The translations under genes were made by a program, and so were the position numbers. Positions 1-63,232 of a stretch of 63,232 bases of DNA are shown here, one piece after another (position 1 is the first letter of the stretch; each line of letters opens with the position of its first letter). The notes under the pieces are model-generated. The model worked only from the letters and a program-made list of their open reading frames with translations. It did not search any database and was not told the origin of the DNA. Source of the DNA: Desulfobulbaceae bacterium (GTDB lineage Bacteria > Desulfobacterota > Desulfobulbia > Desulfobulbales > SURF-16); assembly GCA_020444175.1 (NCBI GenBank), contig JAHLLM010000033.1:1-63232 (forward strand), in the 5' to 3' direction.

Positions 1-42
1 TGTCGGCGGCGGTTGAGGGGGTTTTTACGAAACCGTCAATTG
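1..42. repeat. Short dispersed repeat, copy A (palindromic remnant)
   Basis: The first 42 bases read TGTCGGCGGCGGT, then GGGGTTTTTAC, then GAAACCGTCAA. The same three blocks in the same order recur at 33,893-33,952 in front of topA, where about 20 extra bases separate the last two. The block GGTTT-CGTAA-AAACC on the minus strand can form a small hairpin. The copy may begin left of the window. No target duplication can be checked. Function unknown; it lies about 160 bp upstream of aspS. Confidence 0.5.
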
Positions 43-200
43 TTTATAAGCATATATATTTTTGAATTCAGGTACAGTGTCTGAAGCTATGTAAAATTTT
101 TTTTCTTTAAGGAAGAAGGACAAGCTTGCAGACAGATTTCGACCGAAATAGCTACTTGACCTGACGTTAACTTAAATCTTTCATTCATTAAGGAGATCCT

Positions 201-1994
201 ATGGAATCCATGGGGGAGCTGAAACGCAGTCATTCATGTAATGATCTTGGCGTTGATCATATTGACGAAGAAGTCACTTTGATGGGCTGGGTACTGCGCC
301 GGCGTGACCACGGCGGAGTTATATTTATTGACCTGCGCGACCGTTGGGGTATCACCCAGGTGGTTTTTAATCCGGAATTTAACAGTGAAGTTCATGCCAA
401 GGCCCATGCCTTACGCAGTGAGTGGGTGCTTGCTGTAAAGGGAAAAGTTTTCAATCGTCCTGATGGCATGGTCAATGAAAACCTGAAAACCGGTGCTATT
501 GAGGTGCTGGTCAGTGAGCTGCGTATTTTAAATGTCAGCAGAACCCCTCCCTTCCCCTTGGATGAAGATGTTGAAGTATCGGATAATCTGCGTTTGCAGT
601 ACCGCTACCTTGATCTGCGGCGGGCCGGCATGGCGGATAATCTTATCATGCGCCATAAAGCCTGTCAGGCCTTGCGGGCATATCTGAACGATGAAAATTT
701 TCTTGAAATTGAAACACCGGTACTTACCCGGTCAACACCGGAAGGTGCCCGGGATTACCTGGTACCGAGCCGGGTCAATGCCGGCAAATTTTATGCGCTT
801 CCGCAGTCACCCCAGCTTTTCAAGCAGCTCCTCATGGTGGCCGGCATGGATCGCTACTACCAGATTGTCAAATGTTTTCGGGATGAAGACCTGCGGGCTG
901 ACCGCCAGCCTGAATTTACCCAGGTTGATATGGAGCTCTCCTTTGTCACCGAGGAAGACATATACCGGATTGCCGAAGGTGTGATGGTTCGTCTTTTCAG
1001 GGCCACCAGAGAGATTGAACTCAAGACGCCTTTTCCGCGCATGAGCTATGATGAGGCAATGGAGCGTTTTGGCTCGGACAAGCCGGATACCCGTTTCGGG
1101 CTGGAGCTCATCAGCCTTAATGAAGACGTAAAAGACTGCGGTTTTAAGGTCTTCAGGAGCGTGGTTGAAAAAGGCGGCCTGGTAAAAAGCATTAATGCCA
1201 AGGGTTGCGCCACCTTTTCCCGCAAGGATCTGGACGATTTGACAGGCTATGTGGGCAATTTCGGGGCAAAAGGGCTGGCCTGGGTCAAAGTGAAGGAAGA
1301 TGGGGAATGGCAGTCTCCCATAGCAAAATTTTTCACCGAGGAAGAGAGGGCCGGCATGAGTCGTACACTTCGTGCGGAGCCGGGTGATCTTCTCTTTTTC
1401 GTGGCTGATACTCCGGACATTGTTCACCAGGCATTATCCGAATTGCGACTGGAACTGGGACGCCGCCTCAACCTGATGGATAAAGACACATTCAATTTCC
1501 TCTGGGTAACGGATTTTCCTCTTGTGGAATATGATCATGATCAGAAAAGGCATACAGCCGTTCATCATCCTTTTACCGCACCTGTTGATGAGGATATGGA
1601 ACTGCTGGATTCGGAGCCGGGGAAAGTACGCAGCCGGGCCTATGACATTGTTTTAAACGGGACGGAAATCGGCGGCGGCAGCCTGCGTATCCATCAGAAA
1701 GAGGTGCAGGACAAGGTGTTTACCGCCCTTGGTATTGACGCGGAAGAGGCCGCAGACAAATTCGATTTTCTGTTGAAAGCGCTTGAACTTGGCGCTCCTC
1801 CCCATGGAGGTATCGCCTTTGGGCTTGACCGCCTGATGATGATACTTGCCGGGCGGGACACTATCCGTGACGTTATTGCTTTTCCGAAAACCCAGAAGGC
1901 CACCTGTCCGCTCACTGATGCACCGGCAGGCGTGGCGAGAAAACAGCTGACCGAGTTGTATCTCAGACCTGACTGGCAGGAAAAAGAGAGTTAA
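201..1994 (+). CDS. aspS: Aspartyl-tRNA synthetase
   Basis: Class II aminoacyl-tRNA synthetase that charges tRNA-Asp (and in many anaerobes also tRNA-Asn) in the cytoplasm. The 597-residue length is typical of the bacterial type. It has an N-terminal OB-fold anticodon-binding domain (about 1-110), the catalytic core, a bacterial GAD insertion (about 285-410), motif 2 with FRDEDLRADRQPEF, and motif 3 with GLDRLMMILAG near the C-terminus. A strong Shine-Dalgarno, AAGGAG at 190-195, sits five bases before the ATG and fixes the start; a second in-frame ATG at 210 is too far from it. A MITE follows 42 bases after the stop. Whether the enzyme is discriminating cannot be decided here, since gatCAB was not seen. 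Confidence 0.97.
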   Translation: MESMGELKRSHSCNDLGVDHIDEEVTLMGWVLRRRDHGGVIFIDLRDRWGITQVVFNPEFNSEVHAKAHALRSEWVLAVKGKVFNRPDGMVNENLKTGAIEVLVSELRILNVSRTPPFPLDEDVEVSDNLRLQYRYLDLRRAGMADNLIMRHKACQALRAYLNDENFLEIETPVLTRSTPEGARDYLVPSRVNAGKFYALPQSPQLFKQLLMVAGMDRYYQIVKCFRDEDLRADRQPEFTQVDMELSFVTEEDIYRIAEGVMVRLFRATREIELKTPFPRMSYDEAMERFGSDKPDTRFGLELISLNEDVKDCGFKVFRSVVEKGGLVKSINAKGCATFSRKDLDDLTGYVGNFGAKGLAWVKVKEDGEWQSPIAKFFTEEERAGMSRTLRAEPGDLLFFVADTPDIVHQALSELRLELGRRLNLMDKDTFNFLWVTDFPLVEYDHDQKRHTAVHHPFTAPVDEDMELLDSEPGKVRSRAYDIVLNGTEIGGGSLRIHQKEVQDKVFTALGIDAEEAADKFDFLLKALELGAPPHGGIAFGLDRLMMILAGRDTIRDVIAFPKTQKATCPLTDAPAGVARKQLTELYLRPDWQEKES

Positions 1995-2028
1995 TAGTTA
2001 CATTGACAATTGATAGTTGAAAATCGAT

Positions 2029-2195
2029 AATGGGTGGTAACTGTTCAGCTGCACCCCATCTTTGAACGATCAGGCCTCCTCACATAGAGGAGCTATAGCT
2101 TCGCAGGCCTGCTTGTCCAAATCTGAGGCCCATCTGAACAGTTACGGCTTGGAGTGGAGGCTCATTTTTGCCTTTACTAATAGATATAATGGGTG
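2029..2195. repeat. 8-bp target site duplication AATGGGTG flanking MITE copy 1
   Basis: AATGGGTG occurs at 2029-2036, immediately left of the element, and again at 2188-2195, immediately right of it. A perfect 8-bp direct repeat at both borders is the signature of transposase-mediated insertion and fixes the element ends at 2037 and 2187. Confidence 0.85.
2037..2187 (+). mobile_element. MITE copy 1 (151 bp), between aspS and guaB
   Basis: Non-coding element starting GTAACTGTTCAG and ending in a degenerate ACTAATAGATAT. An internal inverted copy of the left end, CTGAACAGTTAC, lies at 2134-2145, making a 109-bp inner hairpin. The interior (CTGCACC, CATCTTTGAACGATCA, GCAGGCCTGCTTGTCC) is nearly identical to copy 2 at 15,969. 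Its left end and inner end both differ from copies 2 and 3 at one paired position (G-C instead of A-T), so pairing is kept. There is no ORF, so transposition would need a transposase supplied elsewhere. Flanked by the duplication AATGGGTG. Confidence 0.85.
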
Positions 2196-2250
2196 AAGAG
2201 TTTGTCCAGAAAGAAATTTTCAGGAAAAAAGTTGGACGGAGAACCGCGAA

Positions 2251-3711
2251 ATGCTCACTGATACTGTAGAATATGCCTTTACGTTTGATGATCTTCTTCT
2301 GGTGCCGCAAGCCTCGGAGGTTCTGCCGAATGAGGTTAAGCTGCAAACCAGGCTGACAAAAAAAATTAACTTGAATATTCCTCTGGTCAGTGCTGCCATG
2401 GATACGGTGACCGAGCATAGAACCGCCATTGCCATGGCCAGGGAGGGCGGTATTGGTATCATCCATAAGAACATGCCCATTGAAGAGCAGGCGCTGCAGG
2501 TCGTTAAGGTTAAAAAATCAGAGTCTGGTATGATTGTCGATCCTGTGACGGTGGAGGAGGACCAAACCGTCGGTCAGGTGAAGCAGATTATGGAAAATTA
2601 CCGGATTTCCGGTGTTCCTGTTCTGAGAGACGGGAAACTTATCGGTATTGTCACAAACAGGGACCTTCGTTTTGTTTCTGATACTGATTTGCGGGTCAAT
2701 GAGGTGATGACCAGCAAGGATCTAGTAACGGCCAAGGCGGGTATTACCCTTGAGCAGTCCAAGGCCCTGCTCCACGAGCATCGCATTGAAAAGCTGCTGG
2801 TGGTTAACGACAGCGGAGATCTGCAGGGACTTATCACCATCAAGGATCTTGAAAAAATCAAGAAATATCCCAATTCCGCCAAGGATTCATTGGGACGTCT
2901 CCGGGTTGGGGCAGCCATTGGTGTTGGAAGCAGCCTTGATGATATCAAAAAATTGATTGATGCCGGAGTTGATGTCTTTGTTCTTGATTCCGCCCACGGG
3001 CATTCGAAAAATATTTTAACCGCTTTACGATCCATCAAAGACGCATTTCCTGAAACTCAGATTATAGCAGGGAATGTGGCCACGGCAGAAGGAACTCTGG
3101 CCCTAATAGAAGCAGGAGCTGACTGTGTCAAAATTGGGGTCGGGCCCGGCTCAATCTGTACCACCCGCATTGTGGCCGGAGTGGGTGTGCCGCAGCTCAG
3201 CGCCATTCATAACTGTAAAAAAATAGCTGAAAAATATGGTGTCCCTATCATTGGTGACGGTGGAATCAAACATTCGGGAGACATCAGTAAGGCTATCGGC
3301 ATGGGCGCTGATGTCATTATGATCGGCAGTCTTTTTGCCGGCTGTGATGAAACGCCGGGTGAAACTTTTCTTTACCAGGGCAGAACATATAAGGGCTACC
3401 GTGGAATGGGCTCCCTTGGAGCTATGAAAAAGGGAAGCAGTGACCGCTATTTCCAGGAAGGAGTAGAATCCTCGTCAAAACTGGTTCCTGAAGGAATTGA
3501 AGGGAAGGTTCCCTACCGTGGACCGATCTGCAATACCATTTACCAGCTTATCGGCGGCTTACGTTCCGGCATGGGATATCTTGGAGCGGCCGGTATAGAG
3601 GATCTTCAGAAAAAAGCCAAATTTGTCCGCATCAGCCCGGCTGGACTCAAGGAGAGCCATGTCCATGATGTTATCATTACCAAAGAGGCGCCGAATTACA
3701 GAATGAGTTAA
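2251..3711 (+). CDS. guaB: IMP dehydrogenase
   Basis: Oxidises IMP to XMP with NAD+, the committed step to GMP. It is 486 residues, standard for the family. The TIM barrel is interrupted by a pair of CBS domains at about 90-205 (for example [17 protein letters not shown]). The catalytic cysteine loop is [18 protein letters not shown], and the flap region includes [15 protein letters not shown] at 2239-2242 precedes the ATG. It lies 63 bp right of MITE copy 1 and 120 bp before guaA, so both enzymes of the GMP branch are adjacent and probably co-transcribed. Confidence 0.97.
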
Positions 3712-3831
3712 CTTGTTTTTGAATAGGCACGAGGACTCAGATTTACGTACTTTGAGCGCGAGTGGAAAGATTTCCAGCACGCAGCTTTATATTTTTAATG
3801 AAATATCAACAAATTATAAAAGTTATCTAAA

Positions 3832-5382
3832 ATGAACATACATAACGAAAAAATACTGATTCTTGATTTTGGCTCCCAGACAACCCAGCTCATAGCCCGG
3901 CGAATTCGTGAGCAGAAGGTTTATTGTGAAATACATCCCTACACATTTTCTCTCGACAGCATTAAAGAAATGCAGCCCAAAGGCATAGTGCTTTCCGGAG
4001 GTCCTGCCAGTGTCTATGATGAAGATGCTCCGCTCAGTGATCCCGGGCTTTTTGAACTGGATATTCCCGTACTGGGCATCTGTTACGGAGCCCAGCTCAT
4101 GACCCTGCAACTTGGAGGAAAAGTTGAGAAAGCCCAGAAAAGGGAATTTGGCAAATCCGATCTGGAAGTACTGTTTACAGGTGGGCTTTTTGCAGGTCTT
4201 GAGTCCGGGACATGTCGGTATCAGATCTGGATGAGTCATGGTGACCGCATTGAAGTGTTGCCTGCAGGATTTGAATCATCGGCCCAGAGTGAGCACTCTC
4301 CGTATGCCGCCATACGTCATACGGAAAAAAATATGGTTGGCGTCCAGTTCCATCCTGAAGTTGCCCATACCCTGATCGGAACCGATGTTCTGCGAAATTT
4401 TATTTTTGGTATATGCGGTTGTGATCCCAACTGGACAATGCATAACTTTGTGGAGAGCACCGTTGCTGAAATCAGGAATAAGGTCGGAGCTGAAAAAGTC
4501 ATATGCGCCCTTTCCGGTGGCGTAGATTCGGCAGTGACCGCAGCCCTGGTCCACAAAGCCATCGGTGATCAGCTGACCTGTATATATGTCAATAATGGTT
4601 TGATGCGTACCGGTGAAACCAAAAGTTTGATGCGATTTTTCCAGGATAAAACACACCTCAATGTCATCCAGGTCGATGCAGAAGAATATTTCCTTGGCGA
4701 ACTGGACGGAGTTGTTGATCCGGAAATTAAGAGAAAAAAGATCGGCTACGGGTTTATTAAAATTTTCGAAGAAGAAGCAAAAAAACTGGGAGACGTCAAA
4801 TATCTTGCCCAGGGAACCTTGTATCCGGATGTAATCGAGAGTGTTTCTTTCCGAGGAGGAGCTGTAATCAAATCCCATCATAATGTGGGAGGATTGCCTG
4901 AAGTCATGAAGCTTGACCTCATAGAGCCGCTTCGCGATCTTTTTAAAGACGAGGTGCGTGAACTTGGCCTTGAGCTTGGACTGCCGGAAGAGGCAATTTA
5001 CAGGCAGCCGTTCCCCGGGCCGGGACTCGGCATCCGCATTATGGGCGAGGTGACTCGTGACAGGCTTGCTATCCTGCGCCAGGCAGATGTCATTGTTCTG
5101 GAGGAGATGAAAAACTCCGGCTACTACCGCAAAGTATGGCAGTCTTTTGCCGTGCTGCTTCCCATTCAGACCGTTGGTGTTATGGGTGATGAGCGGACCT
5201 ATGAAAACGTCATAGCCCTGCGTTCAGTGGACAGTGTTGACGCCATGACAGCCGACTGGTCGAAATTGCCTTATGATCTTCTGGGCCGCATATCGAACCG
5301 TATCATCAATGAGGTTCGGGGCGTGAATCGGGTGGTGTTTGATGTTTCTTCCAAACCGCCAAGCACCATTGAGTGGGAATAG
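3832..5382 (+). CDS. guaA: GMP synthase (glutamine-hydrolysing)
   Basis: Converts XMP to GMP using glutamine and ATP. It has an N-terminal class I amidotransferase domain with nucleophile Cys84 in GICYGAQ and the His-Glu pair in QFHPEVAHT, then an ATP pyrophosphatase domain with the P-loop [13 protein letters not shown] near residue 230, and the C-terminal dimerisation domain ending in PPSTIEWE. The length of 516 fits. No good Shine-Dalgarno is seen before the ATG (AGTTATCTAAAATG), but the N-terminus matches the family. The next gene overlaps its last codons by 10 bases. Confidence 0.97.
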
Positions 5383-6203
5383 CACGCTTTAACGATTTCT
5401 TTGTTTCGAGGTTCTCTCTGCCTGTGCTGAAAACCGGAATATATGTAGATGCTGAAAATGTCCGCCTCTGCGGCGGGTATGGGATGCGTTATGATGTGCT
5501 TGTCGAGTTGGCCAACTCGGACAACTCTGTCATGTTGCGTGCCAACTCCTATCTTGCCGAAGACAGGGAGCGGACCAAAACTGATGGAGAATATCGTCAG
5601 AAGCTCTATAATTATCATGATATTTTACGTCAATGCGGTTTTAAGGTCATAAAAAAATACGTACAGCGCTATGTTGATGATGAGGGAGTGGTAACCACCA
5701 AGGCTAATGCTGACATGGATCTTGCCATAGACGCTATCCTGCAGTCTAGAAATCTTGACAGAATCATTCTTGTCACGGGTGATGGGGATTTTTTAACCCT
5801 TGTCACTGCCCTGCAGAATAAAGGCTGCCGCGTAGAGGTGATTGGCTTTAATAATGTAAGCAATGTTTTGAGAGAGGCCGCTGATTTTTATCTTTCCGGT
5901 TTTCTTTTGCCAGGTCTTCTGCCGATTCAGGGGGCGAAAGACAATGAAGAGTGGCAACGGGGAACAGTAGCGCACTATAAAGCGGAGCGGGGGTTCGGGT
6001 TTATGAATTATCACCAGCTCAGCAGTCTCGGGATGGAGATGCGGACAGTTTTTTTTCATTGCTCCAAATCTCTCTATGAAAACGATGCCCATGTTTTTTC
6101 ACTTCCCGGCAATATCTTTGAATTTCAAATCACTCCCACCTCAAAAAACGCAAACAAATTTGAAGCCACCGATATCAGGCTTTTCAATGCAGATGACTAC
6201 TGA
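5373..6203 (+). CDS. NYN (PIN-like) domain protein with C-terminal cold-shock-like domain
   Basis: Residues about 20-185 form an NYN/LabA-type domain, a PIN-like nuclease fold. Acidic metal-binding candidates are in [23 protein letters not shown] and [11 protein letters not shown]. Residues about 210-270 ([15 protein letters not shown] and following) resemble a cold-shock/S1-like nucleic-acid-binding domain. Together they suggest an RNA-binding ribonuclease; the substrate is unknown. The start is uncertain: GTG at 5373 overlaps guaA by 10 bases, while GTG at 5424 would begin five codons before the NYN fold. Neither has a clear ribosome site. The overlap suggests translation coupled to guaA. 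Confidence 0.8.
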
Positions 6204-6241
6204 TGAAACGATGGCAAGCGAACAGGTGATAGAGGTAATTC

Positions 6242-7501
6242 ATGTCTGAAAAAAAGACACCGTCTCTGACAGACCCGAAGCAGGCCGCACAGTTGTTAAA
6301 CAGCCTGTTTGAGATAACCGAAATAATGAATACAAGCCGTCTCAGTTACAACAGAAGGCTGGATAAGGTGCTGAAAGTAGTTCTGGATTATCTGGGGGTT
6401 GAGCAGGGTTCTCTCATGGTCCTGGAAGGGAAGAAACTTGTGGTCAAGGCTGCTACAAGAAAGAAACTGGTCGGTTATGAGCAGAAGCTGACCGACGATT
6501 CTGTGGCGACCTGGGTGGCAAATAATGGGAAGCCTCTGTTTATTCCGGATATTTCGCAAGATGCCCGTTTTGCATGCCGCAGCCGTGCCGCAGCCTACAA
6601 AAAAAATTCCCTGCTATCGGTACCGGTCATCCATAAGGATAAAGTAATCGGGGTAATAAATGCCAATGACAAAACAGGGAACAAAGATTTATTAAAGGAG
6701 GATATTACCTACCTTCTTTATTTCAGCAGTTTTATTCTCTGGTCATTTATCCAGAAGCAGCTGCAGAATAAAATAACCAAACAGCGCAATACTCTCAAGC
6801 AGCGCAACAAAGAACTTCGTCATCAGGAGAAGATGCGCTCCCATCTCACCCGGATGCTGGTCCACGACCTGAAAGCACCCCTTTCCGAAGTCGTGGCAAA
6901 TCTTGATATCCTCTCCTATTCCATCGAGGGTGAACAAAAAGAGTTTCTCGAATCAGCACAGATGGCCTGTGACCGGTCTGTTCGCATGGTGTCAAACCTT
7001 GTTTCAGTAGATAAAATAACAGACGGCAAACTGCAGCTTCTGTATGAGGAAACCTACACATCCGATTTCTTAGGAGAGGCAGTTTCCAATGTCAAGGGCC
7101 TTGCTTTGATCAAGGGTGTTGACATAATCAAGCAGGACTGCGAAGAGTGTCCCATGCTGAAACTTGACAGAACGATCATTCTTCGGGTTCTGCAGAATCT
7201 TTTGATAAACAGTCTCAGTTACACGGAGCCAGACACGAAAATAACTGTAGGCTGCAAAATGGCTGACGAAAAACAAGTGGAGTTTTTTGTGCAGGATGAG
7301 GGTCCGGGAATTCCGCCTGAACAGCGGGAGACAATTTTTGATAAATATGCACGACTCTCAAGCAAGCAGGATGCTTTGGTCGGTGCCGGTCTGGGGCTTC
7401 ATTTTTGTAAACTGGCCGTGGAATTGCATAACGGATCGATATGCGTTGAAAGCGCTGAGGGTGGCGGGAGTCGCTTTTCTTTTGTCCTTCCTGTTGGGTA
7501 G
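6242..7501 (+). CDS. GAF-domain sensor histidine kinase
   Basis: Cytoplasmic sensor kinase of 419 residues with no membrane segment. A GAF domain (about 35-170) is followed by a coiled-coil linker (about 172-200) and a HisKA domain with phospho-acceptor His208 in RMLVHDLKAPLSEV. The HATPase domain has the N box NLLINSLSYT, G1 DEGPGIP, F box IFDKYAR and G2 GAGLGLHFCK. All catalytic boxes look intact. Shine-Dalgarno AGAGGT lies before the ATG. The following gene is a receiver-TPR protein on the same strand 153 bp on, a likely partner (inference). The GAF ligand is unknown. Confidence 0.92.
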   Translation: MSEKKTPSLTDPKQAAQLLNSLFEITEIMNTSRLSYNRRLDKVLKVVLDYLGVEQGSLMVLEGKKLVVKAATRKKLVGYEQKLTDDSVATWVANNGKPLFIPDISQDARFACRSRAAAYKKNSLLSVPVIHKDKVIGVINANDKTGNKDLLKEDITYLLYFSSFILWSFIQKQLQNKITKQRNTLKQRNKELRHQEKMRSHLTRMLVHDLKAPLSEVVANLDILSYSIEGEQKEFLESAQMACDRSVRMVSNLVSVDKITDGKLQLLYEETYTSDFLGEAVSNVKGLALIKGVDIIKQDCEECPMLKLDRTIILRVLQNLLINSLSYTEPDTKITVGCKMADEKQVEFFVQDEGPGIPPEQRETIFDKYARLSSKQDALVGAGLGLHFCKLAVELHNGSICVESAEGGGSRFSFVLPVG

Positions 7502-7654
7502 GGAGCGGCCTGATAATGCCTTTTTTCCCAATTTCTGTCTTACTGCGAAAATAAATATGCTCACATATGCCCACTATGCTGCGCTTTTAATTTTTTATGT
7601 TCCTTGAACTTGAAAAAATGCCTATTCTCAAACCAAGCTCCTGGGTGCTAAAAA

Positions 7655-8833
7655 ATGCCTTCTGAAAATGAAATAAAATCCCCGGCGGAAATGAATTTTC
7701 TGATCGTTGACGATCAGGATAATATGCGCCGGTCTATTCGAGCCATGCTCAAGCTGATACATTACGGAAAAGAACTTTTCGAGTCGCCAAACGGCAGAGA
7801 AGCCTGGAAATTTTTAAATGGCAGTGAGGGTGGAAAGATTGATTTTGTCATAAGTGACTATGCCATGCCGTTTATGAAGGGAACCGAACTTCTGAGCAAT
7901 ATCCGCACCCAGAAAAATTTACGCGATATTCCTTTTCTGATGATTACGGCAGAGGCAAATAAGGAGGTCGTGGCAGAGGCTGCAGAGCAGGACGTGGATG
8001 CTTATTTGACAAAACCATTTGTCACGGCCACCTTGGAGAATAAGATAGATGAGCTGCTTGCCAAGGCATTAAAACCGGATTCTCTCACCCTGCATCTGCG
8101 AGCTGCTCGTGATTTGGAAGAAAAAGGCGAAATTGGTCCAGCCATTGAAGAGGCAAAAAGGGCGTCGGCGGCAAATCCAAGGTCTTCGCGGCCCTTCAGG
8201 GAGTTGGGGCGACTCTTGCTCAAAGCCGGTGATAACAAGAAGGCATTAAAATGTTTTAATAAAGCCATTGAAATAAATCGCCTTGACGTAACATCGTATC
8301 ATTATCTTGGACAGATATATTATCGACAGGGAAATATTGACAAGGCAGTCAGTTTTTTTTCAAAGGCCATGGAAATCAGTCCCCGCCATTCTGACCGGGC
8401 TTTAAAATTTGCCCGCCTTCTTATGAAAACAGGCAGCATGGTGGAGGCGGAAAAGGTGTTGCGTCTTATCCTGAAAAACAGTGCTGATGATGCGGGTATC
8501 ATAGAGGACATAGCCGAACAGGCCATGGAGCACGATCTCTACAGCCTGGCCATTAAGGCTTATCGTTCCCTGATCAAAGGGAACCCAGACGCTTTTCTGA
8601 TTCATAAAAAAATGGGAATTGCTCTGCAGAAAAGCGGCAAGAATAATGAAGCTGTTCTGCATCTGGAAAAAGCAGCGAACAAATATGGTGAGGATCTTGA
8701 CCTGCTCCTCACACTTGCCAGGGCCTATCTTGGCATGGAAATGGTCATTCGAGCAGATAAGTGGGCCAGTATAGCTTATCGTCTCTACCCTGACAATCGC
8801 GAGGCAAAGAAAATTTTGTCTCAATGTCTCTAG
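7655..8833 (+). CDS. Response regulator with TPR repeat output
   Basis: The N-terminal receiver domain (about 12-130) has acidic pocket Asp19-Asp20, phospho-acceptor Asp68 in VISDYAMPFMKG, Thr98 and Lys120 in YLTKPF, so it should be phosphorylated. Residues about 145-392 are a tandem of roughly seven TPR-like helix pairs (for example ALKCFNKAIEINRLDVTSYHYLGQIYY), and no DNA-binding domain is present. Such proteins act through protein-protein contacts. Lies between a histidine kinase and a membrane-anchored protein that also has helical repeats; the three probably form one pathway (inference). No clear Shine-Dalgarno. Confidence 0.9.
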   Translation: MPSENEIKSPAEMNFLIVDDQDNMRRSIRAMLKLIHYGKELFESPNGREAWKFLNGSEGGKIDFVISDYAMPFMKGTELLSNIRTQKNLRDIPFLMITAEANKEVVAEAAEQDVDAYLTKPFVTATLENKIDELLAKALKPDSLTLHLRAARDLEEKGEIGPAIEEAKRASAANPRSSRPFRELGRLLLKAGDNKKALKCFNKAIEINRLDVTSYHYLGQIYYRQGNIDKAVSFFSKAMEISPRHSDRALKFARLLMKTGSMVEAEKVLRLILKNSADDAGIIEDIAEQAMEHDLYSLAIKAYRSLIKGNPDAFLIHKKMGIALQKSGKNNEAVLHLEKAANKYGEDLDLLLTLARAYLGMEMVIRADKWASIAYRLYPDNREAKKILSQCL

Positions 8834-8863
8834 AAGCTTGTCCGAGAATAGACATTTTTTCAT

Positions 8864-10963
8864 ATGGAAAAAAACAATACCATACTTCTTGCCATCCGGA
8901 CCCAGGGTTACCAGGGCGGAAAAATTCTTGGCAACCGATGGCTTCCGCTTATTGATGAATTGAGGCAGGCGATTGCCAAGTCCGGGATTGAGGATTCTGC
9001 CAGTAGTGACGAGCTGCTTCTTTTTACCTATTCCCATCCCTTTGTTGCTCTCACTTCTCTTCAGGAAGGTCTGGACAAATGCAAAGCGAAACATGGCTGG
9101 CAGGAAACCCAGGGGGCACTCCCTGTGCAGATTGTTCTGCACCTGATTGATGAAGAAAACGGTCTCCCCCAGCTCAGAGAGCCTTCCGCTCCTTTTTGGG
9201 ATCTCCTCCAACAGGAAACATTCTATATCACCCAGTCCCTGAAGAAGAAATGGGATGAGTTCATGGCTGGCCGGGAGCTTCCGGGCTACACCCTTGAAGA
9301 CGAAGGCAGCGGGCTTTTTCAGATTGTTTTCTCAGGCAAAGCGGTCCTTAAAAAAGTGGAGCTTTTCTCCTATCGCCATTTGCCTGTCAGGGGAGACCAG
9401 AAAGAATGTTTTTACTGCGGCATGACCAGCCATGCCCCGGTACAATGCCCCAGCAAGCTTCTTTCCATGAAAATGCAGGGCATAACCCATATTGGTTACC
9501 TTACTTTTGAGGACTTAAACAGCCTCTATAAAAAGATTTTCCCCGACTATTCCGAATGCAGCAAAAAAATTGCAGTCGGCGCAACTCCTACACAGCTTCG
9601 CAAAGACAAGGAATTGCTCGTTTTTGTCTCCTATTTTGATCTTAATCGGCTTTATCAGCTCCGGTTTTTGATTAATTCTGCTTTCAGCCTCCATTCGAAA
9701 TGGGATGATCAGGACAAGACAGATAAAATTAACATTGACAGCCGCAATTTGCATATGGGGCTGGATTGCCTGCGGGTAGGGCAGTATGAGCGGGCGGAAG
9801 AGCTCTTAAGTGCCGAAGGAAAGAGGCGGGATGGCAAACAGTTTTATGCTTCCATTGGCTTGGCGTTCTGGGCTCTTGAGCAGGGGCGTACAAAAGATAT
9901 GGGGCATTACCTTGAAAAAGCGAAGAACATTGCCTCCATGGAAAAAGAGCGGCTTTACAGCCAGCTTCTGCTGTCACGATATTATGAGCTTGAAAATGAT
10001 TCATGGAAAGCCAAAGAGGCTTTAAATCATGCAATTCAAATCAGCTTTGACGCCCTGGACTGCCAATACCGCCGGATGCAGCACAATGTGCGCTATGGGT
10101 TTGATAAAGGGGACCTGAAGAAACTGCGCATGCTCATGATGGGACAGAAAGAAATATTTATGAGTGCCTTGATGGACCCCCTGCTTTTACCGGTTCAGGG
10201 CCTGGTTAATGACGTCGCCTTTAGTCATATCCAGCACGAACGTCAAGAGGCTCAGAGAAATCTGAGCATGGCAGAGAAAGAACTTTCGGAATTATCTTAC
10301 TGGATTGATGAAAAGGATAAAGTGATTACCGAAAATCGTGAGGCCCTGGAGGAATTACGGAAAAAATTCAAGAGGCAGACCTATTACGATCTTCTTGATA
10401 TTGTCGAGCGGGCCAAGGGAATTGCCTTTGGCTGCCAGAGAATTCGTAAGGCCAAGGTTGAAGAACTTGAAGAAAAAATCAAGTCACTGACCAAAAAAAG
10501 CGAAGCCTATCAAACTTTCTGGAAAGTGTATCCATACAAGTCTTACTTCAGAGGTTTTCAACAGGCCTTAGCACAAGCAACAACTCTGCTTAAAGAGGCA
10601 CAGGTCCAGGTAAATAAAAAAAAGGGTCCCGAATACAAGGCGGCCATCAATCTGCTTGAGCAGGTGGAGAAGAACTATTCCGCCATGAGCGAGATGCAGG
10701 GCAAGATGATATGGCTGAAGCTGTTTTTAAACGGCACCAGGCTCTTTGTTAAAAATCTTATTATCATGGAAATCGTGCTTTTTCTGGCAGGATGTGTGGT
10801 TTTCTTCGTATTGCCGACAGCTTTATCCGGCAGTTCTTACGAGGGGCTCAGCAGGATTGTCAGCGATCCGGTATTCAGGAAAAAAACCATGCTGGTCACG
10901 GTTTTCTTTTTTGCCCCTGCCATTGCAACAATGTGGACCGTCTGGAAATTGCAGGATGAATAA
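8864..10963 (+). CDS. Membrane-anchored protein with CCHC zinc knuckle, TPR-like repeats and coiled coil
   Basis: Not assigned to a named family. In order of 699 residues: about 5-175 resembles a degenerate class III nucleotide-cyclase fold (SSDELLLFTYSHPFVAL; GYTLEDEGSGLFQIVF), without obvious metal-binding aspartates; a zinc-knuckle pattern C182-x2-C185-x4-H190-x4-C195; TPR-like helices about 300-420; a long coiled coil about 465-620; and two C-terminal hydrophobic segments near 627-650 and 672-695. The bulk is probably cytoplasmic and tethered at the C-terminus. It begins 30 bp after the REC-TPR gene, so they likely share a transcript. The cyclase resemblance is inference from pattern only. 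Confidence 0.75.
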   Translation: MEKNNTILLAIRTQGYQGGKILGNRWLPLIDELRQAIAKSGIEDSASSDELLLFTYSHPFVALTSLQEGLDKCKAKHGWQETQGALPVQIVLHLIDEENGLPQLREPSAPFWDLLQQETFYITQSLKKKWDEFMAGRELPGYTLEDEGSGLFQIVFSGKAVLKKVELFSYRHLPVRGDQKECFYCGMTSHAPVQCPSKLLSMKMQGITHIGYLTFEDLNSLYKKIFPDYSECSKKIAVGATPTQLRKDKELLVFVSYFDLNRLYQLRFLINSAFSLHSKWDDQDKTDKINIDSRNLHMGLDCLRVGQYERAEELLSAEGKRRDGKQFYASIGLAFWALEQGRTKDMGHYLEKAKNIASMEKERLYSQLLLSRYYELENDSWKAKEALNHAIQISFDALDCQYRRMQHNVRYGFDKGDLKKLRMLMMGQKEIFMSALMDPLLLPVQGLVNDVAFSHIQHERQEAQRNLSMAEKELSELSYWIDEKDKVITENREALEELRKKFKRQTYYDLLDIVERAKGIAFGCQRIRKAKVEELEEKIKSLTKKSEAYQTFWKVYPYKSYFRGFQQALAQATTLLKEAQVQVNKKKGPEYKAAINLLEQVEKNYSAMSEMQGKMIWLKLFLNGTRLFVKNLIIMEIVLFLAGCVVFFVLPTALSGSSYEGLSRIVSDPVFRKKTMLVTVFFFAPAIATMWTVWKLQDE

Positions 10964-11097
10964 AAAAAGAGACTAAAGTGAGCTCAAGTTTAAAGTGACT
11001 GAAGTTGACGAAATCGTATTTGTCTCGAATTTGAGAAGTATGTTCTGCAGAAATTCAACAATTTATAACCATCTGCCCAGATAAACAGTATATTTTT

Positions 11098-12162
11098 TCA
11101 GTCACTCCCAATAACCATGTTTCTTCCCTGCTGCTTGGCCAAATAGAGGCGCTTGTCCCCCTTTTCAATAAGGTGGGCCATATCCTGACCGGAAATTTCA
11201 CTGGCAGATGCCACGCCAATGGAAATGGTCGTAGGGATTTTTCGGTCGCGATAGGAGAAGGTGTGGTCGGCAACAGTTCTGCGGAGTCTTTCGGCAAAAT
11301 CCATCCCGCTTTTGACATTGCCCTGGCACACTGCATAAAATTCTTCGCCGCCGTAACGTCCTATTTCATCCTCCTTGCGTTTGGCATCAACCATGACAGA
11401 GGCAAGTTCTCTGAGGACATGATCACCGGCTTGATGTCCATGGGTATCATTCACAGATTTGAAAAAGTCGATATCTATCAATAGAAAGGAAAAATCCTTG
11501 ATATAACCACGATGTCGCTCTCCTATTTTCACCTCGAGAATCCTCTCAAGGATTTTCCGCCGCGGAAGACCTGTCAGGTCGTCAAAATAGCCTATTTTTT
11601 CCAGCAGGTCTTTCTGTTCCATCTCTTTGGTAACATCAGTCAGGTTGCCCAGAGAAAGAGATATTTTGTCCTGGGAGTGGATTTCAATACTGGCCTGGTC
11701 TTTGAGCCAAATGGTTCTGCCGTCCGGTAGGGCGACCTGGTAAATGGCTTCAACCTGGCCTTTTTTCTGTACCTCATGTCGAAGATCAATGCGCTGTCCG
11801 GATAATTGCTGGCGGGTGAGAACCTTTTCCTCCACACCATCACTGGAAAGCTCTCCGTATTTATATATTCGTTGATCAAGAATTGAGTCCCGGAAAACAC
11901 GAGACACATTCACTGAGGTGCAGTTTAAAAGCTCAACGAATCTGGGCGCAGCATACTCATACCAGATGATATTCTCCTTTTCATGCCAGGCAGCCAGATA
12001 GGGCATGATCGGTAAACCGCATTTTTCGGCTGCTTCCGTTGATGCGAAAATTGTATCAATGCGCTCCTTTAAAGCATCGCTATAATCGCCGTAAAGAATG
12101 CGGCCCACATAATTTGCCGGTGGTTGTCTGTTTAGAGTGTTCATTGGCTTGGTTTCGTTCAT
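11098..12162 (-). CDS. PAS-GGDEF diguanylate cyclase
   Basis: Makes cyclic di-GMP from two GTP. The C-terminal GGDEF domain (about 190-354) carries the active-site loop GGEEF at 271-275, and an RKED inhibitory I-site (262-265) lies exactly five residues before it, so product inhibition is expected. Residues about 40-180 look like a PAS-type sensor (IIWYEYAAPRFVELL and LPDGRTIWLKDQASI). No membrane segments. Its ATG overlaps the stop of the upstream permease gene by four bases (ATGA), a sign of coupled translation. Confidence 0.93.
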   Translation of the reverse strand: MNETKPMNTLNRQPPANYVGRILYGDYSDALKERIDTIFASTEAAEKCGLPIMPYLAAWHEKENIIWYEYAAPRFVELLNCTSVNVSRVFRDSILDQRIYKYGELSSDGVEEKVLTRQQLSGQRIDLRHEVQKKGQVEAIYQVALPDGRTIWLKDQASIEIHSQDKISLSLGNLTDVTKEMEQKDLLEKIGYFDDLTGLPRRKILERILEVKIGERHRGYIKDFSFLLIDIDFFKSVNDTHGHQAGDHVLRELASVMVDAKRKEDEIGRYGGEEFYAVCQGNVKSGMDFAERLRRTVADHTFSYRDRKIPTTISIGVASASEISGQDMAHLIEKGDKRLYLAKQQGRNMVIGSD

Positions 12163-13064
12163 TTTGAAGTAATAGAAAGCAGAGGAAAAAGATATTTTCC
12201 GGCAACAAGAAGAATAATAAAGGACAGAATCATTTTAATCCATTGCTCTGGCACTTTTTTTTGAAACTTTGCTCCGCAATACATGCCACACAGGCCGCCA
12301 ATACCTAAAAGAGAGCCGAGTAACCAGTTTGGAGGTGTTGTCTGGCCGTTGCTGAGAGGAACGAGGGAATAGAACAGGACGCCGGCTATCGAGGCGATAA
12401 AGGTACCAAACAGGGTGGAGCCAGCCAGGGTATAGACCGGAATTCTGAGGACAACTACACAGAAGGGTGCCATGAGAGCTCCGCCTCCTACGCCGTATAT
12501 TCCACCTATGATACCGACAAATAGAGAAAAAAGTGCCAGGGTCCAGGTTGCAATACGGACAGTGTTGTTTTGAAAATTATATTCAATGAAAGACCATCCA
12601 TAGAGAATGTTACTGATGGAGAAATCCTGGTGCACCTTCTTTGGAGGGGGAACTTGTTTGAAACTGCTGCGACAGAGCAGGAGGCCGATATAAAGAAGTA
12701 CAAAGCCAGCAAAAAATTTAAAAAGTTGAGGATCGGGCAGATAACGTACGCGGAGATAATAACCCAGAAAGATACCTGGGAGCGTCGCGGCCGTGATCCA
12801 GAAGGCAAGGGGCCAGATCATTCTTTTCTCCCTGATAAAACGTATAATTCCACCAGGACAGCCGATGACATTAAAAAGAAAATTTGTGGCACTCACAGAG
12901 GGTGACGCGAAACCGAGAACGCTGACCTGAAAGGGCAGAAGCAGGAAGGCCCCTGAAACTCCTGCTATGGAAGTAAAAAAGGAGATAACAAACGCGACCA
13001 GTGCCGGGAAAAGGAGTGTGATGCCGGAAAGATTAATAAATTGTGCGTCTCCCTGTAAAATCAT
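12159..13064 (-). CDS. TauE/SafE (DUF81) family permease
   Basis: Membrane protein of 301 residues with about eight hydrophobic segments arranged as two similar halves (for example ITLLFPALVAFVISFFTS and ALFSLFVGIIGGIYGVGGGA). The glycine-rich GIYGVGGGALMAPF stretch is typical of TauE/SafE exporters, which move sulfur-containing or organic anions such as sulfite or sulfoacetate. The actual substrate is not shown by sequence. Shine-Dalgarno GGGAG lies before the ATG. It is first in a two-gene operon with a diguanylate cyclase. Confidence 0.9.
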   Translation of the reverse strand: MILQGDAQFINLSGITLLFPALVAFVISFFTSIAGVSGAFLLLPFQVSVLGFASPSVSATNFLFNVIGCPGGIIRFIREKRMIWPLAFWITAATLPGIFLGYYLRVRYLPDPQLFKFFAGFVLLYIGLLLCRSSFKQVPPPKKVHQDFSISNILYGWSFIEYNFQNNTVRIATWTLALFSLFVGIIGGIYGVGGGALMAPFCVVVLRIPVYTLAGSTLFGTFIASIAGVLFYSLVPLSNGQTTPPNWLLGSLLGIGGLCGMYCGAKFQKKVPEQWIKMILSFIILLVAGKYLFPLLSITSK

Positions 13065-13424
13065 AACTCCCTGGCTTTTAAGTAATATTTAGTTATAAGC
13101 TCGTTTAAACTCAACAATACGATATATTTTGCTGAAAAGGTATTGATTTTTTTCATAGTTTTTTCATATGATCAGAAAAGTGCATTACGTAATCTGTTCC
13201 CTGTTAATGAAGCGATAACTGTAAGTGAACTATCCATGAATGGCCTTTTGGTCTTCCCGCAGGCTCGTTTCCTTGCCCGATCTCGGCATGAAAACAAACG
13301 CCGAAAGCTCACAGATGGAATCATATGCCGCATTTTTTGAGCTGTTTCTTGTGTTTCTTGATTTCAAAAAATTCTAATTAGTTATGGATGAAACATTAAT
13401 AAAAGATTTTATAAAGGAAGATTT
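13065..13424. other. 360-bp divergent intergenic region (permease / nhaD)
   Basis: AT-rich spacer between the TauE-like gene on minus and nhaD on plus. It must hold both promoters. A 5-bp stem TCGGC/GCCGA (13,283-13,287 and 13,300-13,304) lies about 120 bp before nhaD. A 65-codon open frame at 13,143-13,340 has no ribosome site and no recognisable similarity. No known riboswitch consensus was recognised. Confidence 0.5.
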
Positions 13425-14864
13425 ATGAAAATATCCTGGGTATCAGCAATCGTTTTTTTCTTTTCCGCCCTACCCGTCTTTGCCAGCGGAGGCGGGGGAG
13501 CAAGTCATGCCGGAGGAGGGATTGATATCACCACTCTTGCCACAACTTCAATGGGATATTTTTCCATTTTTCTTTTTGTTGGGGCATATGTTCTTGTTAT
13601 TTTTGAAGAAAAAATCCACTTGAGAAAAAGTAAACCTGTTCTGCTGGCTGCAGGAATCATATGGGTTCTTGTTGCTATCACCTTTGCTCAGCTTGGTGAT
13701 ACCACCCATGCTGAAGAGGCAATCCGGCATAACTTGCTTGAGTATGCAGAGCTTTTTCTTTTTCTGCTGGCAGCCATGACCTATATTAACTCCATGGACG
13801 AGCGCCATGTTTTTCAGGCCTTGCGTACCTGGCTGGTCAGCCGGGGATTTTCGCTCAGGGTGATTTTTTGGGTAACCGGCCTGCTCTCCTTTTTTATATC
13901 GCCCATAGCCGACAACCTGACGACAGCGCTGCTCATGGGGGCAGTTGCCATGGCGGTCGGTGGAGACAACAGGAAGTTTGTCGTCATCGCCTGTATCAAT
14001 ATTGTCGTGGCAGCAAACGCCGGAGGTGCTTTCTCGCCCTTTGGTGATATTACCACCCTCATGGTCTGGCAGAAGGGCAAGGTGGAATTTATTGAGTTTT
14101 TTAAAATTTTCTTTCCTTCAGTCATAAACTGGGTGATTCCCGCCCTGGCCATGAATTTTGCCCTGGGCAAGGAAGTGCCTCAAAAGGTGGAAGAGCATTA
14201 CGAGATGAAGCTTGGTGCCAAAAGGATTATCGTGCTTTTCCTGCTGACCATTATAACGGCCGTCAGCTTCCACAATTTTCTCCATTTGCCACCGGCTACC
14301 GGTATGATGCTTGGCTTGGGCTATCTTGGGTTTTTTTCCTTTTATTTGAAAAAGAAAGAACAGCGGGTGTATGATGTGGATGACAACCCTCTTGCCCACC
14401 AAGCCGATCACACAAAACCGACTTTTTTTGATCTTTTCAGAAAAGTGGCCAGGGCGGAATGGGATACCTTGATTTTTTTCTATGGCGTTATTCTTTGTGT
14501 CGGCGGGTTGTCTCAGTTCGGTTACATGGCCCTGCTCTCCAACTACCTTTATCTCGACCTGGGGGCAACAACTGCCAATGTGTCTGTGGGAATTTTATCC
14601 GCTATTCTGGATAACATTCCGGTAATGTTTGCTGTTTTGACCATGGATCCGTCTATGTCTCACGGACAGTGGCTTCTGGTTACTTTGACGGCGGGAGTTG
14701 GCGGAAGTCTGCTTTCCATCGGTTCTGCTGCAGGAGTTGCCTTGATGGGAGCTGCCAGAGGAGTCTACACCTTCGGAGCCCACCTGAAGTGGACTCCGTT
14801 TATTGCACTTGGCTACGCCGCCAGTATCTGGGCGCATCTTATAATTAACAGTAAGGTTATGTGA
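13425..14864 (+). CDS. nhaD: NhaD-type Na+/H+ antiporter
   Basis: Ion-transporter superfamily sodium/proton antiporter of 479 residues that exports Na+ across the inner membrane. It begins with a cleavable-looking signal (residues 1-21, ending PVFAS) followed by a glycine-rich stretch, then 11-12 hydrophobic segments. Characteristic blocks are FFISPIADNLTTALLMG and NAGGAFSPFGDITTLMVW. The second half has a matching DNIPVMFAVL. Shine-Dalgarno AAAGGAAG precedes the ATG. NhaD enzymes are common in marine and haloalkaliphilic bacteria. A strong hairpin follows the stop. Confidence 0.93.
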   Translation: MKISWVSAIVFFFSALPVFASGGGGASHAGGGIDITTLATTSMGYFSIFLFVGAYVLVIFEEKIHLRKSKPVLLAAGIIWVLVAITFAQLGDTTHAEEAIRHNLLEYAELFLFLLAAMTYINSMDERHVFQALRTWLVSRGFSLRVIFWVTGLLSFFISPIADNLTTALLMGAVAMAVGGDNRKFVVIACINIVVAANAGGAFSPFGDITTLMVWQKGKVEFIEFFKIFFPSVINWVIPALAMNFALGKEVPQKVEEHYEMKLGAKRIIVLFLLTIITAVSFHNFLHLPPATGMMLGLGYLGFFSFYLKKKEQRVYDVDDNPLAHQADHTKPTFFDLFRKVARAEWDTLIFFYGVILCVGGLSQFGYMALLSNYLYLDLGATTANVSVGILSAILDNIPVMFAVLTMDPSMSHGQWLLVTLTAGVGGSLLSIGSAAGVALMGAARGVYTFGAHLKWTPFIALGYAASIWAHLIINSKVM

Positions 14865-14887
14865 TTGAAAATCTGTTGAAATAAGGA

Positions 14888-14919
14888 AGCAAAAGCAGAA
14901 CCAACGTTCTGCTTTTGCT
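14888..14919 (+). terminator. Hairpin terminator after nhaD
   Basis: Perfect 14-bp stem AGCAAAAGCAGAAC / GTTCTGCTTTTGCT with a CAAC loop, 23 bp past the nhaD stop. The following TCTTAAAAA is a poor U-tract. It stands between convergent genes and may serve both. Confidence 0.75.
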
Positions 14920-15027
14920 CTTAAAAACTGGGAAAAGATGTGTGAGCCTGCTCGCTGCCGCTACGTGCGATATTTGTAGCTATTGCGTTGGCGGATGGGC
15001 AACAATAGAGCTTTTGGGCTTGGAGCA

Positions 15028-15453
15028 TCATTTTTTGGCTTTTGATCGAAAACCGATCAAGCCTATCAAACCGGAACCAAGCAACCAGCCTGCTGCTGGA
15101 ACAGGAACTGCTGCTGTCGCCGGAGATCCGATTCCATTCCAGCCAATAAAATAGAGCCCTGGGGGACGGTTCTCAGGGTTTTCCCAGTTCAGCTCCTCCA
15201 ACTCTCCGAGCATCCATCTTTCCCAGTGAAAAACATCTATGCGGGTTAGAGAAAAAAGCGGCTCTTCATCAAAAAATAAATTTTCAAAATTCCCATTCGC
15301 CCCTAATGGACCGTGTTCTCCTGTTGCCGCAAACATCAGGCCCGGTGGCATTCCGCTTTGAGTTCCCTCGTTGTTAAAACTTGCCGCTTTGGCGTTCAGA
15401 CAAAATGGCAGCGAAAGACAGGCAAGCAAAGTAATGAGTGCTCCTTTTTTCAT
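15028..15453 (-). CDS. Short secreted protein with VPLPA-CTERM-type sorting signal
   Basis: 141 residues. An N-terminal signal peptide (1-23, ending LNAKA) is followed by a short acidic and aromatic middle with no recognised domain. The C-terminus has VPVPAAGWLLGSGLIGLIGF then RSKAKK: a VPxPA motif, a hydrophobic segment and a basic tail, the plan of PEP-CTERM/VPLPA-CTERM sorting signals. Such proteins are processed by an exosortase and reach the surface or extracellular matrix. No exosortase gene is in the window, so it must be elsewhere. Strong Shine-Dalgarno AAGGAGG before the ATG. Monocistronic. Confidence 0.8.
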   Translation of the reverse strand: MKKGALITLLACLSLPFCLNAKAASFNNEGTQSGMPPGLMFAATGEHGPLGANGNFENLFFDEEPLFSLTRIDVFHWERWMLGELEELNWENPENRPPGLYFIGWNGIGSPATAAVPVPAAGWLLGSGLIGLIGFRSKAKK

Positions 15454-15925
15454 TTTTCCTCCTTTATTTCATAGTGTTATCTGCTTCTGAATTGTTTTGG
15501 GGAAATAAATGCAAGTTAAATACCACCCCATTTGCCGATGGTTTTATGGGGAGTGAAGGGCTCTGGAAAGTGTTGGGATGCAGAATAAATCATGTAAATT
15601 AAGGTGGTTATAGGGTAGGTTGCGAATATATTCCTTCTTCAGTTGCGACTGATGTCGGCAGGAAAATCGATGAGGTAATTGTAAAGTGTAGCTATTGGGA
15701 GATAGGGGAACGGCAGAGCTGTTTATCGATTGAAGTAACAGGGGCGTGGGCGAGAGAAAGGAAGTATGACGCCGGGAGGGGCGAAGGGCATGTCTTTAAT
15801 TGCTGACAACAACTAAGAGCAGAGCTGCGATAGGCTTGCAAGGTGGTTTTGGGGGTTTTAATTCTTGATTTGCAGCAAGTGGTGTCTGTAATCTATGACA
15901 AAAGCGGGCCGGCGACCTTGAAATG
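15454..15925. other. Gene-free, purine-rich stretch
   Basis: About 470 bp with runs of G and A on the plus strand and no frame of 60 codons. The left end must carry the promoter of the VPLPA-CTERM gene. A 16-codon frame at 15,766 with GGAAG before the ATG is too short to support. The right end holds an orphan promoter-like pair and terminator (15,865-15,968). Confidence 0.5.
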
Positions 15926-15968
15926 TATAAGAGTGAAGCAGTGTCGTCCGCTTCACTCTTATATTTTT
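15865..15968 (+). ncRNA. Candidate small RNA: promoter-like pair and strong terminator with no gene between
   Basis: TTGATT (15,865-15,870) and TAATCT (15,889-15,894) are 18 bp apart, a sigma-70-like spacing. About 30 bases after the -10, a 14-bp perfect stem TATAAGAGTGAAGC / GCTTCACTCTTATA (15,926-15,963) runs into TTTTT, a textbook intrinsic terminator for the plus strand. No coding frame precedes it. A transcript of roughly 68 nt from about 15,901 is predicted. No known RNA family was recognised. MITE copy 2 has inserted directly after the T-tract. Confidence 0.35.
15926..15968 (+). terminator. Intrinsic terminator (orphan)
   Basis: A 14-bp perfect stem with a 10-base loop is followed by TTTTT. 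The minus strand lacks a T-run after the stem, so it works only for plus-strand transcription, for which no gene is visible. Confidence 0.8.
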
Positions 15969-16129
15969 GTAACTATTCAGCTGCACCTCATCTTTGAACG
16001 ATCATGCCTGCTCACATAGACGGGCTATAGCCTCGCAGGCCTGCTTGTCCAAATCTAAGGCACATCTGAATAGTTACGGCCTGGAGTTGAGGCCCATTTC
16101 GAGCCCTCGCTGAATAGATACATATTTTT
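15961..16129. repeat. 8-bp target site duplication ATATTTTT flanking MITE copy 2
   Basis: ATATTTTT at 15,961-15,968 and again at 16,122-16,129 directly border the element. The left copy is the end of the orphan terminator and its T-tract, so the element landed inside a terminator. Confidence 0.85.
15969..16121 (+). mobile_element. MITE copy 2 (153 bp), the best preserved
   Basis: It begins GTAACTATTCAG and ends CTGAATAGATAC (11 of 12 positions complementary). An inner inverted copy of the left end, CTGAATAGTTAC, lies at 16,066-16,077, so the first 109 bp also form a closed palindrome. The arms hold the imperfectly paired blocks CATCTTTGAACGATCATGCC and GGCCTGCTTGTCCAAATC. The tail GGCCTGGAGTTGAGGCC is shared with copies 1 and 3. 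No coding capacity. It lies 56 bp downstream of the htpG stop. Flanked by the duplication ATATTTTT. Confidence 0.88.
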
Positions 16130-16143
16130 TTCATAATGGTACT

Positions 16144-16164
16144 GGCAAAAAACTTTGTTTTGCC
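16144..16164 (-). terminator. Weak hairpin downstream of htpG
   Basis: A 7-bp stem GGCAAAA/TTTTGCC with a 7-base loop, starting 13 bp past the htpG stop. There is no T-run directly after it on the minus strand, so termination is uncertain. Confidence 0.35.
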
Positions 16165-16176
16165 GGGCCGGAAACC

Positions 16177-18057
16177 TTATGTGTTTTCTTTGCTCAGCAA
16201 GGCTCTTTCAATGATTTGATAGCTGCGCTCCACCATGCTGCGTGGTTCAATCATGAGGCCGGCCTGGATCATGGCATTGTCATAGATCTGCTCAACAACA
16301 TTTTTTGCAAAGGTTTCATCTTTTGTCCGCATGTCTGCCAGGTTTTTGATCAAAGGGTGCGAACAATTTACTTCAAGGTTTTTACTGCTTATCTGATGCT
16401 CCTGATTGGTGGCTCGCATGACTCTTTCCATGCTGCTTGTAAAAAAACCATCCGGATTGACGATCATTGCCGGACTGTCAACCAGGCGTTTAGAGATAGC
16501 GACCTCTTTAACCTTCTCTCCAAGCACCTCTTTCATCCATTTGGTCAGAGTCTGGGCAATTGGCTCGTCAAGGGGCTCTGCCGGTGAACTCTCTTTGGCG
16601 TCCTGTTCCTCTTTGTCCGGTTCAGGCAGCTTCAAATCCGCTCTGTCTGCAGACACCATTTTTTTGCCGTCAAACTCTCCAAGATGACTGAACACAAAAT
16701 CGTCAATGGGTTCCATGGTATAGATAATTTCAACATCGCGCCTTTTAAACACCTCGAAATAAGGCCCTGTTTCAATGGCTTCCCTGCTCGGTCCGTTGAT
16801 ATAATATATTTCATCCTGCCCTTCCTGCATGCGTTCCACATATTCACTGAGAGAAACAAGTTTTCCAGGCTCTGTTTTGGATGACTCAAAGCGCAACAGT
16901 TTGGCCAGATCGTCTCGGTGCGTATAATCCGATGTGGCGCCCTCTTTAAGAAAAAGGCCAAAGGTGGTCCAGAATTTTTCATACTGCTCAGGTTGTTTCT
17001 TGGCCTGATCTTTTAAGAATTTTAAAAAGCGGCTGGTAATGACTTTTTTTAGTTTTGCCACCAGGGCGTTGTCCTGCAAAGCCTGGCGGGAAATGTTCAG
17101 CGGGAGATCTTCGCTGTCGACAACGCCTTTTAAAAAGCGAAGCCACTCTGGTAAAATATTCTTGCTGTGCTGCTCAATGAGCACCTTCTGGCAGTAGAGA
17201 CTCACCCCCGGATCCATGCGGCCAAAGCCCATCAGTTCCATGTTGTCGCCAGGGACAAAAAGCAGGGCTTTAATGGCAAGAGGGGCATCTGCACTGAAAT
17301 GAAAATGGCTTAATGGTTCATCAAAGGCATTGGCTATAAATTTATAAAAATCAGTATATTCTTCATCTTTGATGTCATCTTTGCCTTTGGTCCAGAGTGC
17401 CTGCACCGTGTTGACTTTTTCTCCTCCGACTTTGATCGGGAACGAGACAAAATTTGAGTATTGCTTGATGATACGTTTGATCGTGTCTTCATTGGCATAG
17501 GTGTGGGCATCGTCTTTGAGTTCTACAATTATTTTCGTACCCCGGTGCAGGCCAGATTCCGGGGACAGGGTGTAGCTGCCGGTGCCGTCTGATGACCATT
17601 CATAGCCCTCGGCGTCCGTTTTGAAGGATCGTGACTGAACCCGAACCTTTTTGGCTACCATGAAGGCGGCATAAAAGCCGACACCAAATTGGCCGATAAG
17701 GTTTATGTCTTTTTTCTGTGCTTCAGCCAGTTCGGTAAAAAAAGTTTTGGAGCCGGAGTGGGCGATGGTACCGAGGTTATGTTCGAGTTCCTCGTGCGTC
17801 ATGCCTATCCCGGAATCGGTAATCGTCAGGGTATGGTCTTTATCATTAACGCTGATGGCGATTTCAAGGGGTGCGTCGGCATCAAAGACATCCTCTTCCA
17901 TAAGTTTCTGGTGTCGGAATTTTTCCAGGGCATCTGCTGCATTTGAAATAAGTTCACGAAGGAAAATATCTTTTTCCGTGTAAAGTGAGTGAATAACGAT
18001 ATCGAGCAGCTTTTTTACTTCCGCTTGAAATTCTTTGGTTTCCGGTTTGCTGGTCAT
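16177..18057 (-). CDS. htpG: Molecular chaperone HtpG (Hsp90)
   Basis: Cytoplasmic ATP-dependent chaperone of 626 residues, full length for bacterial Hsp90. The N-terminal GHKL ATPase has DIFLRELISNAADALEK, the DSGIGMT nucleotide-binding loop and GQFGVGFYAAFMVAKKV. The middle domain carries LNISRQALQDNALVAKLKK, and the C-terminal dimerisation domain ends RALLSKENT. Shine-Dalgarno GGAG lies before the ATG. Transcribed divergently from thiC. Confidence 0.97.
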   Translation of the reverse strand: MTSKPETKEFQAEVKKLLDIVIHSLYTEKDIFLRELISNAADALEKFRHQKLMEEDVFDADAPLEIAISVNDKDHTLTITDSGIGMTHEELEHNLGTIAHSGSKTFFTELAEAQKKDINLIGQFGVGFYAAFMVAKKVRVQSRSFKTDAEGYEWSSDGTGSYTLSPESGLHRGTKIIVELKDDAHTYANEDTIKRIIKQYSNFVSFPIKVGGEKVNTVQALWTKGKDDIKDEEYTDFYKFIANAFDEPLSHFHFSADAPLAIKALLFVPGDNMELMGFGRMDPGVSLYCQKVLIEQHSKNILPEWLRFLKGVVDSEDLPLNISRQALQDNALVAKLKKVITSRFLKFLKDQAKKQPEQYEKFWTTFGLFLKEGATSDYTHRDDLAKLLRFESSKTEPGKLVSLSEYVERMQEGQDEIYYINGPSREAIETGPYFEVFKRRDVEIIYTMEPIDDFVFSHLGEFDGKKMVSADRADLKLPEPDKEEQDAKESSPAEPLDEPIAQTLTKWMKEVLGEKVKEVAISKRLVDSPAMIVNPDGFFTSSMERVMRATNQEHQISSKNLEVNCSHPLIKNLADMRTKDETFAKNVVEQIYDNAMIQAGLMIEPRSMVERSYQIIERALLSKENT

Positions 18058-18117
18058 TGTAATTCTCCGTTCATACGAGTGTTTCTATGTTGAGGGATTA
18101 TGATAATTTTAGACCGT

Positions 18118-18145
18118 ACAGTAAGCATAAAACATGCTCTGTCAA
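18118..18145 (-). promoter_or_regulatory. Candidate sigma-70 promoter for htpG
   Basis: On the minus strand, TTGACA (18,145-18,140) and TACTGT (18,123-18,118) are 16 bp apart, about 60 bp before the htpG start. The spacer holds the inverted repeat AGCAT-aaaac-ATGCT. No CIRCE element was seen. Confidence 0.4.
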
Positions 18146-18256
18146 GCCTGAAGAGAAGCGTTGTGCCCTACTTTTTTTAAGTTGCATAGAGGTAGGTGGA
18201 CTGGTATCCTTTTAATCTTTTACAAAATCGCAAAACTCGGTAAATTTAAAAAAACG

Positions 18257-18274
18257 AAACGGTTTGTACCGTTT
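18257..18274. promoter_or_regulatory. Perfect inverted repeat just before the thiC ribosome site
   Basis: AAACGGT-TTGT-ACCGTTT, 7-bp arms, immediately upstream of the Shine-Dalgarno (TGGAG at 18,278-18,282). Could be an operator or an mRNA hairpin that controls ribosome access. No TPP or cobalamin riboswitch consensus was recognised between htpG and thiC. Confidence 0.45.
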
Positions 18275-18289
18275 GTATGGAGAAAATAG

Positions 18290-19600
18290 ATGACCATTCG
18301 TGAAGACGCTCTCAATAAAAAAATGACACCTCTGTTTGAGGCCTGCGCTGCCAATGAGGGTATAAGCCCTGAAAAATTGATGGAGGGGGTGGCTCTGGGC
18401 ACCATTGCTGTTCCGAAGAATAACAATCATAATTTTGAACGTATCATGGCAGTGGGCAAGGGATTGTCCACCAAGGTAAATGCCAATATCGGCGCTTCCA
18501 AGGATATGCCCGGACTCAACCAGGAGCTGGAAAAGCTCTGTATTTCCTTAAAAGCCGGGGCAGATACCGTTATGGACCTCAGTATGGGCGAAAATCTGAA
18601 CGAGGTTCGCAGAGGTATTCTCGAGCGCTGTCCTGTGCCGCTTGGAACAGTTCCGGTTTATCAGACCGTTGCAGATGTCGTTGAGCGGCAGAAAAAAGAG
18701 ATCGGAGAGGTAACAGTCGATCAAATGCTTGCTACCATTGAGCAGCAGGCCCTTGACGGCGTTGATTTTATGACCATTCACTGCGGATTGACTCGCGACT
18801 CGCTGATCCGTGTCAAAAAACATGAGCGCCTCATGGGAGTTGTCAGCCGAGGTGGTTCCTTTACCATCGAATGGATGAGTTATAATAAAAAAGAAAACCC
18901 ATTTTACGAACATTATGATAAAATCCTTGAGATACTGAAAGAACATGAAGTAACAATCAGCCTCGGGGACGGGCTGCGACCGGGTTGTCTTGTTGATGCC
19001 ACAGACCGCGGCCAGGTGCAGGAGCTGATCCACCTTGGCGAACTGACAGAGCGGGCCTGGGACGCAGGAGTGCAGGTTATTATCGAAGGGCCGGGACATA
19101 TGCCCATGGATCAGATTCAGGCGAATATTCTCCTGCAAAAGCGTCTCTGCCACGGTGCTCCCTTTTATGTGCTCGGACCCCTTGTTACCGATATAGCCCC
19201 TGGCTATGACCATATAACCGGAGCCATAGGCGGAGCCATTGCCGCTGCTGCCGGCGCTGATTATCTCTGTTATGTAACACCTGCAGAGCATTTAAAGCTG
19301 CCGTCTGCCGATGATGTGCGAGAAGGGGTTATCGCCTCGCGTATTGCAGCCCATGCTGCAGATATTGCCAAAGGGGTTCCTGGGGCAATTGATAAAGATA
19401 TTGCCATGGCCAGGTGCCGCAATAAACTCGATTGGAAAGGCCAGATAGAGCTTTCCATGGACCCGGACAAGGCTTTACGTTACCGGGAGGAAGGAAGCAC
19501 GTATAAAGGTGATGCCTGCAGTATGTGCGGTTCATACTGTGCGATCAAGGTCTACAAAAAGGCAACGTCTCCGGGGCGTTGCTGTACTGAAGAAAAGTAA
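18290..19600 (+). CDS. thiC: Phosphomethylpyrimidine synthase ThiC (radical SAM); BzaF paralog possible
   Basis: Radical-SAM enzyme that rearranges aminoimidazole ribotide to the HMP-P pyrimidine of thiamine. It is 436 residues, the short form common in anaerobes (the E. coli form is about 630). Blocks include NANIGASKDMPG, TVPVYQTVADV, SLGDGLRPGC, VIEGPGHMPMDQI and GPLVTDIAPGYDH. The C-terminal cluster motif is CSMCGSYC, so CX2CX3C rather than the CX2CX4C of the long form. The same short plan occurs in BzaF-type 5-hydroxybenzimidazole synthases, and no TPP riboswitch is visible, so a role in cobamide lower-ligand synthesis is not excluded. Confidence 0.82.
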   Translation: MTIREDALNKKMTPLFEACAANEGISPEKLMEGVALGTIAVPKNNNHNFERIMAVGKGLSTKVNANIGASKDMPGLNQELEKLCISLKAGADTVMDLSMGENLNEVRRGILERCPVPLGTVPVYQTVADVVERQKKEIGEVTVDQMLATIEQQALDGVDFMTIHCGLTRDSLIRVKKHERLMGVVSRGGSFTIEWMSYNKKENPFYEHYDKILEILKEHEVTISLGDGLRPGCLVDATDRGQVQELIHLGELTERAWDAGVQVIIEGPGHMPMDQIQANILLQKRLCHGAPFYVLGPLVTDIAPGYDHITGAIGGAIAAAAGADYLCYVTPAEHLKLPSADDVREGVIASRIAAHAADIAKGVPGAIDKDIAMARCRNKLDWKGQIELSMDPDKALRYREEGSTYKGDACSMCGSYCAIKVYKKATSPGRCCTEEK

Positions 19601-19607
19601 TTTTTTT

Positions 19608-19670
19608 GTAACTGTTCAGAGGTACCCTCTACTGTGGATGCCTTTCGGTCATTTCCCTCTGAATAGTTGC
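19608..19670 (+). repeat. MITE-related hairpin (copy 4) after thiC
   Basis: A 63-bp sequence begins GTAACTGTTCAGAGG and ends CCTCTGAATAGTTGC, a 15-bp inverted repeat (mostly paired) whose outer 12 bases match the ends of the MITE. The interior is unrelated, and no 8-bp duplication flanks it. It may be a decayed derivative, and could act as the thiC 3' hairpin. Confidence 0.55.
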
Positions 19671-19737
19671 TTTATGGTGTTTGGGCACTAACGAAGTTCC
19701 ACCTGCATAATTACATTTTTCTTTTGGAGGTCTTTGC

Positions 19738-20070
19738 ATGGCTGACTTTCTGACGCCGCTTGCTAATTTTATCGATAATACCCATTTGGTTGAACAGATT
19801 CGCGACGTTGACACTGTGGGTCTTTTTACCAATCCATGGTTTCTCGTTCCTTTTCTTGCCCAGGTCGGGTGGTGGCTTTATAAGCAGGCCATCAACAGTC
19901 TGGTCTGCACCGGGCTGGCCATCGGTGTCTGGTTTTTTACAGGAACCCCCTATGCCAAGGGGCTTGTTATTAACGGCGAGATACAGGCCGGAAAAATCTT
20001 ACCTGTGGCAGGAGTAGGTATTGCCGTTCTTATTGTTCTTATTTATATATTTTTTATCCGATCTGATTGA
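19738..20070 (+). CDS. Small inner-membrane protein, unknown
   Basis: 110 residues, not recognised. Three hydrophobic segments at about 32-48, 54-69 and 85-108 (ILPVAGVGIAVLIVLIYIFF), with an N-terminal polar part of about 30 residues. Strong Shine-Dalgarno TGGAGG about eight bases before the ATG. The stop overlaps the start of the next gene (TTGA), so the two are translationally coupled, though no shared function is evident. Confidence 0.8.
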   Translation: MADFLTPLANFIDNTHLVEQIRDVDTVGLFTNPWFLVPFLAQVGWWLYKQAINSLVCTGLAIGVWFFTGTPYAKGLVINGEIQAGKILPVAGVGIAVLIVLIYIFFIRSD

Positions 20071-20732
20071 CAGTGCTCACCCTTGGCAATATTTACTCCG
20101 CATTGCTCGCTCACTTTGGCCCCCAGAACTGGTGGCCGGGTGATTCTCCTTTTGAAGTTATGGTCGGGGCTGTTCTCACCCAGAATACAAACTGGTCTAA
20201 CGTCAATCGAGCCATAACAAATCTCAAAAATGATGATCTTTTGTCTTTTGAGGCTCTTTCAGCTTTGCCTGAAGGGATGTTAGCAGAAAAGATCCGTCCC
20301 TCAGGCTATTATAATCTGAAAGCGAGGCGGTTGAAAAATCTGTTGGCTCTCATCAGTGCTGAAGCACCGTCCGGAGACTTGGACTCCTTTTTGGGCCAGG
20401 ATACCGGGCAGCTCAGGTCCAAACTTCTCTCTGTAAAAGGAATCGGCCCAGAGACAGCTGATTCCATCCTCCTTTATGCAGGCCAGAAACCTGTTTTTGT
20501 GGTGGATACCTATACCTACCGCATGCTGACTCGCCATGGATTCATTGGCGAAGAAACGGATTATTATGAGATGCAGGATCTCTTCATGGACACCCTGGAA
20601 AGGGATGTTGCTTTATTTAATGAGTTTCATGCCCTGATTGTATGCCTGGGAAAGGACTATTGCCGCAAAAGCAAACCTCGGTGCCAGGAGTGCCCTTTGG
20701 GGAAATTTGAGCCGGTGCTGGGTGATTTATAG
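20067..20732 (+). CDS. Endonuclease III-like DNA glycosylase (MagIII-like)
   Basis: HhH-GPD superfamily base-excision enzyme of 221 residues. The helix-hairpin-helix is LLSVKGIGPETADSILLYA, followed by VVDTYTYRMLTRHG with the conserved aspartate. The position of the Nth catalytic lysine carries Glu (GIGPETA), as in the monofunctional 3-methyladenine glycosylases of the MagIII type. C-terminal cysteines are spaced C-x5-C-x6-C-x2-C, near but not equal to the Nth iron-sulfur pattern. The start is either TTG at 20,067 overlapping the upstream stop, or GTG at 20,073. Confidence 0.85.
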   Translation: MTVLTLGNIYSALLAHFGPQNWWPGDSPFEVMVGAVLTQNTNWSNVNRAITNLKNDDLLSFEALSALPEGMLAEKIRPSGYYNLKARRLKNLLALISAEAPSGDLDSFLGQDTGQLRSKLLSVKGIGPETADSILLYAGQKPVFVVDTYTYRMLTRHGFIGEETDYYEMQDLFMDTLERDVALFNEFHALIVCLGKDYCRKSKPRCQECPLGKFEPVLGDL

Positions 20733-20872
20733 CTCCGTGGCGGACAATCCCAAAATGGGTATTTTTTTGAACAGTAAATATGGATGAGGTAATGCTGCAC
20801 AATTCATCATTCCCTGTTCGACATTCAATATTCAATCAGTCTCTATGTTTCACAATTTGTAAGGCGAAGTAT

Positions 20873-21961
20873 TTAAAGATCAAGAAAGGTCGTGTCCCTG
20901 TTCAGGATGCGACAGCCTTTCTCTTCAACAACACCCATGTTTTCCAGACGAATGCCTCCCCAGTCCGGTAGATAGATGCCCGGCTCCACGGTAATAATCA
21001 TCCCTGTTTGTAGTTTTTTCTTGTTTCTTTTGTTGAGCGCGGGCCCTTCATGGACGGCGAGCCCGACACCATGTCCCAGTCCGTGGCCGAAATTTTTTCC
21101 AAAACCGCCACTGTTGATAATGTCTCTCGCCGCTTTGTCAGCTTCTCTTCCTGTTATGCCAGCCCTGATTGCCGAGGTTGCGGCAAGCTGCGCCTTTCTT
21201 ACGAGACGGAACAGTTTAACGGTTCTGGCATCCGGGGTGCCAAGAACAACGGTGCGGGTCATGTCGGAGCAGTAGCCATCCAGGATAAGCCCCATATCGA
21301 TGACAATCGGCTCTCCTTTCTGGAGGGGACGATTACCCGGAACCGCATGGGGAGAGGCTCCATTCGGTCCTCCTGCAACAATAGTTTCAAAGCTTGGACG
21401 TTCGGCTCCTTTTTCAAGCATGCAGTTTTCAAGACGTGATGCTACTGCTCTTTCGGTCATACCTGGTTGAATAAGGGGAAAAATTTCCTGGAAGACTGTT
21501 TCATTGAGCAGCACCGATTTTTCTATTTTGTCGATTTCTTCCTGAGTCTTGCGGGCTCTCATTTTCTCGACAAGACCGACAAGAGGGATGACCTCAATAT
21601 CAAGTTTGTTGCATAGGGATGAGAGCTTTTCAGCGGTTGAATGGAGTGTGTAATGGCTTTCAAAACCAAGGCGACTGATCTTTAATTTGGGCAGTATTTT
21701 CTGAAGAAGAGCCAGAAGACCCTTTGGATAAAGGACGATCTCAAAATCTTTGGCCTCAGAGGCGGCGTGGAGTTCAAATCGTGAGTCTGTGAATAAAAAG
21801 GAGCTTCCCCTGGCCGGAATAAGGAGAAATCCGGAAGATTCAGTAATAGAGGAGTCCGTAGCCGTATAGCCGCTCAGGTAGCGGCGATTGTCAGGTTGAC
21901 TGATAAGGAGGGCGTCAATTTTTTTTCTTTGCAGGGCACGTTGTAATTTTTGTAATGTCAT
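20873..21961 (-). CDS. M24 family Xaa-Pro aminopeptidase/dipeptidase
   Basis: Cytoplasmic metallopeptidase of 362 residues with a creatinase-like N-terminal domain (about 1-130) and a pita-bread catalytic domain. The five metal ligands are visible: Asp in VIDMGLILDGYCSDMTRT (two), His in GHGLGHGVGLAVHEGP, Glu in TVEPGIYLP and Glu in GIRLENMGVV. The length matches short PepQ/YpdF-type enzymes. The substrate is probably X-Pro peptides. The ATG is used at 21,961 with no strong ribosome site. MITE copy 3 sits in its upstream region. Confidence 0.92.
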   Translation of the reverse strand: MTLQKLQRALQRKKIDALLISQPDNRRYLSGYTATDSSITESSGFLLIPARGSSFLFTDSRFELHAASEAKDFEIVLYPKGLLALLQKILPKLKISRLGFESHYTLHSTAEKLSSLCNKLDIEVIPLVGLVEKMRARKTQEEIDKIEKSVLLNETVFQEIFPLIQPGMTERAVASRLENCMLEKGAERPSFETIVAGGPNGASPHAVPGNRPLQKGEPIVIDMGLILDGYCSDMTRTVVLGTPDARTVKLFRLVRKAQLAATSAIRAGITGREADKAARDIINSGGFGKNFGHGLGHGVGLAVHEGPALNKRNKKKLQTGMIITVEPGIYLPDWGGIRLENMGVVEEKGCRILNRDTTFLDL

Positions 21962-22020
21962 TTGTGTTTGCTTTTTCCCTCATGAAAAAATTTTTTGTTT
22001 AAATTGCTCATAAAACAAAA

Positions 22021-22157
22021 AAAACGATGTAACTATTCAGCTGCACCTCATCTTTGGACAAGCAGGCCTGCTCACATAGACGGGCTATAGCCTCTGAATA
22101 GTTACGGCCTGGAGTTGAGGTCCATTTCGAGCCCTCGATGAATAGATACAAAACGAT
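22021..22157. repeat. 8-bp target site duplication AAAACGAT flanking MITE copy 3
   Basis: AAAACGAT at 22,021-22,028 and at 22,150-22,157 directly border the element. Confidence 0.87.
22029..22149 (+). mobile_element. MITE copy 3 (121 bp), internally rearranged
   Basis: It begins GTAACTATTCAG, has the inner inverted end CTGAATAGTTAC at 22,094-22,105 and ends TGAATAGATAC. It is 32 bp shorter than copy 2. In the left arm, TTTGGACAAGCAGGCCTGC replaces the copy-2 sequence and is the reverse complement of copy 2's right arm, which is missing here. Arm exchange at the palindrome explains both changes. Flanked by the duplication AAAACGAT. It lies between the hybrid kinase stop and the M24 peptidase start. 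Confidence 0.87.
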
Positions 22158-22215
22158 AACAATTCAAAATGGATGTTCATTCTTCTTTCTTTGGTAATTT
22201 AATTAATCAAAAAGG

Positions 22216-23808
22216 TCAATCAGAGTGAGAGATTGTAGGGAGAGAAAGGGTCACTGTGGTTCCCTGGCCGGGCCGGGATTCAAAATGGAGACTGCCATTA
22301 TGATCGTTGATAATTGATTGAGAAATGAAAAGTCCAAGTCCAGTCCCGCCTTCTGCAAATTTCGTGGTATAAAAAGGTTCAAAAATGTTTGGCAGGACCT
22401 CTTGGGACATCCCCGCTCCATTATCACAAACCTTGACTACAACTTTTTTTTCCTGGAGATGAAAGTGACTTGAAACTTTAATCTCCTCGTCTTTACAGGA
22501 AAGGGACTCAAGGGCATTGAGTATCAGATTTGTTATCACCTGTTCCAGCTGGCAGGTGTTGCCATTGACCGGAGGCAACCTTGAGTCCAGGGAAAGTTCA
22601 CATGACTTTGCCTTTTGGTGGATGTGTAATCCGAGCAATTTCACTACATTTCTGATAACTTGGTTTAATGAAACGTTGGTTTTGGTATTGCAAGAGCCCT
22701 GGCGGGAAAACTGACCGAGTTGGGCAACAATACTTGAGATACGTTTTGCGCCTTGGCGAATACCGTGAAAAAGTTCCGGAAGGTTTTTTTTCACTTCTGA
22801 AAATGGCAACCCTCCAAAGAGTTCAGTGTTCTGATCTTTTTCATTTTTTTCCGCAAATAACAGGAGATCCCGGGAAATTTTTTCAGCGATCTCCGCACTG
22901 ATTGTCATGAAATGATTCGGGTTTTCAATTTCATGAACCACACCTGCAGCCATAATACCTAAAGAGGCAAGGTGGGCGTTTCGCATAACCTTGGTTTCAA
23001 GGTTAAGTTTTTCACTTATGTCAATACCATCGATAACCACACTCACGACGTTGCCATTGCTGTCTGTCACAGGAAACGATCTCAATTCCCAGGCACGCAG
23101 TGAAGTATCTGTATGGCGCGAAATATTAGGTTTTGTCGTGAGGACAGTTTCCTGTACGATGCATTTGTCACAAGCAGAGGAAAAAGGCCAGACAGTACAG
23201 CATTTTTGATTGATAATGTCGTCGAGGGGTTTGGTGAACGTTTTTGCTGCAGCGGCATTTGCCCATGTGATATTTTTTCCCGGGGTGACAACAAGGAGAA
23301 CATCCTGAAATGCATCAAGCACTCCTTTAAATTCCTGGGCCAGTTGAAAATAACGTTTTTCTTTTTCTAAAAGCTGTTTTGTTCTTTCCGCAACGAGGCT
23401 GTCAAGCATATCCCTGTGCAGCTTTAAATCAAGCTGGGTCTGCACCCTTGCCAGTAAGATGGAAGTTTTAAAGGGTTTGGTAATATAATCATTGGCGCCA
23501 AGTTCGAAGCCGACCGCTTCTCCCTCTTCATTTACCCTTGCTGTGAGAAAAATAATGGCCGTGTTTTTTGTGTTGCTGTCTTTTTTTAAAAGGGAACAAA
23601 CCTTATACCCATCCATGTCGGGGAGCATAACGTCCAGCAGGACAAGGTCGGGGACTGATTGTTTGGCAACCTCCAAGGCATCTGTCCCGTTGAGGGCCGT
23701 CAATATTTGGCAGCCAAAAGGAGAGAGCAGTTTTTCCAGAATGGTGATGATTTGTTTGTCATCGTCGACTATAAGTATTTTTTGTTCAATATATTTCATC
23801 TGAAACAA
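22216..23808 (-). CDS. Hybrid sensor: receiver-PAS-histidine kinase
   Basis: 530 residues, no membrane segment. The N-terminal receiver (about 8-125) has phospho-acceptor Asp59 in LVLLDVMLPDMDGY and Lys in YITKPFKTS. The PAS domain (about 165-280) contains a cysteine set KCC...CDKC that could bind metal or sense redox. The HisKA domain has GVVHEIENPNHF with the acceptor His. The HATPase has NLILNALESL, DNGAGMS, IFEPFYTTK and GGTGLGLFIS. ATG 23,808 or ATG 23,799 could be the start; neither has a clear ribosome site. Divergent from an NtrC-like regulator, a likely partner. Confidence 0.92.
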   Translation of the reverse strand: MFQMKYIEQKILIVDDDKQIITILEKLLSPFGCQILTALNGTDALEVAKQSVPDLVLLDVMLPDMDGYKVCSLLKKDSNTKNTAIIFLTARVNEEGEAVGFELGANDYITKPFKTSILLARVQTQLDLKLHRDMLDSLVAERTKQLLEKEKRYFQLAQEFKGVLDAFQDVLLVVTPGKNITWANAAAAKTFTKPLDDIINQKCCTVWPFSSACDKCIVQETVLTTKPNISRHTDTSLRAWELRSFPVTDSNGNVVSVVIDGIDISEKLNLETKVMRNAHLASLGIMAAGVVHEIENPNHFMTISAEIAEKISRDLLLFAEKNEKDQNTELFGGLPFSEVKKNLPELFHGIRQGAKRISSIVAQLGQFSRQGSCNTKTNVSLNQVIRNVVKLLGLHIHQKAKSCELSLDSRLPPVNGNTCQLEQVITNLILNALESLSCKDEEIKVSSHFHLQEKKVVVKVCDNGAGMSQEVLPNIFEPFYTTKFAEGGTGLGLFISQSIINDHNGSLHFESRPGQGTTVTLSLPTISHSD

Positions 23809-24434
23809 AGCTGTATTTATTTGGTGAAATATTCTACACGTTTCCAGGCATTAACAAATGGTATCATTCTGCATCTGTTAAAGAAATAGAAATCAAATAA
23901 TTTATTTTTCACAAACAAATTATTTGATTCCGCCATTCAGTCGTGGTAGCCTAACCCGGGGTTGGACACTAGAAATCCAGCCCTTTTTAAAAGGAAATGC
24001 CTAACCTGTCAATGATGCAACAATTGCTTCATGTGCAAAATATGTTGCAGGGTAATAATGGCAAAATTTATACCGTGCTGGAATGGAAAAGTTTGACGAA
24101 AGCAGGAAATGTGATGTTGGTGGTGTGAGTCAAAATGGCGAATCAATCGTTTTTCCCTTCCCTGGCGGTTCCTTCTCCCTACTCGGTAAAAATTTTACAG
24201 ATTTAGGCCTCGGAATTTGTTGGGGAGTTTTTGGGTATAATTTGTAACCTCAGCGGATGCTGAAAAAGGAAAAGGACTGGGCTCTGGTAGCAGCAATAGT
24301 TCAAAGTTCTGCTGATTTATTTTTGATGAGGGAGCAAAAGGGAAAAAGGGCAATTTTTACCATATTGCTCACGTGGCGATGGCCTTTGCCTTATTGGGCA
24401 GCCGTTTTGAACGTTAATAAAATTTGATTGGTTC
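23809..24434. other. 626-bp divergent spacer between kinase and regulator
   Basis: No frame is supported. A TATAAT lies at 24,236-24,241 without a good -35. A 16-bp string, ACTCGGTAAAAATTTT, at 24,181-24,196 is repeated exactly at 61,010-61,025, and GGCGGT precedes it in both places. No sigma-54 consensus (GG-N10-GC) was recognised with confidence. Confidence 0.5.
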
Positions 24435-25853
24435 GTGGATAATGCTATGATTGGTACCCGTATGGCATCCGGAAAAATTCTTATAGTTGATGATGAAGAA
24501 TTGGCTCTTCATTCAACCAAGACTCTTCTCAATTCAGAAGGGATAACAGACATTGTAACTCTTGCTGACAGTCGGGATGTGTTGCCTTTCCTAAAAAAAA
24601 CAAATATTGATGTTGTTGTGCTTGATCTTCTTATGCCTCACATTTCAGGAGAACAACTGCTTCATCAAATTCATGAGGAGTTTCCTGATGTTTTAATTAT
24701 CATCCTGTCTGTGGTTGACGATTTTCAGATGGGCATAAACTGTATGAAAATTGGTGCCTTTGACTATTTGCTGAAGCCCGCTGACCCCCAGCATCTGGTC
24801 GCCTGTGTCAAAAGAGCGCTCAATCAACAGTCACTTGCCTATGCCGCAAGTTCAGTGGAAAATCAATTACAGGATTCATCAGAAAACCGAGATGGAATTT
24901 TTTCTGAAATCGTTACGGTAAGTAAAAAGATGCTGGCGCTTTTTAATTATGTAAGAGCTATAGGGGCATCTGATCAACCTGTTTTAATATACGGCGAAAC
25001 TGGAACAGGAAAAAAACTCTTTGCAGCCGCTGTCCATAAAATAAGTGACGTTCCCGGCCCGCTTGTTTCTGTAAAAGTTGCAGGGCTTGACGAAAATATT
25101 TTTTCAGAACTTCTTTGCGAGTCCCAGGCGGAAAAAAAGGAGGGACATCTTGGCGAGGTCATGCAAAATGGCTGTGGCACTTTGTTTTTGGATGAAATCG
25201 GCGAGCTGTCCGATTCGTCGCAGCTTAAACTTTTAAATTTTCTGAAAAATGATTCACTTACTGTGCAAAGGGCCAAAGGCAGAAAGGCTGCCAGAATTAT
25301 CTGTTCAACCAATAAAGATTTGAGAAAAATGATTCAGGAAGGGCGCTTCAGGCGTGATTTGTATTATCGACTGGGAAGTCATAAAATCGATATCCCTCCT
25401 TTACGTGAACGACCAGAGGATATCCCACTGCTTGTCCATCATTTTATAGAAAAAACAGCCATCGTCCTCAAGAAAATGAGTCCGCTGCCTACTCCCGAAC
25501 TTTTTACACTTCTCTCGACCTATTATTTCCCGGGAAACGTTCGAGAACTCCAGGCCATGGTCCGTGATGCCGTCAGCCTCTGTCAGGGTACTCGATTGAG
25601 CATGAAAAGTTTTGAAGACAATATCGGCATTGAAAGGAGATCTTTTGCAAGGGAAGAACAAGAACAGAATAATGATTTTGTCCTTGTTACGGATAACCAT
25701 TTCCCGACATTAAATGAGGGGGGGAATCTTCTTATAGACGAGGCAATGCGGAGGGCCGACAATAACCAGCGTGTTGCAGCCGGCTTACTTGGTATTTCCC
25801 GTCAGGCGCTTAATCGCAGACTGCGAACAAGAAAGCATTCCGGTAAAAAGTAA
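24435..25853 (+). CDS. NtrC-like response regulator lacking the GAFTGA loop
   Basis: 472 residues. Receiver domain (phospho-acceptor Asp64 in VVLDLLMPHISG, Lys in YLLKPAD), AAA+ domain with Walker A GETGTGKKLFAAAVH and Walker B TLFLDEIGELS, and a C-terminal Fis-type helix-turn-helix (AAGLLGISRQALNRRLR). Where sigma-54 activators have GAFTGA, this one reads SQAEKKEGHLGEV, shorter by about three residues. The motif contacts sigma-54, so this protein probably does not activate that factor. The start could be GTG 24,435, ATG 24,447 or ATG 24,462. Divergent from the hybrid kinase. Confidence 0.9.
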   Translation: MDNAMIGTRMASGKILIVDDEELALHSTKTLLNSEGITDIVTLADSRDVLPFLKKTNIDVVVLDLLMPHISGEQLLHQIHEEFPDVLIIILSVVDDFQMGINCMKIGAFDYLLKPADPQHLVACVKRALNQQSLAYAASSVENQLQDSSENRDGIFSEIVTVSKKMLALFNYVRAIGASDQPVLIYGETGTGKKLFAAAVHKISDVPGPLVSVKVAGLDENIFSELLCESQAEKKEGHLGEVMQNGCGTLFLDEIGELSDSSQLKLLNFLKNDSLTVQRAKGRKAARIICSTNKDLRKMIQEGRFRRDLYYRLGSHKIDIPPLRERPEDIPLLVHHFIEKTAIVLKKMSPLPTPELFTLLSTYYFPGNVRELQAMVRDAVSLCQGTRLSMKSFEDNIGIERRSFAREEQEQNNDFVLVTDNHFPTLNEGGNLLIDEAMRRADNNQRVAAGLLGISRQALNRRLRTRKHSGKK

Positions 25854-25878
25854 GGAATAGTGGTAGCCGGCTTGGTGG

Positions 25879-26121
25879 CTACAAAAAGGTGAGGGTAAAA
25901 TTGACCCTTGAATCATAGAGATGTTTGTGGAGGTCCCCAACGGCAGTAACAATATCATCACCACCGTACTCAAGAATAACTGTCCGGTCCTGCCTGGAAA
26001 AGGACATGATGAGTGTCGTCGTTGCACACGCCTGAAGCCAGCCCTCTAAATCTTTTTCAAGAGATTGCCAGTCCGTGAAAGGAGATTCCGCGGCCTGTTC
26101 AAACATCACTTTTATTTTCAC
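25879..26121 (-). CDS. Small hypothetical protein
   Basis: 80 residues, not recognised, no signal or membrane segment. It begins at GTG 26,121 with AAGG seven bases upstream, 21 bp after the stop of the preceding coiled-coil gene, so probably the same transcript. An ATG at 26,106 is an alternative. Its 3' end converges with the NtrC-like gene 25 bp away. Confidence 0.6.
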   Translation of the reverse strand: MKIKVMFEQAAESPFTDWQSLEKDLEGWLQACATTTLIMSFSRQDRTVILEYGGDDIVTAVGDLHKHLYDSRVNFTLTFL

Positions 26122-26142
26122 TGGCGAACCTTGGGCTTGGGC

Positions 26143-26730
26143 TCAGACTCGTAAGCGCTGCTCAATATGCTCTTTATATTGATCAAGGGCGCGGCCGTAC
26201 TGCTCGTTCAGCTCAATTAAAATTTTCTGCCACTCCTCTGCAAATTTGGGGTGCTGCGCGGGTTCGAGTTTCATTTGAACACCAGTCTGCTGTGCCAGAT
26301 TTTGCTCCATCATAGCCATCTGTTGGGCAAACTGTTCTTCAAGCTGTTGTTTCAGTTGATCTTGGTGGTCAATATAGCGCTCGAGAATTGATTTCATCTC
26401 CGCAAAAACCTGTGAAAGAGAGCTGTCCTGACTGATATCCATGAGGCCCTGCATGGCTTTGTCCAGCTCAATATGCTCATCTTTTTCCCTGGGGAGCACA
26501 ATATTACGGAGAAGGGCGGTTACGGCTCCTTTTTGAAGATGGGGATGGTCTTTCTGGGGTAGATCTGTAAAAGCTGATGATAATTCTTCAAGCTCCCCCC
26601 TCAGGAATTGTGCCGCAAGCCGCATGCCTTTTTTTTCCTGTTCTTCACCGTGCAAATCAGCTGTAGCAGCTTCTTCCATTTTTGCAGCGCGTTCCAGGAC
26701 CATATCGAGTGTGCTTCGTATTTCAGCCAT
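26143..26730 (-). CDS. Coiled-coil hypothetical protein
   Basis: 195 residues, soluble, strongly helical and charged, not recognised. The stretch at about 115-150 is glutamine- and glutamate-rich (for example QLKQQLEEQFAQQMAMM) and should form a coiled coil. Begins with MAEIRSTLDMVLERAAKMEE. Followed closely by an 80-residue gene. Function unknown. Confidence 0.75.
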   Translation of the reverse strand: MAEIRSTLDMVLERAAKMEEAATADLHGEEQEKKGMRLAAQFLRGELEELSSAFTDLPQKDHPHLQKGAVTALLRNIVLPREKDEHIELDKAMQGLMDISQDSSLSQVFAEMKSILERYIDHQDQLKQQLEEQFAQQMAMMEQNLAQQTGVQMKLEPAQHPKFAEEWQKILIELNEQYGRALDQYKEHIEQRLRV

Positions 26731-26802
26731 TGTTGTGTCCGTGTAAATTTTTAGAGTGCAGACCGCTATAAATTTTTTGAAATCTATTACTCAATCTCTA
26801 AG

Positions 26803-27759
26803 TCAAACCAGCATTAACATATAAAGACCATAAGCCAATAACAATAAAAAACCATACAGGCGATGTATTTTGTTTTTAAAATAGAGAACCGGCAGAAGTA
26901 CCGCGGTAAAAAAAGTCATTACAGGCAGATCTCGGAGAAGCAGCTGGCTATCGAGGGGAAATGGTTTTATGAGTGCTATCCCTCCCAGAACCATGAGCAG
27001 GTTAAATAAATTACTGCCAATGATGTTCCCCATGAGGAGATCTGTTTCTCCTCTCCTGATTGCCGAAATAGAGGAGGCAAGCTCCGGAAGGGATGTCCCC
27101 ACAGCTGCCATGGTCAGGCCGATAATCAGATTTGAAACACCAAAAAAATGAGCAACATCTACGGCGCCTTTGATAAAAAGATTCGATCCAAAGGATAAAC
27201 AGATGAGTCCTCCAAGGCAGAGGAGATAGATAAGCCATAATGGAGACTGGGGCTCAGCACCTTCTTGTTCAGATTCAGAAGAAAGCGTTGTGCCGTTTTT
27301 ATAGGAAAAGTAAGTAAAAAGAAAAAGAATAGTAATAAAAATGAATCCCACTGCCCTTGGGAAAAAACCGTACCAGGCAAGACCAATGACGGCAAAACTG
27401 GTGACAAGGACAAGGATGATTTCTTTAAAAAAAGAAAAAAAGGGGGCATGAAGGGGAGAAATAAGGGCGCACACCCCCAAAATGAGTCCAACATTTGCTA
27501 TGTTGCTGCCAATGACATTTCCCAACATAATATCAGGTGTTCCCTGGAAACTTGCAGAAAGGCTGACAAAAAATTCCGGCATGGAGGTGCCAAAGGCCAC
27601 GACCGTGAGTCCGATGAGTAGAGCACTCATACCCATGCGGCTAGCCAGTTTGACAGCACCTGAAACAAGGGCTTCTCCGCCGCTTACCAGGATTACCAGT
27701 CCGCCGATAAGGGCGAGTAAAGATAAATAAATTGATGAAAAATGCGTTTCAATAGACAT
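26803..27759 (-). CDS. Ca2+/Na+ (cation) antiporter, CaCA family, YrbG-like
   Basis: Inner-membrane exchanger of about 318 residues with ten hydrophobic segments in two inverted halves. The two alpha-repeat signatures are GTSMPEFFVSLSASFQG...GNVIGSNIANVG and GTSLPELASSISAIRRG...GNIIGSNLFNLL, with the conserved glutamates. The open frame extends to 27,822, but ATG 27,759 (MSIETHF) gives the usual family length and starts just before the first membrane segment, so it is preferred. Expels Ca2+ or Na+; the ion preference is not shown. Confidence 0.9.
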   Translation of the reverse strand: MSIETHFSSIYLSLLALIGGLVILVSGGEALVSGAVKLASRMGMSALLIGLTVVAFGTSMPEFFVSLSASFQGTPDIMLGNVIGSNIANVGLILGVCALISPLHAPFFSFFKEIILVLVTSFAVIGLAWYGFFPRAVGFIFITILFLFTYFSYKNGTTLSSESEQEGAEPQSPLWLIYLLCLGGLICLSFGSNLFIKGAVDVAHFFGVSNLIIGLTMAAVGTSLPELASSISAIRRGETDLLMGNIIGSNLFNLLMVLGGIALIKPFPLDSQLLLRDLPVMTFFTAVLLPVLYFKNKIHRLYGFLLLLAYGLYMLMLV

Positions 27760-27880
27760 TGTAATATTTAAATTCGTTTGACGCCGGGCGCACAGTGTGA
27801 AGAGGCAGTTGTGTTGCGACATAAAGGTTTGCTGAGCTGATCTTTGTCACTCATCAATAGAAAGGGGTTGAGAAAGAGCG

Positions 27881-28594
27881 TCAGGGAAGCTTGAAATCAT
27901 CTTTATGGAGCAGAAATGCTGATTCGGAAAGCTTTTTTAACTTTTTTTTAATCTGCGGTAAAGGAATAAGAGGTGGTATTAAAGGAATTTCAGCGCTGAC
28001 CTGAACAGGAGGTGTGATTTGCATTTTTTGTTCAAGGGACTCGGAAAAACCTGTATCAATCGCTCCTTGCATGCTGCCTCCTGTGTCTGCGCAATCCATG
28101 GCGCGCAAAAAGCTTAGAATACAGCTGATGTCATTTTTTCTGTAGAAAATTTTGATCTCTTCTTCAATGGTTTCCTGGTCTTCAACAAGTTCAGCATATT
28201 TTTCTCTGTATTCCTGGACGTCAGTAACAAGTTGATCATAGGTTTGCATGAAAAGATATTTGAAACGACCTGATGCGGTCAGTCCTCTTGTTTTTACTCC
28301 GGCAAAAACCCGTAAACGCAGGGTTGGCGATGTCAGAATATAAGGGTCAAAATAAAAAGTTTCTTCCAGTCCCGTTATGCGAAGAAATTCTCCGATTAAA
28401 TTTTCATCCTGGAGCATAATATAGACGCGATTCAGGCCATTAACGATTCTTTGACCCACGGTCCTGTTATGATGGTATATGTTCCGTGTCAGGGCCGCCT
28501 TGTCCTCCTCAATCAGCTTGCGGAATCCAAAGTATCGGTCAGCGAGTTCCTTTTTTATTTCAAAATTGAGAAATTCGCAAATATCGGCATTCAT
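27881..28594 (-). CDS. Hypothetical cytoplasmic protein
   Basis: 237 residues, not recognised. No signal peptide or membrane segment. The N-terminal 180 residues are helix-rich (RVYIMLQDENLIGEFLRI), followed by a proline-rich linker (about 195-215, IPLIPPLIPLPQ) and a lysine-rich tail. Divergent from dnaG. A genuine gene by length and codon texture, but no function can be given. Confidence 0.7.
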   Translation of the reverse strand: MNADICEFLNFEIKKELADRYFGFRKLIEEDKAALTRNIYHHNRTVGQRIVNGLNRVYIMLQDENLIGEFLRITGLEETFYFDPYILTSPTLRLRVFAGVKTRGLTASGRFKYLFMQTYDQLVTDVQEYREKYAELVEDQETIEEEIKIFYRKNDISCILSFLRAMDCADTGGSMQGAIDTGFSESLEQKMQITPPVQVSAEIPLIPPLIPLPQIKKKLKKLSESAFLLHKDDFKLP

Positions 28595-28897
28595 AGAAGT
28601 CCTTACCCTGATAAACTGGAAAAAAAATTAAGAGTCCTGGACTCTTTTCAGTACCCTGAGTGAATAGGGTAGAAGCATCGTAAAAAAGATGCAAAATGTT
28701 TCTTTCAAGTGAGTTTTTTTGTTTTCTGTTACTTTATGACACGAAAATAATTCCTAAGGCACTAAATAGCTGCAGAAAGATTTTTTTCTTGACACATTGA
28801 AGGATAAAGGAAAAAGGGTAAAGGGCAAAGTAAAAAAAAGCTTTGCTCTTGCAAGAAAGTCATTTTGGTCTTTTTCAAACATCGGGAGGTTTTTTTC

Positions 28898-30667
28898 ATG
28901 GCAGCATTGCAGGATGATTCGGTTCAACGCGTCAAAGATGCTGCTGATATTGTCGAAGTAATAGGCGAGTATGTTTCCCTTCAGAGGTCAGGAGTCCGCC
29001 TGAAAGGGCTCTGTCCGTTCCATTCCGAAAAAACGCCTTCATTTACTGTGAATAGAGAAAGGCAGTTTTTTCACTGTTTTGGCTGTAAGGAGAGTGGAGA
29101 CGTTCTGTCGTTTATGATGAAATATCATAACATGACATTTCAGGACGCCCTTGCCAGCCTTGCTGAACGCTACGGGGTTGAGCTCGAAGAGCGCAAGCTC
29201 TCGCCCGAAGAACAGCGAAAAGTTAAAAAGCGTCAGCTTCTGCACGGGGTCAATGAAGCAGCGACAAGGTTGTTTCGTGACTTTTTGCTGCAAAATCAAG
29301 CTGCCCGAAAAGCCAGGCAGTATCTGGAAGAAAGAAGTTTGTCCCAGGAGATTATCAGCCGTTTCCAGCTTGGTTATGCGCCGGATCGATGGGATTTCCT
29401 GGTCCAGGGATTGTCTTCGGCAGGTTTGAGTCAGGATGTGGGGGTTGCCGCTGGTCTCTTGGTACAAAAAGATGCGGGAAAGGTATATGACCGCTTTCGT
29501 GACAGAATTGTCTTCCCGATTTTTTCTCTGAGTGGGCAGCATGTTGGGTTCAGCGGTCGGATTCTTGGAAATGGGCAGCCAAAATATCTTAATAGCCCGG
29601 AAACAGCTGTTTTTGATAAGAGCCAAACTCTTTTTGGTCTCTATCAGAACAAAGAAGCAATACGAAAAGCAGGGAAATGCCTGGTTGTGGAGGGGAATTT
29701 TGATCTTCTTTCTCTTGTTGCCGGCGGATTTGATAACGTTGTCGCACCGTTAGGTACAGCATTAACTCCCCAGCATGTAAAAATTCTGAAACGGTATACT
29801 TCGGAGGTTATCGTCCTTTTTGATGGTGATGAAGCCGGGCTCAAGGCCGCAATGCGGGCTGTCCCTCTTTTTTTAACGGAAGAGCTGCCGGCAAAGATTG
29901 TTGTCTTGCCCCCGGAGCATGATCCTGATACATTTCTCAGTTCTTTTGGCAAAGAGACCATGAAGAAGAAGGTCGCCGAGGCCATGGAGCTTCCTGAATT
30001 TGTCTTTGCAAGGCTGGTGAGTGAGCATGGATTAAGCCTGAGCGGGAAAGGAAAAATTGTCAAGGAACTGCAACCCTTGATTGCTGCCACAGGTAACCGA
30101 AGATTGCAGAAAAGCCTTTTTGTTTCTCATTTCAGCAATAAACTCGGCCTGCGGGCTGAAGAGCTGATGGGGAGTGAAGAAAAAAAAATATATTTAGACC
30201 CTCCCGTGACAAAAAAATTGGGCAAGGAGAGTTTGGGTATTTCCAGGGAGCATCGTCAACTTCTTGAATTTCTTATTATTTATCCGGAGACACTCCCTCT
30301 GTTTCTTGAGGCGGGACTTGAGAAAATTATTGGCAGTGAAAATGATTCAGTAAGTGTTATTATTAACCACTTGAAAAATCTTGAAGCAGGAGAAAATGGT
30401 ATCAATCCTGATGTTCTTCTTGAGAAGATGCATGGAAATGAAAAGATTTATATTTCCCAGGTTTTTATAGATGCTCCGTCTTATTCTGATGAAATGAGGG
30501 AGACAATGATCACCGATATGGTGGCCTGGGTGCGAAAGCAGGCATGGCAGGGGCAAAAATCGGAACTCTTGCGTCGCATAAATGAGGCTCAGCACGAGGG
30601 AGATGATCAATTACTCATGGAACTGCTTGAAAAGAAAAAAGAAATGGACGAACTCGCTTATACATAA
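28898..30667 (+). CDS. dnaG: DNA primase
   Basis: Makes RNA primers at the replication fork. It has an N-terminal CHC2 zinc domain with C39-x2-H42-x17-C60-x2-C63, an RNA-polymerase core and a Toprim domain with the conserved Glu in VEGNFDLLSLV and the DGDEAG motif. A C-terminal helicase-binding region follows (to residue 589). GGGAGG at 28,885-28,890 fixes the ATG at 28,898, although the open frame reaches back to 28,865. It is followed 83 bp on by rpoD, as in the classic macromolecular-synthesis operon, but without rpsU. Confidence 0.96.
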   Translation: MAALQDDSVQRVKDAADIVEVIGEYVSLQRSGVRLKGLCPFHSEKTPSFTVNRERQFFHCFGCKESGDVLSFMMKYHNMTFQDALASLAERYGVELEERKLSPEEQRKVKKRQLLHGVNEAATRLFRDFLLQNQAARKARQYLEERSLSQEIISRFQLGYAPDRWDFLVQGLSSAGLSQDVGVAAGLLVQKDAGKVYDRFRDRIVFPIFSLSGQHVGFSGRILGNGQPKYLNSPETAVFDKSQTLFGLYQNKEAIRKAGKCLVVEGNFDLLSLVAGGFDNVVAPLGTALTPQHVKILKRYTSEVIVLFDGDEAGLKAAMRAVPLFLTEELPAKIVVLPPEHDPDTFLSSFGKETMKKKVAEAMELPEFVFARLVSEHGLSLSGKGKIVKELQPLIAATGNRRLQKSLFVSHFSNKLGLRAEELMGSEEKKIYLDPPVTKKLGKESLGISREHRQLLEFLIIYPETLPLFLEAGLEKIIGSENDSVSVIINHLKNLEAGENGINPDVLLEKMHGNEKIYISQVFIDAPSYSDEMRETMITDMVAWVRKQAWQGQKSELLRRINEAQHEGDDQLLMELLEKKKEMDELAYT

Positions 30668-30750
30668 TATGTTGTCTTGAGAATTTTAACTAAAAGGGCA
30701 CCTCTAAAAAAAATATATTTGTAGAGAAGACCCTGAAAAGGTGGATTTCC

Positions 30751-32355
30751 GTGGGCAGGAGTATGGCTAAAAGTAGAAAATCAAACACGAATGAAATTAT
30801 CGGGGAAGAGAATGACTATCTTGATAACCCTGCATCCGGCGATGGAGCAGGAGAACTTCTGAGTCGCTCAGTGGAAGAATCTCCTGACGACCTGACTTTT
30901 TTGTTGGGCGATGACGAACAGACAGAGGGAAGAAAAAGAAGGCGTTCCTCTGTGGGCCGGTTAAAAGGCGGGAAGCTTGGTGCTCCCTTGGCAACCGGAG
31001 GTTTTGGCCGGGAGATTGACCCTGTGAAAGCCTACCTGAGGGAAATGGGTGCCGTTTCTCTTCTCTCGGCAGCAGAAGAGACTGAGATTGCTAAGAAAAT
31101 TGAAAACGGCTTAAAGCAGATTCAATGCGGCCTCTTGGCTCTCCCCATGACTCTTAAGACCTTGAAGACCCTGCAGGAGGATCTTCTTGCTGACAATTGT
31201 GCGATAACGGATGTTCTGCGAGGGTTGACAGAAGACGACCATGAAAAAGCCAGGGAAAAATTTATCTGGCAGGTCTCGGAAGCCTTGAGGATTGACAGGG
31301 AGCGTGCCGCTTTGCGTGCTGATATGCGTAATCCCAATCTTGATGAAGCAGAAGGTGTCAAGATCATGGTTCGCATTGAAAGGTCCACCCATTCAATCGT
31401 TTCTCTTTTTCAGGATGATTTGCTTCAAAATAAATATATAAACTCAACTCTTGAAGAACTTCATAAACTTGTCAAGCGGTTTGAAAAGTTGGTAACCAGG
31501 CGGAAAGAGGAGCCGGAAAATAAAGAAAAAATTGATACCATGCTTTTTAATCTGGAAGAAATGCATGGTGTTGACTATGAGTCATTGGGACATGCTCTGG
31601 CTCAGGTCACCATTGGAGAAGAAGTCAGCAGGGAGGCAAAGAAAGAACTCACTCACGCGAACTTGAGGCTTGTTGTCAGTGTTGCCAAAAAATATATGAA
31701 TCGTGGCTTGCAGTTGCTCGATCTGATCCAGGAAGGGAATATCGGCCTCATGAAGGCTGTTGAAAAATTTGAATACCGCCGTGGTTTTAAATTCAGTACC
31801 TATGCGACTTGGTGGATTCGTCAGGCTATCAACCGGGCAATTGCTGATCAGGGGCGTACTATACGTATACCTGTTCATATGATAGACACGATAAACCGTT
31901 TGTTGAAAGGGTCAAAAGAGTTCATGCGTGATGAGGGCAGGGAGCCATCTCCTGAAGAGATTTCTGACCGGCTTGATGTTGATCTGGAAAAGGTGCGCAA
32001 CATTCTTAAAATATCCAAAGAGCCAATCTCTTTGGATACGCCTATTGGTAATGATGAAGAAAGTAATCTGACAGATTTTATTGAGGATGTAGACGCTATT
32101 TCGCCCCATGATGCTACCATTCAGGATAATCTTAGGGAGCAATTAAGAAAGGTTCTCGGTTCTCTTACCGAAAGAGAGGAAAGTGTTCTGCGCATGCGTT
32201 TTGGTATTGACACCCAGAAAGATCTTACACTTGAAGAAGTTGGAAAAACCTTCTCTGTGACCCGAGAGCGGATTCGTCAAATAGAGGCCAAGGCCCTCAA
32301 GAAATTGAAGCACCCTAACAGGAAAAAACACCTGGAGAGTTTTATCAAAGATTAG
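30751..32355 (+). CDS. rpoD: Primary sigma factor RpoD, lacking a recognisable region 1.1
   Basis: Housekeeping sigma-70 of 534 residues. Region 1.2 is at about 90-125 ([17 protein letters not shown]), a non-conserved region of about 150 residues follows, then region 2 ([40 protein letters not shown]), region 3 and region 4 ([20 protein letters not shown]). The first 85 residues are acidic and low-complexity, and do not look like the folded region 1.1. Start is GTG at 30,751, with AAAAGGTGG six bases upstream. ATG 30,763 is an alternative but lies too close to AGGAG. Confidence 0.96.
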
Positions 32356-32433
32356 ACCCGCTATCAGGGGTATCTGCACAAGAAACCCGTACTTTCAAGA
32401 AGCTCTATGTCTTTTGCTAGGATATTGTCTGCA

Positions 32434-32450
32434 GGCAAATGGCCTTTGCC
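32434..32450 (+). terminator. Possible weak hairpin after rpoD
   Basis: GGCAAA-tggcc-TTTGCC followed by TTTC, 78 bp past the stop. The rest of the 342-bp rpoD-dprA gap is AT-rich and has no supported feature. Confidence 0.3.
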
Positions 32451-32697
32451 TTTCAAGGGATGGGATAATTAAAAAGTCCCACTTTGATTGTTATATAGTA
32501 TTTGTTCTGTCTAAGAAGTTACCCTCGTAGATTTGCATTTGATTTAAATAATGTATAATAATATCTATTCTGAGCATTTAATACTTCTTCAAGGGATTAG
32601 TGGACAGAATACAGCTCTACGGCTTTAGTTTTTTGATTGCCAGTTGGCTGCAGCCTCCTGAGATCAACATCATCTTTTACGCGTCAGGAAATTTCCC

Positions 32698-33798
32698 GTG
32701 AACTCCCTTTTAGACACTCTTGCCCTGTTTTTAACCCCTGGCCTGGGGGTACGAGGCTGGCAGAAACTGATTGATGTTTATGCCGATCCTGCGGTGGTCC
32801 TGAATACGGATCCTGCAAAGATTCGTAAACAGGTTCGAGGTGTTAACGATAAAGTTATCGCGGCCCTTGATAAAGATGCTCTCCGGAAGGCTGCCGAGGA
32901 GGAGTTGAATAGAGCGGAAAAACAGGGTATAGGTATCCTCTCCCAGCAGGATGAGGCCTATCCGGAACTGTTGCGAACAATTTATGATCCGCCGATTCTG
33001 CTTTATGTGAAGGGAAATCCATCGCTTTTGCGTTCTCCTTGTATTGGGATGGTCGGTGCCAGGGCGGCAAGTGTATATGGGCAGAGAATTGCTGGAGATC
33101 TGGCCAAAAGACTGAGTCTCAGGGGAATGACAGTTGTCAGTGGTCTTGCCCTTGGTATTGATGCAGCGGCCCATAAAGGCGCTTTGAATGGTAGCCGGGC
33201 AACAATAGGTGTTCTTGGCTGTGGGCTTGATATTATCTATCCTCGCCAAAACAGCTCTCTCTATGAAGAAATAGAGGGTTGCGGAGCCATTGTCAGTGAG
33301 TACCGCTTGGGCTCTCAACCGGAAGCGTTTCGTTTCCCGGCACGGAACAGGATTATAAGTGGCCTTTCTCTCGGGGTGGTTGTTGTAGAGGCAGCCAAGA
33401 GATCTGGCTCTCTCATAACTGCCGGTCTCGCTCTGGATCAGGGAAGGGAAGTCTTCGCCATTCCGGGTCGTATTGACTCCTGTAAAAGCGAAGGAACCCA
33501 TCGTCTTCTCCAGGAAGGGGCAAAACTGGTTCACACTGTTGAGGACATTCTCGAGGAGCTGCCTTATAATGTCCCTGCAGATAACACCTCTTCCCTGCCA
33601 AAGGGAAAAGCGGAAGTTCAATTGACGGAAGAGGAAGAAAAACTCTTCACTTTTCTCGATGTCTATCCCCAGACCATTGATGAAATTACCATAAGAAGCG
33701 GTATTATGGTACAAAAGGTCAACGAGTTGCTTCTTTTGCTTGAACTCAAGGGGGTGGTTGAGTCAATAGCTGGTGGGAAGTACCAGAAAAAAGGATAA
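32698..33798 (+). CDS. dprA: DNA processing protein DprA
   Basis: Binds incoming single-stranded DNA and loads RecA. 366 residues: an N-terminal HhH/SAM-like region, the Rossmann core with MVGARAASVYGQR, VSGLALGIDAAAHKG, GCGLDIIYPRQN and FPARNRIISGLS, and a C-terminal winged helix (about 300-366). Start is GTG at 32,698 with AGGAA upstream. Followed by topA, a common pairing in bacteria. Confidence 0.95.
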   Translation: MNSLLDTLALFLTPGLGVRGWQKLIDVYADPAVVLNTDPAKIRKQVRGVNDKVIAALDKDALRKAAEEELNRAEKQGIGILSQQDEAYPELLRTIYDPPILLYVKGNPSLLRSPCIGMVGARAASVYGQRIAGDLAKRLSLRGMTVVSGLALGIDAAAHKGALNGSRATIGVLGCGLDIIYPRQNSSLYEEIEGCGAIVSEYRLGSQPEAFRFPARNRIISGLSLGVVVVEAAKRSGSLITAGLALDQGREVFAIPGRIDSCKSEGTHRLLQEGAKLVHTVEDILEELPYNVPADNTSSLPKGKAEVQLTEEEEKLFTFLDVYPQTIDEITIRSGIMVQKVNELLLLLELKGVVESIAGGKYQKKG

Positions 33799-33886
33799 AA
33801 TTGTCTTTGTTTTTTTGTAAAAAAACGATGAATTCGCAAAAGGCAGCATAATGGTGGACAGCCGCCTTGGCAATAGCAACAAATTG

Positions 33887-33952
33887 TACATGTGTCAGCG
33901 GCGGTCGACTGGGTTTTTACCCCTCAAGGGGCATAAATGCGAAACCGTCAAA
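33887..33952. repeat. Short dispersed repeat, copy B (upstream of topA)
   Basis: TACATGTGTCAG, GCGGCGGTCGACT, GGGTTTTTAC, the small hairpin CCCC-tcaa-GGGG, then GAAACCGTCAA. Blocks match the window start (copy A), and TACACGTGTCAG...GGCGGTC...GACT recurs at 60,981-61,012 (copy C). It ends 28 bases before the topA start, so it is part of that leader. Confidence 0.5.
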
Positions 33953-33979
33953 ATTTAATTTTAAATTTATTTTTTTATT

Positions 33980-36268
33980 ATGTCTAAATCTTTAATAATT
34001 GTTGAATCTCCAGCCAAGGCCCGGACCCTGCAAAGATATCTTGGTAAATCTTTTTCCGTAAAGGCTTCGGTGGGGCATATTCGAGATCTTCCCGTTAAGA
34101 CACTTGGTGTTGACGTAGAACATGATTTCAAGCCAAATTACGTTACCATTCGGGGTAAGGGGAAAATCATTACCGAGCTGCGAAGCGAGGCAAAAAAGGC
34201 GGATGCAATTTACCTGGCCCCTGACCCTGATCGCGAAGGCGAGGCTATTGCCTGGCACATTGCTGAGGCTGTGCGGGGTTCAAAAAAGCCGATACACAGG
34301 GTACTTTTTCATGAGTTGACCAAAAAAGCAATTCTCGCAGCCATAGAAAACGCCACTGAAATTGACTATCATAAATTTGAGGCTCAACAGGCAAGGCGTA
34401 TCCTGGATCGTCTTGTCGGGTATCAGATTTCACCTTTGCTCTGGGACAAAGTTCGTCGTGGTCTGAGTGCAGGGCGGGTCCAATCTGTCGCAGTCCGCAT
34501 GGTTTGTGAGCGGGAGCAGGAAATTGCTGATTTTACCTCTGTTGAATACTGGTCCATTGCGGCTCAACTACAACAGGGCAACCCACCTTCTTTTTTGGCT
34601 CAACTTGATAGGATTAGTGGGGTAAAGCTCGATAAAGCCAAAAATCGCATCAAGGATGAGAATGCTGCCAGGAATATTGTCGATGAGTTAGAAGGCAGTG
34701 ATTTTATTATCGAGAAAATTACCAAGAAAAAATCGAAAAGAAATCCGAGTCCACCTTTTATAACCAGTTCCATGCAGATAGATGCAAACAGGAAACTTCG
34801 CTTTTCAGCTAAAAAAACCATGATGCTGGCTCAGCGCCTTTATGAGGGTATTGCTGTGGACGATGACGGTCCCACTGGTCTGATAACTTATATGCGTACA
34901 GATTCTACGAGGATCAATGATGAGGCTTTGGCCCAGGTTCGTGACCATATACAGACTGCTTATGGAAAAGAATTTCTTCCACCCAAAGCAAATATCTACA
35001 AAACAAAGAAATCTGCCCAGGATGCCCACGAAGCCATTCGTCCCACAGATGTGTCCAAAACTCCTGAAAGCCTGGCTTCTTTCCTGGAAAAAGATATGCT
35101 GGCTCTTTATAGTTTGATCTGGAAACGTTTTGTGGCAAGCCAGATGACGCCGGCCATTTATGATCAGACCTCGGTAATGATTAAGGCTGGACGCCATAAT
35201 TTTAAAACCGTGGGTTCAATCATTCGATTTTCCGGCTTTATGGCCCTTTATGTTGAGGCTGCGGAAGAAAGCAGGTCTGCTGAGCAGTCCAGGCAGGGGA
35301 AGGATGTGTTGTTACCGGACCTGAAAGAGGGGAGTAAACTGCAACTCCTACAGCTTGACCCAAAACAGCATTTTACCCAGCCTCCGCCAAGATACACCGA
35401 GGCAACACTGGTTAAAGCACTTGAGGAGAATGGAGTTGGCCGCCCAAGTACCTATGCCTCAATTTTGTCTACCATACAGGAAAAAGAATATGTATCACTT
35501 GAGCAACGAAAATTTTTTCCCACAGATCTTGGGAAGCTCGTGAATGAGCTTTTGGTGCAACATTTTCCGACAATAATGGACACAGAGTTTACTGCCTCTA
35601 TGGAGCAGAATTTGGATAAAGTTGAGGAAGGAAAGGTTGACTGGCTGGATATTCTACATAAGTTCTATGGTCCCTTCCGGCACACTCTTGACCTTGCAAA
35701 AAAGGAGATGAAATCCGTTAAGCGAACGGCCATTCCAACCGACATTAAATGCATTCTCTGCGATGGCACAATGGTCATAAAATGGGGGAAGATGGGAGAA
35801 TTTCTTGCCTGCGAAAATTATCCAGACTGCAAGAATACCCAGGATTTTACCAAGGATAAAGATGGAAAGATAATTCCCATTGAAAAAGAGCAGCCTCAGG
35901 AATCCGGGGAGACTTGCGAAAAATGCGGAAAACCCATGGTTTATAAGTATGGGCGATTCGGCAAGTTTCTTGCATGTTCAGGATATCCAAAGTGTAAACA
36001 TATCCAGGCGGAAAAAACAGGCGTTGCCTGTCCGGAAGAAGGTTGTGATGGGGAGCTGATTAAGAAAATTTCCAAGCGGGGTAAGGTTTTTTATAGCTGC
36101 AGCCGCTACCCGGAATGCACTTTTGCTCTTTGGGATAAACCGATCAATAAGCCTTGCCCTGATTGTCATTCCCCCTATTTGCTTGAGAGGGAAACTAAAA
36201 AACAGGGGCTTCACTTAAAGTGCCCCGACAAACAGTGCGGTTTTACCCAAAACCTTGAAGATGAGTAA
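33980..36268 (+). CDS. topA: DNA topoisomerase I
   Basis: Type IA enzyme that relaxes negative supercoils. 762 residues. The Toprim domain starts VESPAKARTLQRYLG and has PDPDREGEAIAWHI. The catalytic tyrosine is in GLITYMRTDSTR. The C-terminus has three C4 zinc ribbons: CILC...CENYPDC, CEKC...CSGYPKC and a variant CPEEGC...CSRYPEC, followed by a fourth, more divergent CPDC...CPDKQC. No clear Shine-Dalgarno. Downstream of dprA. Confidence 0.96.
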   Translation: MSKSLIIVESPAKARTLQRYLGKSFSVKASVGHIRDLPVKTLGVDVEHDFKPNYVTIRGKGKIITELRSEAKKADAIYLAPDPDREGEAIAWHIAEAVRGSKKPIHRVLFHELTKKAILAAIENATEIDYHKFEAQQARRILDRLVGYQISPLLWDKVRRGLSAGRVQSVAVRMVCEREQEIADFTSVEYWSIAAQLQQGNPPSFLAQLDRISGVKLDKAKNRIKDENAARNIVDELEGSDFIIEKITKKKSKRNPSPPFITSSMQIDANRKLRFSAKKTMMLAQRLYEGIAVDDDGPTGLITYMRTDSTRINDEALAQVRDHIQTAYGKEFLPPKANIYKTKKSAQDAHEAIRPTDVSKTPESLASFLEKDMLALYSLIWKRFVASQMTPAIYDQTSVMIKAGRHNFKTVGSIIRFSGFMALYVEAAEESRSAEQSRQGKDVLLPDLKEGSKLQLLQLDPKQHFTQPPPRYTEATLVKALEENGVGRPSTYASILSTIQEKEYVSLEQRKFFPTDLGKLVNELLVQHFPTIMDTEFTASMEQNLDKVEEGKVDWLDILHKFYGPFRHTLDLAKKEMKSVKRTAIPTDIKCILCDGTMVIKWGKMGEFLACENYPDCKNTQDFTKDKDGKIIPIEKEQPQESGETCEKCGKPMVYKYGRFGKFLACSGYPKCKHIQAEKTGVACPEEGCDGELIKKISKRGKVFYSCSRYPECTFALWDKPINKPCPDCHSPYLLERETKKQGLHLKCPDKQCGFTQNLEDE

Positions 36269-36381
36269 GTTTTTTTTATATCGTTGGCTTTTTTTATGAA
36301 TAATGTTTAAAATATTTAAGTGTTGTTCGGTTTGGGACGATATGAGAATTATGAGATTTTTCATTTTTATAGGAGGCCCCT

Positions 36382-36735
36382 ATGATTTCTTCAATAAATT
36401 CATCTCTCAGTGCCCTGCATTCATTTTCAAAAAAACAGGAGTCGATTGCAGATAATACGGCCAATGTTAATACGAACGATTTCAAAAAAACCAGAGTTAC
36501 CTTCCAGGCGAATGAGCAAAACGCGGTTTCTCCTCAGATTACGAGGGTGGAAACTCCTGGGCCCCTTGTTTATGAGCAGACTTCAAAAGGTTCAGAACTT
36601 GTTGAAAAGTCGAACGTGGAAATCAGCGAGGAAATTCCACAGGCCATGGTTAATAAGCGAGCATATCAGGCCAACGTGAAAATGGTGCAGGTTGCAGATG
36701 AACTCATTGGCAGCTTGTTGGATATTAAGGGCTGA
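36382..36735 (+). CDS. Orphan short flagellar rod (FlgC-like) protein
   Basis: 117 residues. The N-terminus has the rod-protein motif IADNTANVNTNDFKKTRV, and the C-terminus VEISEEIPQAMVNKRAYQANVKM then LIGSLLDI matches FlgC-family ends, which pack together in the axial coiled coil. The middle is very short. Strong Shine-Dalgarno AGGAGG nine bases before the ATG. No other flagellar gene is in the window, so it stands alone between topA and pyrC. It could be a rod component encoded apart from its operon or a paralog with another role. Confidence 0.8.
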   Translation: MISSINSSLSALHSFSKKQESIADNTANVNTNDFKKTRVTFQANEQNAVSPQITRVETPGPLVYEQTSKGSELVEKSNVEISEEIPQAMVNKRAYQANVKMVQVADELIGSLLDIKG

Positions 36736-36786
36736 AGTGTGAGGTGAAAGGAAGGGTGTATTTTTTTCTACGAAAAAACCTGGCAG

Positions 36787-36835
36787 AAAACCGGCAACAA
36801 GTTGTGCAATTTTTGCCGGTTTTGCATTCTTTTTT
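36787..36835. terminator. Bidirectional terminator between the FlgC-like gene and pyrC
   Basis: An 11-bp stem AAAACCGGCAA / TTGCCGGTTTT (36,787-36,797 and 36,813-36,823). On plus it is followed by GCATTCTTTTTT, and on minus by CTGCCAGGTTTTTT. It lies between two converging genes and serves both. Confidence 0.8.
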
Positions 36836-36839
36836 CAAT

Positions 36840-38138
36840 CTATATTTCTAAGTCCGAAAAAGTTATTTTCCCTCCCAAAATTGTCAGGACGGCCTTTCCG
36901 GTAAGTTCCCAGTTCAGGAAAGGTGAATTTTTGCTTTTTGAAACTATCCCTTCTTTTGAATAGACGAATTTTTTTTCAGGATCAATCACGGTTATATCGG
37001 CAATTTTGCCTTCGGATAATGTCCCTCCTTCAACCCTAAGAATACGTGCAGGATTAACCGAGAGAAGTTCGATCATCCTGCTTGGAGTCAGGATGTTTTT
37101 ATTGACTAAGGCTAAAGTGAGAGGGACCGCAGTTTCAAGACCTATGATGCCGTTTGCAGCCTGATCGAACTCCACATCCTTTTCCATGACACTATGGGGA
37201 GCATGATCTGTCGCAATAGCATCAATTGTACCGTCCCGAAGGCCGTCGCGAATAGCCAGCATGTCATCATGGGTTCTCAGGGGAGGATTCATCTTTGCTT
37301 TGGTATCATAAAGACCTATTGCTTCTTCACTGAGCGAAAAATAATGCGGCGCTGTTTCCGCAGAAACCTTGCACCCTTTTGCTTTGGCTCGTCGAACAAG
37401 ATCTACTGATTCTCTGGTGCTCATATGAGCGATATGAACGGGGCGCCCGACGTATTCCGCTAATGCAAGGTCCCTGTATACCATAATTTCCTCAGCAACC
37501 CTTGGAATCCCCCGTAAGCCGAGTCTTGTAGAGAGAATCCCGTCGTTCATGGCGCCATTTTGACTTAAACTCATTTCCTCAGAGTGTGAAATGACAAGCA
37601 GATTGTGGTTACTGCTATACTCTAACGCTCTGCGCATGAGTTGGCTGTTTGCCACTGGACGACCATCGTCGGAGACTGCAACTACCCCTGCCTCCTTCAT
37701 CTCGCCAAATTCGGCTAGCTCGGTTCCGGAACTGCTTTTACTGATTGCTCCTACTGGATAGACCCGGGCAGATCCTTCTTTTTCCGCTTTTGCCAATATG
37801 AAAGACGTAACTGTCTGGCAATCGTTGACCGGGTTTGTGTTGGGCATACAGGCTACAGCTGTAAATCCCCCGGCAGCGGCTGCTTGTGTCCCGCTTGCAA
37901 TGGTTTCTTTGTATTCCTCTCCTGGTTCACGGAGGTGCACATGCATGTCAATGAGGCCGGGAACAATCCATTTTCCGTTGAGGTCAACTATTCTTCCATT
38001 ATCAGGGCAAGAAAGTGTGCCTGATTTGCCTTTTCGGGCAATCTGATTATTGATAATGAGTATGTCGCCCTGTTGGTCGATATTGTTGGCAGGGTCAATG
38101 ATACGACCATTTTTCAGGAGTAAGGGTTTTGTGGTCAT
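36840..38138 (-). CDS. pyrC: Dihydroorotase (class I)
   Basis: Third step of pyrimidine synthesis, cyclising carbamoyl aspartate. 432 residues, amidohydrolase barrel. Metal and catalytic residues are in [16 protein letters not shown] (HxH), [22 protein letters not shown] and IATDHAPHS. Its ATG overlaps the pyrB stop by four bases (ATGA), so translation is coupled. Last gene of lepB-pyrB-pyrC. Confidence 0.95.
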
Positions 38139-39073
38139 CGATCTTCACCTCCCATAATAAGGTAGAGGAGAGCCATGCGTACGGCAACGCCATTAGTAAC
38201 TTGATCCATTATAACCGAGCGCTTGCCATCAGCTACTTCACAGGTCATTTCAACACCCCGGTTAATGGGACCGGGATGCATGATAATAGCATCAGGTTTT
38301 GCACTTTGGATACGAGTGTCATTAACGCCGAAGCATATGGCATATTCTCGAAGAGAGGGGAAAAGCGGATCGAATTGTCTTTCTTTTTGAATACGGAGAG
38401 CCATGACCACATCAGCATCTTCTATTGCCTCTTCAACTTTATGGCAAACAGTGGCGCCCATTTTTTCTATTCCGGGAGGAATAAGAGTAGCTGGTCCGCT
38501 GACATGGACATGAGCACCCATTTTGGTAAAACCAATTATGTTTGAATGGGCTACTCTGCTGTGAATAATGTCGCCAATGATGGCGATTTTCAGGTCTTTG
38601 AGTTGTCCTTTGTTTTCTCTTACTGTGAGCATATCAAGAAGGGCCTGACTCGGGTGCTCGTGGGTGCCGTCACCAGCATTTATAACGGAAGCACCGATAT
38701 GTTTTGCCAGCAAGTGTGGGGAGCCTGAGCTTGAATGACGTATGACTATAATGTCTGGGTTCATCGAGGTAAGATTTCTGGCGGTGTCAACGAGTGTTTC
38801 ACCTTTTTGTGCACTGCTGGTTGAGGCGGAGATGTTAAAGGTATCCGCACTCATCCGTTTGGCGGCTATCTCGAAAGAAAGCCTGGTACGAGTGCTTGGT
38901 TCAAAAAAAAGGTGGATAACGGTTTTCCCTCGTAATGTCGGGACTTTTTTGATGGACCTTTGAGATATTTCCTTGAATGAATCTGCCGCGTCAAGGATGA
39001 AAGAGATGTCCTCGGGAGAAAGGTCTTCAATGCCAAGGATATGCTTTTTCTGAAAACGGTATTGGGTTTCCAT
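38135..39073 (-). CDS. pyrB: Aspartate carbamoyltransferase catalytic chain
   Basis: Second step of pyrimidine synthesis. 312 residues. Carbamoyl-phosphate loop [18 protein letters not shown] and [11 protein letters not shown] are intact; [12 protein letters not shown] is at the C-terminal side. No pyrI regulatory chain is present. Overlaps pyrC by four bases, and starts 42 bp after lepB. Confidence 0.96.
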
Positions 39074-39115
39074 TGCCTGGATTTTTTTTGATTGTGTACT
39101 TGAGACTATTTCAAA

Positions 39116-39733
39116 TTAGTGAATCATATCACCAATTCGTTGCCAACGTACAGAAAATTTTTCTTTATTCCAAGACCAATAAAGCATAAAGGCCTTCCCC
39201 TTAACTGCTTTCAAGTCCACAAAACCCCAGAACCTACTGTCATGGCTATTGTCCCTGTTGTCTCCCATAACGAAAAGTGAGTTCTGGGGGACTGTAACAG
39301 GTCCAAAATTGTCTCTGGGGGGCATGGGGCCTGAAAATATGTGGGAGTCAAGATGAACTGCATTTTCAACGTGAAAGGGCTTGCCGTTTACAAATAGCTT
39401 TTTGTTTTTTATTGCAATGCGGTCTCCTGCAACCCCGACAACTCTTTTGATAAAATCCTGTGAGGGGTTTTCTGGGTACTTGAAAACAATGACATCTCCT
39501 CGTTCAGGTGTGCCTAGAGGAATCCAAGTTACCCCGTTATAAGGATTTTTTACACCATAACTAAATTTATTTACAAGAATGTGGTCGCCGATAAGAAGAG
39601 TCGGGATCATCGAGCCGGATGGAATTTTAAAAGCTTGTACAACAAAAGTGCGAATAAAAAGAGCTAGAATCAGCGCAATAATAATGGCTTCTGCATATTC
39701 GCGTACAACGGATTTATTTTTGTTTTCAGCCAA
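39116..39733 (-). CDS. lepB: Signal peptidase I
   Basis: Cleaves signal peptides at the periplasmic face of the inner membrane. 205 residues with one N-terminal membrane segment (about 13-33), nucleophile Ser41 in KIPSGSMIPTL and general base Lys96 in FIKRVVGVAGD. GDNRDNSHDSRFWG is the conserved box E. The start is TTG at 39,733, supported by GGGAG eight bases upstream. It heads the lepB-pyrB-pyrC cluster, a pairing with no obvious functional link. Confidence 0.95.
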   Translation of the reverse strand: MAENKNKSVVREYAEAIIIALILALFIRTFVVQAFKIPSGSMIPTLLIGDHILVNKFSYGVKNPYNGVTWIPLGTPERGDVIVFKYPENPSQDFIKRVVGVAGDRIAIKNKKLFVNGKPFHVENAVHLDSHIFSGPMPPRDNFGPVTVPQNSLFVMGDNRDNSHDSRFWGFVDLKAVKGKAFMLYWSWNKEKFSVRWQRIGDMIH

Positions 39734-39958
39734 AAGAAGGCTCCCTGAGTGAAATATTTGCGAAGGTGGAATATTTTTTGCAATTGTTTACATCTACATC
39801 TTGTATAGAATGTGAAAAGAAGCAGGTGTGATAAATCCCAAAACGAGGAATAGAAACTTAAAAAAAATACTTCATTACGCTTTAAAGTTCAAGCTGCTTT
39901 GTCGATTTAACATCAAACAGCATTGAAAATTTTAAATGTGCAAGAGGGAATGTTTTGA

Positions 39959-39984
39959 GCATTTCCGGGAAATCGGGGAAATGC
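39959..39984. other. Hairpin in the lepB-pilM spacer
   Basis: 8-bp perfect stem GCATTTCC / GGAAATGC with a 10-base purine-rich loop. GAATG and CATTC outside it can extend the pairing with a bulge. Role unknown. Confidence 0.4.
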
Positions 39985-40070
39985 ATTCCTTGATGTCAAT
40001 GGTAGAATAAAAAAAGAGTAACGTACTAAAATTAAATAACAAATAGAGCAAATGAAAGAACAACCGTTTG

Positions 40071-40088
40071 TCCACCACATATGGTGGA
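40071..40088. promoter_or_regulatory. Perfect palindrome upstream of the pil operon
   Basis: TCCACCA-CATA-TGGTGGA, 7-bp arms, about 125 bp before the candidate pil promoter. Looks like a dimeric regulator site; the regulator is unknown. Confidence 0.4.
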
Positions 40089-40212
40089 TGCGTAATTGTG
40101 TCCCCACAAAATGTTGCACTAGCACAATATGAAATTTGGTTCAGAAAAAAAATGGTTAATACGAAATAAACGTAACCATCTAAATTGCCGTGTGTTTTTA
40201 AGGAGTTTGCTG

Positions 40213-40242
40213 TTGACATTGTTTTAATGATGAGTGTTTAAT
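40213..40242 (+). promoter_or_regulatory. Candidate sigma-70 promoter for pilMNOPQ
   Basis: TTGACA (40,213-40,218) and TTTAAT (40,237-40,242) are 18 bp apart, about 75 bp before the pilM start. A better -10, TAATAT, lies two bases further on at 20-bp spacing. Confidence 0.4.
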
Positions 40243-40317
40243 ATTTTATGAGATACGCAAACAGCCCGTATTTAAAGACATCTTAACTTGGCGTTGACGA
40301 CATAATCGAGAAATAAT

Positions 40318-41415
40318 ATGGCTCTTCAAAGTTTAACCAAATTTAATCTTAAAAATTTCAGCCTGCCTTTTCTGAATAAACAGTCTTTAACCGTAGGACT
40401 TGATATCGGCTCCCACGCAATTAAAATCTGTGAACTCTTAGAAGGAAGAAATGGAGTTAAGCTGCTTAGCCTTGGTAGTGCCAGGTTGCCTGCCGATGCT
40501 GTTGAAGACGGAGAACTAAGAGATCCTGATAGTGTCGCGGAAATTATTAAAAGTCTTTTGAAAAATTTAAAAATCAAAGGGAAAAAAGTTGGTATTTCGA
40601 TTTCCGGGTATTCGGTCATTCTGAAAAAAATCAATCTGTCTGTCATGAGCGAGAAGGACTTGGCAGAGCATATTCAGTCCGAGGCCGAACAATATATCCC
40701 TTTTGATCTGGATGATGTATATCTTGATTTCCAGGATTTACAAACAAATACGGAAACAGAAGATCGAACCGATATAATGCTTGTTGCAGCAAAAAAAGAT
40801 GTGGTGAATGCGTACTTGCAAATGTTGCAATCTGTTGGCTTGAAAACCGTGCTTGTGGATGTTGACGCATTTGCTTTGGAAAATTCATTTGAGATGAATT
40901 TTGGCCAAGAAGGGAATGTCGTGTTGGTTGATATCGGGTCTTCGAAAATGAATATCAACATAATCTCTCAAGGGGCATCACTTTTTGCACGGGATGTCGT
41001 GATGGGGAGCAGGCACCTGACGGAACAGATTCAGGAGAAATTTGACCTTGAGTTTGAGGAGGCTGAGTCAATAAAAATTGGCGCCGTTTCTGCCGAGGAT
41101 AAACAAGAGGAGCTGGCGCATCTTTTTGTCAACACGACGACGAAGTGGATTATGGAAATACAAAAGGCTCTTGACTTTTATAACTCAAATTTTCCAGATG
41201 ATCCCCTCTCCAAAATTGTTTTAAGTGGAGGAGGGTCCAAAATAAAAGGGCTTGATCTTTTTTTCAGTAAGGAAACTGGCTTGCCCGTTGAGGTTTTTAA
41301 CCCTTTTCATCTTACGGAAGTGGATACAGAAAAAATTGATCCTGATTATTTAAAAAGTATTGCTCCGGAAATGGCAATCCCAATGGGACTGGCTACACGA
41401 GCATGTCCTTTATAG
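40318..41415 (+). CDS. pilM: Type IV pilus assembly protein PilM
   Basis: Actin-like cytoplasmic ATPase of 365 residues that links the pilus motor to PilN. Nucleotide-binding blocks are LTVGLDIGSHAIKI, VVLVDIGSSKMNINI and IVLSGGGSKIKGLD. QSEAEQYIPFDLDDVYLDFQ is a family hallmark. First gene of the pil operon, 77 bp before pilN. Confidence 0.95.
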   Translation: MALQSLTKFNLKNFSLPFLNKQSLTVGLDIGSHAIKICELLEGRNGVKLLSLGSARLPADAVEDGELRDPDSVAEIIKSLLKNLKIKGKKVGISISGYSVILKKINLSVMSEKDLAEHIQSEAEQYIPFDLDDVYLDFQDLQTNTETEDRTDIMLVAAKKDVVNAYLQMLQSVGLKTVLVDVDAFALENSFEMNFGQEGNVVLVDIGSSKMNINIISQGASLFARDVVMGSRHLTEQIQEKFDLEFEEAESIKIGAVSAEDKQEELAHLFVNTTTKWIMEIQKALDFYNSNFPDDPLSKIVLSGGGSKIKGLDLFFSKETGLPVEVFNPFHLTEVDTEKIDPDYLKSIAPEMAIPMGLATRACPL

Positions 41416-41492
41416 ATATAATAGCGATAAACCAGAGTACACAAAAAGTAATTTTCTAATATAACCAACTAAAAAAAGCTGAACGCAGAGTA

Positions 41493-42077
41493 ATGATACG
41501 AATAAATTTATTGCCTATCCGGCAGATGAAAAAGCGGTTGCGTACCAGGAAAGAGGTTTTCCTTCTGATCACCTCTCTGGTTGTTGTGCTTACATTGTTG
41601 GGTATGGCTGCACTCAGCATGAATCAAAAAGTGGCCTCATTACAGACGGATATTAAAAACCTTAATGATAAAAAAGCAAAATATAATGCAATACTCGCCC
41701 AGATGAAAAAACTGGAGAATAAAAGGAAAAAATTGGCAGCCAAAATTGATGTCATTAAGCAGCTTAAGTCAAAATCACAGGTAACAGTGCGGTTACTTGA
41801 TGAAATTGCGAATTCAACACCAGGAGACAGTATTTGGTTGCAGTCCCTGAAGCAGTCGGGAAAGAATGTCTCTTTAACCGGAATCGCCTTGGATAATACA
41901 CGACTTGCGAATTATATGAATACGTTAACGGCATCACCCTATTTTTCCACTGCTAAACTTGGAAAATCAGCTATGGTGGATATTTCCGGTCAGAAATTGA
42001 AATCATTTTCGCTTAATTTGAGTGTGCAGGAGGTAAAAAGAGAATTGTTGGATTCAAAACAGGGCATTAAGAAATGA
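41493..42077 (+). CDS. pilN: Type IV pilus assembly protein PilN
   Basis: Bitopic inner-membrane protein of 194 residues. It opens with MIRINLLPIRQMKKR, the conserved PilM-binding N-terminus, then a single membrane segment at about 23-43, a periplasmic coiled coil (about 45-95) and a ferredoxin-like fold. Overlaps pilO by four bases. Confidence 0.93.
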   Translation: MIRINLLPIRQMKKRLRTRKEVFLLITSLVVVLTLLGMAALSMNQKVASLQTDIKNLNDKKAKYNAILAQMKKLENKRKKLAAKIDVIKQLKSKSQVTVRLLDEIANSTPGDSIWLQSLKQSGKNVSLTGIALDNTRLANYMNTLTASPYFSTAKLGKSAMVDISGQKLKSFSLNLSVQEVKRELLDSKQGIKK

Positions 42078-42712
42078 GCATCGATAAAGTCAGAATTCAA
42101 GAGGCTGTCAACACCTTTCTCGATGAGAAGGTCGCCCCGCTAAAAACGATTCATAAAGCCGGAATACTAACGGCATTTATTGTGCTGCCTTGTGTTGCTT
42201 TTTACTTTATCAGTTTTTCACCTAATAGCGATAAAATAAAAAGATTGCGTTCCCAAAAAAACAAACTGGAGCAGGAAATTGCCAAGGTCGAAAAAGCCGC
42301 GAGTCAGATAAAAAAATACCGGGCTGAAATGGCTGAATCAGAACTTATGTTCGCCAAAGCCTCAAGTCTGCTCCCTCAGAAACAAGAAATTCCTTCACTT
42401 TTGACAAGTATTTCTGACTTGGGTCAGGGATCTGGTCTTGATTTTCTTTCTTTTACACCAGGAGGAGAAAAAAGGCAGGAGTTTTATGCTGATATTCCTG
42501 TTGCTATCAAGGTGCGCGGACCATACCATAATGTGGGCGTTTTTCTTGATCGTATCAGTAAATTGTCTCGAATTGTAACGGTTTCCAACCTTTCGATGGG
42601 AGGGCCTAAAAAACAGGCCGGAGAGATGATGCTTGATACAAATTTTACCCTCGTAACCTATCGCTTTATTGAAACAACACCGGAAGTGAAGGGAAAGAAA
42701 AGGAAGAGATGA
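42074..42712 (+). CDS. pilO: Type IV pilus assembly protein PilO
   Basis: Bitopic inner-membrane partner of PilN, 212 residues. One membrane segment at about 28-50 (GILTAFIVLPCVAFYFISF), a coiled coil at about 55-90, and a periplasmic ferredoxin-like domain. The start overlaps the pilN stop (ATGA), so the two partners are translationally coupled. Confidence 0.93.
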   Translation: MSIDKVRIQEAVNTFLDEKVAPLKTIHKAGILTAFIVLPCVAFYFISFSPNSDKIKRLRSQKNKLEQEIAKVEKAASQIKKYRAEMAESELMFAKASSLLPQKQEIPSLLTSISDLGQGSGLDFLSFTPGGEKRQEFYADIPVAIKVRGPYHNVGVFLDRISKLSRIVTVSNLSMGGPKKQAGEMMLDTNFTLVTYRFIETTPEVKGKKRKR

Positions 42713-42781
42713 TGGGAAGTCGTAAAGGCGGAATACGTAAGAAAAACAATGGATAGTATTTACAGAGGAATTTTCATATCA

Positions 42782-43321
42782 ATGAAAAATATAGTCGCGG
42801 GCATTATTTTTTTCATCCCTTTGATTCTGTTTCTTTCAGGCTTACAGGCGAAGCAGTCTGATGATAAGTCTGAGGCTGAGCCTTCAAGCACAGTCGTGGT
42901 TTCAGAAGAGGAGTATTCTGAAAAGGTGAAGGAGTTGATGCGTTTTCTGGCAGGAAGCAGTGATTCATTTGTTTACAAGCGAATGGGGCGTTCGGATCCT
43001 TTTTTGCCATTTGTGTCTGAAAAAATTGTGACTTCTGATTTTATTGCTCCTGAAAGAGAACTAGTGGGAATGCAGAAGTTTGAACCAGGGCAGCTTAGCC
43101 TGGTGGCTATAGTATTTGGTGCGGATGGTCCCTTGGCAATGGTGCAGGATTCAGTGGGGAAAGGCTATATTTTGAGAAATGGAACAGACGTTGGTAGATC
43201 CGGAGTCGTTGATGAAATATCTGAGAATCTTGTTGTAATTAAACAACGATATACAACTTCCGCAGGTGAGGAACGCTTTAAAATTGTGGAAATGCTGCTA
43301 AAGAAAGAGGGGGAACAGTAA
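42782..43321 (+). CDS. pilP: Type IV pilus assembly protein PilP
   Basis: Periplasmic link between PilNO and the secretin. Signal-like segment MKNIVAGIIFFIPLILFLSG, a flexible polar region, then the beta domain with MGRSDPFLPF and PGQLSLVAIVFG. Many PilPs are lipoproteins, but this signal ends SGLQA with no lipobox cysteine. The frame opens at 42,749, but ATG 42,782 puts the signal at the terminus and is preferred. Confidence 0.9.
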   Translation: MKNIVAGIIFFIPLILFLSGLQAKQSDDKSEAEPSSTVVVSEEEYSEKVKELMRFLAGSSDSFVYKRMGRSDPFLPFVSEKIVTSDFIAPERELVGMQKFEPGQLSLVAIVFGADGPLAMVQDSVGKGYILRNGTDVGRSGVVDEISENLVVIKQRYTTSAGEERFKIVEMLLKKEGEQ

Positions 43322-43323
43322 CA

Positions 43324-45204
43324 ATGACCCTGGTGTCCCGTTTAAAAATTGTAAGTCTGATAGCTATTTTTGTTTTGGCTTGTAGTGTATTAAGTAGCCA
43401 AGGTGCTGAAAATGAAATCAAGCTCGCTTCGTATCGCATTGATGCAATTAACTGGAGTCAGATCGATGGGTCCTGGTTGTGTGAAATCAAGGGTGATTCC
43501 AAGCCGGCTTATACGATGTATGAGTTATTCAGTCCCCATCGAATAATTATTGATATTGCCTATGGAGTCCTTTCGGAAAAGGCTGTAGGCCTTCCCTTGG
43601 AGTTTGATAACGGGCCGGTAACTTTGATAAAAGGAAAAGCAGTTACGAGCCAGGATCCACACGTCGCCCGTATTGAACTCTATCTTGTCTCTGATAATAT
43701 CTATTCTGTAACAAACAACGGTAATGATATTCTGGTTAAATTTGAAAGTAATGGAGATCAGGCAGGGTCCAATGGACAGAAGAAAGAACCGAAGAACATG
43801 ATCTCTGATGTCAAAATTAACAATACCGGGGAAAAAACAGAGATTTACCTTCTGGCATCGAGCGCGATTCAGGCCTACCAGTCAACTGAGATCCCTAAGG
43901 AAAAAAATCATCCGGCAAAGCTACTTGTTGATGTTGCCGACGTACCCGCGGTGGAACATGCCGTTCCTGTCGGGGACAATTCACCAGTGGCACTGGTTCG
44001 TACAGAAAATTATAAGGGAGGAACGAGGATTGTCCTTGATTCCGCTTCAGATGCTCTTTTTCGATACTCTATTTCCGGACAAGAAGACGGTCTGCTGATT
44101 ACTATTGAACCATCTTTTGCTGATGCATCTCAGGTTGTTGCCGGAATTACAGGGTTGCCCGAAGCAGCAATCAGCAAACAAGAGTCTTCAGTGCCAAAAT
44201 CAATGGTCATCCCTGCTGCAGTCACTCCTTCTACTCCGAGTCCCAAAATGGTTTCACCTGTCGATGAGCTGGATGAGCCTGAGATTTCAGATTTTTCTTT
44301 TGCCGGATATAATGAGCAAAAAATTTCAGTGGATTTCTTTAAAATTGATCTACATAACGTTTTCAGACTTATCGGAGAAATAAGCGGTAGAAATATTGTT
44401 GTGGCAGAAGGCGTCAATGGTTCTTTGACTTTGGCTCTGAATGATGTGCCCTGGGATTTCGTTCTGGATATTATTTTGAATCTGAAAGACCTGGCTAAGG
44501 AAGAGCGCTATGGAACCATAGTTATCTCTCAGAAGAGCCAAAGCTTTAGTTGGCCGGAAAAAGCTGAAGATAACCTCGCCATTAAGCAGGGTGTTGAGGC
44601 GATTTCCGTAACCAAGCGGCTGGATGTTCCCCGGGAAAAACTTGAGGCACAGAAAGTTATGCGCCAGGCAAAGAGCCTTATCGATTCCGGGAATCATTCA
44701 GGCGCTCTGGCGCTTTACGAAAAAGCTTTTATGAGGCAGCCTGATAGCGGAGAACTTGCTAAGAGGATTGCAAAGCTTGCTTTGGGTTCACTTGGTTTAA
44801 ATGCAAAAGCTGCCCATTATGGCCAAATCGCTTCCAGTCTGCTTCCTCAGGATAAAGAAGTAGCTCTGCTGACTGCCCTCAGTCTTGCCAATATGGAAAA
44901 AGTGCAGGATGCAACAGGTTACTTTGATTTGGCGGTCAGCGGAGCACGGCCGAGTCGCCAAGCGTTGGCAAGTTACGCTGCTTTTAGTGAACAAAATGGC
45001 AGTTTCCAAATGGCCCTTTCGTTATTGAACAAGTATGAAGCCCTTTACGGAACTTCTCTCGAGACTATGATAAGTAAGGCAAGAAATTATGATGAAACTG
45101 ACAATAAAGCGAAAGCTACTGAAGAATATAAGGCTATACTTTTGTCAGGATATGCAGTTCCGCCTGATTTGGAAAAATATATTAAAGCAAGAGTGAAAGA
45201 ATAG
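43324..45204 (+). CDS. AMIN-AMIN-STN-TPR protein (detached N-terminal part of PilQ)
   Basis: 626 residues. A signal peptide (1-27) is followed by two AMIN domains (about 35-135 and 160-260), which bind peptidoglycan in PilQ. A secretin/STN N-terminal domain follows (about 325-400; DFFKIDLHNVFRLIGEISG, NDVPWDFVLDIILNL), then TPR-like repeats to the end (about 435-620). No secretin channel domain is present. It lies two bases after pilP and just before a separate secretin gene, where a single fused PilQ is usual. Presumably anchors or assembles the secretin (inference). Confidence 0.85.
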   Translation: MTLVSRLKIVSLIAIFVLACSVLSSQGAENEIKLASYRIDAINWSQIDGSWLCEIKGDSKPAYTMYELFSPHRIIIDIAYGVLSEKAVGLPLEFDNGPVTLIKGKAVTSQDPHVARIELYLVSDNIYSVTNNGNDILVKFESNGDQAGSNGQKKEPKNMISDVKINNTGEKTEIYLLASSAIQAYQSTEIPKEKNHPAKLLVDVADVPAVEHAVPVGDNSPVALVRTENYKGGTRIVLDSASDALFRYSISGQEDGLLITIEPSFADASQVVAGITGLPEAAISKQESSVPKSMVIPAAVTPSTPSPKMVSPVDELDEPEISDFSFAGYNEQKISVDFFKIDLHNVFRLIGEISGRNIVVAEGVNGSLTLALNDVPWDFVLDIILNLKDLAKEERYGTIVISQKSQSFSWPEKAEDNLAIKQGVEAISVTKRLDVPREKLEAQKVMRQAKSLIDSGNHSGALALYEKAFMRQPDSGELAKRIAKLALGSLGLNAKAAHYGQIASSLLPQDKEVALLTALSLANMEKVQDATGYFDLAVSGARPSRQALASYAAFSEQNGSFQMALSLLNKYEALYGTSLETMISKARNYDETDNKAKATEEYKAILLSGYAVPPDLEKYIKARVKE

Positions 45205-45229
45205 TTCGGCTTTTCGAGTGACCTTTAAC

Positions 45230-45260
45230 GCCTCAGGCAATACGTTGTGTTGCCTGAGGC
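45230..45260 (+). other. Intra-operon hairpin before the secretin gene
   Basis: Perfect 11-bp stem GCCTCAGGCAA / TTGCCTGAGGC with a 9-base loop, 25 bp after the preceding stop. It is not followed by a T-run, so it is more likely an mRNA processing or stability element than a terminator. It also argues that the secretin does not start at GTG 45,218. Confidence 0.65.
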
Positions 45261-45370
45261 AGAATGTAACAAAATATATGGATATAAAGATGAAAATGAC
45301 AGCACGTTTTTCTTGTCAGCGTTCACAGCGGCCAAATGCAAACGGCCTGGAAAATTGGAAAAACACGGAT

Positions 45371-47029
45371 ATGGCAGCACGCCTCCCTTGTTCTTTGGGT
45401 TCTATTGCTCTGTTTTGTGTTTTTCTTTTGTTTTTTCTTTCCGGCTGCACGAAGACAGAACCTGTTTATAGGGGGGAACAGGAAGCTCAGGATTTTCTTG
45501 ATAAACATACGGCAGATGCTGTCAATGCAGACGCTTTTGATATGGGGCCAAAATCGGAGGAAAAGGTTGTTGCGCTTCCTGCCAGGTTCCAGAATCCAAC
45601 CTTCTTACTTGCAGAAAGTGACAGTGCGGAAAGCGATGAGTTTGCAATTCCAGTAGGAGCAGATATAAGTTCAACCACAGGCCCTGTCTCTTTACGAGAA
45701 ATAATGAAAAAACTGGCAGTATTAAAGGGGATGAATGTTAGTTGGGCCAGTGATGTTGATCAGGGAGCCTTGGTTGATGTTGATATCAGAGCTGAAGATG
45801 ATTTTTTCGAAGCCATTGACAATATATTACGCCAGCTGGATTATTTCCATGAAATTTCAGGAAATTCGATAGTTGTTAAACACAAAGAAACCAAAAAATT
45901 TCATATAGCTATGCCTTTCCTCGCACCTGAATTCAGCACAGGTGTCGGCGGAAATGTTCTTGGCGGCAGCGGTGCAGTTCATGAAATGAGCGGCACCATA
46001 CAGGTTGATAATAAAGCGGAAAGTGATACAAGTTTCAATATTTGGTCAAATATTCAGAAAAATCTTGATCAAATTCTTGATATCTGGACCACGGAAGAGG
46101 TTGTTACCACTCCACCTCCCCAAGATACTCTGGGCGCTACAGGTGAAGAAGGGAGTACTGTTGTCACGAATAGGAAGCCTGGCAAGGGCTACTATACAAT
46201 TGACAAACCTATTGGTCTTATCACTGTTACAGCTCCTAGAGACCTGCTTGCAAAAGTGGAATCGTATATTGAGAATTTAAAGGAAGAACTGTACAGACAG
46301 GTATCCATTGAAGCGAAAATAGTTGAAGTGACATTGGAGGCTGATAACAGAACCGGTATCGATTGGGAAGATCTTTTGCAGAATTCCAGTAATGCATTTA
46401 ATTTTAATATGGATTTTCAAAAGTTGAACCCTGCCTATCGTACTGTTGGGACTCAGAATAAATTCATCACCCTGAATTCAATGAATTTTAATCTTATTTT
46501 GGATGCCATTGAAGAACAGGGGCATGTTGAGGTAATCTCAAATCCCAAAATCAGCGTTATGAACGGCCAACCGGCCATGATATCTGTTGGTGAAACATTG
46601 ACCTATATAGATAACGTGACTGGGAACGTGGAAGATGGCGTTATCACTTATTCTGTTGAAACATCGACAGTTATGTCAGGTCTTGGACTTGCTGTTGTCG
46701 CCACTATTCTTGATAACGATGAAGTGATCCTTAATTTGACACCGGTTACTTCGCAAGTGCAGGAACCTATTGAATACAGGCAATTTGGTGCAGGCAGTGA
46801 GGTTGGCCTTCCCCAGGTAAAAATAAGGGAAATGACTACGCTTGTTCGGATTAAAAATGGCGAAATGTTGATTGTTGGCGGATTGATTGACAGTATCAAA
46901 GATTATTCCGAGTCTCAGATTCCCAATCTGGGAGATTTGCCCGGACCTGGCGGCAAGCTTTTTGGTAACAGCGGCACCGCAAAAAGTCGTAAGGAACTGG
47001 TTATATTGCTCAGACCAGTTGTCCTGTAG
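45371..47029 (+). CDS. pilQ: Type IV pilus secretin PilQ, lipoprotein type (MshL-like)
   Basis: Outer-membrane channel for the pilus. From ATG 45,371 the protein has a lipoprotein signal MAARLPCSLGSIALFCVFLL ending in the lipobox LSGC, an STN-like domain (about 105-175), and a C-terminal secretin domain with VISNPKISVMNGQPAMISVG and MLIVGGLIDS. It is 552 residues and lacks AMIN domains, which sit in the preceding gene. The open frame reaches back to 45,218, but that would put 51 extra residues before the signal and run through a strong hairpin. Closed by a strong terminator. Confidence 0.9.
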   Translation: MAARLPCSLGSIALFCVFLLFFLSGCTKTEPVYRGEQEAQDFLDKHTADAVNADAFDMGPKSEEKVVALPARFQNPTFLLAESDSAESDEFAIPVGADISSTTGPVSLREIMKKLAVLKGMNVSWASDVDQGALVDVDIRAEDDFFEAIDNILRQLDYFHEISGNSIVVKHKETKKFHIAMPFLAPEFSTGVGGNVLGGSGAVHEMSGTIQVDNKAESDTSFNIWSNIQKNLDQILDIWTTEEVVTTPPPQDTLGATGEEGSTVVTNRKPGKGYYTIDKPIGLITVTAPRDLLAKVESYIENLKEELYRQVSIEAKIVEVTLEADNRTGIDWEDLLQNSSNAFNFNMDFQKLNPAYRTVGTQNKFITLNSMNFNLILDAIEEQGHVEVISNPKISVMNGQPAMISVGETLTYIDNVTGNVEDGVITYSVETSTVMSGLGLAVVATILDNDEVILNLTPVTSQVQEPIEYRQFGAGSEVGLPQVKIREMTTLVRIKNGEMLIVGGLIDSIKDYSESQIPNLGDLPGPGGKLFGNSGTAKSRKELVILLRPVVL

Positions 47030-47060
47030 TAAAAATTAATTGTTGTTTCAATAAAATAAA

Positions 47061-47099
47061 AAAGCACGGAGTGAGTATTCATCACTTCGTGCTTTTTTT
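47061..47099. terminator. Bidirectional terminator between pilQ and secB
   Basis: AAAGCACGGAGTGA / TCACTTCGTGCTTT with a 7-base loop and one G-T pair, followed by TTTTTTT on plus and TTTTTTATTTTATT on minus. Ends both the pil operon and secB. Confidence 0.88.
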
Positions 47100-47126
47100 G
47101 TTTAAAAGCTATCGCTATAGAGCAGC

Positions 47127-47612
47127 TTACTGTGTCTGTTGCTCTTCCTGCTTTCTCTTGGCAGCATTCTGAAAGAGTGCCATAAAGTTCACTGGCTCCA
47201 TGAGGAAGGGAACAAAGCCACCGTCAACAGAAACCTGGCTCATTATCTGCCTGGTAAAGGGAAACATAAGAGTCGGGCAGTCAACTGCAAGAACCATTGG
47301 AAGGTGTTTTTCCGGAATATTTTTTAAAACAAAAACACCGGCGTGCTCAATTTCAATAATAAAAAGTGTTTTCTCGTCTTTTGCGTTGGTCACCGTGGCT
47401 GTTACTGTGAGAACAACCTCCCAATGATCATTTTCCATCTTATTGTTTTTCAGTCCGAGATTGACATCAACTTTTGGTTCCGCCTGTTGCGCTAAAAACA
47501 CATCTGGTGCATTGGGGCTTTCAAAAGAGAGATCCTTAACATACAGTTTCTGCAACCTGAAAACAGGAGCTTCTCCCTGAGGGGCTGCATTTTGTCCATT
47601 TTCTTCAGCCAT
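47127..47612 (-). CDS. secB: Protein-export chaperone SecB
   Basis: Cytoplasmic tetrameric chaperone that holds outer-membrane and periplasmic precursors unfolded and hands them to SecA. 161 residues, full length. Typical blocks are FRLQKLYVKDLSFESPNAP, HAGVFVLKNIPE and LMFPFTRQIMSQVSVDGGF then PFLMEPVNFMALF. AGAAAGGAAAAACC before the ATG gives a good ribosome site. SecB is best known from alpha-, beta- and gammaproteobacteria, so its presence here is notable. Monocistronic, upstream neighbour uvrA is on the same strand. Confidence 0.95.
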   Translation of the reverse strand: MAEENGQNAAPQGEAPVFRLQKLYVKDLSFESPNAPDVFLAQQAEPKVDVNLGLKNNKMENDHWEVVLTVTATVTNAKDEKTLFIIEIEHAGVFVLKNIPEKHLPMVLAVDCPTLMFPFTRQIMSQVSVDGGFVPFLMEPVNFMALFQNAAKRKQEEQQTQ

Positions 47613-47723
47613 GGTTTTTCCTTTCTGAGATTATTTGAATGAATAAGTAAAATTATTTATCGTTCAGATCGATTAAAAAAACATTTAACCAATATCCTGT
47701 CCACGAGTCAACCATTTAACCAA

Positions 47724-50555
47724 TCAACCAAGTATCTGCTTTAAAAACATTCCGGTATATGATTTTTTTGTTTTTGCAATTTTTTCAGGTGGGCCTGTCG
47801 AAACCACCCAGCCTCCCTCATCTCCACCTTCGGGGCCGAGATCAATGAGATGATCTGCTGTTTTAATGACATCAAGATTATGCTCAATGATTACAGCAGT
47901 GTTGCCGCTCTCCACCAGGCGGGAAAGGACGCCGAGCAGGTTTTTTATGTCAGCCGGGTGAAGGCCTGTTGTTGGTTCATCGAGAATATAAAGTGTGCGC
48001 CCGGTGCTGCGTTTCCGAAGCTCCCTGGCAAGTTTGATGCGTTGCGCTTCACCTCCGGAAAGAGTCACCGATGATTGTCCCAGGGAAATATAGGATAGAC
48101 CGACATCCATCATGGTTTGCAGTCTGGTTTTTATTGTTGGAATGTTCGTGAAAAAATTGAGGGCCTCCTCAACGTTCATGGTCAGTATGTCTGCTATGTT
48201 TTTACCCCGATATTTAATCTCCAAAGTCTCCTGGTTGTATCGTTTACCATTACAGGTTCCGCAGGTCACGTAGATGTCAGGAAGGAAATGCATAGCGATT
48301 TTAATGACCCCGTCACCCTCACAGGCCTCACAACGGCCCCCTTTAAGGTTAAAGCTGAAGCGCCCGGGGCGGTAGCCTCTGGCTCTTGATTCCGGCAGCT
48401 TGGCCAGCAATTCTCTGACCGGTGTCAGGATACCTGTATAAGTTGCTGGATTCGAACGGGGAGTGCGTCCGATGGGGCTTTGGTCAATATCTATAATTTT
48501 GTCGATTTTATCGAGTCCTTTTATGGAAGCAAACTGGCCGGACACTTTTAACCCTGGCTTACTTAAACCTTCTTTTGCCCCTTTAAAAAGGCACTCCATG
48601 ACAAGGGAGCTTTTCCCTGATCCTGATACCCCGGTGACGCATGTCATGACGCCGAGTGGGAACGAGACATTCACTTTTTTTAAATTATTTGCTTTTGCTC
48701 CTCTTATCTGGATCTGTTCGTTTTTCGTGGCTGGGAGACGTCTTTTGGCAGGAAGTTCAATTTCCAGACGTCCCGACAGAAAGCCGCCAGTAAGAGAAGA
48801 TTTCTCTGCCAAAAGGCCTGAGACCGGTCCATTATAGAGAACTTGGCCCCCATGGATACCGGCGCCGGGCCCTATATCAAGAACATGATCGGCAGCGACT
48901 ATTGTTTCGCTGTCATGCTCAACAACAATAACCGTATTGCCGATATCCCGCAGGCTGGTCAATGTCCGTATGAGTCTTTCGTTATCTCTTTGGTGAAGGC
49001 CTATGCTTGGCTCGTCAAGAATATAGAGAACACCGGCCAGGCGGGAGCCAATCTGTGAAGCCAGTCTGATTCGCTGAGCTTCTCCGCCGGAGAGCGTTGC
49101 TGCAGTACGATCAAGAGAGAGATAGCCAAGGCCGACGTTAAGCAGAAAGGAAAGCCGTTCGTTTATTTCTTTAAGAATGGGACCGGATATAAAAACTTCC
49201 TGGGAGGAAAAAGAAATTTTCGGGAGTTCTTCGGCAAGTCTGGCGATACTTAAGGCGGTTAACTGGTTTATAGTCCATGCGCCGACCTTCACGGCAAGAG
49301 CTGAAGGTTTCAGGCGTGCTCCCTGACAAGTCGGACAAGGCTGCTCATTCATGTAGAGAGAAAGTTCTTCTCTCCTCGCGCCTGAGCCTGTTTCAAGGTA
49401 ATGCCTGGCAAGTTGGGGCAAAATTCCTTCAAAGGGTGTTTCAGAGGTAAGCGTACGTCGTCTGCGCACATAGTGAAAAAAAATAGCCTCCCTGCCGGTT
49501 CCGTGTAAGATAACTTTTTGGGCCTTGGCCGGTAGTTTCTTGAAGGGAATATCAAGTCGAAAGGAAAAATGTTTGGCCAGTGCCTCAAGGAGCTGGCTTG
49601 AATAAGACGAGCGAGAGCGGTTTCGCCATGGAGCAATGGCTCCCTGGTGAAGGGTCAGGTCCGGGTTTGGGACCACGAGATGGGGATCAAAAAAATGTTT
49701 GACACCAAGTCCTCCACATTCTTCGCAAGCCCCCTTGGGGTTGTTAAAAGAAAAAAGTTGTGGACTTAAATCGAGCAGATTCGTGCCGCAAACAGAGCAG
49801 GCGGCTCTTTCGCTGAAGAGTTTTTCTTCACCACTGTCTGGAAAAGAGACGAGCAGGAAGCCCTCACTGAGTTGGACGGCAGTTGCTGTTGACTGAGCCA
49901 GGCGGCCTCGTGATGCTGGTTTTATGACTATACGGTCAACAACGGCTTCAACTGTATGGCGTTTAGTTTTTTCCAAGAAAATTTCTTCATCAAGACTTTT
50001 CAGTTCTCCGTCTATGCGTACACGAATGAAACCATCTTTCCGCAATGAGTTGAAGAGTTCAACAAATTCCCCTTTTCTGCCATCAACAAGCGGAGCCAGA
50101 AGAATGCATTTTGTCCCCTCTGGCAATACTAGGAGGTTCTCGACCATATTTTCAATGGATTGCGGGGTGATTTCATGGCCACAGTCAGGGCAATACTGGT
50201 GTCCTACTCTGGCAAAGAGGAGCCGCAAATGATCATAGATCTCAGTGATTGTGCCGACTGTTGAACGTGGGTTGCGGCTTGTGGTGCGTTGTTCGATAGA
50301 TACAGCCGGAGACAACCCTTCCAGGGAATCAACATCCGGTTTGTCCATCTGGCCCAGAAATTGACGAGCATAGGTAGAAAGTGACTCTACATAACGCCTC
50401 TGGCCTTCCGCGTACAAAGTGTCGAAAGCAAGACTTGACTTCCCGGAACCGCTTAACCCTGTAAAAACAATGAGCCTATTGCGGGGGAGATCGACATCTA
50501 TATTTTTGAGGTTGTGCATCCTGGCACCCCGGATGCGTATTTCTTTCGGTTCCAT
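47724..50555 (-). CDS. uvrA: Excinuclease ABC subunit A
   Basis: Damage-recognition ATPase of nucleotide excision repair. 943 residues, full length. Two ABC modules with Walker A GLSGSGKSSLAFDTL and GVSGSGKSSLVMECLF, two signatures LSGGEAQRI, and zinc modules CSVC...CEEC and CEAC...CGTC. It follows rsmB with a 12-bp gap, so both are probably co-transcribed. Confidence 0.97.
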   Translation of the reverse strand: MEPKEIRIRGARMHNLKNIDVDLPRNRLIVFTGLSGSGKSSLAFDTLYAEGQRRYVESLSTYARQFLGQMDKPDVDSLEGLSPAVSIEQRTTSRNPRSTVGTITEIYDHLRLLFARVGHQYCPDCGHEITPQSIENMVENLLVLPEGTKCILLAPLVDGRKGEFVELFNSLRKDGFIRVRIDGELKSLDEEIFLEKTKRHTVEAVVDRIVIKPASRGRLAQSTATAVQLSEGFLLVSFPDSGEEKLFSERAACSVCGTNLLDLSPQLFSFNNPKGACEECGGLGVKHFFDPHLVVPNPDLTLHQGAIAPWRNRSRSSYSSQLLEALAKHFSFRLDIPFKKLPAKAQKVILHGTGREAIFFHYVRRRRTLTSETPFEGILPQLARHYLETGSGARREELSLYMNEQPCPTCQGARLKPSALAVKVGAWTINQLTALSIARLAEELPKISFSSQEVFISGPILKEINERLSFLLNVGLGYLSLDRTAATLSGGEAQRIRLASQIGSRLAGVLYILDEPSIGLHQRDNERLIRTLTSLRDIGNTVIVVEHDSETIVAADHVLDIGPGAGIHGGQVLYNGPVSGLLAEKSSLTGGFLSGRLEIELPAKRRLPATKNEQIQIRGAKANNLKKVNVSFPLGVMTCVTGVSGSGKSSLVMECLFKGAKEGLSKPGLKVSGQFASIKGLDKIDKIIDIDQSPIGRTPRSNPATYTGILTPVRELLAKLPESRARGYRPGRFSFNLKGGRCEACEGDGVIKIAMHFLPDIYVTCGTCNGKRYNQETLEIKYRGKNIADILTMNVEEALNFFTNIPTIKTRLQTMMDVGLSYISLGQSSVTLSGGEAQRIKLARELRKRSTGRTLYILDEPTTGLHPADIKNLLGVLSRLVESGNTAVIIEHNLDVIKTADHLIDLGPEGGDEGGWVVSTGPPEKIAKTKKSYTGMFLKQILG

Positions 50556-50567
50556 TGTGAGTAAACT

Positions 50568-51908
50568 TTACGCCTTTAAAAGTTTTGCCGCAAAAAAACC
50601 ATCATGGAATTTGTCCGGCAGCATGCGAAGATATCCTTGTGCGTCTATCATGTTCCGCGCAGTTTCCGGAATTTCCTGTGGTTTATCAATTCTGAAATCA
50701 GAATGGCTTTCAAGGAATTTTGCAACAACAAGTTCGTTTTCTTCCGGTTCAGTGCTGCAGGTGGCATAAACCAATGAGCCGCCGGAGGAAAGGAGTGCTG
50801 ATGCCTCATTGAGCAGATCAATTTGATTTGTCTGGTAACGCTCCAGGTCATTTTCGCAACGGTTCCAGCGAATGTCAGGATGCCTGCGAATGACACCAAG
50901 ACCCGAGCAGGGTGCATCAACTAAAATAGACTGGAAAAGGGTGTCTGTCTGGCTGCGAAAGTCTGCTAAGTTTGTTTGAAGGACTCTGAGTTGGCTGCCT
51001 TGTTTCATTCGTACCATGTTTTGCAGTAAAAGGGAGAAACGGTTTTTATCCGGTTCTATGGCAACGAGCTCGCTCTCCGGTGGCAGCATTTGGGCAAGAT
51101 GAATGGCCTTCCCTCCCAGGCCGGCGCAGGCATCAAGGGTTTTCCCCTGTGGAAGTGGACAGAGCATGAGCGAGATAAGTTGGGCGCCTTCATCCTGAAC
51201 CATGAAATAACCGTTCTCATAACCTGGTAATCGAGAAATATGCCCTTTGAAATGCAAAAGCCTAATTGACTCAGAAGTAATTCCCGGCTCGGCTCCAATA
51301 TTTATTTTGCAGAGTGCATCAATATATTGATCTCTGTCAATCAGCTGTGTGTTGACCCGTAAAGATAAAGAGGGCTGAAGATTGTTGGTCTGGCAGATCT
51401 GTGTAGTCTTTTCCTCTCCATATCTCTTCTTCCATCTTTCAAAAAGCCAATCCGGATGGCTGAATTGGACAGTAAGAGGCATGGTTTTGCTGGAACACGG
51501 TTTTGCCTCGTCTTTTTTGCGGACAATGTTGCGCAGCAGTCCGTTAACAAAACCTGTGAGCCATTTCGGTTGCTTTGCCTGTCGTAACGCTTTGACTGTC
51601 TCGTTGACTGCTGCAGAAGGAGGTATTTTATCCATGAGACAGATTTGAAAGAGTCCTACCCGCAGGGCCTGCAGGGTGAGATTTTTCATCTTTTGGAGAG
51701 GATGCTTGGAGAATTCAGAAAGAATAAAATCGAGATAGCGTTGATGCCGTAGAACTCCATAGACGAGGGCCATGGTCAGTTGCTTGTCGTTGGGGCTGGC
51801 AAATTGGTGCAGTTCTAAAATGCGGTCGCGGAGTTGATCCACTGGTAGTCTGCTCTTAGAGTGCTCGCAAAGAATGGTTATGGCAAGATGCCGAGGGTTA
51901 GCTTGCAT
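50568..51908 (-). CDS. rsmB: 16S rRNA (cytosine-967-C5)-methyltransferase
   Basis: 446 residues. The N-terminal NusB-like RNA-binding domain (about 1-135) is followed by the SAM-dependent methyltransferase with DACAGLGGKAIHLAQ, the catalytic pair VDAPCSGLGVIRRHPDIRW and the second cysteine in VYATCSTEPEEN. All active-site residues are present. Located directly upstream of uvrA. Confidence 0.94.
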   Translation of the reverse strand: MQANPRHLAITILCEHSKSRLPVDQLRDRILELHQFASPNDKQLTMALVYGVLRHQRYLDFILSEFSKHPLQKMKNLTLQALRVGLFQICLMDKIPPSAAVNETVKALRQAKQPKWLTGFVNGLLRNIVRKKDEAKPCSSKTMPLTVQFSHPDWLFERWKKRYGEEKTTQICQTNNLQPSLSLRVNTQLIDRDQYIDALCKINIGAEPGITSESIRLLHFKGHISRLPGYENGYFMVQDEGAQLISLMLCPLPQGKTLDACAGLGGKAIHLAQMLPPESELVAIEPDKNRFSLLLQNMVRMKQGSQLRVLQTNLADFRSQTDTLFQSILVDAPCSGLGVIRRHPDIRWNRCENDLERYQTNQIDLLNEASALLSSGGSLVYATCSTEPEENELVVAKFLESHSDFRIDKPQEIPETARNMIDAQGYLRMLPDKFHDGFFAAKLLKA

Positions 51909-52003
51909 AGTCGGAGAACTTTAACACATTGGCTTATGAGCAGAAAAGGATAAAGATCGAGCTGCAAAGATAGTTGGGAAAAATTTTTATTTTGAAAAGT
52001 TTA

Positions 52004-52759
52004 TTATTGTGCGCATTCCTGGTTTGCTTTGAGTCCGATAATGCTGCAGAATCTCCCTGTGATTTCGTCCCGGCGATAGGAAAACCAGTCTGTGTTGCAT
52101 ACAGTACAGATGGGCGTGGTAAAGATATTCCCGGATCTCATCCCTGCGTCAAGGAGTTGTGCTTTACTGATGGACCAGAAATCAAAAAAATTTGGCTGCA
52201 CCTGATATGGGTAAAAATGGGAGGGGAGTTCATCGCGAAAATTGATAAATTCTCCACAACATGGACCCAGGGATGGACTGATTACCGCCAGCAAATCAGT
52301 TGATTTGCAGAAAAATGTTTTTTCCATGGTATGCATCGTTTTGCTAATAATGTTGGCAACGCTTCCACGCCAGCCGCAATGAATATTTGCCACCACTTTT
52401 GTCTTCGGGGCAAAGAGCATCACTGCCTGGCAATCTGCTTGTTGGACCATTAAGCCAACACCGGGGACATTTGATACAAAGGAATCATAACCAGGAATTT
52501 CCTGGTCCTGATCAGGCTTTGAATCGACTACAAGCACGCTGGTTTTATGCACCTGCTGCCCGGAGACAAGTATTTGTGCCCCGAGATATTGTTTTATCCG
52601 TTTTCTGTTTGATAAAACATTCTCCGGGTCGTCCCCAACGCCAAAACTGACATTCAGAGAGGTGAAGGGGGGAGTGCTTGTTCCTCCATGGCGGTTAAAG
52701 ATGCCATGAAAAACCGGAGGCTGTTTGGACAAAGCAGGAGAGGTCAGCGGCGTTAGCAT
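52004..52759 (-). CDS. pgeF: Multicopper-oxidase-like purine nucleoside phosphorylase (YfiH/PgeF)
   Basis: Family formerly called laccase-domain; now known as zinc-dependent purine nucleoside phosphorylases/adenosine deaminases and peptidoglycan-editing factors. Metal ligands are in FNRHGGTSTPPF, QADCQAVMLF, IHCGWRGSVANI and ISPSLGPCCGEF. The frame opens at 52,834, but that start lies inside the terminator of the porin gene. ATG 52,759 gives 251 residues, the normal length. Confidence 0.9.
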   Translation of the reverse strand: MLTPLTSPALSKQPPVFHGIFNRHGGTSTPPFTSLNVSFGVGDDPENVLSNRKRIKQYLGAQILVSGQQVHKTSVLVVDSKPDQDQEIPGYDSFVSNVPGVGLMVQQADCQAVMLFAPKTKVVANIHCGWRGSVANIISKTMHTMEKTFFCKSTDLLAVISPSLGPCCGEFINFRDELPSHFYPYQVQPNFFDFWSISKAQLLDAGMRSGNIFTTPICTVCNTDWFSYRRDEITGRFCSIIGLKANQECAQ

Positions 52760-52800
52760 GATTTTGAAAAGCGAATAGGATATGTCTTTTGAGGGGAAAA

Positions 52801-52842
52801 ATAAAAAAAAGGGATAACTCGTCATGCGAGTCATCCCCTTTT
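52801..52842 (-). terminator. Intrinsic terminator of the porin gene
   Basis: Read on minus: AAAAGGGGATGACTCG, loop, CGAGTTATCCCTTTT, with ACTCG and GGGAT arms paired, then TTTTTTTT (complement of 52,803-52,810). It starts about 33 bp after the porin stop. Confidence 0.82.
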
Positions 52843-52874
52843 GCTTTAATCCAAAAAAGACGTTTGAAACCGGC

Positions 52875-54677
52875 CTAGAAGAATACGTCCAGACTCAGGT
52901 AGATATTATCCATGTCCTCAACTGGAGCATAGAACTGGGCATTCAACGGATCATCAGATAAGTCGTCAATGTCAATGGGTTCACCCAGCCAGAAACCACT
53001 GCCGGTGTACTCATAGTCGTAATGCTGGTAGCCAAGGCGGAGGAAGGTTTTCGCATACTTGGAAATCGCTTCGCCTGTAGGCAGGTCATAAATCAGATAT
53101 GCCTCATAAACATTACCGCGTGTGGCCAATTTTGACTGGTAGAGATCGTCATGACCCGGTGTAAAGGCAATCCAGTTTTTAGAGCCGTAATTGTACTCGA
53201 GACCAAGTTTTAAGCCAAGGTCCGACATGTCGTATCGGATACCGGCGTATACGGAATAACCGTTTTTTGCTTCATCATAATCTTCATCCCACCAGCTGGT
53301 AAGGAGGCCGGTTCCCATTTCGTCAACACCGCGTGGGTCTGTACGACTCCATCCCGCGCTGAAAAAATAGTTGAGATCATTTACTTTATCCATGTAAACC
53401 ATGCTGGTGTGATAAATGTTACCCATGGTTTTTCTGTCAAGAAGCAGGTTCTGGCTTTGTGAAGTTTGATCATATACTATGTTGCCTTGCAGATAATTTG
53501 CATACTCAATCGGATTGGGAAAATCAATGCCGTCCGGAACGTTAAACATGTCAAGTCCGGCAAAAGATTGAATATTCAAAAAGCGGTTGCCTTTTTTATA
53601 AACATCCCAGCTGAGCCCTGCAAAGTCAACATCCTTCATGCCGTCTCCGTCCTCGGTAGGTCCGGATTCAAAACCACGGCCATAACAGAAGCGAACTCGA
53701 CCAGGTGTGTCTTCCATGCCGAAAAGGTTGGAATAGGCATAACCAACGGACAGACCGTCAAAAGGATAGTCCATGTAATTGACCGGCGTCGCCATTCTCT
53801 GGTCTACACCAAGTCGTAACTGAGCCGGTGGTCCATCAGAAGTAGGACGACGTCCGATGGAGAACCAGATTGGCTGGCCTGCGATGTTGTTCCAGTTGGC
53901 AAAAGCGCGGTCAACGCGCAAGGCACTGTCACTTGGTTGCCTGGTCATGGCGCCATCAAAACCAGTCAGGGCAGAAGATAAATAATGGGGGCCACCGTTT
54001 AAGGTGTAGTCAACCGGATTATTCTGCATGCCCCAGGCTTTATACATAGCCAGGCGAGCCTTAAACTCAACATTTTCTGTTGCCTTGACTCTCATATTGA
54101 GACGGAAACGATTTGTCCAGATGGTGTCGTTGTCGTAATCGGCGTCACTTGCTGGATCAGGTGCTCCAAAGGCTGCTTTGCGCTGTGCCGGGGTCATGAC
54201 TTTCATCAGGGCCACCAGGTCTGGAACTGAGGTAGTCGGACTGCTTGTGCCCAAGAGCATCCCCATGGAGGTTTGTTGAGCTGTTGAGAGAGGAATACCT
54301 GCCAAAGCTAAATTGCCTGCCAGTGTCCCAAAAAAAGTAGGATCTGCCAAAGCCGCTTGGAAACCGACAACGCCATTTGCAACATTCATTGCAGTATAGT
54401 GTTCAGGAACATCTGCTGTGTTCCAGTCTGCTCTGGCGCGGAAATCACCATAAAATTTGAACCTGGAAGCAAGGTCCCAGGCTTCGCTCTTTTCTTCAAG
54501 ATCCTCAAATGCCTCTTCCTGATCTTCCTGCATGGAAGCCATTTGGGCCTTAAGAGCTGCAAGCTCTCGAGTCAGTCTGTCAATCTGTGCTGCGACATCG
54601 TTGCTGCTACCGGCGCTTGCTATACTTGGCAGAGCAATAAGTCCTGCCAAGGCAACTACTGAGATTTTTTTCAACAT
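52875..54677 (-). CDS. Outer-membrane porin (DUF3373-like)
   Basis: 600 residues. A signal peptide MLKKISVVALAGLIALPSIA ends ASA, then a coiled-coil segment (about 28-65, IDRLTRELAALKAQM), then a large beta-barrel rich in alternating aromatics that ends YLSLDVFF, the C-terminal phenylalanine expected for BAM assembly. The pattern fits the DUF3373 porin family of Desulfobacterota and Campylobacterota. AGGAGGGAG upstream of ATG 54,677 fixes the start, although the frame opens at 54,788. The solute is unknown. Confidence 0.85.
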   Translation of the reverse strand: MLKKISVVALAGLIALPSIASAGSSNDVAAQIDRLTRELAALKAQMASMQEDQEEAFEDLEEKSEAWDLASRFKFYGDFRARADWNTADVPEHYTAMNVANGVVGFQAALADPTFFGTLAGNLALAGIPLSTAQQTSMGMLLGTSSPTTSVPDLVALMKVMTPAQRKAAFGAPDPASDADYDNDTIWTNRFRLNMRVKATENVEFKARLAMYKAWGMQNNPVDYTLNGGPHYLSSALTGFDGAMTRQPSDSALRVDRAFANWNNIAGQPIWFSIGRRPTSDGPPAQLRLGVDQRMATPVNYMDYPFDGLSVGYAYSNLFGMEDTPGRVRFCYGRGFESGPTEDGDGMKDVDFAGLSWDVYKKGNRFLNIQSFAGLDMFNVPDGIDFPNPIEYANYLQGNIVYDQTSQSQNLLLDRKTMGNIYHTSMVYMDKVNDLNYFFSAGWSRTDPRGVDEMGTGLLTSWWDEDYDEAKNGYSVYAGIRYDMSDLGLKLGLEYNYGSKNWIAFTPGHDDLYQSKLATRGNVYEAYLIYDLPTGEAISKYAKTFLRLGYQHYDYEYTGSGFWLGEPIDIDDLSDDPLNAQFYAPVEDMDNIYLSLDVFF

Positions 54678-55072
54678 ATCTCCCTCCTGAGAAATAAATA
54701 AATTACAGGCACGGTGTTCATGCCTTCCTCCCCCTTTTGACCTCCGGCATACATTTTTGTTGATAGATAGAGGGAAAGAATTACCCAATTATCAAAGTCT
54801 GCCGAAAAAACATAAAAGAACTTAAGCTAATACTTATGTGTATCGCTCCGCTCGGAAGTTGTCAACAATAATTTGTCTAACATGTGTTAAGGGGAAGTGC
54901 AAAAGTTGATGTAATTCGAAAAAAGGAATGTCTGCTGGGAGGGATTTGTCGATTTCCTTAAGAATAGTAGGTTCACAGATGAAAAAGTCTCAGAGGTGTG
55001 CATTTTAGACTTTGAACTTTGCATCCATTGTTTTATCTTTATTACTTTTAACCTTTAACAAGGGATCGAATA
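54678..55072. other. 395-bp divergent spacer between porin and glyQ
   Basis: Holds both promoters. AT-rich, no supported frame, no recognised RNA or T-box motif before glyQ. Confidence 0.5.
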
Positions 55073-55924
55073 ATGTATTTTCAGGATATTATCTTTGAAT
55101 TGAGTCGCTACTGGGCTGAGCAGGGTTGTGTCATTCAACAGCCATACGATATGGAGGTTGGGGCCGGAACTTTTCATCCTGCGACACTGCTCCGCGCTTT
55201 AGGGCCGGAACCATGGAAAGCCGCCTATGTACAGCCTTCAAGGCGCCCGACTGACGGCCGGTACGGTGAAAACCCCAATCGTTTGCAACATTATTATCAG
55301 TTTCAGGTTGTTTTAAAACCGTCACCTTCAAATTCTCAGGAGTTGTATTTGGAAAGCCTCAAACGTTTTCAGCTTGACCTTCTTAAGCATGATATCCGTT
55401 TTGTTGAGGATGACTGGGAATCACCGACACTTGGTGCCAGCGGCCTTGGGTGGGAGGTGTGGCTTGATGGTATGGAAATTACCCAGTTTACCTATTTTCA
55501 ACAGGCAGGAAGTCAGGAGCTTCATCCTGTTACCGTTGAGATCACGTATGGTCTTGAACGTATTGCAATGTATCTTCAGGGGGTAAACAGTGTCTATGAT
55601 ATTGCCTGGAATAATGAGGTTAAGTACGGTGATATTTTCCATCAAGCCGAAGTGGAGTTCTCTGCCTTTAACTTTGAGCACGCCAATGTTGATTTTCTTG
55701 TATCCTATTTTAATTCCTGTGAACAGGAGGCGCTTAACCTCCTTGAAAAGGATTTGATTTTACCAGCTTATGATTACTGCCTGAAATGCTCCCATACCTT
55801 TAATCTGCTTGATGCTCGTAAGGCTATCAGCGTTGCTGAACGAACAAGATATATTGGCAGAATCAGAAATATTGCCCGCAAGGTTGCGGAAAAGAAAGTC
55901 GGGCCAAAGGGTTCAGCCGAATAA
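55073..55924 (+). CDS. glyQ: Glycyl-tRNA synthetase alpha subunit
   Basis: Catalytic class II chain of the alpha2-beta2 bacterial enzyme. 283 residues, full length. Blocks [36 protein letters not shown] and [20 protein letters not shown] are diagnostic. AAGGGA precedes the ATG. The beta subunit gene glyS, normally the next gene, is absent: about 1 kb of non-coding DNA follows, then a SulP transporter. Confidence 0.95.
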
Positions 55925-56931
55925 ATCGGCGGTTTCGAAAAAAAACGGGCTGGGCTGCAGCGCGATGCGCGTGTAACGTTTTGATACTGCTGTTGTAGAC
56001 AGTTGGGCGCTGGCATTGTTTTTGGGGACTTCATTAATTTTTATTTTTCCCGGGTGAGGAAATTTTTTATCGTTGTCGGAAACAGAAATTTCTATCTAAA
56101 AATGCTCCTTATTCATTAAGAACAATATTTTTATGAAGAGAGGGGAGTTTTCTTCACCTGTATTTCTCTGCTCAAAGTATTCGCAATTATTTTTCTTTTT
56201 TTGGCAGGGTAAACTGCAATTTCCCCTTGACTTTCTCTGTAAGAGCGCTATGACTACCTGCTGGTTGTATCAAAAGTTGAACACTTAACCTGGATCATAC
56301 GACAAGGAGGCGCCACGCTATCATTAAATAGGCTGGCCCCGGTCCGTTGAGATTTATACTTTATACTTTTATATTTTCTATGAGGGAGGAGAGAAAAGAG
56401 GAGAGAAAACGTGATGTGCTGTTTATCAATGTAGTGATGAGATTTTGTGGATGCTGCAAAAAAACGGCAAAGAAAGTTTTGTTGTTTGTTTCAGCAGCAT
56501 TGTCTCATCCCCCCTCCGGGAACCGGAGTGCCGGGGCGAGTTTTGGGAGAGGACAGCTGGCTTTTTTATAAGATTCCGGCTTGAGCCAATGCAAGGCAAA
56601 TGTGACGCCGGAAGAATTTTGGGGATTAAGGGTTGGGGGACCTGTTTCTGGTTGACTTAGCCGGGAATACGAAGAATGATCAGTTGCTGGGAGGCTTTGA
56701 AGCTGGTCTGTTATTGTCTTAAAATGGCAAATTCTGGATATGTTGCCTGCCATTTATAATCTCTTGTGTCCAATCAGATTGAATTTCTCTCATATCTGAT
56801 CCATCCCAACGAGTTGAGTTTTGAGGTTGCCTCTTTTGTTCAGAGAAATGCGCCTCTCGAAAGTAGAATAAAACGTCGCATTTGGCTGTCAAAATGATTT
56901 GCAAATGCGGACAAGGATAGGTGTTTGTAAA
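55925..56931. other. About 1 kb without a supported gene
   Basis: Between glyQ and sulP. There is a promoter-like pair TTGACT/TATGAC (56,227-56,254, 16-bp spacing) and, 50 bp on, AAGGAGG without a start codon at the right distance. A purine-rich tract is at 56,382-56,409. A stem ATTCCGGC/GCCGGAA surrounds 56,571-56,617. Frames of 70-80 codons overlap each other on both strands and resemble no family. No trace of glyS is recognisable. Confidence 0.5.
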
Positions 56932-59136
56932 ATGATAACGAAAATATTTCCCTTTCTAGGTTGGTTTAAAGACTATAGCGGGAGTAAGTTCCAGATTGAT
57001 TTAATGGCTGGTATTACCGTGGCCATGGTTTTGATTCCGCAGTCAATGGCTTATGCTCAGTTGGCAGGTCTTCCTGCCTACTATGGTCTGTATGCTGCTT
57101 TCCTGCCGCCCATGGTGGCTGCGCTGTTTGGTTCCAGTCGTCAGTTGGCCACAGGTCCGGTTGCTGTTGTATCTTTGATGTCGGCTGCCTCTCTTGAGCC
57201 GCTAGCAACGGCAGGTGGGCCTGAATTCATTGCCTATTCAATTGTCCTTGCTGTTACAGTAGGGGTCTTTCAATTTTCTCTTGGTGTATTACGTCTTGGC
57301 ATGGTGGTAAACTTTTTATCACATCCGGTAATTAACGGTTTCACCAATGCGGCTGCCATCATTATTGCTTCTTCCCAGTTTTCAAAGTTCTTTGGCGTTT
57401 ATGTGGATAAAGCGCCCCACCATTATGAAACCATGATGAGAGTTGCTCAAGCTGCTCTGGATTATACCCATGTTCCCACTTTGCTGTATGGTGTTGGCGC
57501 GGTGGTTATTATGGTAACTTTAAAGAAGGTTAATCCCCGTATTCCCAATGTTTTGGTGGCTGTAGCTGTGACCACGGTGATTTCTTTATTGACCGGTTTT
57601 AATAATGATGCCCATGTTGATATCAGCAAGGTGCAACTTGAGGGTTTTAATCATAAGGTTGAAGAATTTAATCATGTAGTGGCTGAAATCGAGACAATTG
57701 GCGCTGAGCGGGCCGCGCTTGGTGTCAAGGTGGATGAGCAGAAAAAGCTTGAAACCGCTGGACACGGTATGTCCATCGAGATGATCCAGCTTGAAGCCGA
57801 AGTGGCCATGCTTACCTCTAAAATCAATGAAGCCAAGCATCATGCCCATCTTATCCGTGAAGAATTGCGTGATATGAAATTTGAGGCGGTAAAGACGGGT
57901 GAAGGTGATGCCGCGCAGTTTGCTTTTTACCCAAAAGAAGCAATTCCTGCCGGAATTGAAACCGATGGTGGAACCTGGCGCCTGAAAGTCAAAAATTCAC
58001 CACTTGATACCACTAACCTGACAATAATGGGTGGCGGAGCCATTGTAGGTAAAATACCTACAGGGCTGAGTTTCGCTTTGCCTGGCACGGTTAAGGATCC
58101 TGCCACAGGGGAAAAGATCGGCGAGAGTATTCTAAACATGAAAACTTTCATGAAGCTGTTGCCAACTGCTATTATTATCTCACTTCTTGGTTTTATGGAG
58201 GCCATTGCCATTGCCAAGGCCATGGCTGCCCAGACCGGTCAGAAGCTCGATGCGAATCAGGAGCTTATTGGTCAGGGACTTGGTAATATTGTTGGTTCTT
58301 TTGGCGGCTCTTACGCAGTTTCCGGTTCGTTTTCCCGTTCTGCGGTAAACCTGCAGGCTGGTGCGGTTTCCGGTGTTTCTTCAGTCGTAACATCCTTGGT
58401 GGTTGTCCTTACCCTCTACTTTTTTACTCCTTTACTGTACCATCTCCCCCAGGCAACACTGGCTGCGGTCATTATGATGGCGGTTATCGGACTGATTAAC
58501 ACCAAGGGGTTCTCACATGCCTGGAAAGCCCAGTGGTACGATGGTGCTATTTCCATTCTGAGTTTTGCGGTCACCCTCTATTTTGCCCCCCATCTTGATA
58601 AGGGTATTATGGTTGGTGTGGCTCTTTCCATGGCTGTCTTCCTTTACAAGTCCATGCGGCCTGTGGTTGCAAGTCTCTCCATGAATGAGGAGAACGTGCT
58701 TAAAAGCGCTGAACATTACCGCTTGAAAGGTTGCAGGCATATATCTGTTGTTCGTTTTGACGGGGCCCTCTTTTTTGCCAACGCAAGTTATCTTGACGAG
58801 CAGGTGGCAAAATTCCGTACTGAGCAGCCCGACCTCCGCTATATACTGCTTGATGCAAAAGGAATCAATGATATGGATGCTTCCGGTGAAGAGGCGTTGG
58901 CACTGCTTGTTGACCGGGTACGCAGTGCAAAGCTCGGTTTTGCAATGTGTGGCATAAAAGGTCAGGTCGTGGCTGTAATGGATCGGACCGGACTTACCAA
59001 TAAAATCGGCAAAGAGCACATCTATGCCGGCACGGAAGAGGCTGTCAGGTCCATTACCGATGAAATTCATCATGCCTCAGATCTGCCGCCGGAAGGCTGT
59101 AAGAACTGCCCATTGCTGAAGCATATTCCTGCATGA
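56932..59136 (+). CDS. SulP/SLC26 anion transporter with a large insertion and STAS domain
   Basis: 734 residues from ATG 56,932 (AAGGATAGG upstream; the frame opens at TTG 56,899). Transmembrane core includes DLMAGITVAMVLIPQSMAYA and GFMEAIAIAKAMAAQTGQ, then GGSYAVSGSFSRSAVN. The STAS domain is at about 620-715. Between the segment ending VISLLTGF and VGKIPTGLSFALPG, residues about 225-370 form an extra polar region with coiled-coil character (VEEFNHVVAEIETIGAERAA), absent from ordinary SulPs. The substrate may be sulfate, bicarbonate or another anion. A strong terminator follows. Confidence 0.93.
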   Translation: MITKIFPFLGWFKDYSGSKFQIDLMAGITVAMVLIPQSMAYAQLAGLPAYYGLYAAFLPPMVAALFGSSRQLATGPVAVVSLMSAASLEPLATAGGPEFIAYSIVLAVTVGVFQFSLGVLRLGMVVNFLSHPVINGFTNAAAIIIASSQFSKFFGVYVDKAPHHYETMMRVAQAALDYTHVPTLLYGVGAVVIMVTLKKVNPRIPNVLVAVAVTTVISLLTGFNNDAHVDISKVQLEGFNHKVEEFNHVVAEIETIGAERAALGVKVDEQKKLETAGHGMSIEMIQLEAEVAMLTSKINEAKHHAHLIREELRDMKFEAVKTGEGDAAQFAFYPKEAIPAGIETDGGTWRLKVKNSPLDTTNLTIMGGGAIVGKIPTGLSFALPGTVKDPATGEKIGESILNMKTFMKLLPTAIIISLLGFMEAIAIAKAMAAQTGQKLDANQELIGQGLGNIVGSFGGSYAVSGSFSRSAVNLQAGAVSGVSSVVTSLVVVLTLYFFTPLLYHLPQATLAAVIMMAVIGLINTKGFSHAWKAQWYDGAISILSFAVTLYFAPHLDKGIMVGVALSMAVFLYKSMRPVVASLSMNEENVLKSAEHYRLKGCRHISVVRFDGALFFANASYLDEQVAKFRTEQPDLRYILLDAKGINDMDASGEEALALLVDRVRSAKLGFAMCGIKGQVVAVMDRTGLTNKIGKEHIYAGTEEAVRSITDEIHHASDLPPEGCKNCPLLKHIPA

Positions 59137-59171
59137 TCTGCAGAATAGCAATCAGGTAATGTTTTGCATAG

Positions 59172-59202
59172 AACCCCGGGCTGAACAGCCCGGGGTTTTT
59201 TT
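59172..59202 (+). terminator. Intrinsic terminator after sulP
   Basis: CCCCGGGCT-GAAC-AGCCCGGGG followed by TTTTTTT, starting about 36 bp past the stop. 9-bp perfect GC-rich stem. Confidence 0.93.
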
Positions 59203-59368
59203 ATTAAAATGCAATAATCACTCTGGGGCTCACATTCCCTATATTTTTTCAAAAGTTTGCCTTGTATAGGCTTCATCTTATTGCCCATAAGTTTGAGTTG
59301 CCAAGTATATGGATATTGGATAAAGAATCCCTTTTGTGGAGAATTTGCCGCGAAAATAAGATGAAAGC

Positions 59369-60754
59369 TTGAAAGAAAATGAAACCTACTTATCCCTAAG
59401 ACCGTTTGTTCGTATGAATTCTGTTTCCGTCCGCCCCATTAAGATTTTTCACATAATCGGCCCCTTCCAGCAATTTGTCAAAAAAGTTGTTACTGGAGGA
59501 TTTCTGCTCTTTGCAACAGCTGTTTTTTCGCTTGCCTGGGCAAATTTTTCACCTGATTCTTATACCCATTTCTGGCATATCGACCTGTCGATTTCTCTTG
59601 GGCCGTATTCGATAACCAAGTCCTTGGTGCATTGGATTGATGAAGCTCTTATGACGCTTTTCTTCTTTACCGTCGGGCTTGAAATTAAAAGAGAGGTCCT
59701 GGTGGGTGAGCTGGCCTCGGTCAAAAAGGCATTGTTGCCTGTTTCCGCAGCGTGTGGAGGTATGATTTTCCCTGCCGCTATTTATCTGTTTCTTAACTAC
59801 GGCACGGATGCCGCCCATGGCTGGGGTATCCCCATGGCCACTGATATTGCATTTGCCTTAGCGGTATTGTCCCTCCTTGGCCGCAGAGTTCCCTTTGGTG
59901 TACGAATTTTCCTGTCTGCCCTGGCCATTGCCGATGATCTTGGGGCGGTGGTTGTTATAGCCCTTTTTTACACTAAAACAATCAATATGGGCTATCTGGT
60001 GATTTCGCTCGTTTTTTTAGTCGCTCTAGCAGTTGCCAATTGGTTATGGCTGCGTCATGCTTTGCTTTATGCCTTGTTGGGGCTTGGGCTGTGGTTTTTT
60101 ATACTTGGTTCAGGTATCCATGCAACGGTGGCTGGAGTCATTGTCGCGTTGTTTATCCCGGCCCGGGCAAAATATGACACAGATACTTTTATACGGAAGG
60201 TCAGCAGCTATTTGGAGAAATTCAGATGCGAAAATGGTGAATGCGGCCATACAATATTACTTGACCAGAGTCACCTCGATGCTGTGCAGTCTATTGAGTT
60301 TGCCTGCCATCAAACTGAAACCCCTTTGCAGCGACTGGAGCATGGTTTGAACTCCTGGGTGGCCTATATTGTCCTTCCTCTTTTTGCCCTGGCCAATGCC
60401 GGTGTGGCGCTGGAGGGAGTCAATATAATGGATATATTGGCCAGCAATTTAACTCTTGGGGTCATTTTAGGTCTTTTGGTTGGTAAGCCTCTGGGGATTT
60501 TTCTCTTTACTTTTGCAACGGTAAAAATTTTTAAAATAAATTTAATTGGTGGAATAAACTGGGGACACATACTTGGGGCAAGCGTGTTGGGTGGTATAGG
60601 GTTTACAATGTCAATTTTTATTTCCGGTTTATCCTTCCCAGACATGCAGAGTGTTGAGTTGTCTAAATTCGGAATAGTCGCTGCTTCGTTTGTCTCCAGT
60701 TTGGTGGGGGTAACAATTCTGATGCTCTCCAGCAGAGGAGTTGGGGATACATAA
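59369..60754 (+). CDS. nhaA: Na+/H+ antiporter NhaA
   Basis: Electrogenic exchanger exporting Na+ for H+. About 461 residues, eleven to twelve hydrophobic segments. The paired aspartates of the ion site are in LAIADDLGAVVVIALFY, with upstream GWGIPMATDIAFALAVLSLLG. A hydrophilic loop between halves (about 265-315) is longer than in E. coli NhaA. The start is unclear: TTG 59,369 or ATG 59,414, and neither has a good ribosome site. The second sodium antiporter in the window. Confidence 0.93.
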   Translation: MKENETYLSLRPFVRMNSVSVRPIKIFHIIGPFQQFVKKVVTGGFLLFATAVFSLAWANFSPDSYTHFWHIDLSISLGPYSITKSLVHWIDEALMTLFFFTVGLEIKREVLVGELASVKKALLPVSAACGGMIFPAAIYLFLNYGTDAAHGWGIPMATDIAFALAVLSLLGRRVPFGVRIFLSALAIADDLGAVVVIALFYTKTINMGYLVISLVFLVALAVANWLWLRHALLYALLGLGLWFFILGSGIHATVAGVIVALFIPARAKYDTDTFIRKVSSYLEKFRCENGECGHTILLDQSHLDAVQSIEFACHQTETPLQRLEHGLNSWVAYIVLPLFALANAGVALEGVNIMDILASNLTLGVILGLLVGKPLGIFLFTFATVKIFKINLIGGINWGHILGASVLGGIGFTMSIFISGLSFPDMQSVELSKFGIVAASFVSSLVGVTILMLSSRGVGDT

Positions 60755-61081
60755 ATGCAGATTGGCGGATGGGGTATGACCTTGGCGGTATTGCTGCTTC
60801 GCTTACTCCAAAAAGCGTGATTGAAAATGGCCATAACGGAGTTTTTTTAAGAGAGGCGGAAAGACGGTTTCTGTCGAAATCACCCTTGCCATTGGTTAGA
60901 GTTTTCGCTACTGTTAGTTGATAGTGAAGTGTTTGCCTACAGGAGGCACGCGCAATAAAATCACGCTCATGCTGGTGGGTTACACGTGTCAGTTTGTGGC
61001 GGTCCGCTGACTCGGTAAAAATTTTGTGTGGTCAGTCGTTGATTCATTCCTTGTGCAACCGAAAGCAAGGAGGTGGTTACA
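60755..61081. other. 327-bp spacer, with repeat-like copy C
   Basis: No supported gene. TACACGTGTCAG...GGCGGTC...GACT at 60,981-61,012 resembles the repeat before topA, and ACTCGGTAAAAATTTT at 61,010-61,025 is identical to 24,181-24,196. Confidence 0.4.
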
Positions 61082-61312
61082 GTGATTTCTGGTTTTCTCA
61101 ACGTGGCAAAAAAAGTCCTACGCCAGGCCGTAAAGTTTGGCGTTGAAGAAGCTGGCGTTTGCGGCAAGGTAGGATGGGATGCTATTGAAACCTTGGTGCC
61201 GCCCGTCATTCAAGAACTTGAACAGCGCTACCCTGATCTGTTGTTAGTCCCCGAAAAAATGGATAAAGCAGAACATGACCTAAATACAGATATATCACTA
61301 CTGATCGTCTGA
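61082..61312 (+). CDS. Small hypothetical protein
   Basis: 76 residues, not recognised, no signal or membrane segment. GTG at 61,082 is placed by a near-perfect Shine-Dalgarno AAGGAGG (61,067-61,073) eight bases upstream; GTG 61,073 overlaps that site and is unlikely. Helical, with an amphipathic N-terminus (FLNVAKKVLRQAVKFG) and an acidic C-terminal half. Last chromosomal gene before the attachment site. Confidence 0.6.
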   Translation: MISGFLNVAKKVLRQAVKFGVEEAGVCGKVGWDAIETLVPPVIQELEQRYPDLLLVPEKMDKAEHDLNTDISLLIV

Positions 61313-61569
61313 ATTTGTTAATTAACTCTTTTGGGCGATTTTCTATGTTTCTTCGATCTGTGGGTAATTATTTTAATTCTAAGCAGCCAATTCTTAAATG
61401 AGTGTAATTAAGGGGTTTTTGGTCACATTCGACGCGAACTCGTTGGGCATTTCCTTGTGCAGAAGAGGCCAATTAAATTGAGATGTGAAAAATAAAAATT
61501 AAAAAAAATTAGTAAAGTACAACTAAAACTCGACTCGGTTGCCAAAAAATACTAAGAAACAATTTAGAT
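61313..61569. other. AT-rich spacer
   Basis: No frame, repeat or RNA recognised. Confidence 0.5.
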
Positions 61570-61630
61570 AAAAAAGGCCATTTATTTCTGGGGATAATCC
61601 CGGGGTACATTTCCAGAAACAAACTGGCCT
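61570..61630 (-). terminator. Intrinsic terminator of the original tRNA-Sec gene
   Basis: Read on minus: AGGCCA (61,630-61,625), CCAGAAA-type inner stem (TTTCTGG / CCAGAAA), then TGGCCT followed by TTTTTT (complement of 61,570-61,575). It lies 15 bp after the tRNA-Sec 3' end on the same strand, as expected for the tRNA terminator. Confidence 0.75.
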
Positions 61631-61645
61631 ATAGTATTGATAATA

Positions 61646-61669
61646 TGGCGGAAGTGCATGGGAATCGAA
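61646..61669 (-). other. attR: 3' part of tRNA-Sec (selC)
   Basis: On the minus strand this reads TTCGATT (T-loop), CCCAT (3' T-stem), GCACTTCC (eight-base 3' acceptor strand), G, CCA. An 8-bp acceptor and G73-CCA fit tRNA-Sec. The 5' T-stem partner (ATGGG expected) is not present; GGTTAG stands there instead, so homology to a tRNA stops at the T-loop. This is the truncated copy left at one end of an integrated element that targeted the 3' end of selC. Confidence 0.8.
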
Positions 61670-61790
61670 CTAACCCACCGCCATGTAACCTCTTAAGTTG
61701 ACTATTCTTTTTTGCGGCATAACTTTTTTGGGGAAAGTTTCGGGAAAGAAACAATATAATTGAACTGAACCATCCTGTTAAAAAAGAAAA

Positions 61791-61850
61791 GCCCTATGGT
61801 CTACCCCAGCACTTTTATGCATAGCTTGGGTGTCGCATAGGGCGTTTTTT
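61791..61850. terminator. Bidirectional terminator at the integrase 3' side
   Basis: Stem GCCCTATG / CATAGGGC with an inner ACCCCAGC / GCTTGGGT stem. TTTTTT follows on plus and TTTTCTTTTTT on minus. It ends integrase transcription and insulates the element from the chromosome. Confidence 0.8.
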
Positions 61851-61916
61851 ACAAGTATAATATATAGACAAAATCTAAACAAAAAAGGATCGTCCCATCA
61901 AGATAATTTTTTATTG

Positions 61917-63029
61917 TTAACTTTTCTTTAACGGTACTTCTGGAAAAGAAATAATGTTTTTATTCATTAGCTCCCGCTTTCTTGCAACTTCCATTCTTGC
62001 GTACTTCTTAACTGAATCCAGCCGGGCATGGTCGGTAATCTCTTGAAGATCAGAAAGAGATAAACCGCATTCATTTACATACTGACTGCAGGATGAATGC
62101 TTCAAGCCTGCATACATTGAAATATCTTCACCGACCTTCTCACAAGCATTGTTCCACAATCTATTCATTATTCTGTCAGTATAACGTTTTCCCTCAGATC
62201 GCGAAGTTTTACAGGTAAAAAAATATTTACTGACACTAACTGGCATCTTCTTCATAATTGGCAAAAAAACAGGGTGACACGGTATAATATGTTCTTTTTT
62301 GGTTTTCGTAAAATCGACAACTTTTCTTGCTGAAATACCATGTCTTATAATGAATGAATCATATTCTTTGTTGTAATCAACACGATGCAACGACATAGCT
62401 TCAGAAGGTCGTCTTAAATGATATTTTAGCCACCAAAAAATTGGTTGATGTTCAGAAGGTATCGCTTCGATTATTTTTATCTGTCTATCACTCGGAAGCC
62501 ATTGAATAACAGGCTCAGTTATTTGATATAATTTCTTTTCAGGAAAAGGTGGGACTTCTGAAATACGTTTAGATTGCCACGCATATTTCAGACACGCATG
62601 AAGGCAATACATGACATTAAGTTTGCCCTTCCCGGAACGATTAATAGATTTCAGTAATTTTCGTAATACATCATACTGAATTTCATGAAGCTGAAAAAAA
62701 TGCTCAGTAAAGAAAGGTTTAAGGTGATTACGAATACTATTGCTATAATCCTTGTATGTGGCCGGTGAAACATCATCTTTAATGACATCAAGCCATTCAA
62801 AAAGATAAGGGACTGTATCAGTCCAACCGCTAAGTAAAAATTTTTCTATCCTAAATGTTCCATTCTCATAATCACCCTGCATGGTCGAAAGTAATTTTTG
62901 AGCAATTTTTTTAGAATAGATAATTTCCCCTTTGTATCGATAAATTTTATAAGACTTGTTAGAAAATATGTCCCACCAGTTAACAAACCAAACGCCACGG
63001 TCTTTTCTATAATGAATAGAACCTTTCAT
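61917..63029 (-). CDS. Tyrosine-family site-specific integrase
   Basis: 370 residues from ATG 63,029 (AAGGGGGAAT upstream; the frame opens at 63,116). SAM-like core-binding region at about 65-160, catalytic domain to the end. The first arginine is in LRRPSEAMSL, and the nucleophile Tyr343 is in VKKYARM. The usual H-x-x-R box reads AGLKHSS, so the arginine is replaced by lysine and the histidine by alanine; DHA follows where LGH is usual. AT-rich compared with neighbours, which suits an acquired element. It lies next to a tRNA-Sec fragment. Confidence 0.88.
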   Translation of the reverse strand: MKGSIHYRKDRGVWFVNWWDIFSNKSYKIYRYKGEIIYSKKIAQKLLSTMQGDYENGTFRIEKFLLSGWTDTVPYLFEWLDVIKDDVSPATYKDYSNSIRNHLKPFFTEHFFQLHEIQYDVLRKLLKSINRSGKGKLNVMYCLHACLKYAWQSKRISEVPPFPEKKLYQITEPVIQWLPSDRQIKIIEAIPSEHQPIFWWLKYHLRRPSEAMSLHRVDYNKEYDSFIIRHGISARKVVDFTKTKKEHIIPCHPVFLPIMKKMPVSVSKYFFTCKTSRSEGKRYTDRIMNRLWNNACEKVGEDISMYAGLKHSSCSQYVNECGLSLSDLQEITDHARLDSVKKYARMEVARKRELMNKNIISFPEVPLKKS

Positions 63030-63116
63030 GCATATTCCCCCTTTTTCAGAAGGAATACTTTTGCGTTTTGTTTTTGTCAACAGGTTCAAGTTTAATGCTC
63101 CAACGAATCCTAACAA

Positions 63117-63232
63117 GTGACCCAGGGCGGCGCCGGGCTGATCAGCGCGCCGGTTGTTAATTTTTCTTTTTTGAGGCTCTGTAACTTGTTGAAATTATTA
63201 AGGCCAAAAAATGATAAAAATTTAACAAGAAA
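63117..63232. other. Integrase upstream region, right end of window
   Basis: A GC-rich palindromic cluster with the perfect GCTGATCAGC at 63,137-63,146 flanked by GGCGCCGG and CGCGCCGG stands out in AT-rich DNA. It may hold integrase or excisionase binding sites. The element continues beyond the window. Confidence 0.35.

What the first reader, a model, noticed from the sequence alone, without database searches (positions are those of the whole stretch)
61570..63232. Left border of an integrative island in the tRNA-Sec gene
A tRNA-Sec 3' fragment (T-loop to CCA), then its terminator, lie on one side; an integrase gene lies on the other side and on the same strand. The 5' T-stem does not pair, so the tRNA is not intact here. 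Geometry predicts the intact selC, regenerated by the incoming element, at the far end of the island to the right. What the island carries is unseen. selC is a known integration site in enterobacteria.
Basis: partly seen in the sequence, partly recalled or inferred. Interest (0 to 1): 0.75.

Follow-up and report, generated by a model that had tools for sequence, protein, structure and literature searches.

The report
Filamentous prophage inserted in tRNA-Sec gene
A mobile element, most likely a filamentous bacterial virus, is inserted in this bacterium's selenocysteine tRNA gene; its recombinase belongs to a family that reuses exactly this address in related bacteria, sometimes bringing defence-type genes.

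Summary
Confirmed. Window 61646-61670 is an exact 25-bp copy of the 3' end of the genome's only intact selC, followed by a tyrosine-integrase gene (61917-63029, minus). The window is one whole contig (C12), ending just past int; the intact selC lies on contig C44, in the predicted orientation. Relatives carry glyQ-(SulP)-selC unbroken, i.e. the empty site. The contig gap is bridged only indirectly: a paired 11-bp-spaced repeat flanks both cores and occurs nowhere else in the genome, and relative G182 has a matching element in one piece, 16.5 kb: int (70% identical), Rep-like gene, secretin, Zot, CI-like repressor, cargo, RelE/HTH pair, selC. C44 shows the same repressor-cargo-RelE/HTH-selC order. 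So the island is most likely a filamentous (inovirus-like) prophage; its middle was not found in the assembly. Corrections: the hairpin left of the fragment is the end of an OLDER selC element, not selC's own terminator, so inserted DNA probably starts near 59203 and includes nhaA; and the element belongs to a selC-specific integrase family of mostly Desulfobacterota-type bacteria. In that family int lies on either side of a fixed attP, Arg-II is Lys, and several small elements carry defence-type genes.

The parts
61646..61670 (-). Displaced 3' end of selC (25-bp att core); boundary between older DNA on the left and the newer element on the right
   Evidence: Exact copy of the 3' end of the intact selC on C44; only two genome hits at up to 3 mismatches
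61728..61748 (+). Right-hand arm-type repeat pair of attP (11-bp spacing); partner at C44:4532-4552
   Evidence: Only two places in the genome at up to 2 mismatches; spacing 11 in 19 of 25 arm stretches of the family
61917..63029 (-). selC-specific tyrosine integrase (ATG at 63029; frame open to a TTG at 63116), 3' end facing the fragment
   Evidence: Pfam PF00589 and PF14659; homologues beside the selC core; AlphaFold model matches Tn1549 and lambda integrases, Z 16-17
63030..63232 (.). Region upstream of int, then the end of contig C12; the rest of the element is not in the window
   Evidence: C12 is 63232 bp long; its last 200 bp match nothing else in the genome
61581..61645 (.). selC-proximal end of an older selC-inserted element: arm-like GGGG pair (61590-61593 and 61602-61605, spacing 12) and hairpin
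   Evidence: 79% over 100 bp (61581-61679, core included) to the selC-adjacent element end of G014, which has a spacing-11 pair at -57 and a displaced core remnant
59203..61580 (.). Probable body of the older insertion, holding nhaA and a small ORF; no displaced core of its own found
   Evidence: Absent from G001, where selC starts 80 bp after the SulP match; best remnant has 9 mismatches
59369..60754 (+). nhaA, Na+/H+ antiporter, probably cargo of the older insertion
   Evidence: NCBIfam TIGR00773 above cut-off; in the 12 relatives with a match it lies on a different contig from selC
61073..61312 (+). 79-aa ORF of unknown function inside the older insertion
   Evidence: ORF list; no family search made
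59174..59202 (.). Native SulP/selC hairpin terminator, marking the original selC junction
   Evidence: Counterpart directly precedes selC in G001, G017, G019 and G020
56899..59136 (+). SulP permease, chromosomal flank
   Evidence: NCBIfam TIGR00815; next to selC in G001, G017, G019, G020
55073..55924 (+). glyQ, chromosomal flank and anchor of the selC locus
   Evidence: Found in the selC stretch of 16 of 20 family genomes and of G039 and G063

Best explanation
61646-63232 is the left end (attachment core, right arm, int) of an element integrated at the 3' end of selC by its own tyrosine integrase. The element supplied a new 25-bp selC 3' end, so the gene stays intact at the far end (C44), and pushed the host's old 3' end to 61646. 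By synteny with G182 it is a filamentous (inovirus-like) prophage: int, Rep-like gene, secretin, Zot ATPase and probably coat genes, then a CI-like repressor, a variable cargo slot (DUF2254-like here), a RelE/HTH toxin-antitoxin pair, and the regenerated selC. It sits beside an older selC insertion that probably brought nhaA. Mode of action: Int binds the 25-bp core with its catalytic and core-binding domains and the arm repeats with its N-terminal domain, recombines attP with selC, and reverses this to release a circle for rolling-circle replication. Shown: core copies, int, arms, empty sites, syntenic intact element in G182. Inferred: C12-C44 continuity, phage genes in the unseen middle, binding roles, activity, excision, replication.
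For: Two exact cores only. Intact selC on C44. Empty site: the glyQ or SulP match ends 18-238 bp from selC in 13 of 20 family loci, 1.6-2.7 kb away in 3, and cannot be judged in 4; the ORF on C44's other side of selC lies beside selC in 20 of 20. Arm repeat only on C12 and C44; the window's right arm matches C44's left arm best of 16 candidates, 18 of 20 against 16 for the next. G182: 16,452 bp core to core, intact tRNA-SeC at its end, int 70%, CI-like 37%, RelE 68%, HTH 74%, in the same order as C44; Zot, Secretin and Phage_CI_repr domains, M13-pIV-type and Zot PHROGs; 8,832 bp of it is an IMG/VR viral contig at 100%. GC: element ends 35.7% and 38.9%, window up to 59205 45.1%, rest of C44 48.8%.
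Against: No contig joins C12 to C44 and their ends share no overlap. tblastn of G182's phage proteins finds nothing better than E 0.36 in the own-genome stretches read (1.61 Mb: all of every other contig up to 31.1 kb and the first 20 kb of longer ones), and the Rep family PF23343 has no own-genome match. So Zot and coat genes are not seen here. G182 has one more ORF (327 aa) between the RelE/HTH pair and selC than C44. Relatives of about 5 kb bounded by two cores in other genomes gave no Zot or phage-secretin match, so this element could also be a non-phage type.
Confidence: 0.76

Rival explanations
1. A short integrative element of about 3-12 kb (int, often a Rep and a small ribbon-helix-helix-like protein, plus defence or toxin-antitoxin cargo) rather than a phage. 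The repressor and RelE/HTH pair on C44 would be shared accessory genes.
For: Elements with the same integrase family bounded by two selC cores span 3.4 kb (L097), 4.7-5.3 kb (L102, L111, L112, L115) and 12.4 kb (L109), and inside them no Zot or phage-secretin match was found. No Zot or coat genes found in the own-genome stretches read.
Against: The closest full match to both C44's gene order and the window's int is the Zot/secretin-bearing G182 element. The small elements gave no match to the CI-like and RelE/HTH proteins.
Confidence: 0.2
2. C12's right end and C44's left end belong to two different elements in tandem at selC, so the window's int is not from the element that regenerated selC.
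For: An older insertion is already present on the left, so tandem arrays occur at this locus.
Against: Only one homologue of this int in the genome, only two core copies, and arm repeats specific to these two ends.
Confidence: 0.1
3. Assembly or binning artefact: the int end of C12 was joined by error or comes from another strain.
For: The contig breaks 116 bp past the int reading frame; three public relatives also break within or close to the 5' end of int (L101, L105, L113).
Against: Fragment, arm and int together reproduce the architecture of independent genomes; listed completeness 100 and contamination 1.62.
Confidence: 0.03

Closest known systems
Pf-tRNA-Sec filamentous prophages of Pseudomonas aeruginosa (PMC7549136, passages read)
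   Same: Filamentous prophage with its own tyrosine integrase, inserted at the 3' end of tRNA-Sec with a 27-bp att core
   Different: No match of the window integrase in the phage-record collection; different core letters; here an attP-linked CI/cargo/RelE-HTH slot and paired arm repeats with 11-bp spacing (arm repeats of Pf were not examined)
Cryptic inoviruses (PMC6813254, passages read)
   Same: pI/Zot-marked genomes, att sites in tRNA genes, toxin-antitoxin cargo; the host figure names Deltaproteobacteria; the G182 element overlaps an IMG/VR viral contig
   Different: The catalogued 8,832-bp contig covers only int to beyond the 596-aa gene; bounded by its att cores the prophage is 16.5 kb and includes repressor, cargo and RelE/HTH pair
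tDNA genomic islands (Islander, PMC4383910, passages read) and selC insertions of E. coli (PMC6174562, abstract start in the listing)
   Same: Regenerated tRNA gene and same-orientation displaced fragment mark the ends; integrase inside
   Different: Not enterobacterial; in this family int lies on the fragment side in nine cases and on the tRNA side in nine

Membership tests
tRNA-gene genomic island (Islander criteria) | Intact tDNA plus displaced 3' fragment in the same orientation | tested here: met
   both cores on the same strand of C12 and C44 when placed end to end
tRNA-gene genomic island (Islander criteria) | Integrase gene between fragment and tRNA on one continuous replicon | tested here: inconclusive
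   int lies on the element side of the fragment, but C12 and C44 are separate contigs with no overlap; met in G039, G063 and G182
Filamentous phage (inovirus-like) | Zot/pI morphogenesis ATPase and pIV secretin | tested here: inconclusive
   Present in the syntenic G182 element; not found in the own-genome stretches read
Filamentous phage (inovirus-like) | Rolling-circle replication initiator | tested here: inconclusive
   PF23343 absent from the own genome; G182's 450-aa protein has no Pfam match and only a weak PHROG 'endonuclease' match but resembles the 397-aa protein of L115, 29%
Filamentous phage (inovirus-like) | Small coat proteins and virion production | not tested
   Coat genes were not sought as such; virions need an experiment
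Tyrosine recombinase superfamily | Fold and Pfam Phage_integrase domain | tested here: met
   model Z 16.7, rmsd 3.5 over 259 residues to Tn1549 integrase
Tyrosine recombinases with the canonical R-K-H-R-H-Y active site | Arg-II of the HxxR motif | tested here: not met
   Lys at this position in 23 of 24 homologues, Arg in L116; aligned to the Arg of a XerC-like chain, 4a8e (E 1e-4), and of P2 integrase 5dor (E 1.2, not significant)
Pf-tRNA-Sec phage integrases | Sequence homology of the integrase | tested here: inconclusive
   tblastn of the window integrase against 50,697 phage records gave no match at 1e-10, but I did not check that a Pf-tRNA-Sec genome is among them, and weaker kinship was not sought

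The most novel reading that the evidence does not exclude
In Desulfobacterota and neighbours, one clade of selC-dedicated integrases (Lys at Arg-II) serves both filamentous phages and elements of about 5 kb (Rep, ribbon-helix-helix-like protein, defence-type cargo) that behave as their satellites: same chromosomal address, same attP geometry, swappable cargo, with int moved repeatedly from one side of attP to the other.
Probability: 0.2. Interest if true: 0.7.

Novelty: new variant of a known kind. Interest (0 to 1): 0.46.

Why it matters
It turns a border guess into an identified class of element. A single address (selC, needed to read Sec codons such as the in-frame TGA of the formate dehydrogenase gene on C44) is used by one integrase clade in several anaerobe lineages, with a constant core and changing arm sequences. 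That is a natural series for working out how the N-terminal domain reads its arm sites and whether a tyrosine recombinase can work with Lys in place of Arg-II. Because several small elements carry restriction-modification, PD-T4-9-like or DUF3800 genes, selC is a place to look for defence genes in sulfate reducers and syntrophs. It also shows one catalogued viral contig that is about half of the att-bounded prophage.

Tried and rejected
Own-genome middle of the element: searched with a 200-bp probe of each contig end, the Rep family PF23343 and tblastn with G182 phage proteins and small-element Rep/RHH-like proteins; best E 0.36. Idea that the attachment core is inverted in half of the family: rejected, because the best 11-spaced pair starts 56-62 bp left of the core in 12 of 14 left arms (not L108, L110) and 54-62 bp right of it in 10 of 11 right arms (not L116), whichever side int is on; strand matching of arms between the two types was only weakly in favour (72 wins, 47 losses, 37 ties of 156 pairs). 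Own-arm matching is weak for L102 and L111 (14 of 20, equal to or one above the reverse-complement control). Strong matches to the integrase are rare: 6 of 257 class genomes at 1e-40 and 3 of 395 phylum genomes at 1e-60, own genome included in both. Against exclusive use of selC: the weaker homologues in G121 (3 genes) and G126 show no core; L114 shows none; L118 and G456 (L130) show none, but their contigs end soon after int. Sequence search of the PDB with A1 gave nothing at E 0.01. A chance origin of the fragment was rejected. Native-terminator reading of the left hairpin was rejected. Of 17 loci, L117 (partial, contig end) was not scanned for the core; L116, L117 and L121 were not in the tree. 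G063 and L102 are the same contig, and G377 and L110 appear to be, so they are not counted twice. The selC copy beside the L111 element lacks its 5' half (ARAGORN finds none; sequence), so that element is bounded by two cores but not by an intact gene.

Full report
OBSERVATION. The window is a complete contig (G000:C12, 63,232 bp) of an unnamed 5.42-Mb genome. Bases 61646-61670 are a 25-bp copy of the 3' end of tRNA-Sec (minus strand). A 24-mer of it with up to 3 mismatches occurs only here and in the intact selC of contig C44. C44 holds the only Rfam tRNA-Sec match over cut-off in the genome and ARAGORN calls it tRNA-SeC. The window itself has no tRNA call. The integrase ORF 61917-63116 (minus; ATG at 63029) matches Phage_integrase and Phage_int_SAM_3.

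THE EMPTY SITE. I took up to 20 kb around selC from 20 genomes of the same family. In 13 of 20 the glyQ or SulP match ends 18-238 bp before selC. In 3 (G007, G009, G014) 1.6-2.7 kb intervene. In 4 (G006, G010, G015, G021) no such gene lies on that side of the stretch, so they cannot be judged. The small ORF on the other side of selC in C44 is beside selC in all 20. In the same-genus genome G001 the order is glyQ - SulP - 80 bp - selC. The left chromosome arm in the window (glyQ, SulP) and the right arm on C44 are therefore neighbours in relatives.

AN OLDER INSERTION. In the window nhaA and a small ORF stand between SulP and the fragment, and the counterpart of the SulP terminator that directly precedes selC in G001, G017, G019 and G020 is at 59174-59202. 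Window 61581-61679, with most of the hairpin, aligns at 79% over 100 bp to the DNA beside selC in G014, where a perfect 11-spaced arm pair sits at -57 and a displaced core remnant (3 mismatches) lies 0.8 kb away. I conclude that the end of an earlier selC element is preserved at 61581-61645 and that nhaA probably came with it. No displaced core of that older element was found (best 9 mismatches), its own GGGG pair has spacing 12 rather than 11, and nhaA has chromosome-like GC (45.4%), so this part is less certain.

THE NEWER ELEMENT AND ITS FAR END. C44:1-4590, left of selC, encodes a truncated CI-like protein (no Pfam match of its own; kinship), a DUF2254-like membrane protein (just under Pfam's cut-off) and a RelE-type/HTH pair. 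GC is 38.9%, against 48.8% for the rest of C44. The sequences flanking the two cores share a repeat pair, TTGGGGAAAGTTT(C/G)GGGAA(A/T)G, found nowhere else in the genome at up to 2 mismatches. Of 25 arm stretches from 18 family loci, 19 have such a pair at 11-bp spacing (at least 7 of 8 matches) against a mean of 0.93 in 100 base shuffles; no other spacing from 6 to 20 gives more than 5. In 6 of the 7 elements with both ends, window/C44 included, the right arm's best left-arm match among 16 is its own; L097 is the exception at rank 4, and L102 and L111 win only with weak scores.

G182 HAS SUCH AN ELEMENT IN ONE PIECE. There glyQ is followed by the displaced core, an integrase 70% identical to the window's, then a 450-aa Rep-like protein, a Secretin protein, a Zot protein, further genes, a CI-like repressor, cargo genes, a RelE/HTH pair, one more ORF of 327 aa and intact selC; 16,452 bp from core to core. 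PHROGs name the secretin as M13 protein IV-type and the ATPase as Zot-like. The CI-like protein is 37% identical to C44's, the RelE protein 68% and the HTH protein 74%, in the same order relative to selC. An IMG/VR viral contig of 8,832 bp is identical to L131:5775-14606. By synteny the window's element is a filamentous prophage whose middle is missing from the assembly; I did not find it in the stretches read.

THE INTEGRASE FAMILY. One scan of the collection of 84,980 species genomes gave 17 loci. In 15 the selC core with at most 1 mismatch lies in the locus, L114 has none, and L117 was not scanned. Adding the window, G039 and G182 gives 18 selC cases. In nine, int's 3' end points to the selC side (L101, L102, L103, L105, L108, L109, L110, L113, L115). 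In nine it points to the fragment side (window, G039, L104, L106, L107, L111, L112, L116, G182). In L107 and L109 the nearest core in that direction is missing or 2 kb off, so those two are weaker. On a tree of 18 integrases (9 and 7 labelled, 2 unlabelled) the labels are not clades: at least 3 changes are forced by well-supported branches, 5 on the best tree, no fewer than in shuffles (219 and 238 of 500 as low). The arms keep their place relative to selC in both classes, so it is the int gene, not the attachment site, that has changed sides. Lys stands at the Arg-II position in 23 of 24 homologues, which include some not at selC; alignment to a XerC-like chain (E 1e-4) and, below significance, to P2 integrase puts it there. 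The conserved att scars suggest that these enzymes work, but activity was not tested. The AlphaFold model (mean pLDDT 80.7, under 50 at residues 338-348) resembles Tn1549 integrase (Z 16.7, rmsd 3.5, 259 residues) and lambda integrase.

CARGO. Ten hand-picked proteins went to PADLOC. Among elements bounded by two cores, L111 carries a cytosine methylase, HNH and Vsr, L112 two proteins of PD-T4-9 type, L102 a DUF3800 protein and L109 (12.4 kb) an OLD/AriA-like ATPase; two proteins of L115 and C44's DUF2254-like protein gave no PADLOC match, and L097's cargo was not scanned. L103, whose far end is unseen, has a bSEFIR protein 3.6 kb from int. L102 carries a REP_ORF2-G2P protein, L111 one just under the cut-off; L112's Rep is 45% identical to L111's, and L115's is related to the G182 phage Rep at 29%. 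Other members sit beside phage-type replication or DNA-modification genes (L104, L106, L108, L110). One integrase clade therefore serves several kinds of element.

LITERATURE. Searches on selC islands with Desulfo- terms, tRNA-Sec with tyrosine recombinase, selC with hotspot and defence terms, selC with genomic islands, and filamentous phage with selC showed, in the titles and abstract starts listed (lists capped), nothing on selC elements in these bacteria; the library holds open-licence papers only. Closest are Pf-tRNA-Sec phages (PMC7549136, passages), cryptic inoviruses (PMC6813254, passages), a Pf-borne defence module (PMC11341870, passages) and Islander (PMC4383910, passages). PD-T4-9 as a tested defence system, the HxxR motif and the roles of lambda-type arm sites are from recall.

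VERDICT. The finding is real and correctly read in outline. Integration at selC is near certain; filamentous-prophage identity is likely (about 0.75); the satellite relation of the small elements is an open and testable idea.

Noticed in passing
L012 4591-4688, L014-L043, L101-L115, L233: The selC 3' 25-mer is identical in 29 of 30 order-level loci (L020 differs), yet the 5' strand GGAAGTGG seen there leaves a G-G at acceptor pair 8, while eight of the named loci (L101, L103, L105, L109, L110, L112, L113, L115) have GGAAGTGC, which pairs. Repeated overwriting of the 3' end by elements is one possible cause.
   Followed up: partly
L131 5775-14606 versus L131 4952 to L233 2402: The IMG/VR contig for this filamentous prophage begins at the int stop codon and ends before the repressor; the att-bounded prophage is almost twice as long.
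   Followed up: yes
L090 9197-9996 (G014): An 0.8-kb remnant element between a decayed core (3 mismatches) and intact selC, with a perfect arm pair and no integrase-sized ORF.
   Followed up: partly
L111 6011-6110: The selC copy beside this restriction-modification element lacks its 5' half; no tRNA is called in the locus. A second insertion or a deletion may have broken the gene.
   Followed up: no
window 56899-59136: The SulP permease has an insertion between its two NCBIfam-matched parts that looks coiled-coil by eye; the same-genus G001 copy is 87% identical.
   Followed up: no
window 55073-56898: No glyS-like large ORF directly follows glyQ in the window's ORF lists.
   Followed up: no
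L012 16326-19127: The formate dehydrogenase-like frame on C44 reads through one in-frame TGA (residue 201), as expected of a selenoprotein, about 12 kb from selC.
   Followed up: partly
G000:C54 69113-69196 (L004): A tRNA-Leu flanked on its 3' side by GGGGAGAGGATGGGGAGAG, an 11-spaced arm-like pair seen by eye: possibly another tRNA-targeting element in the same genome.
   Followed up: no
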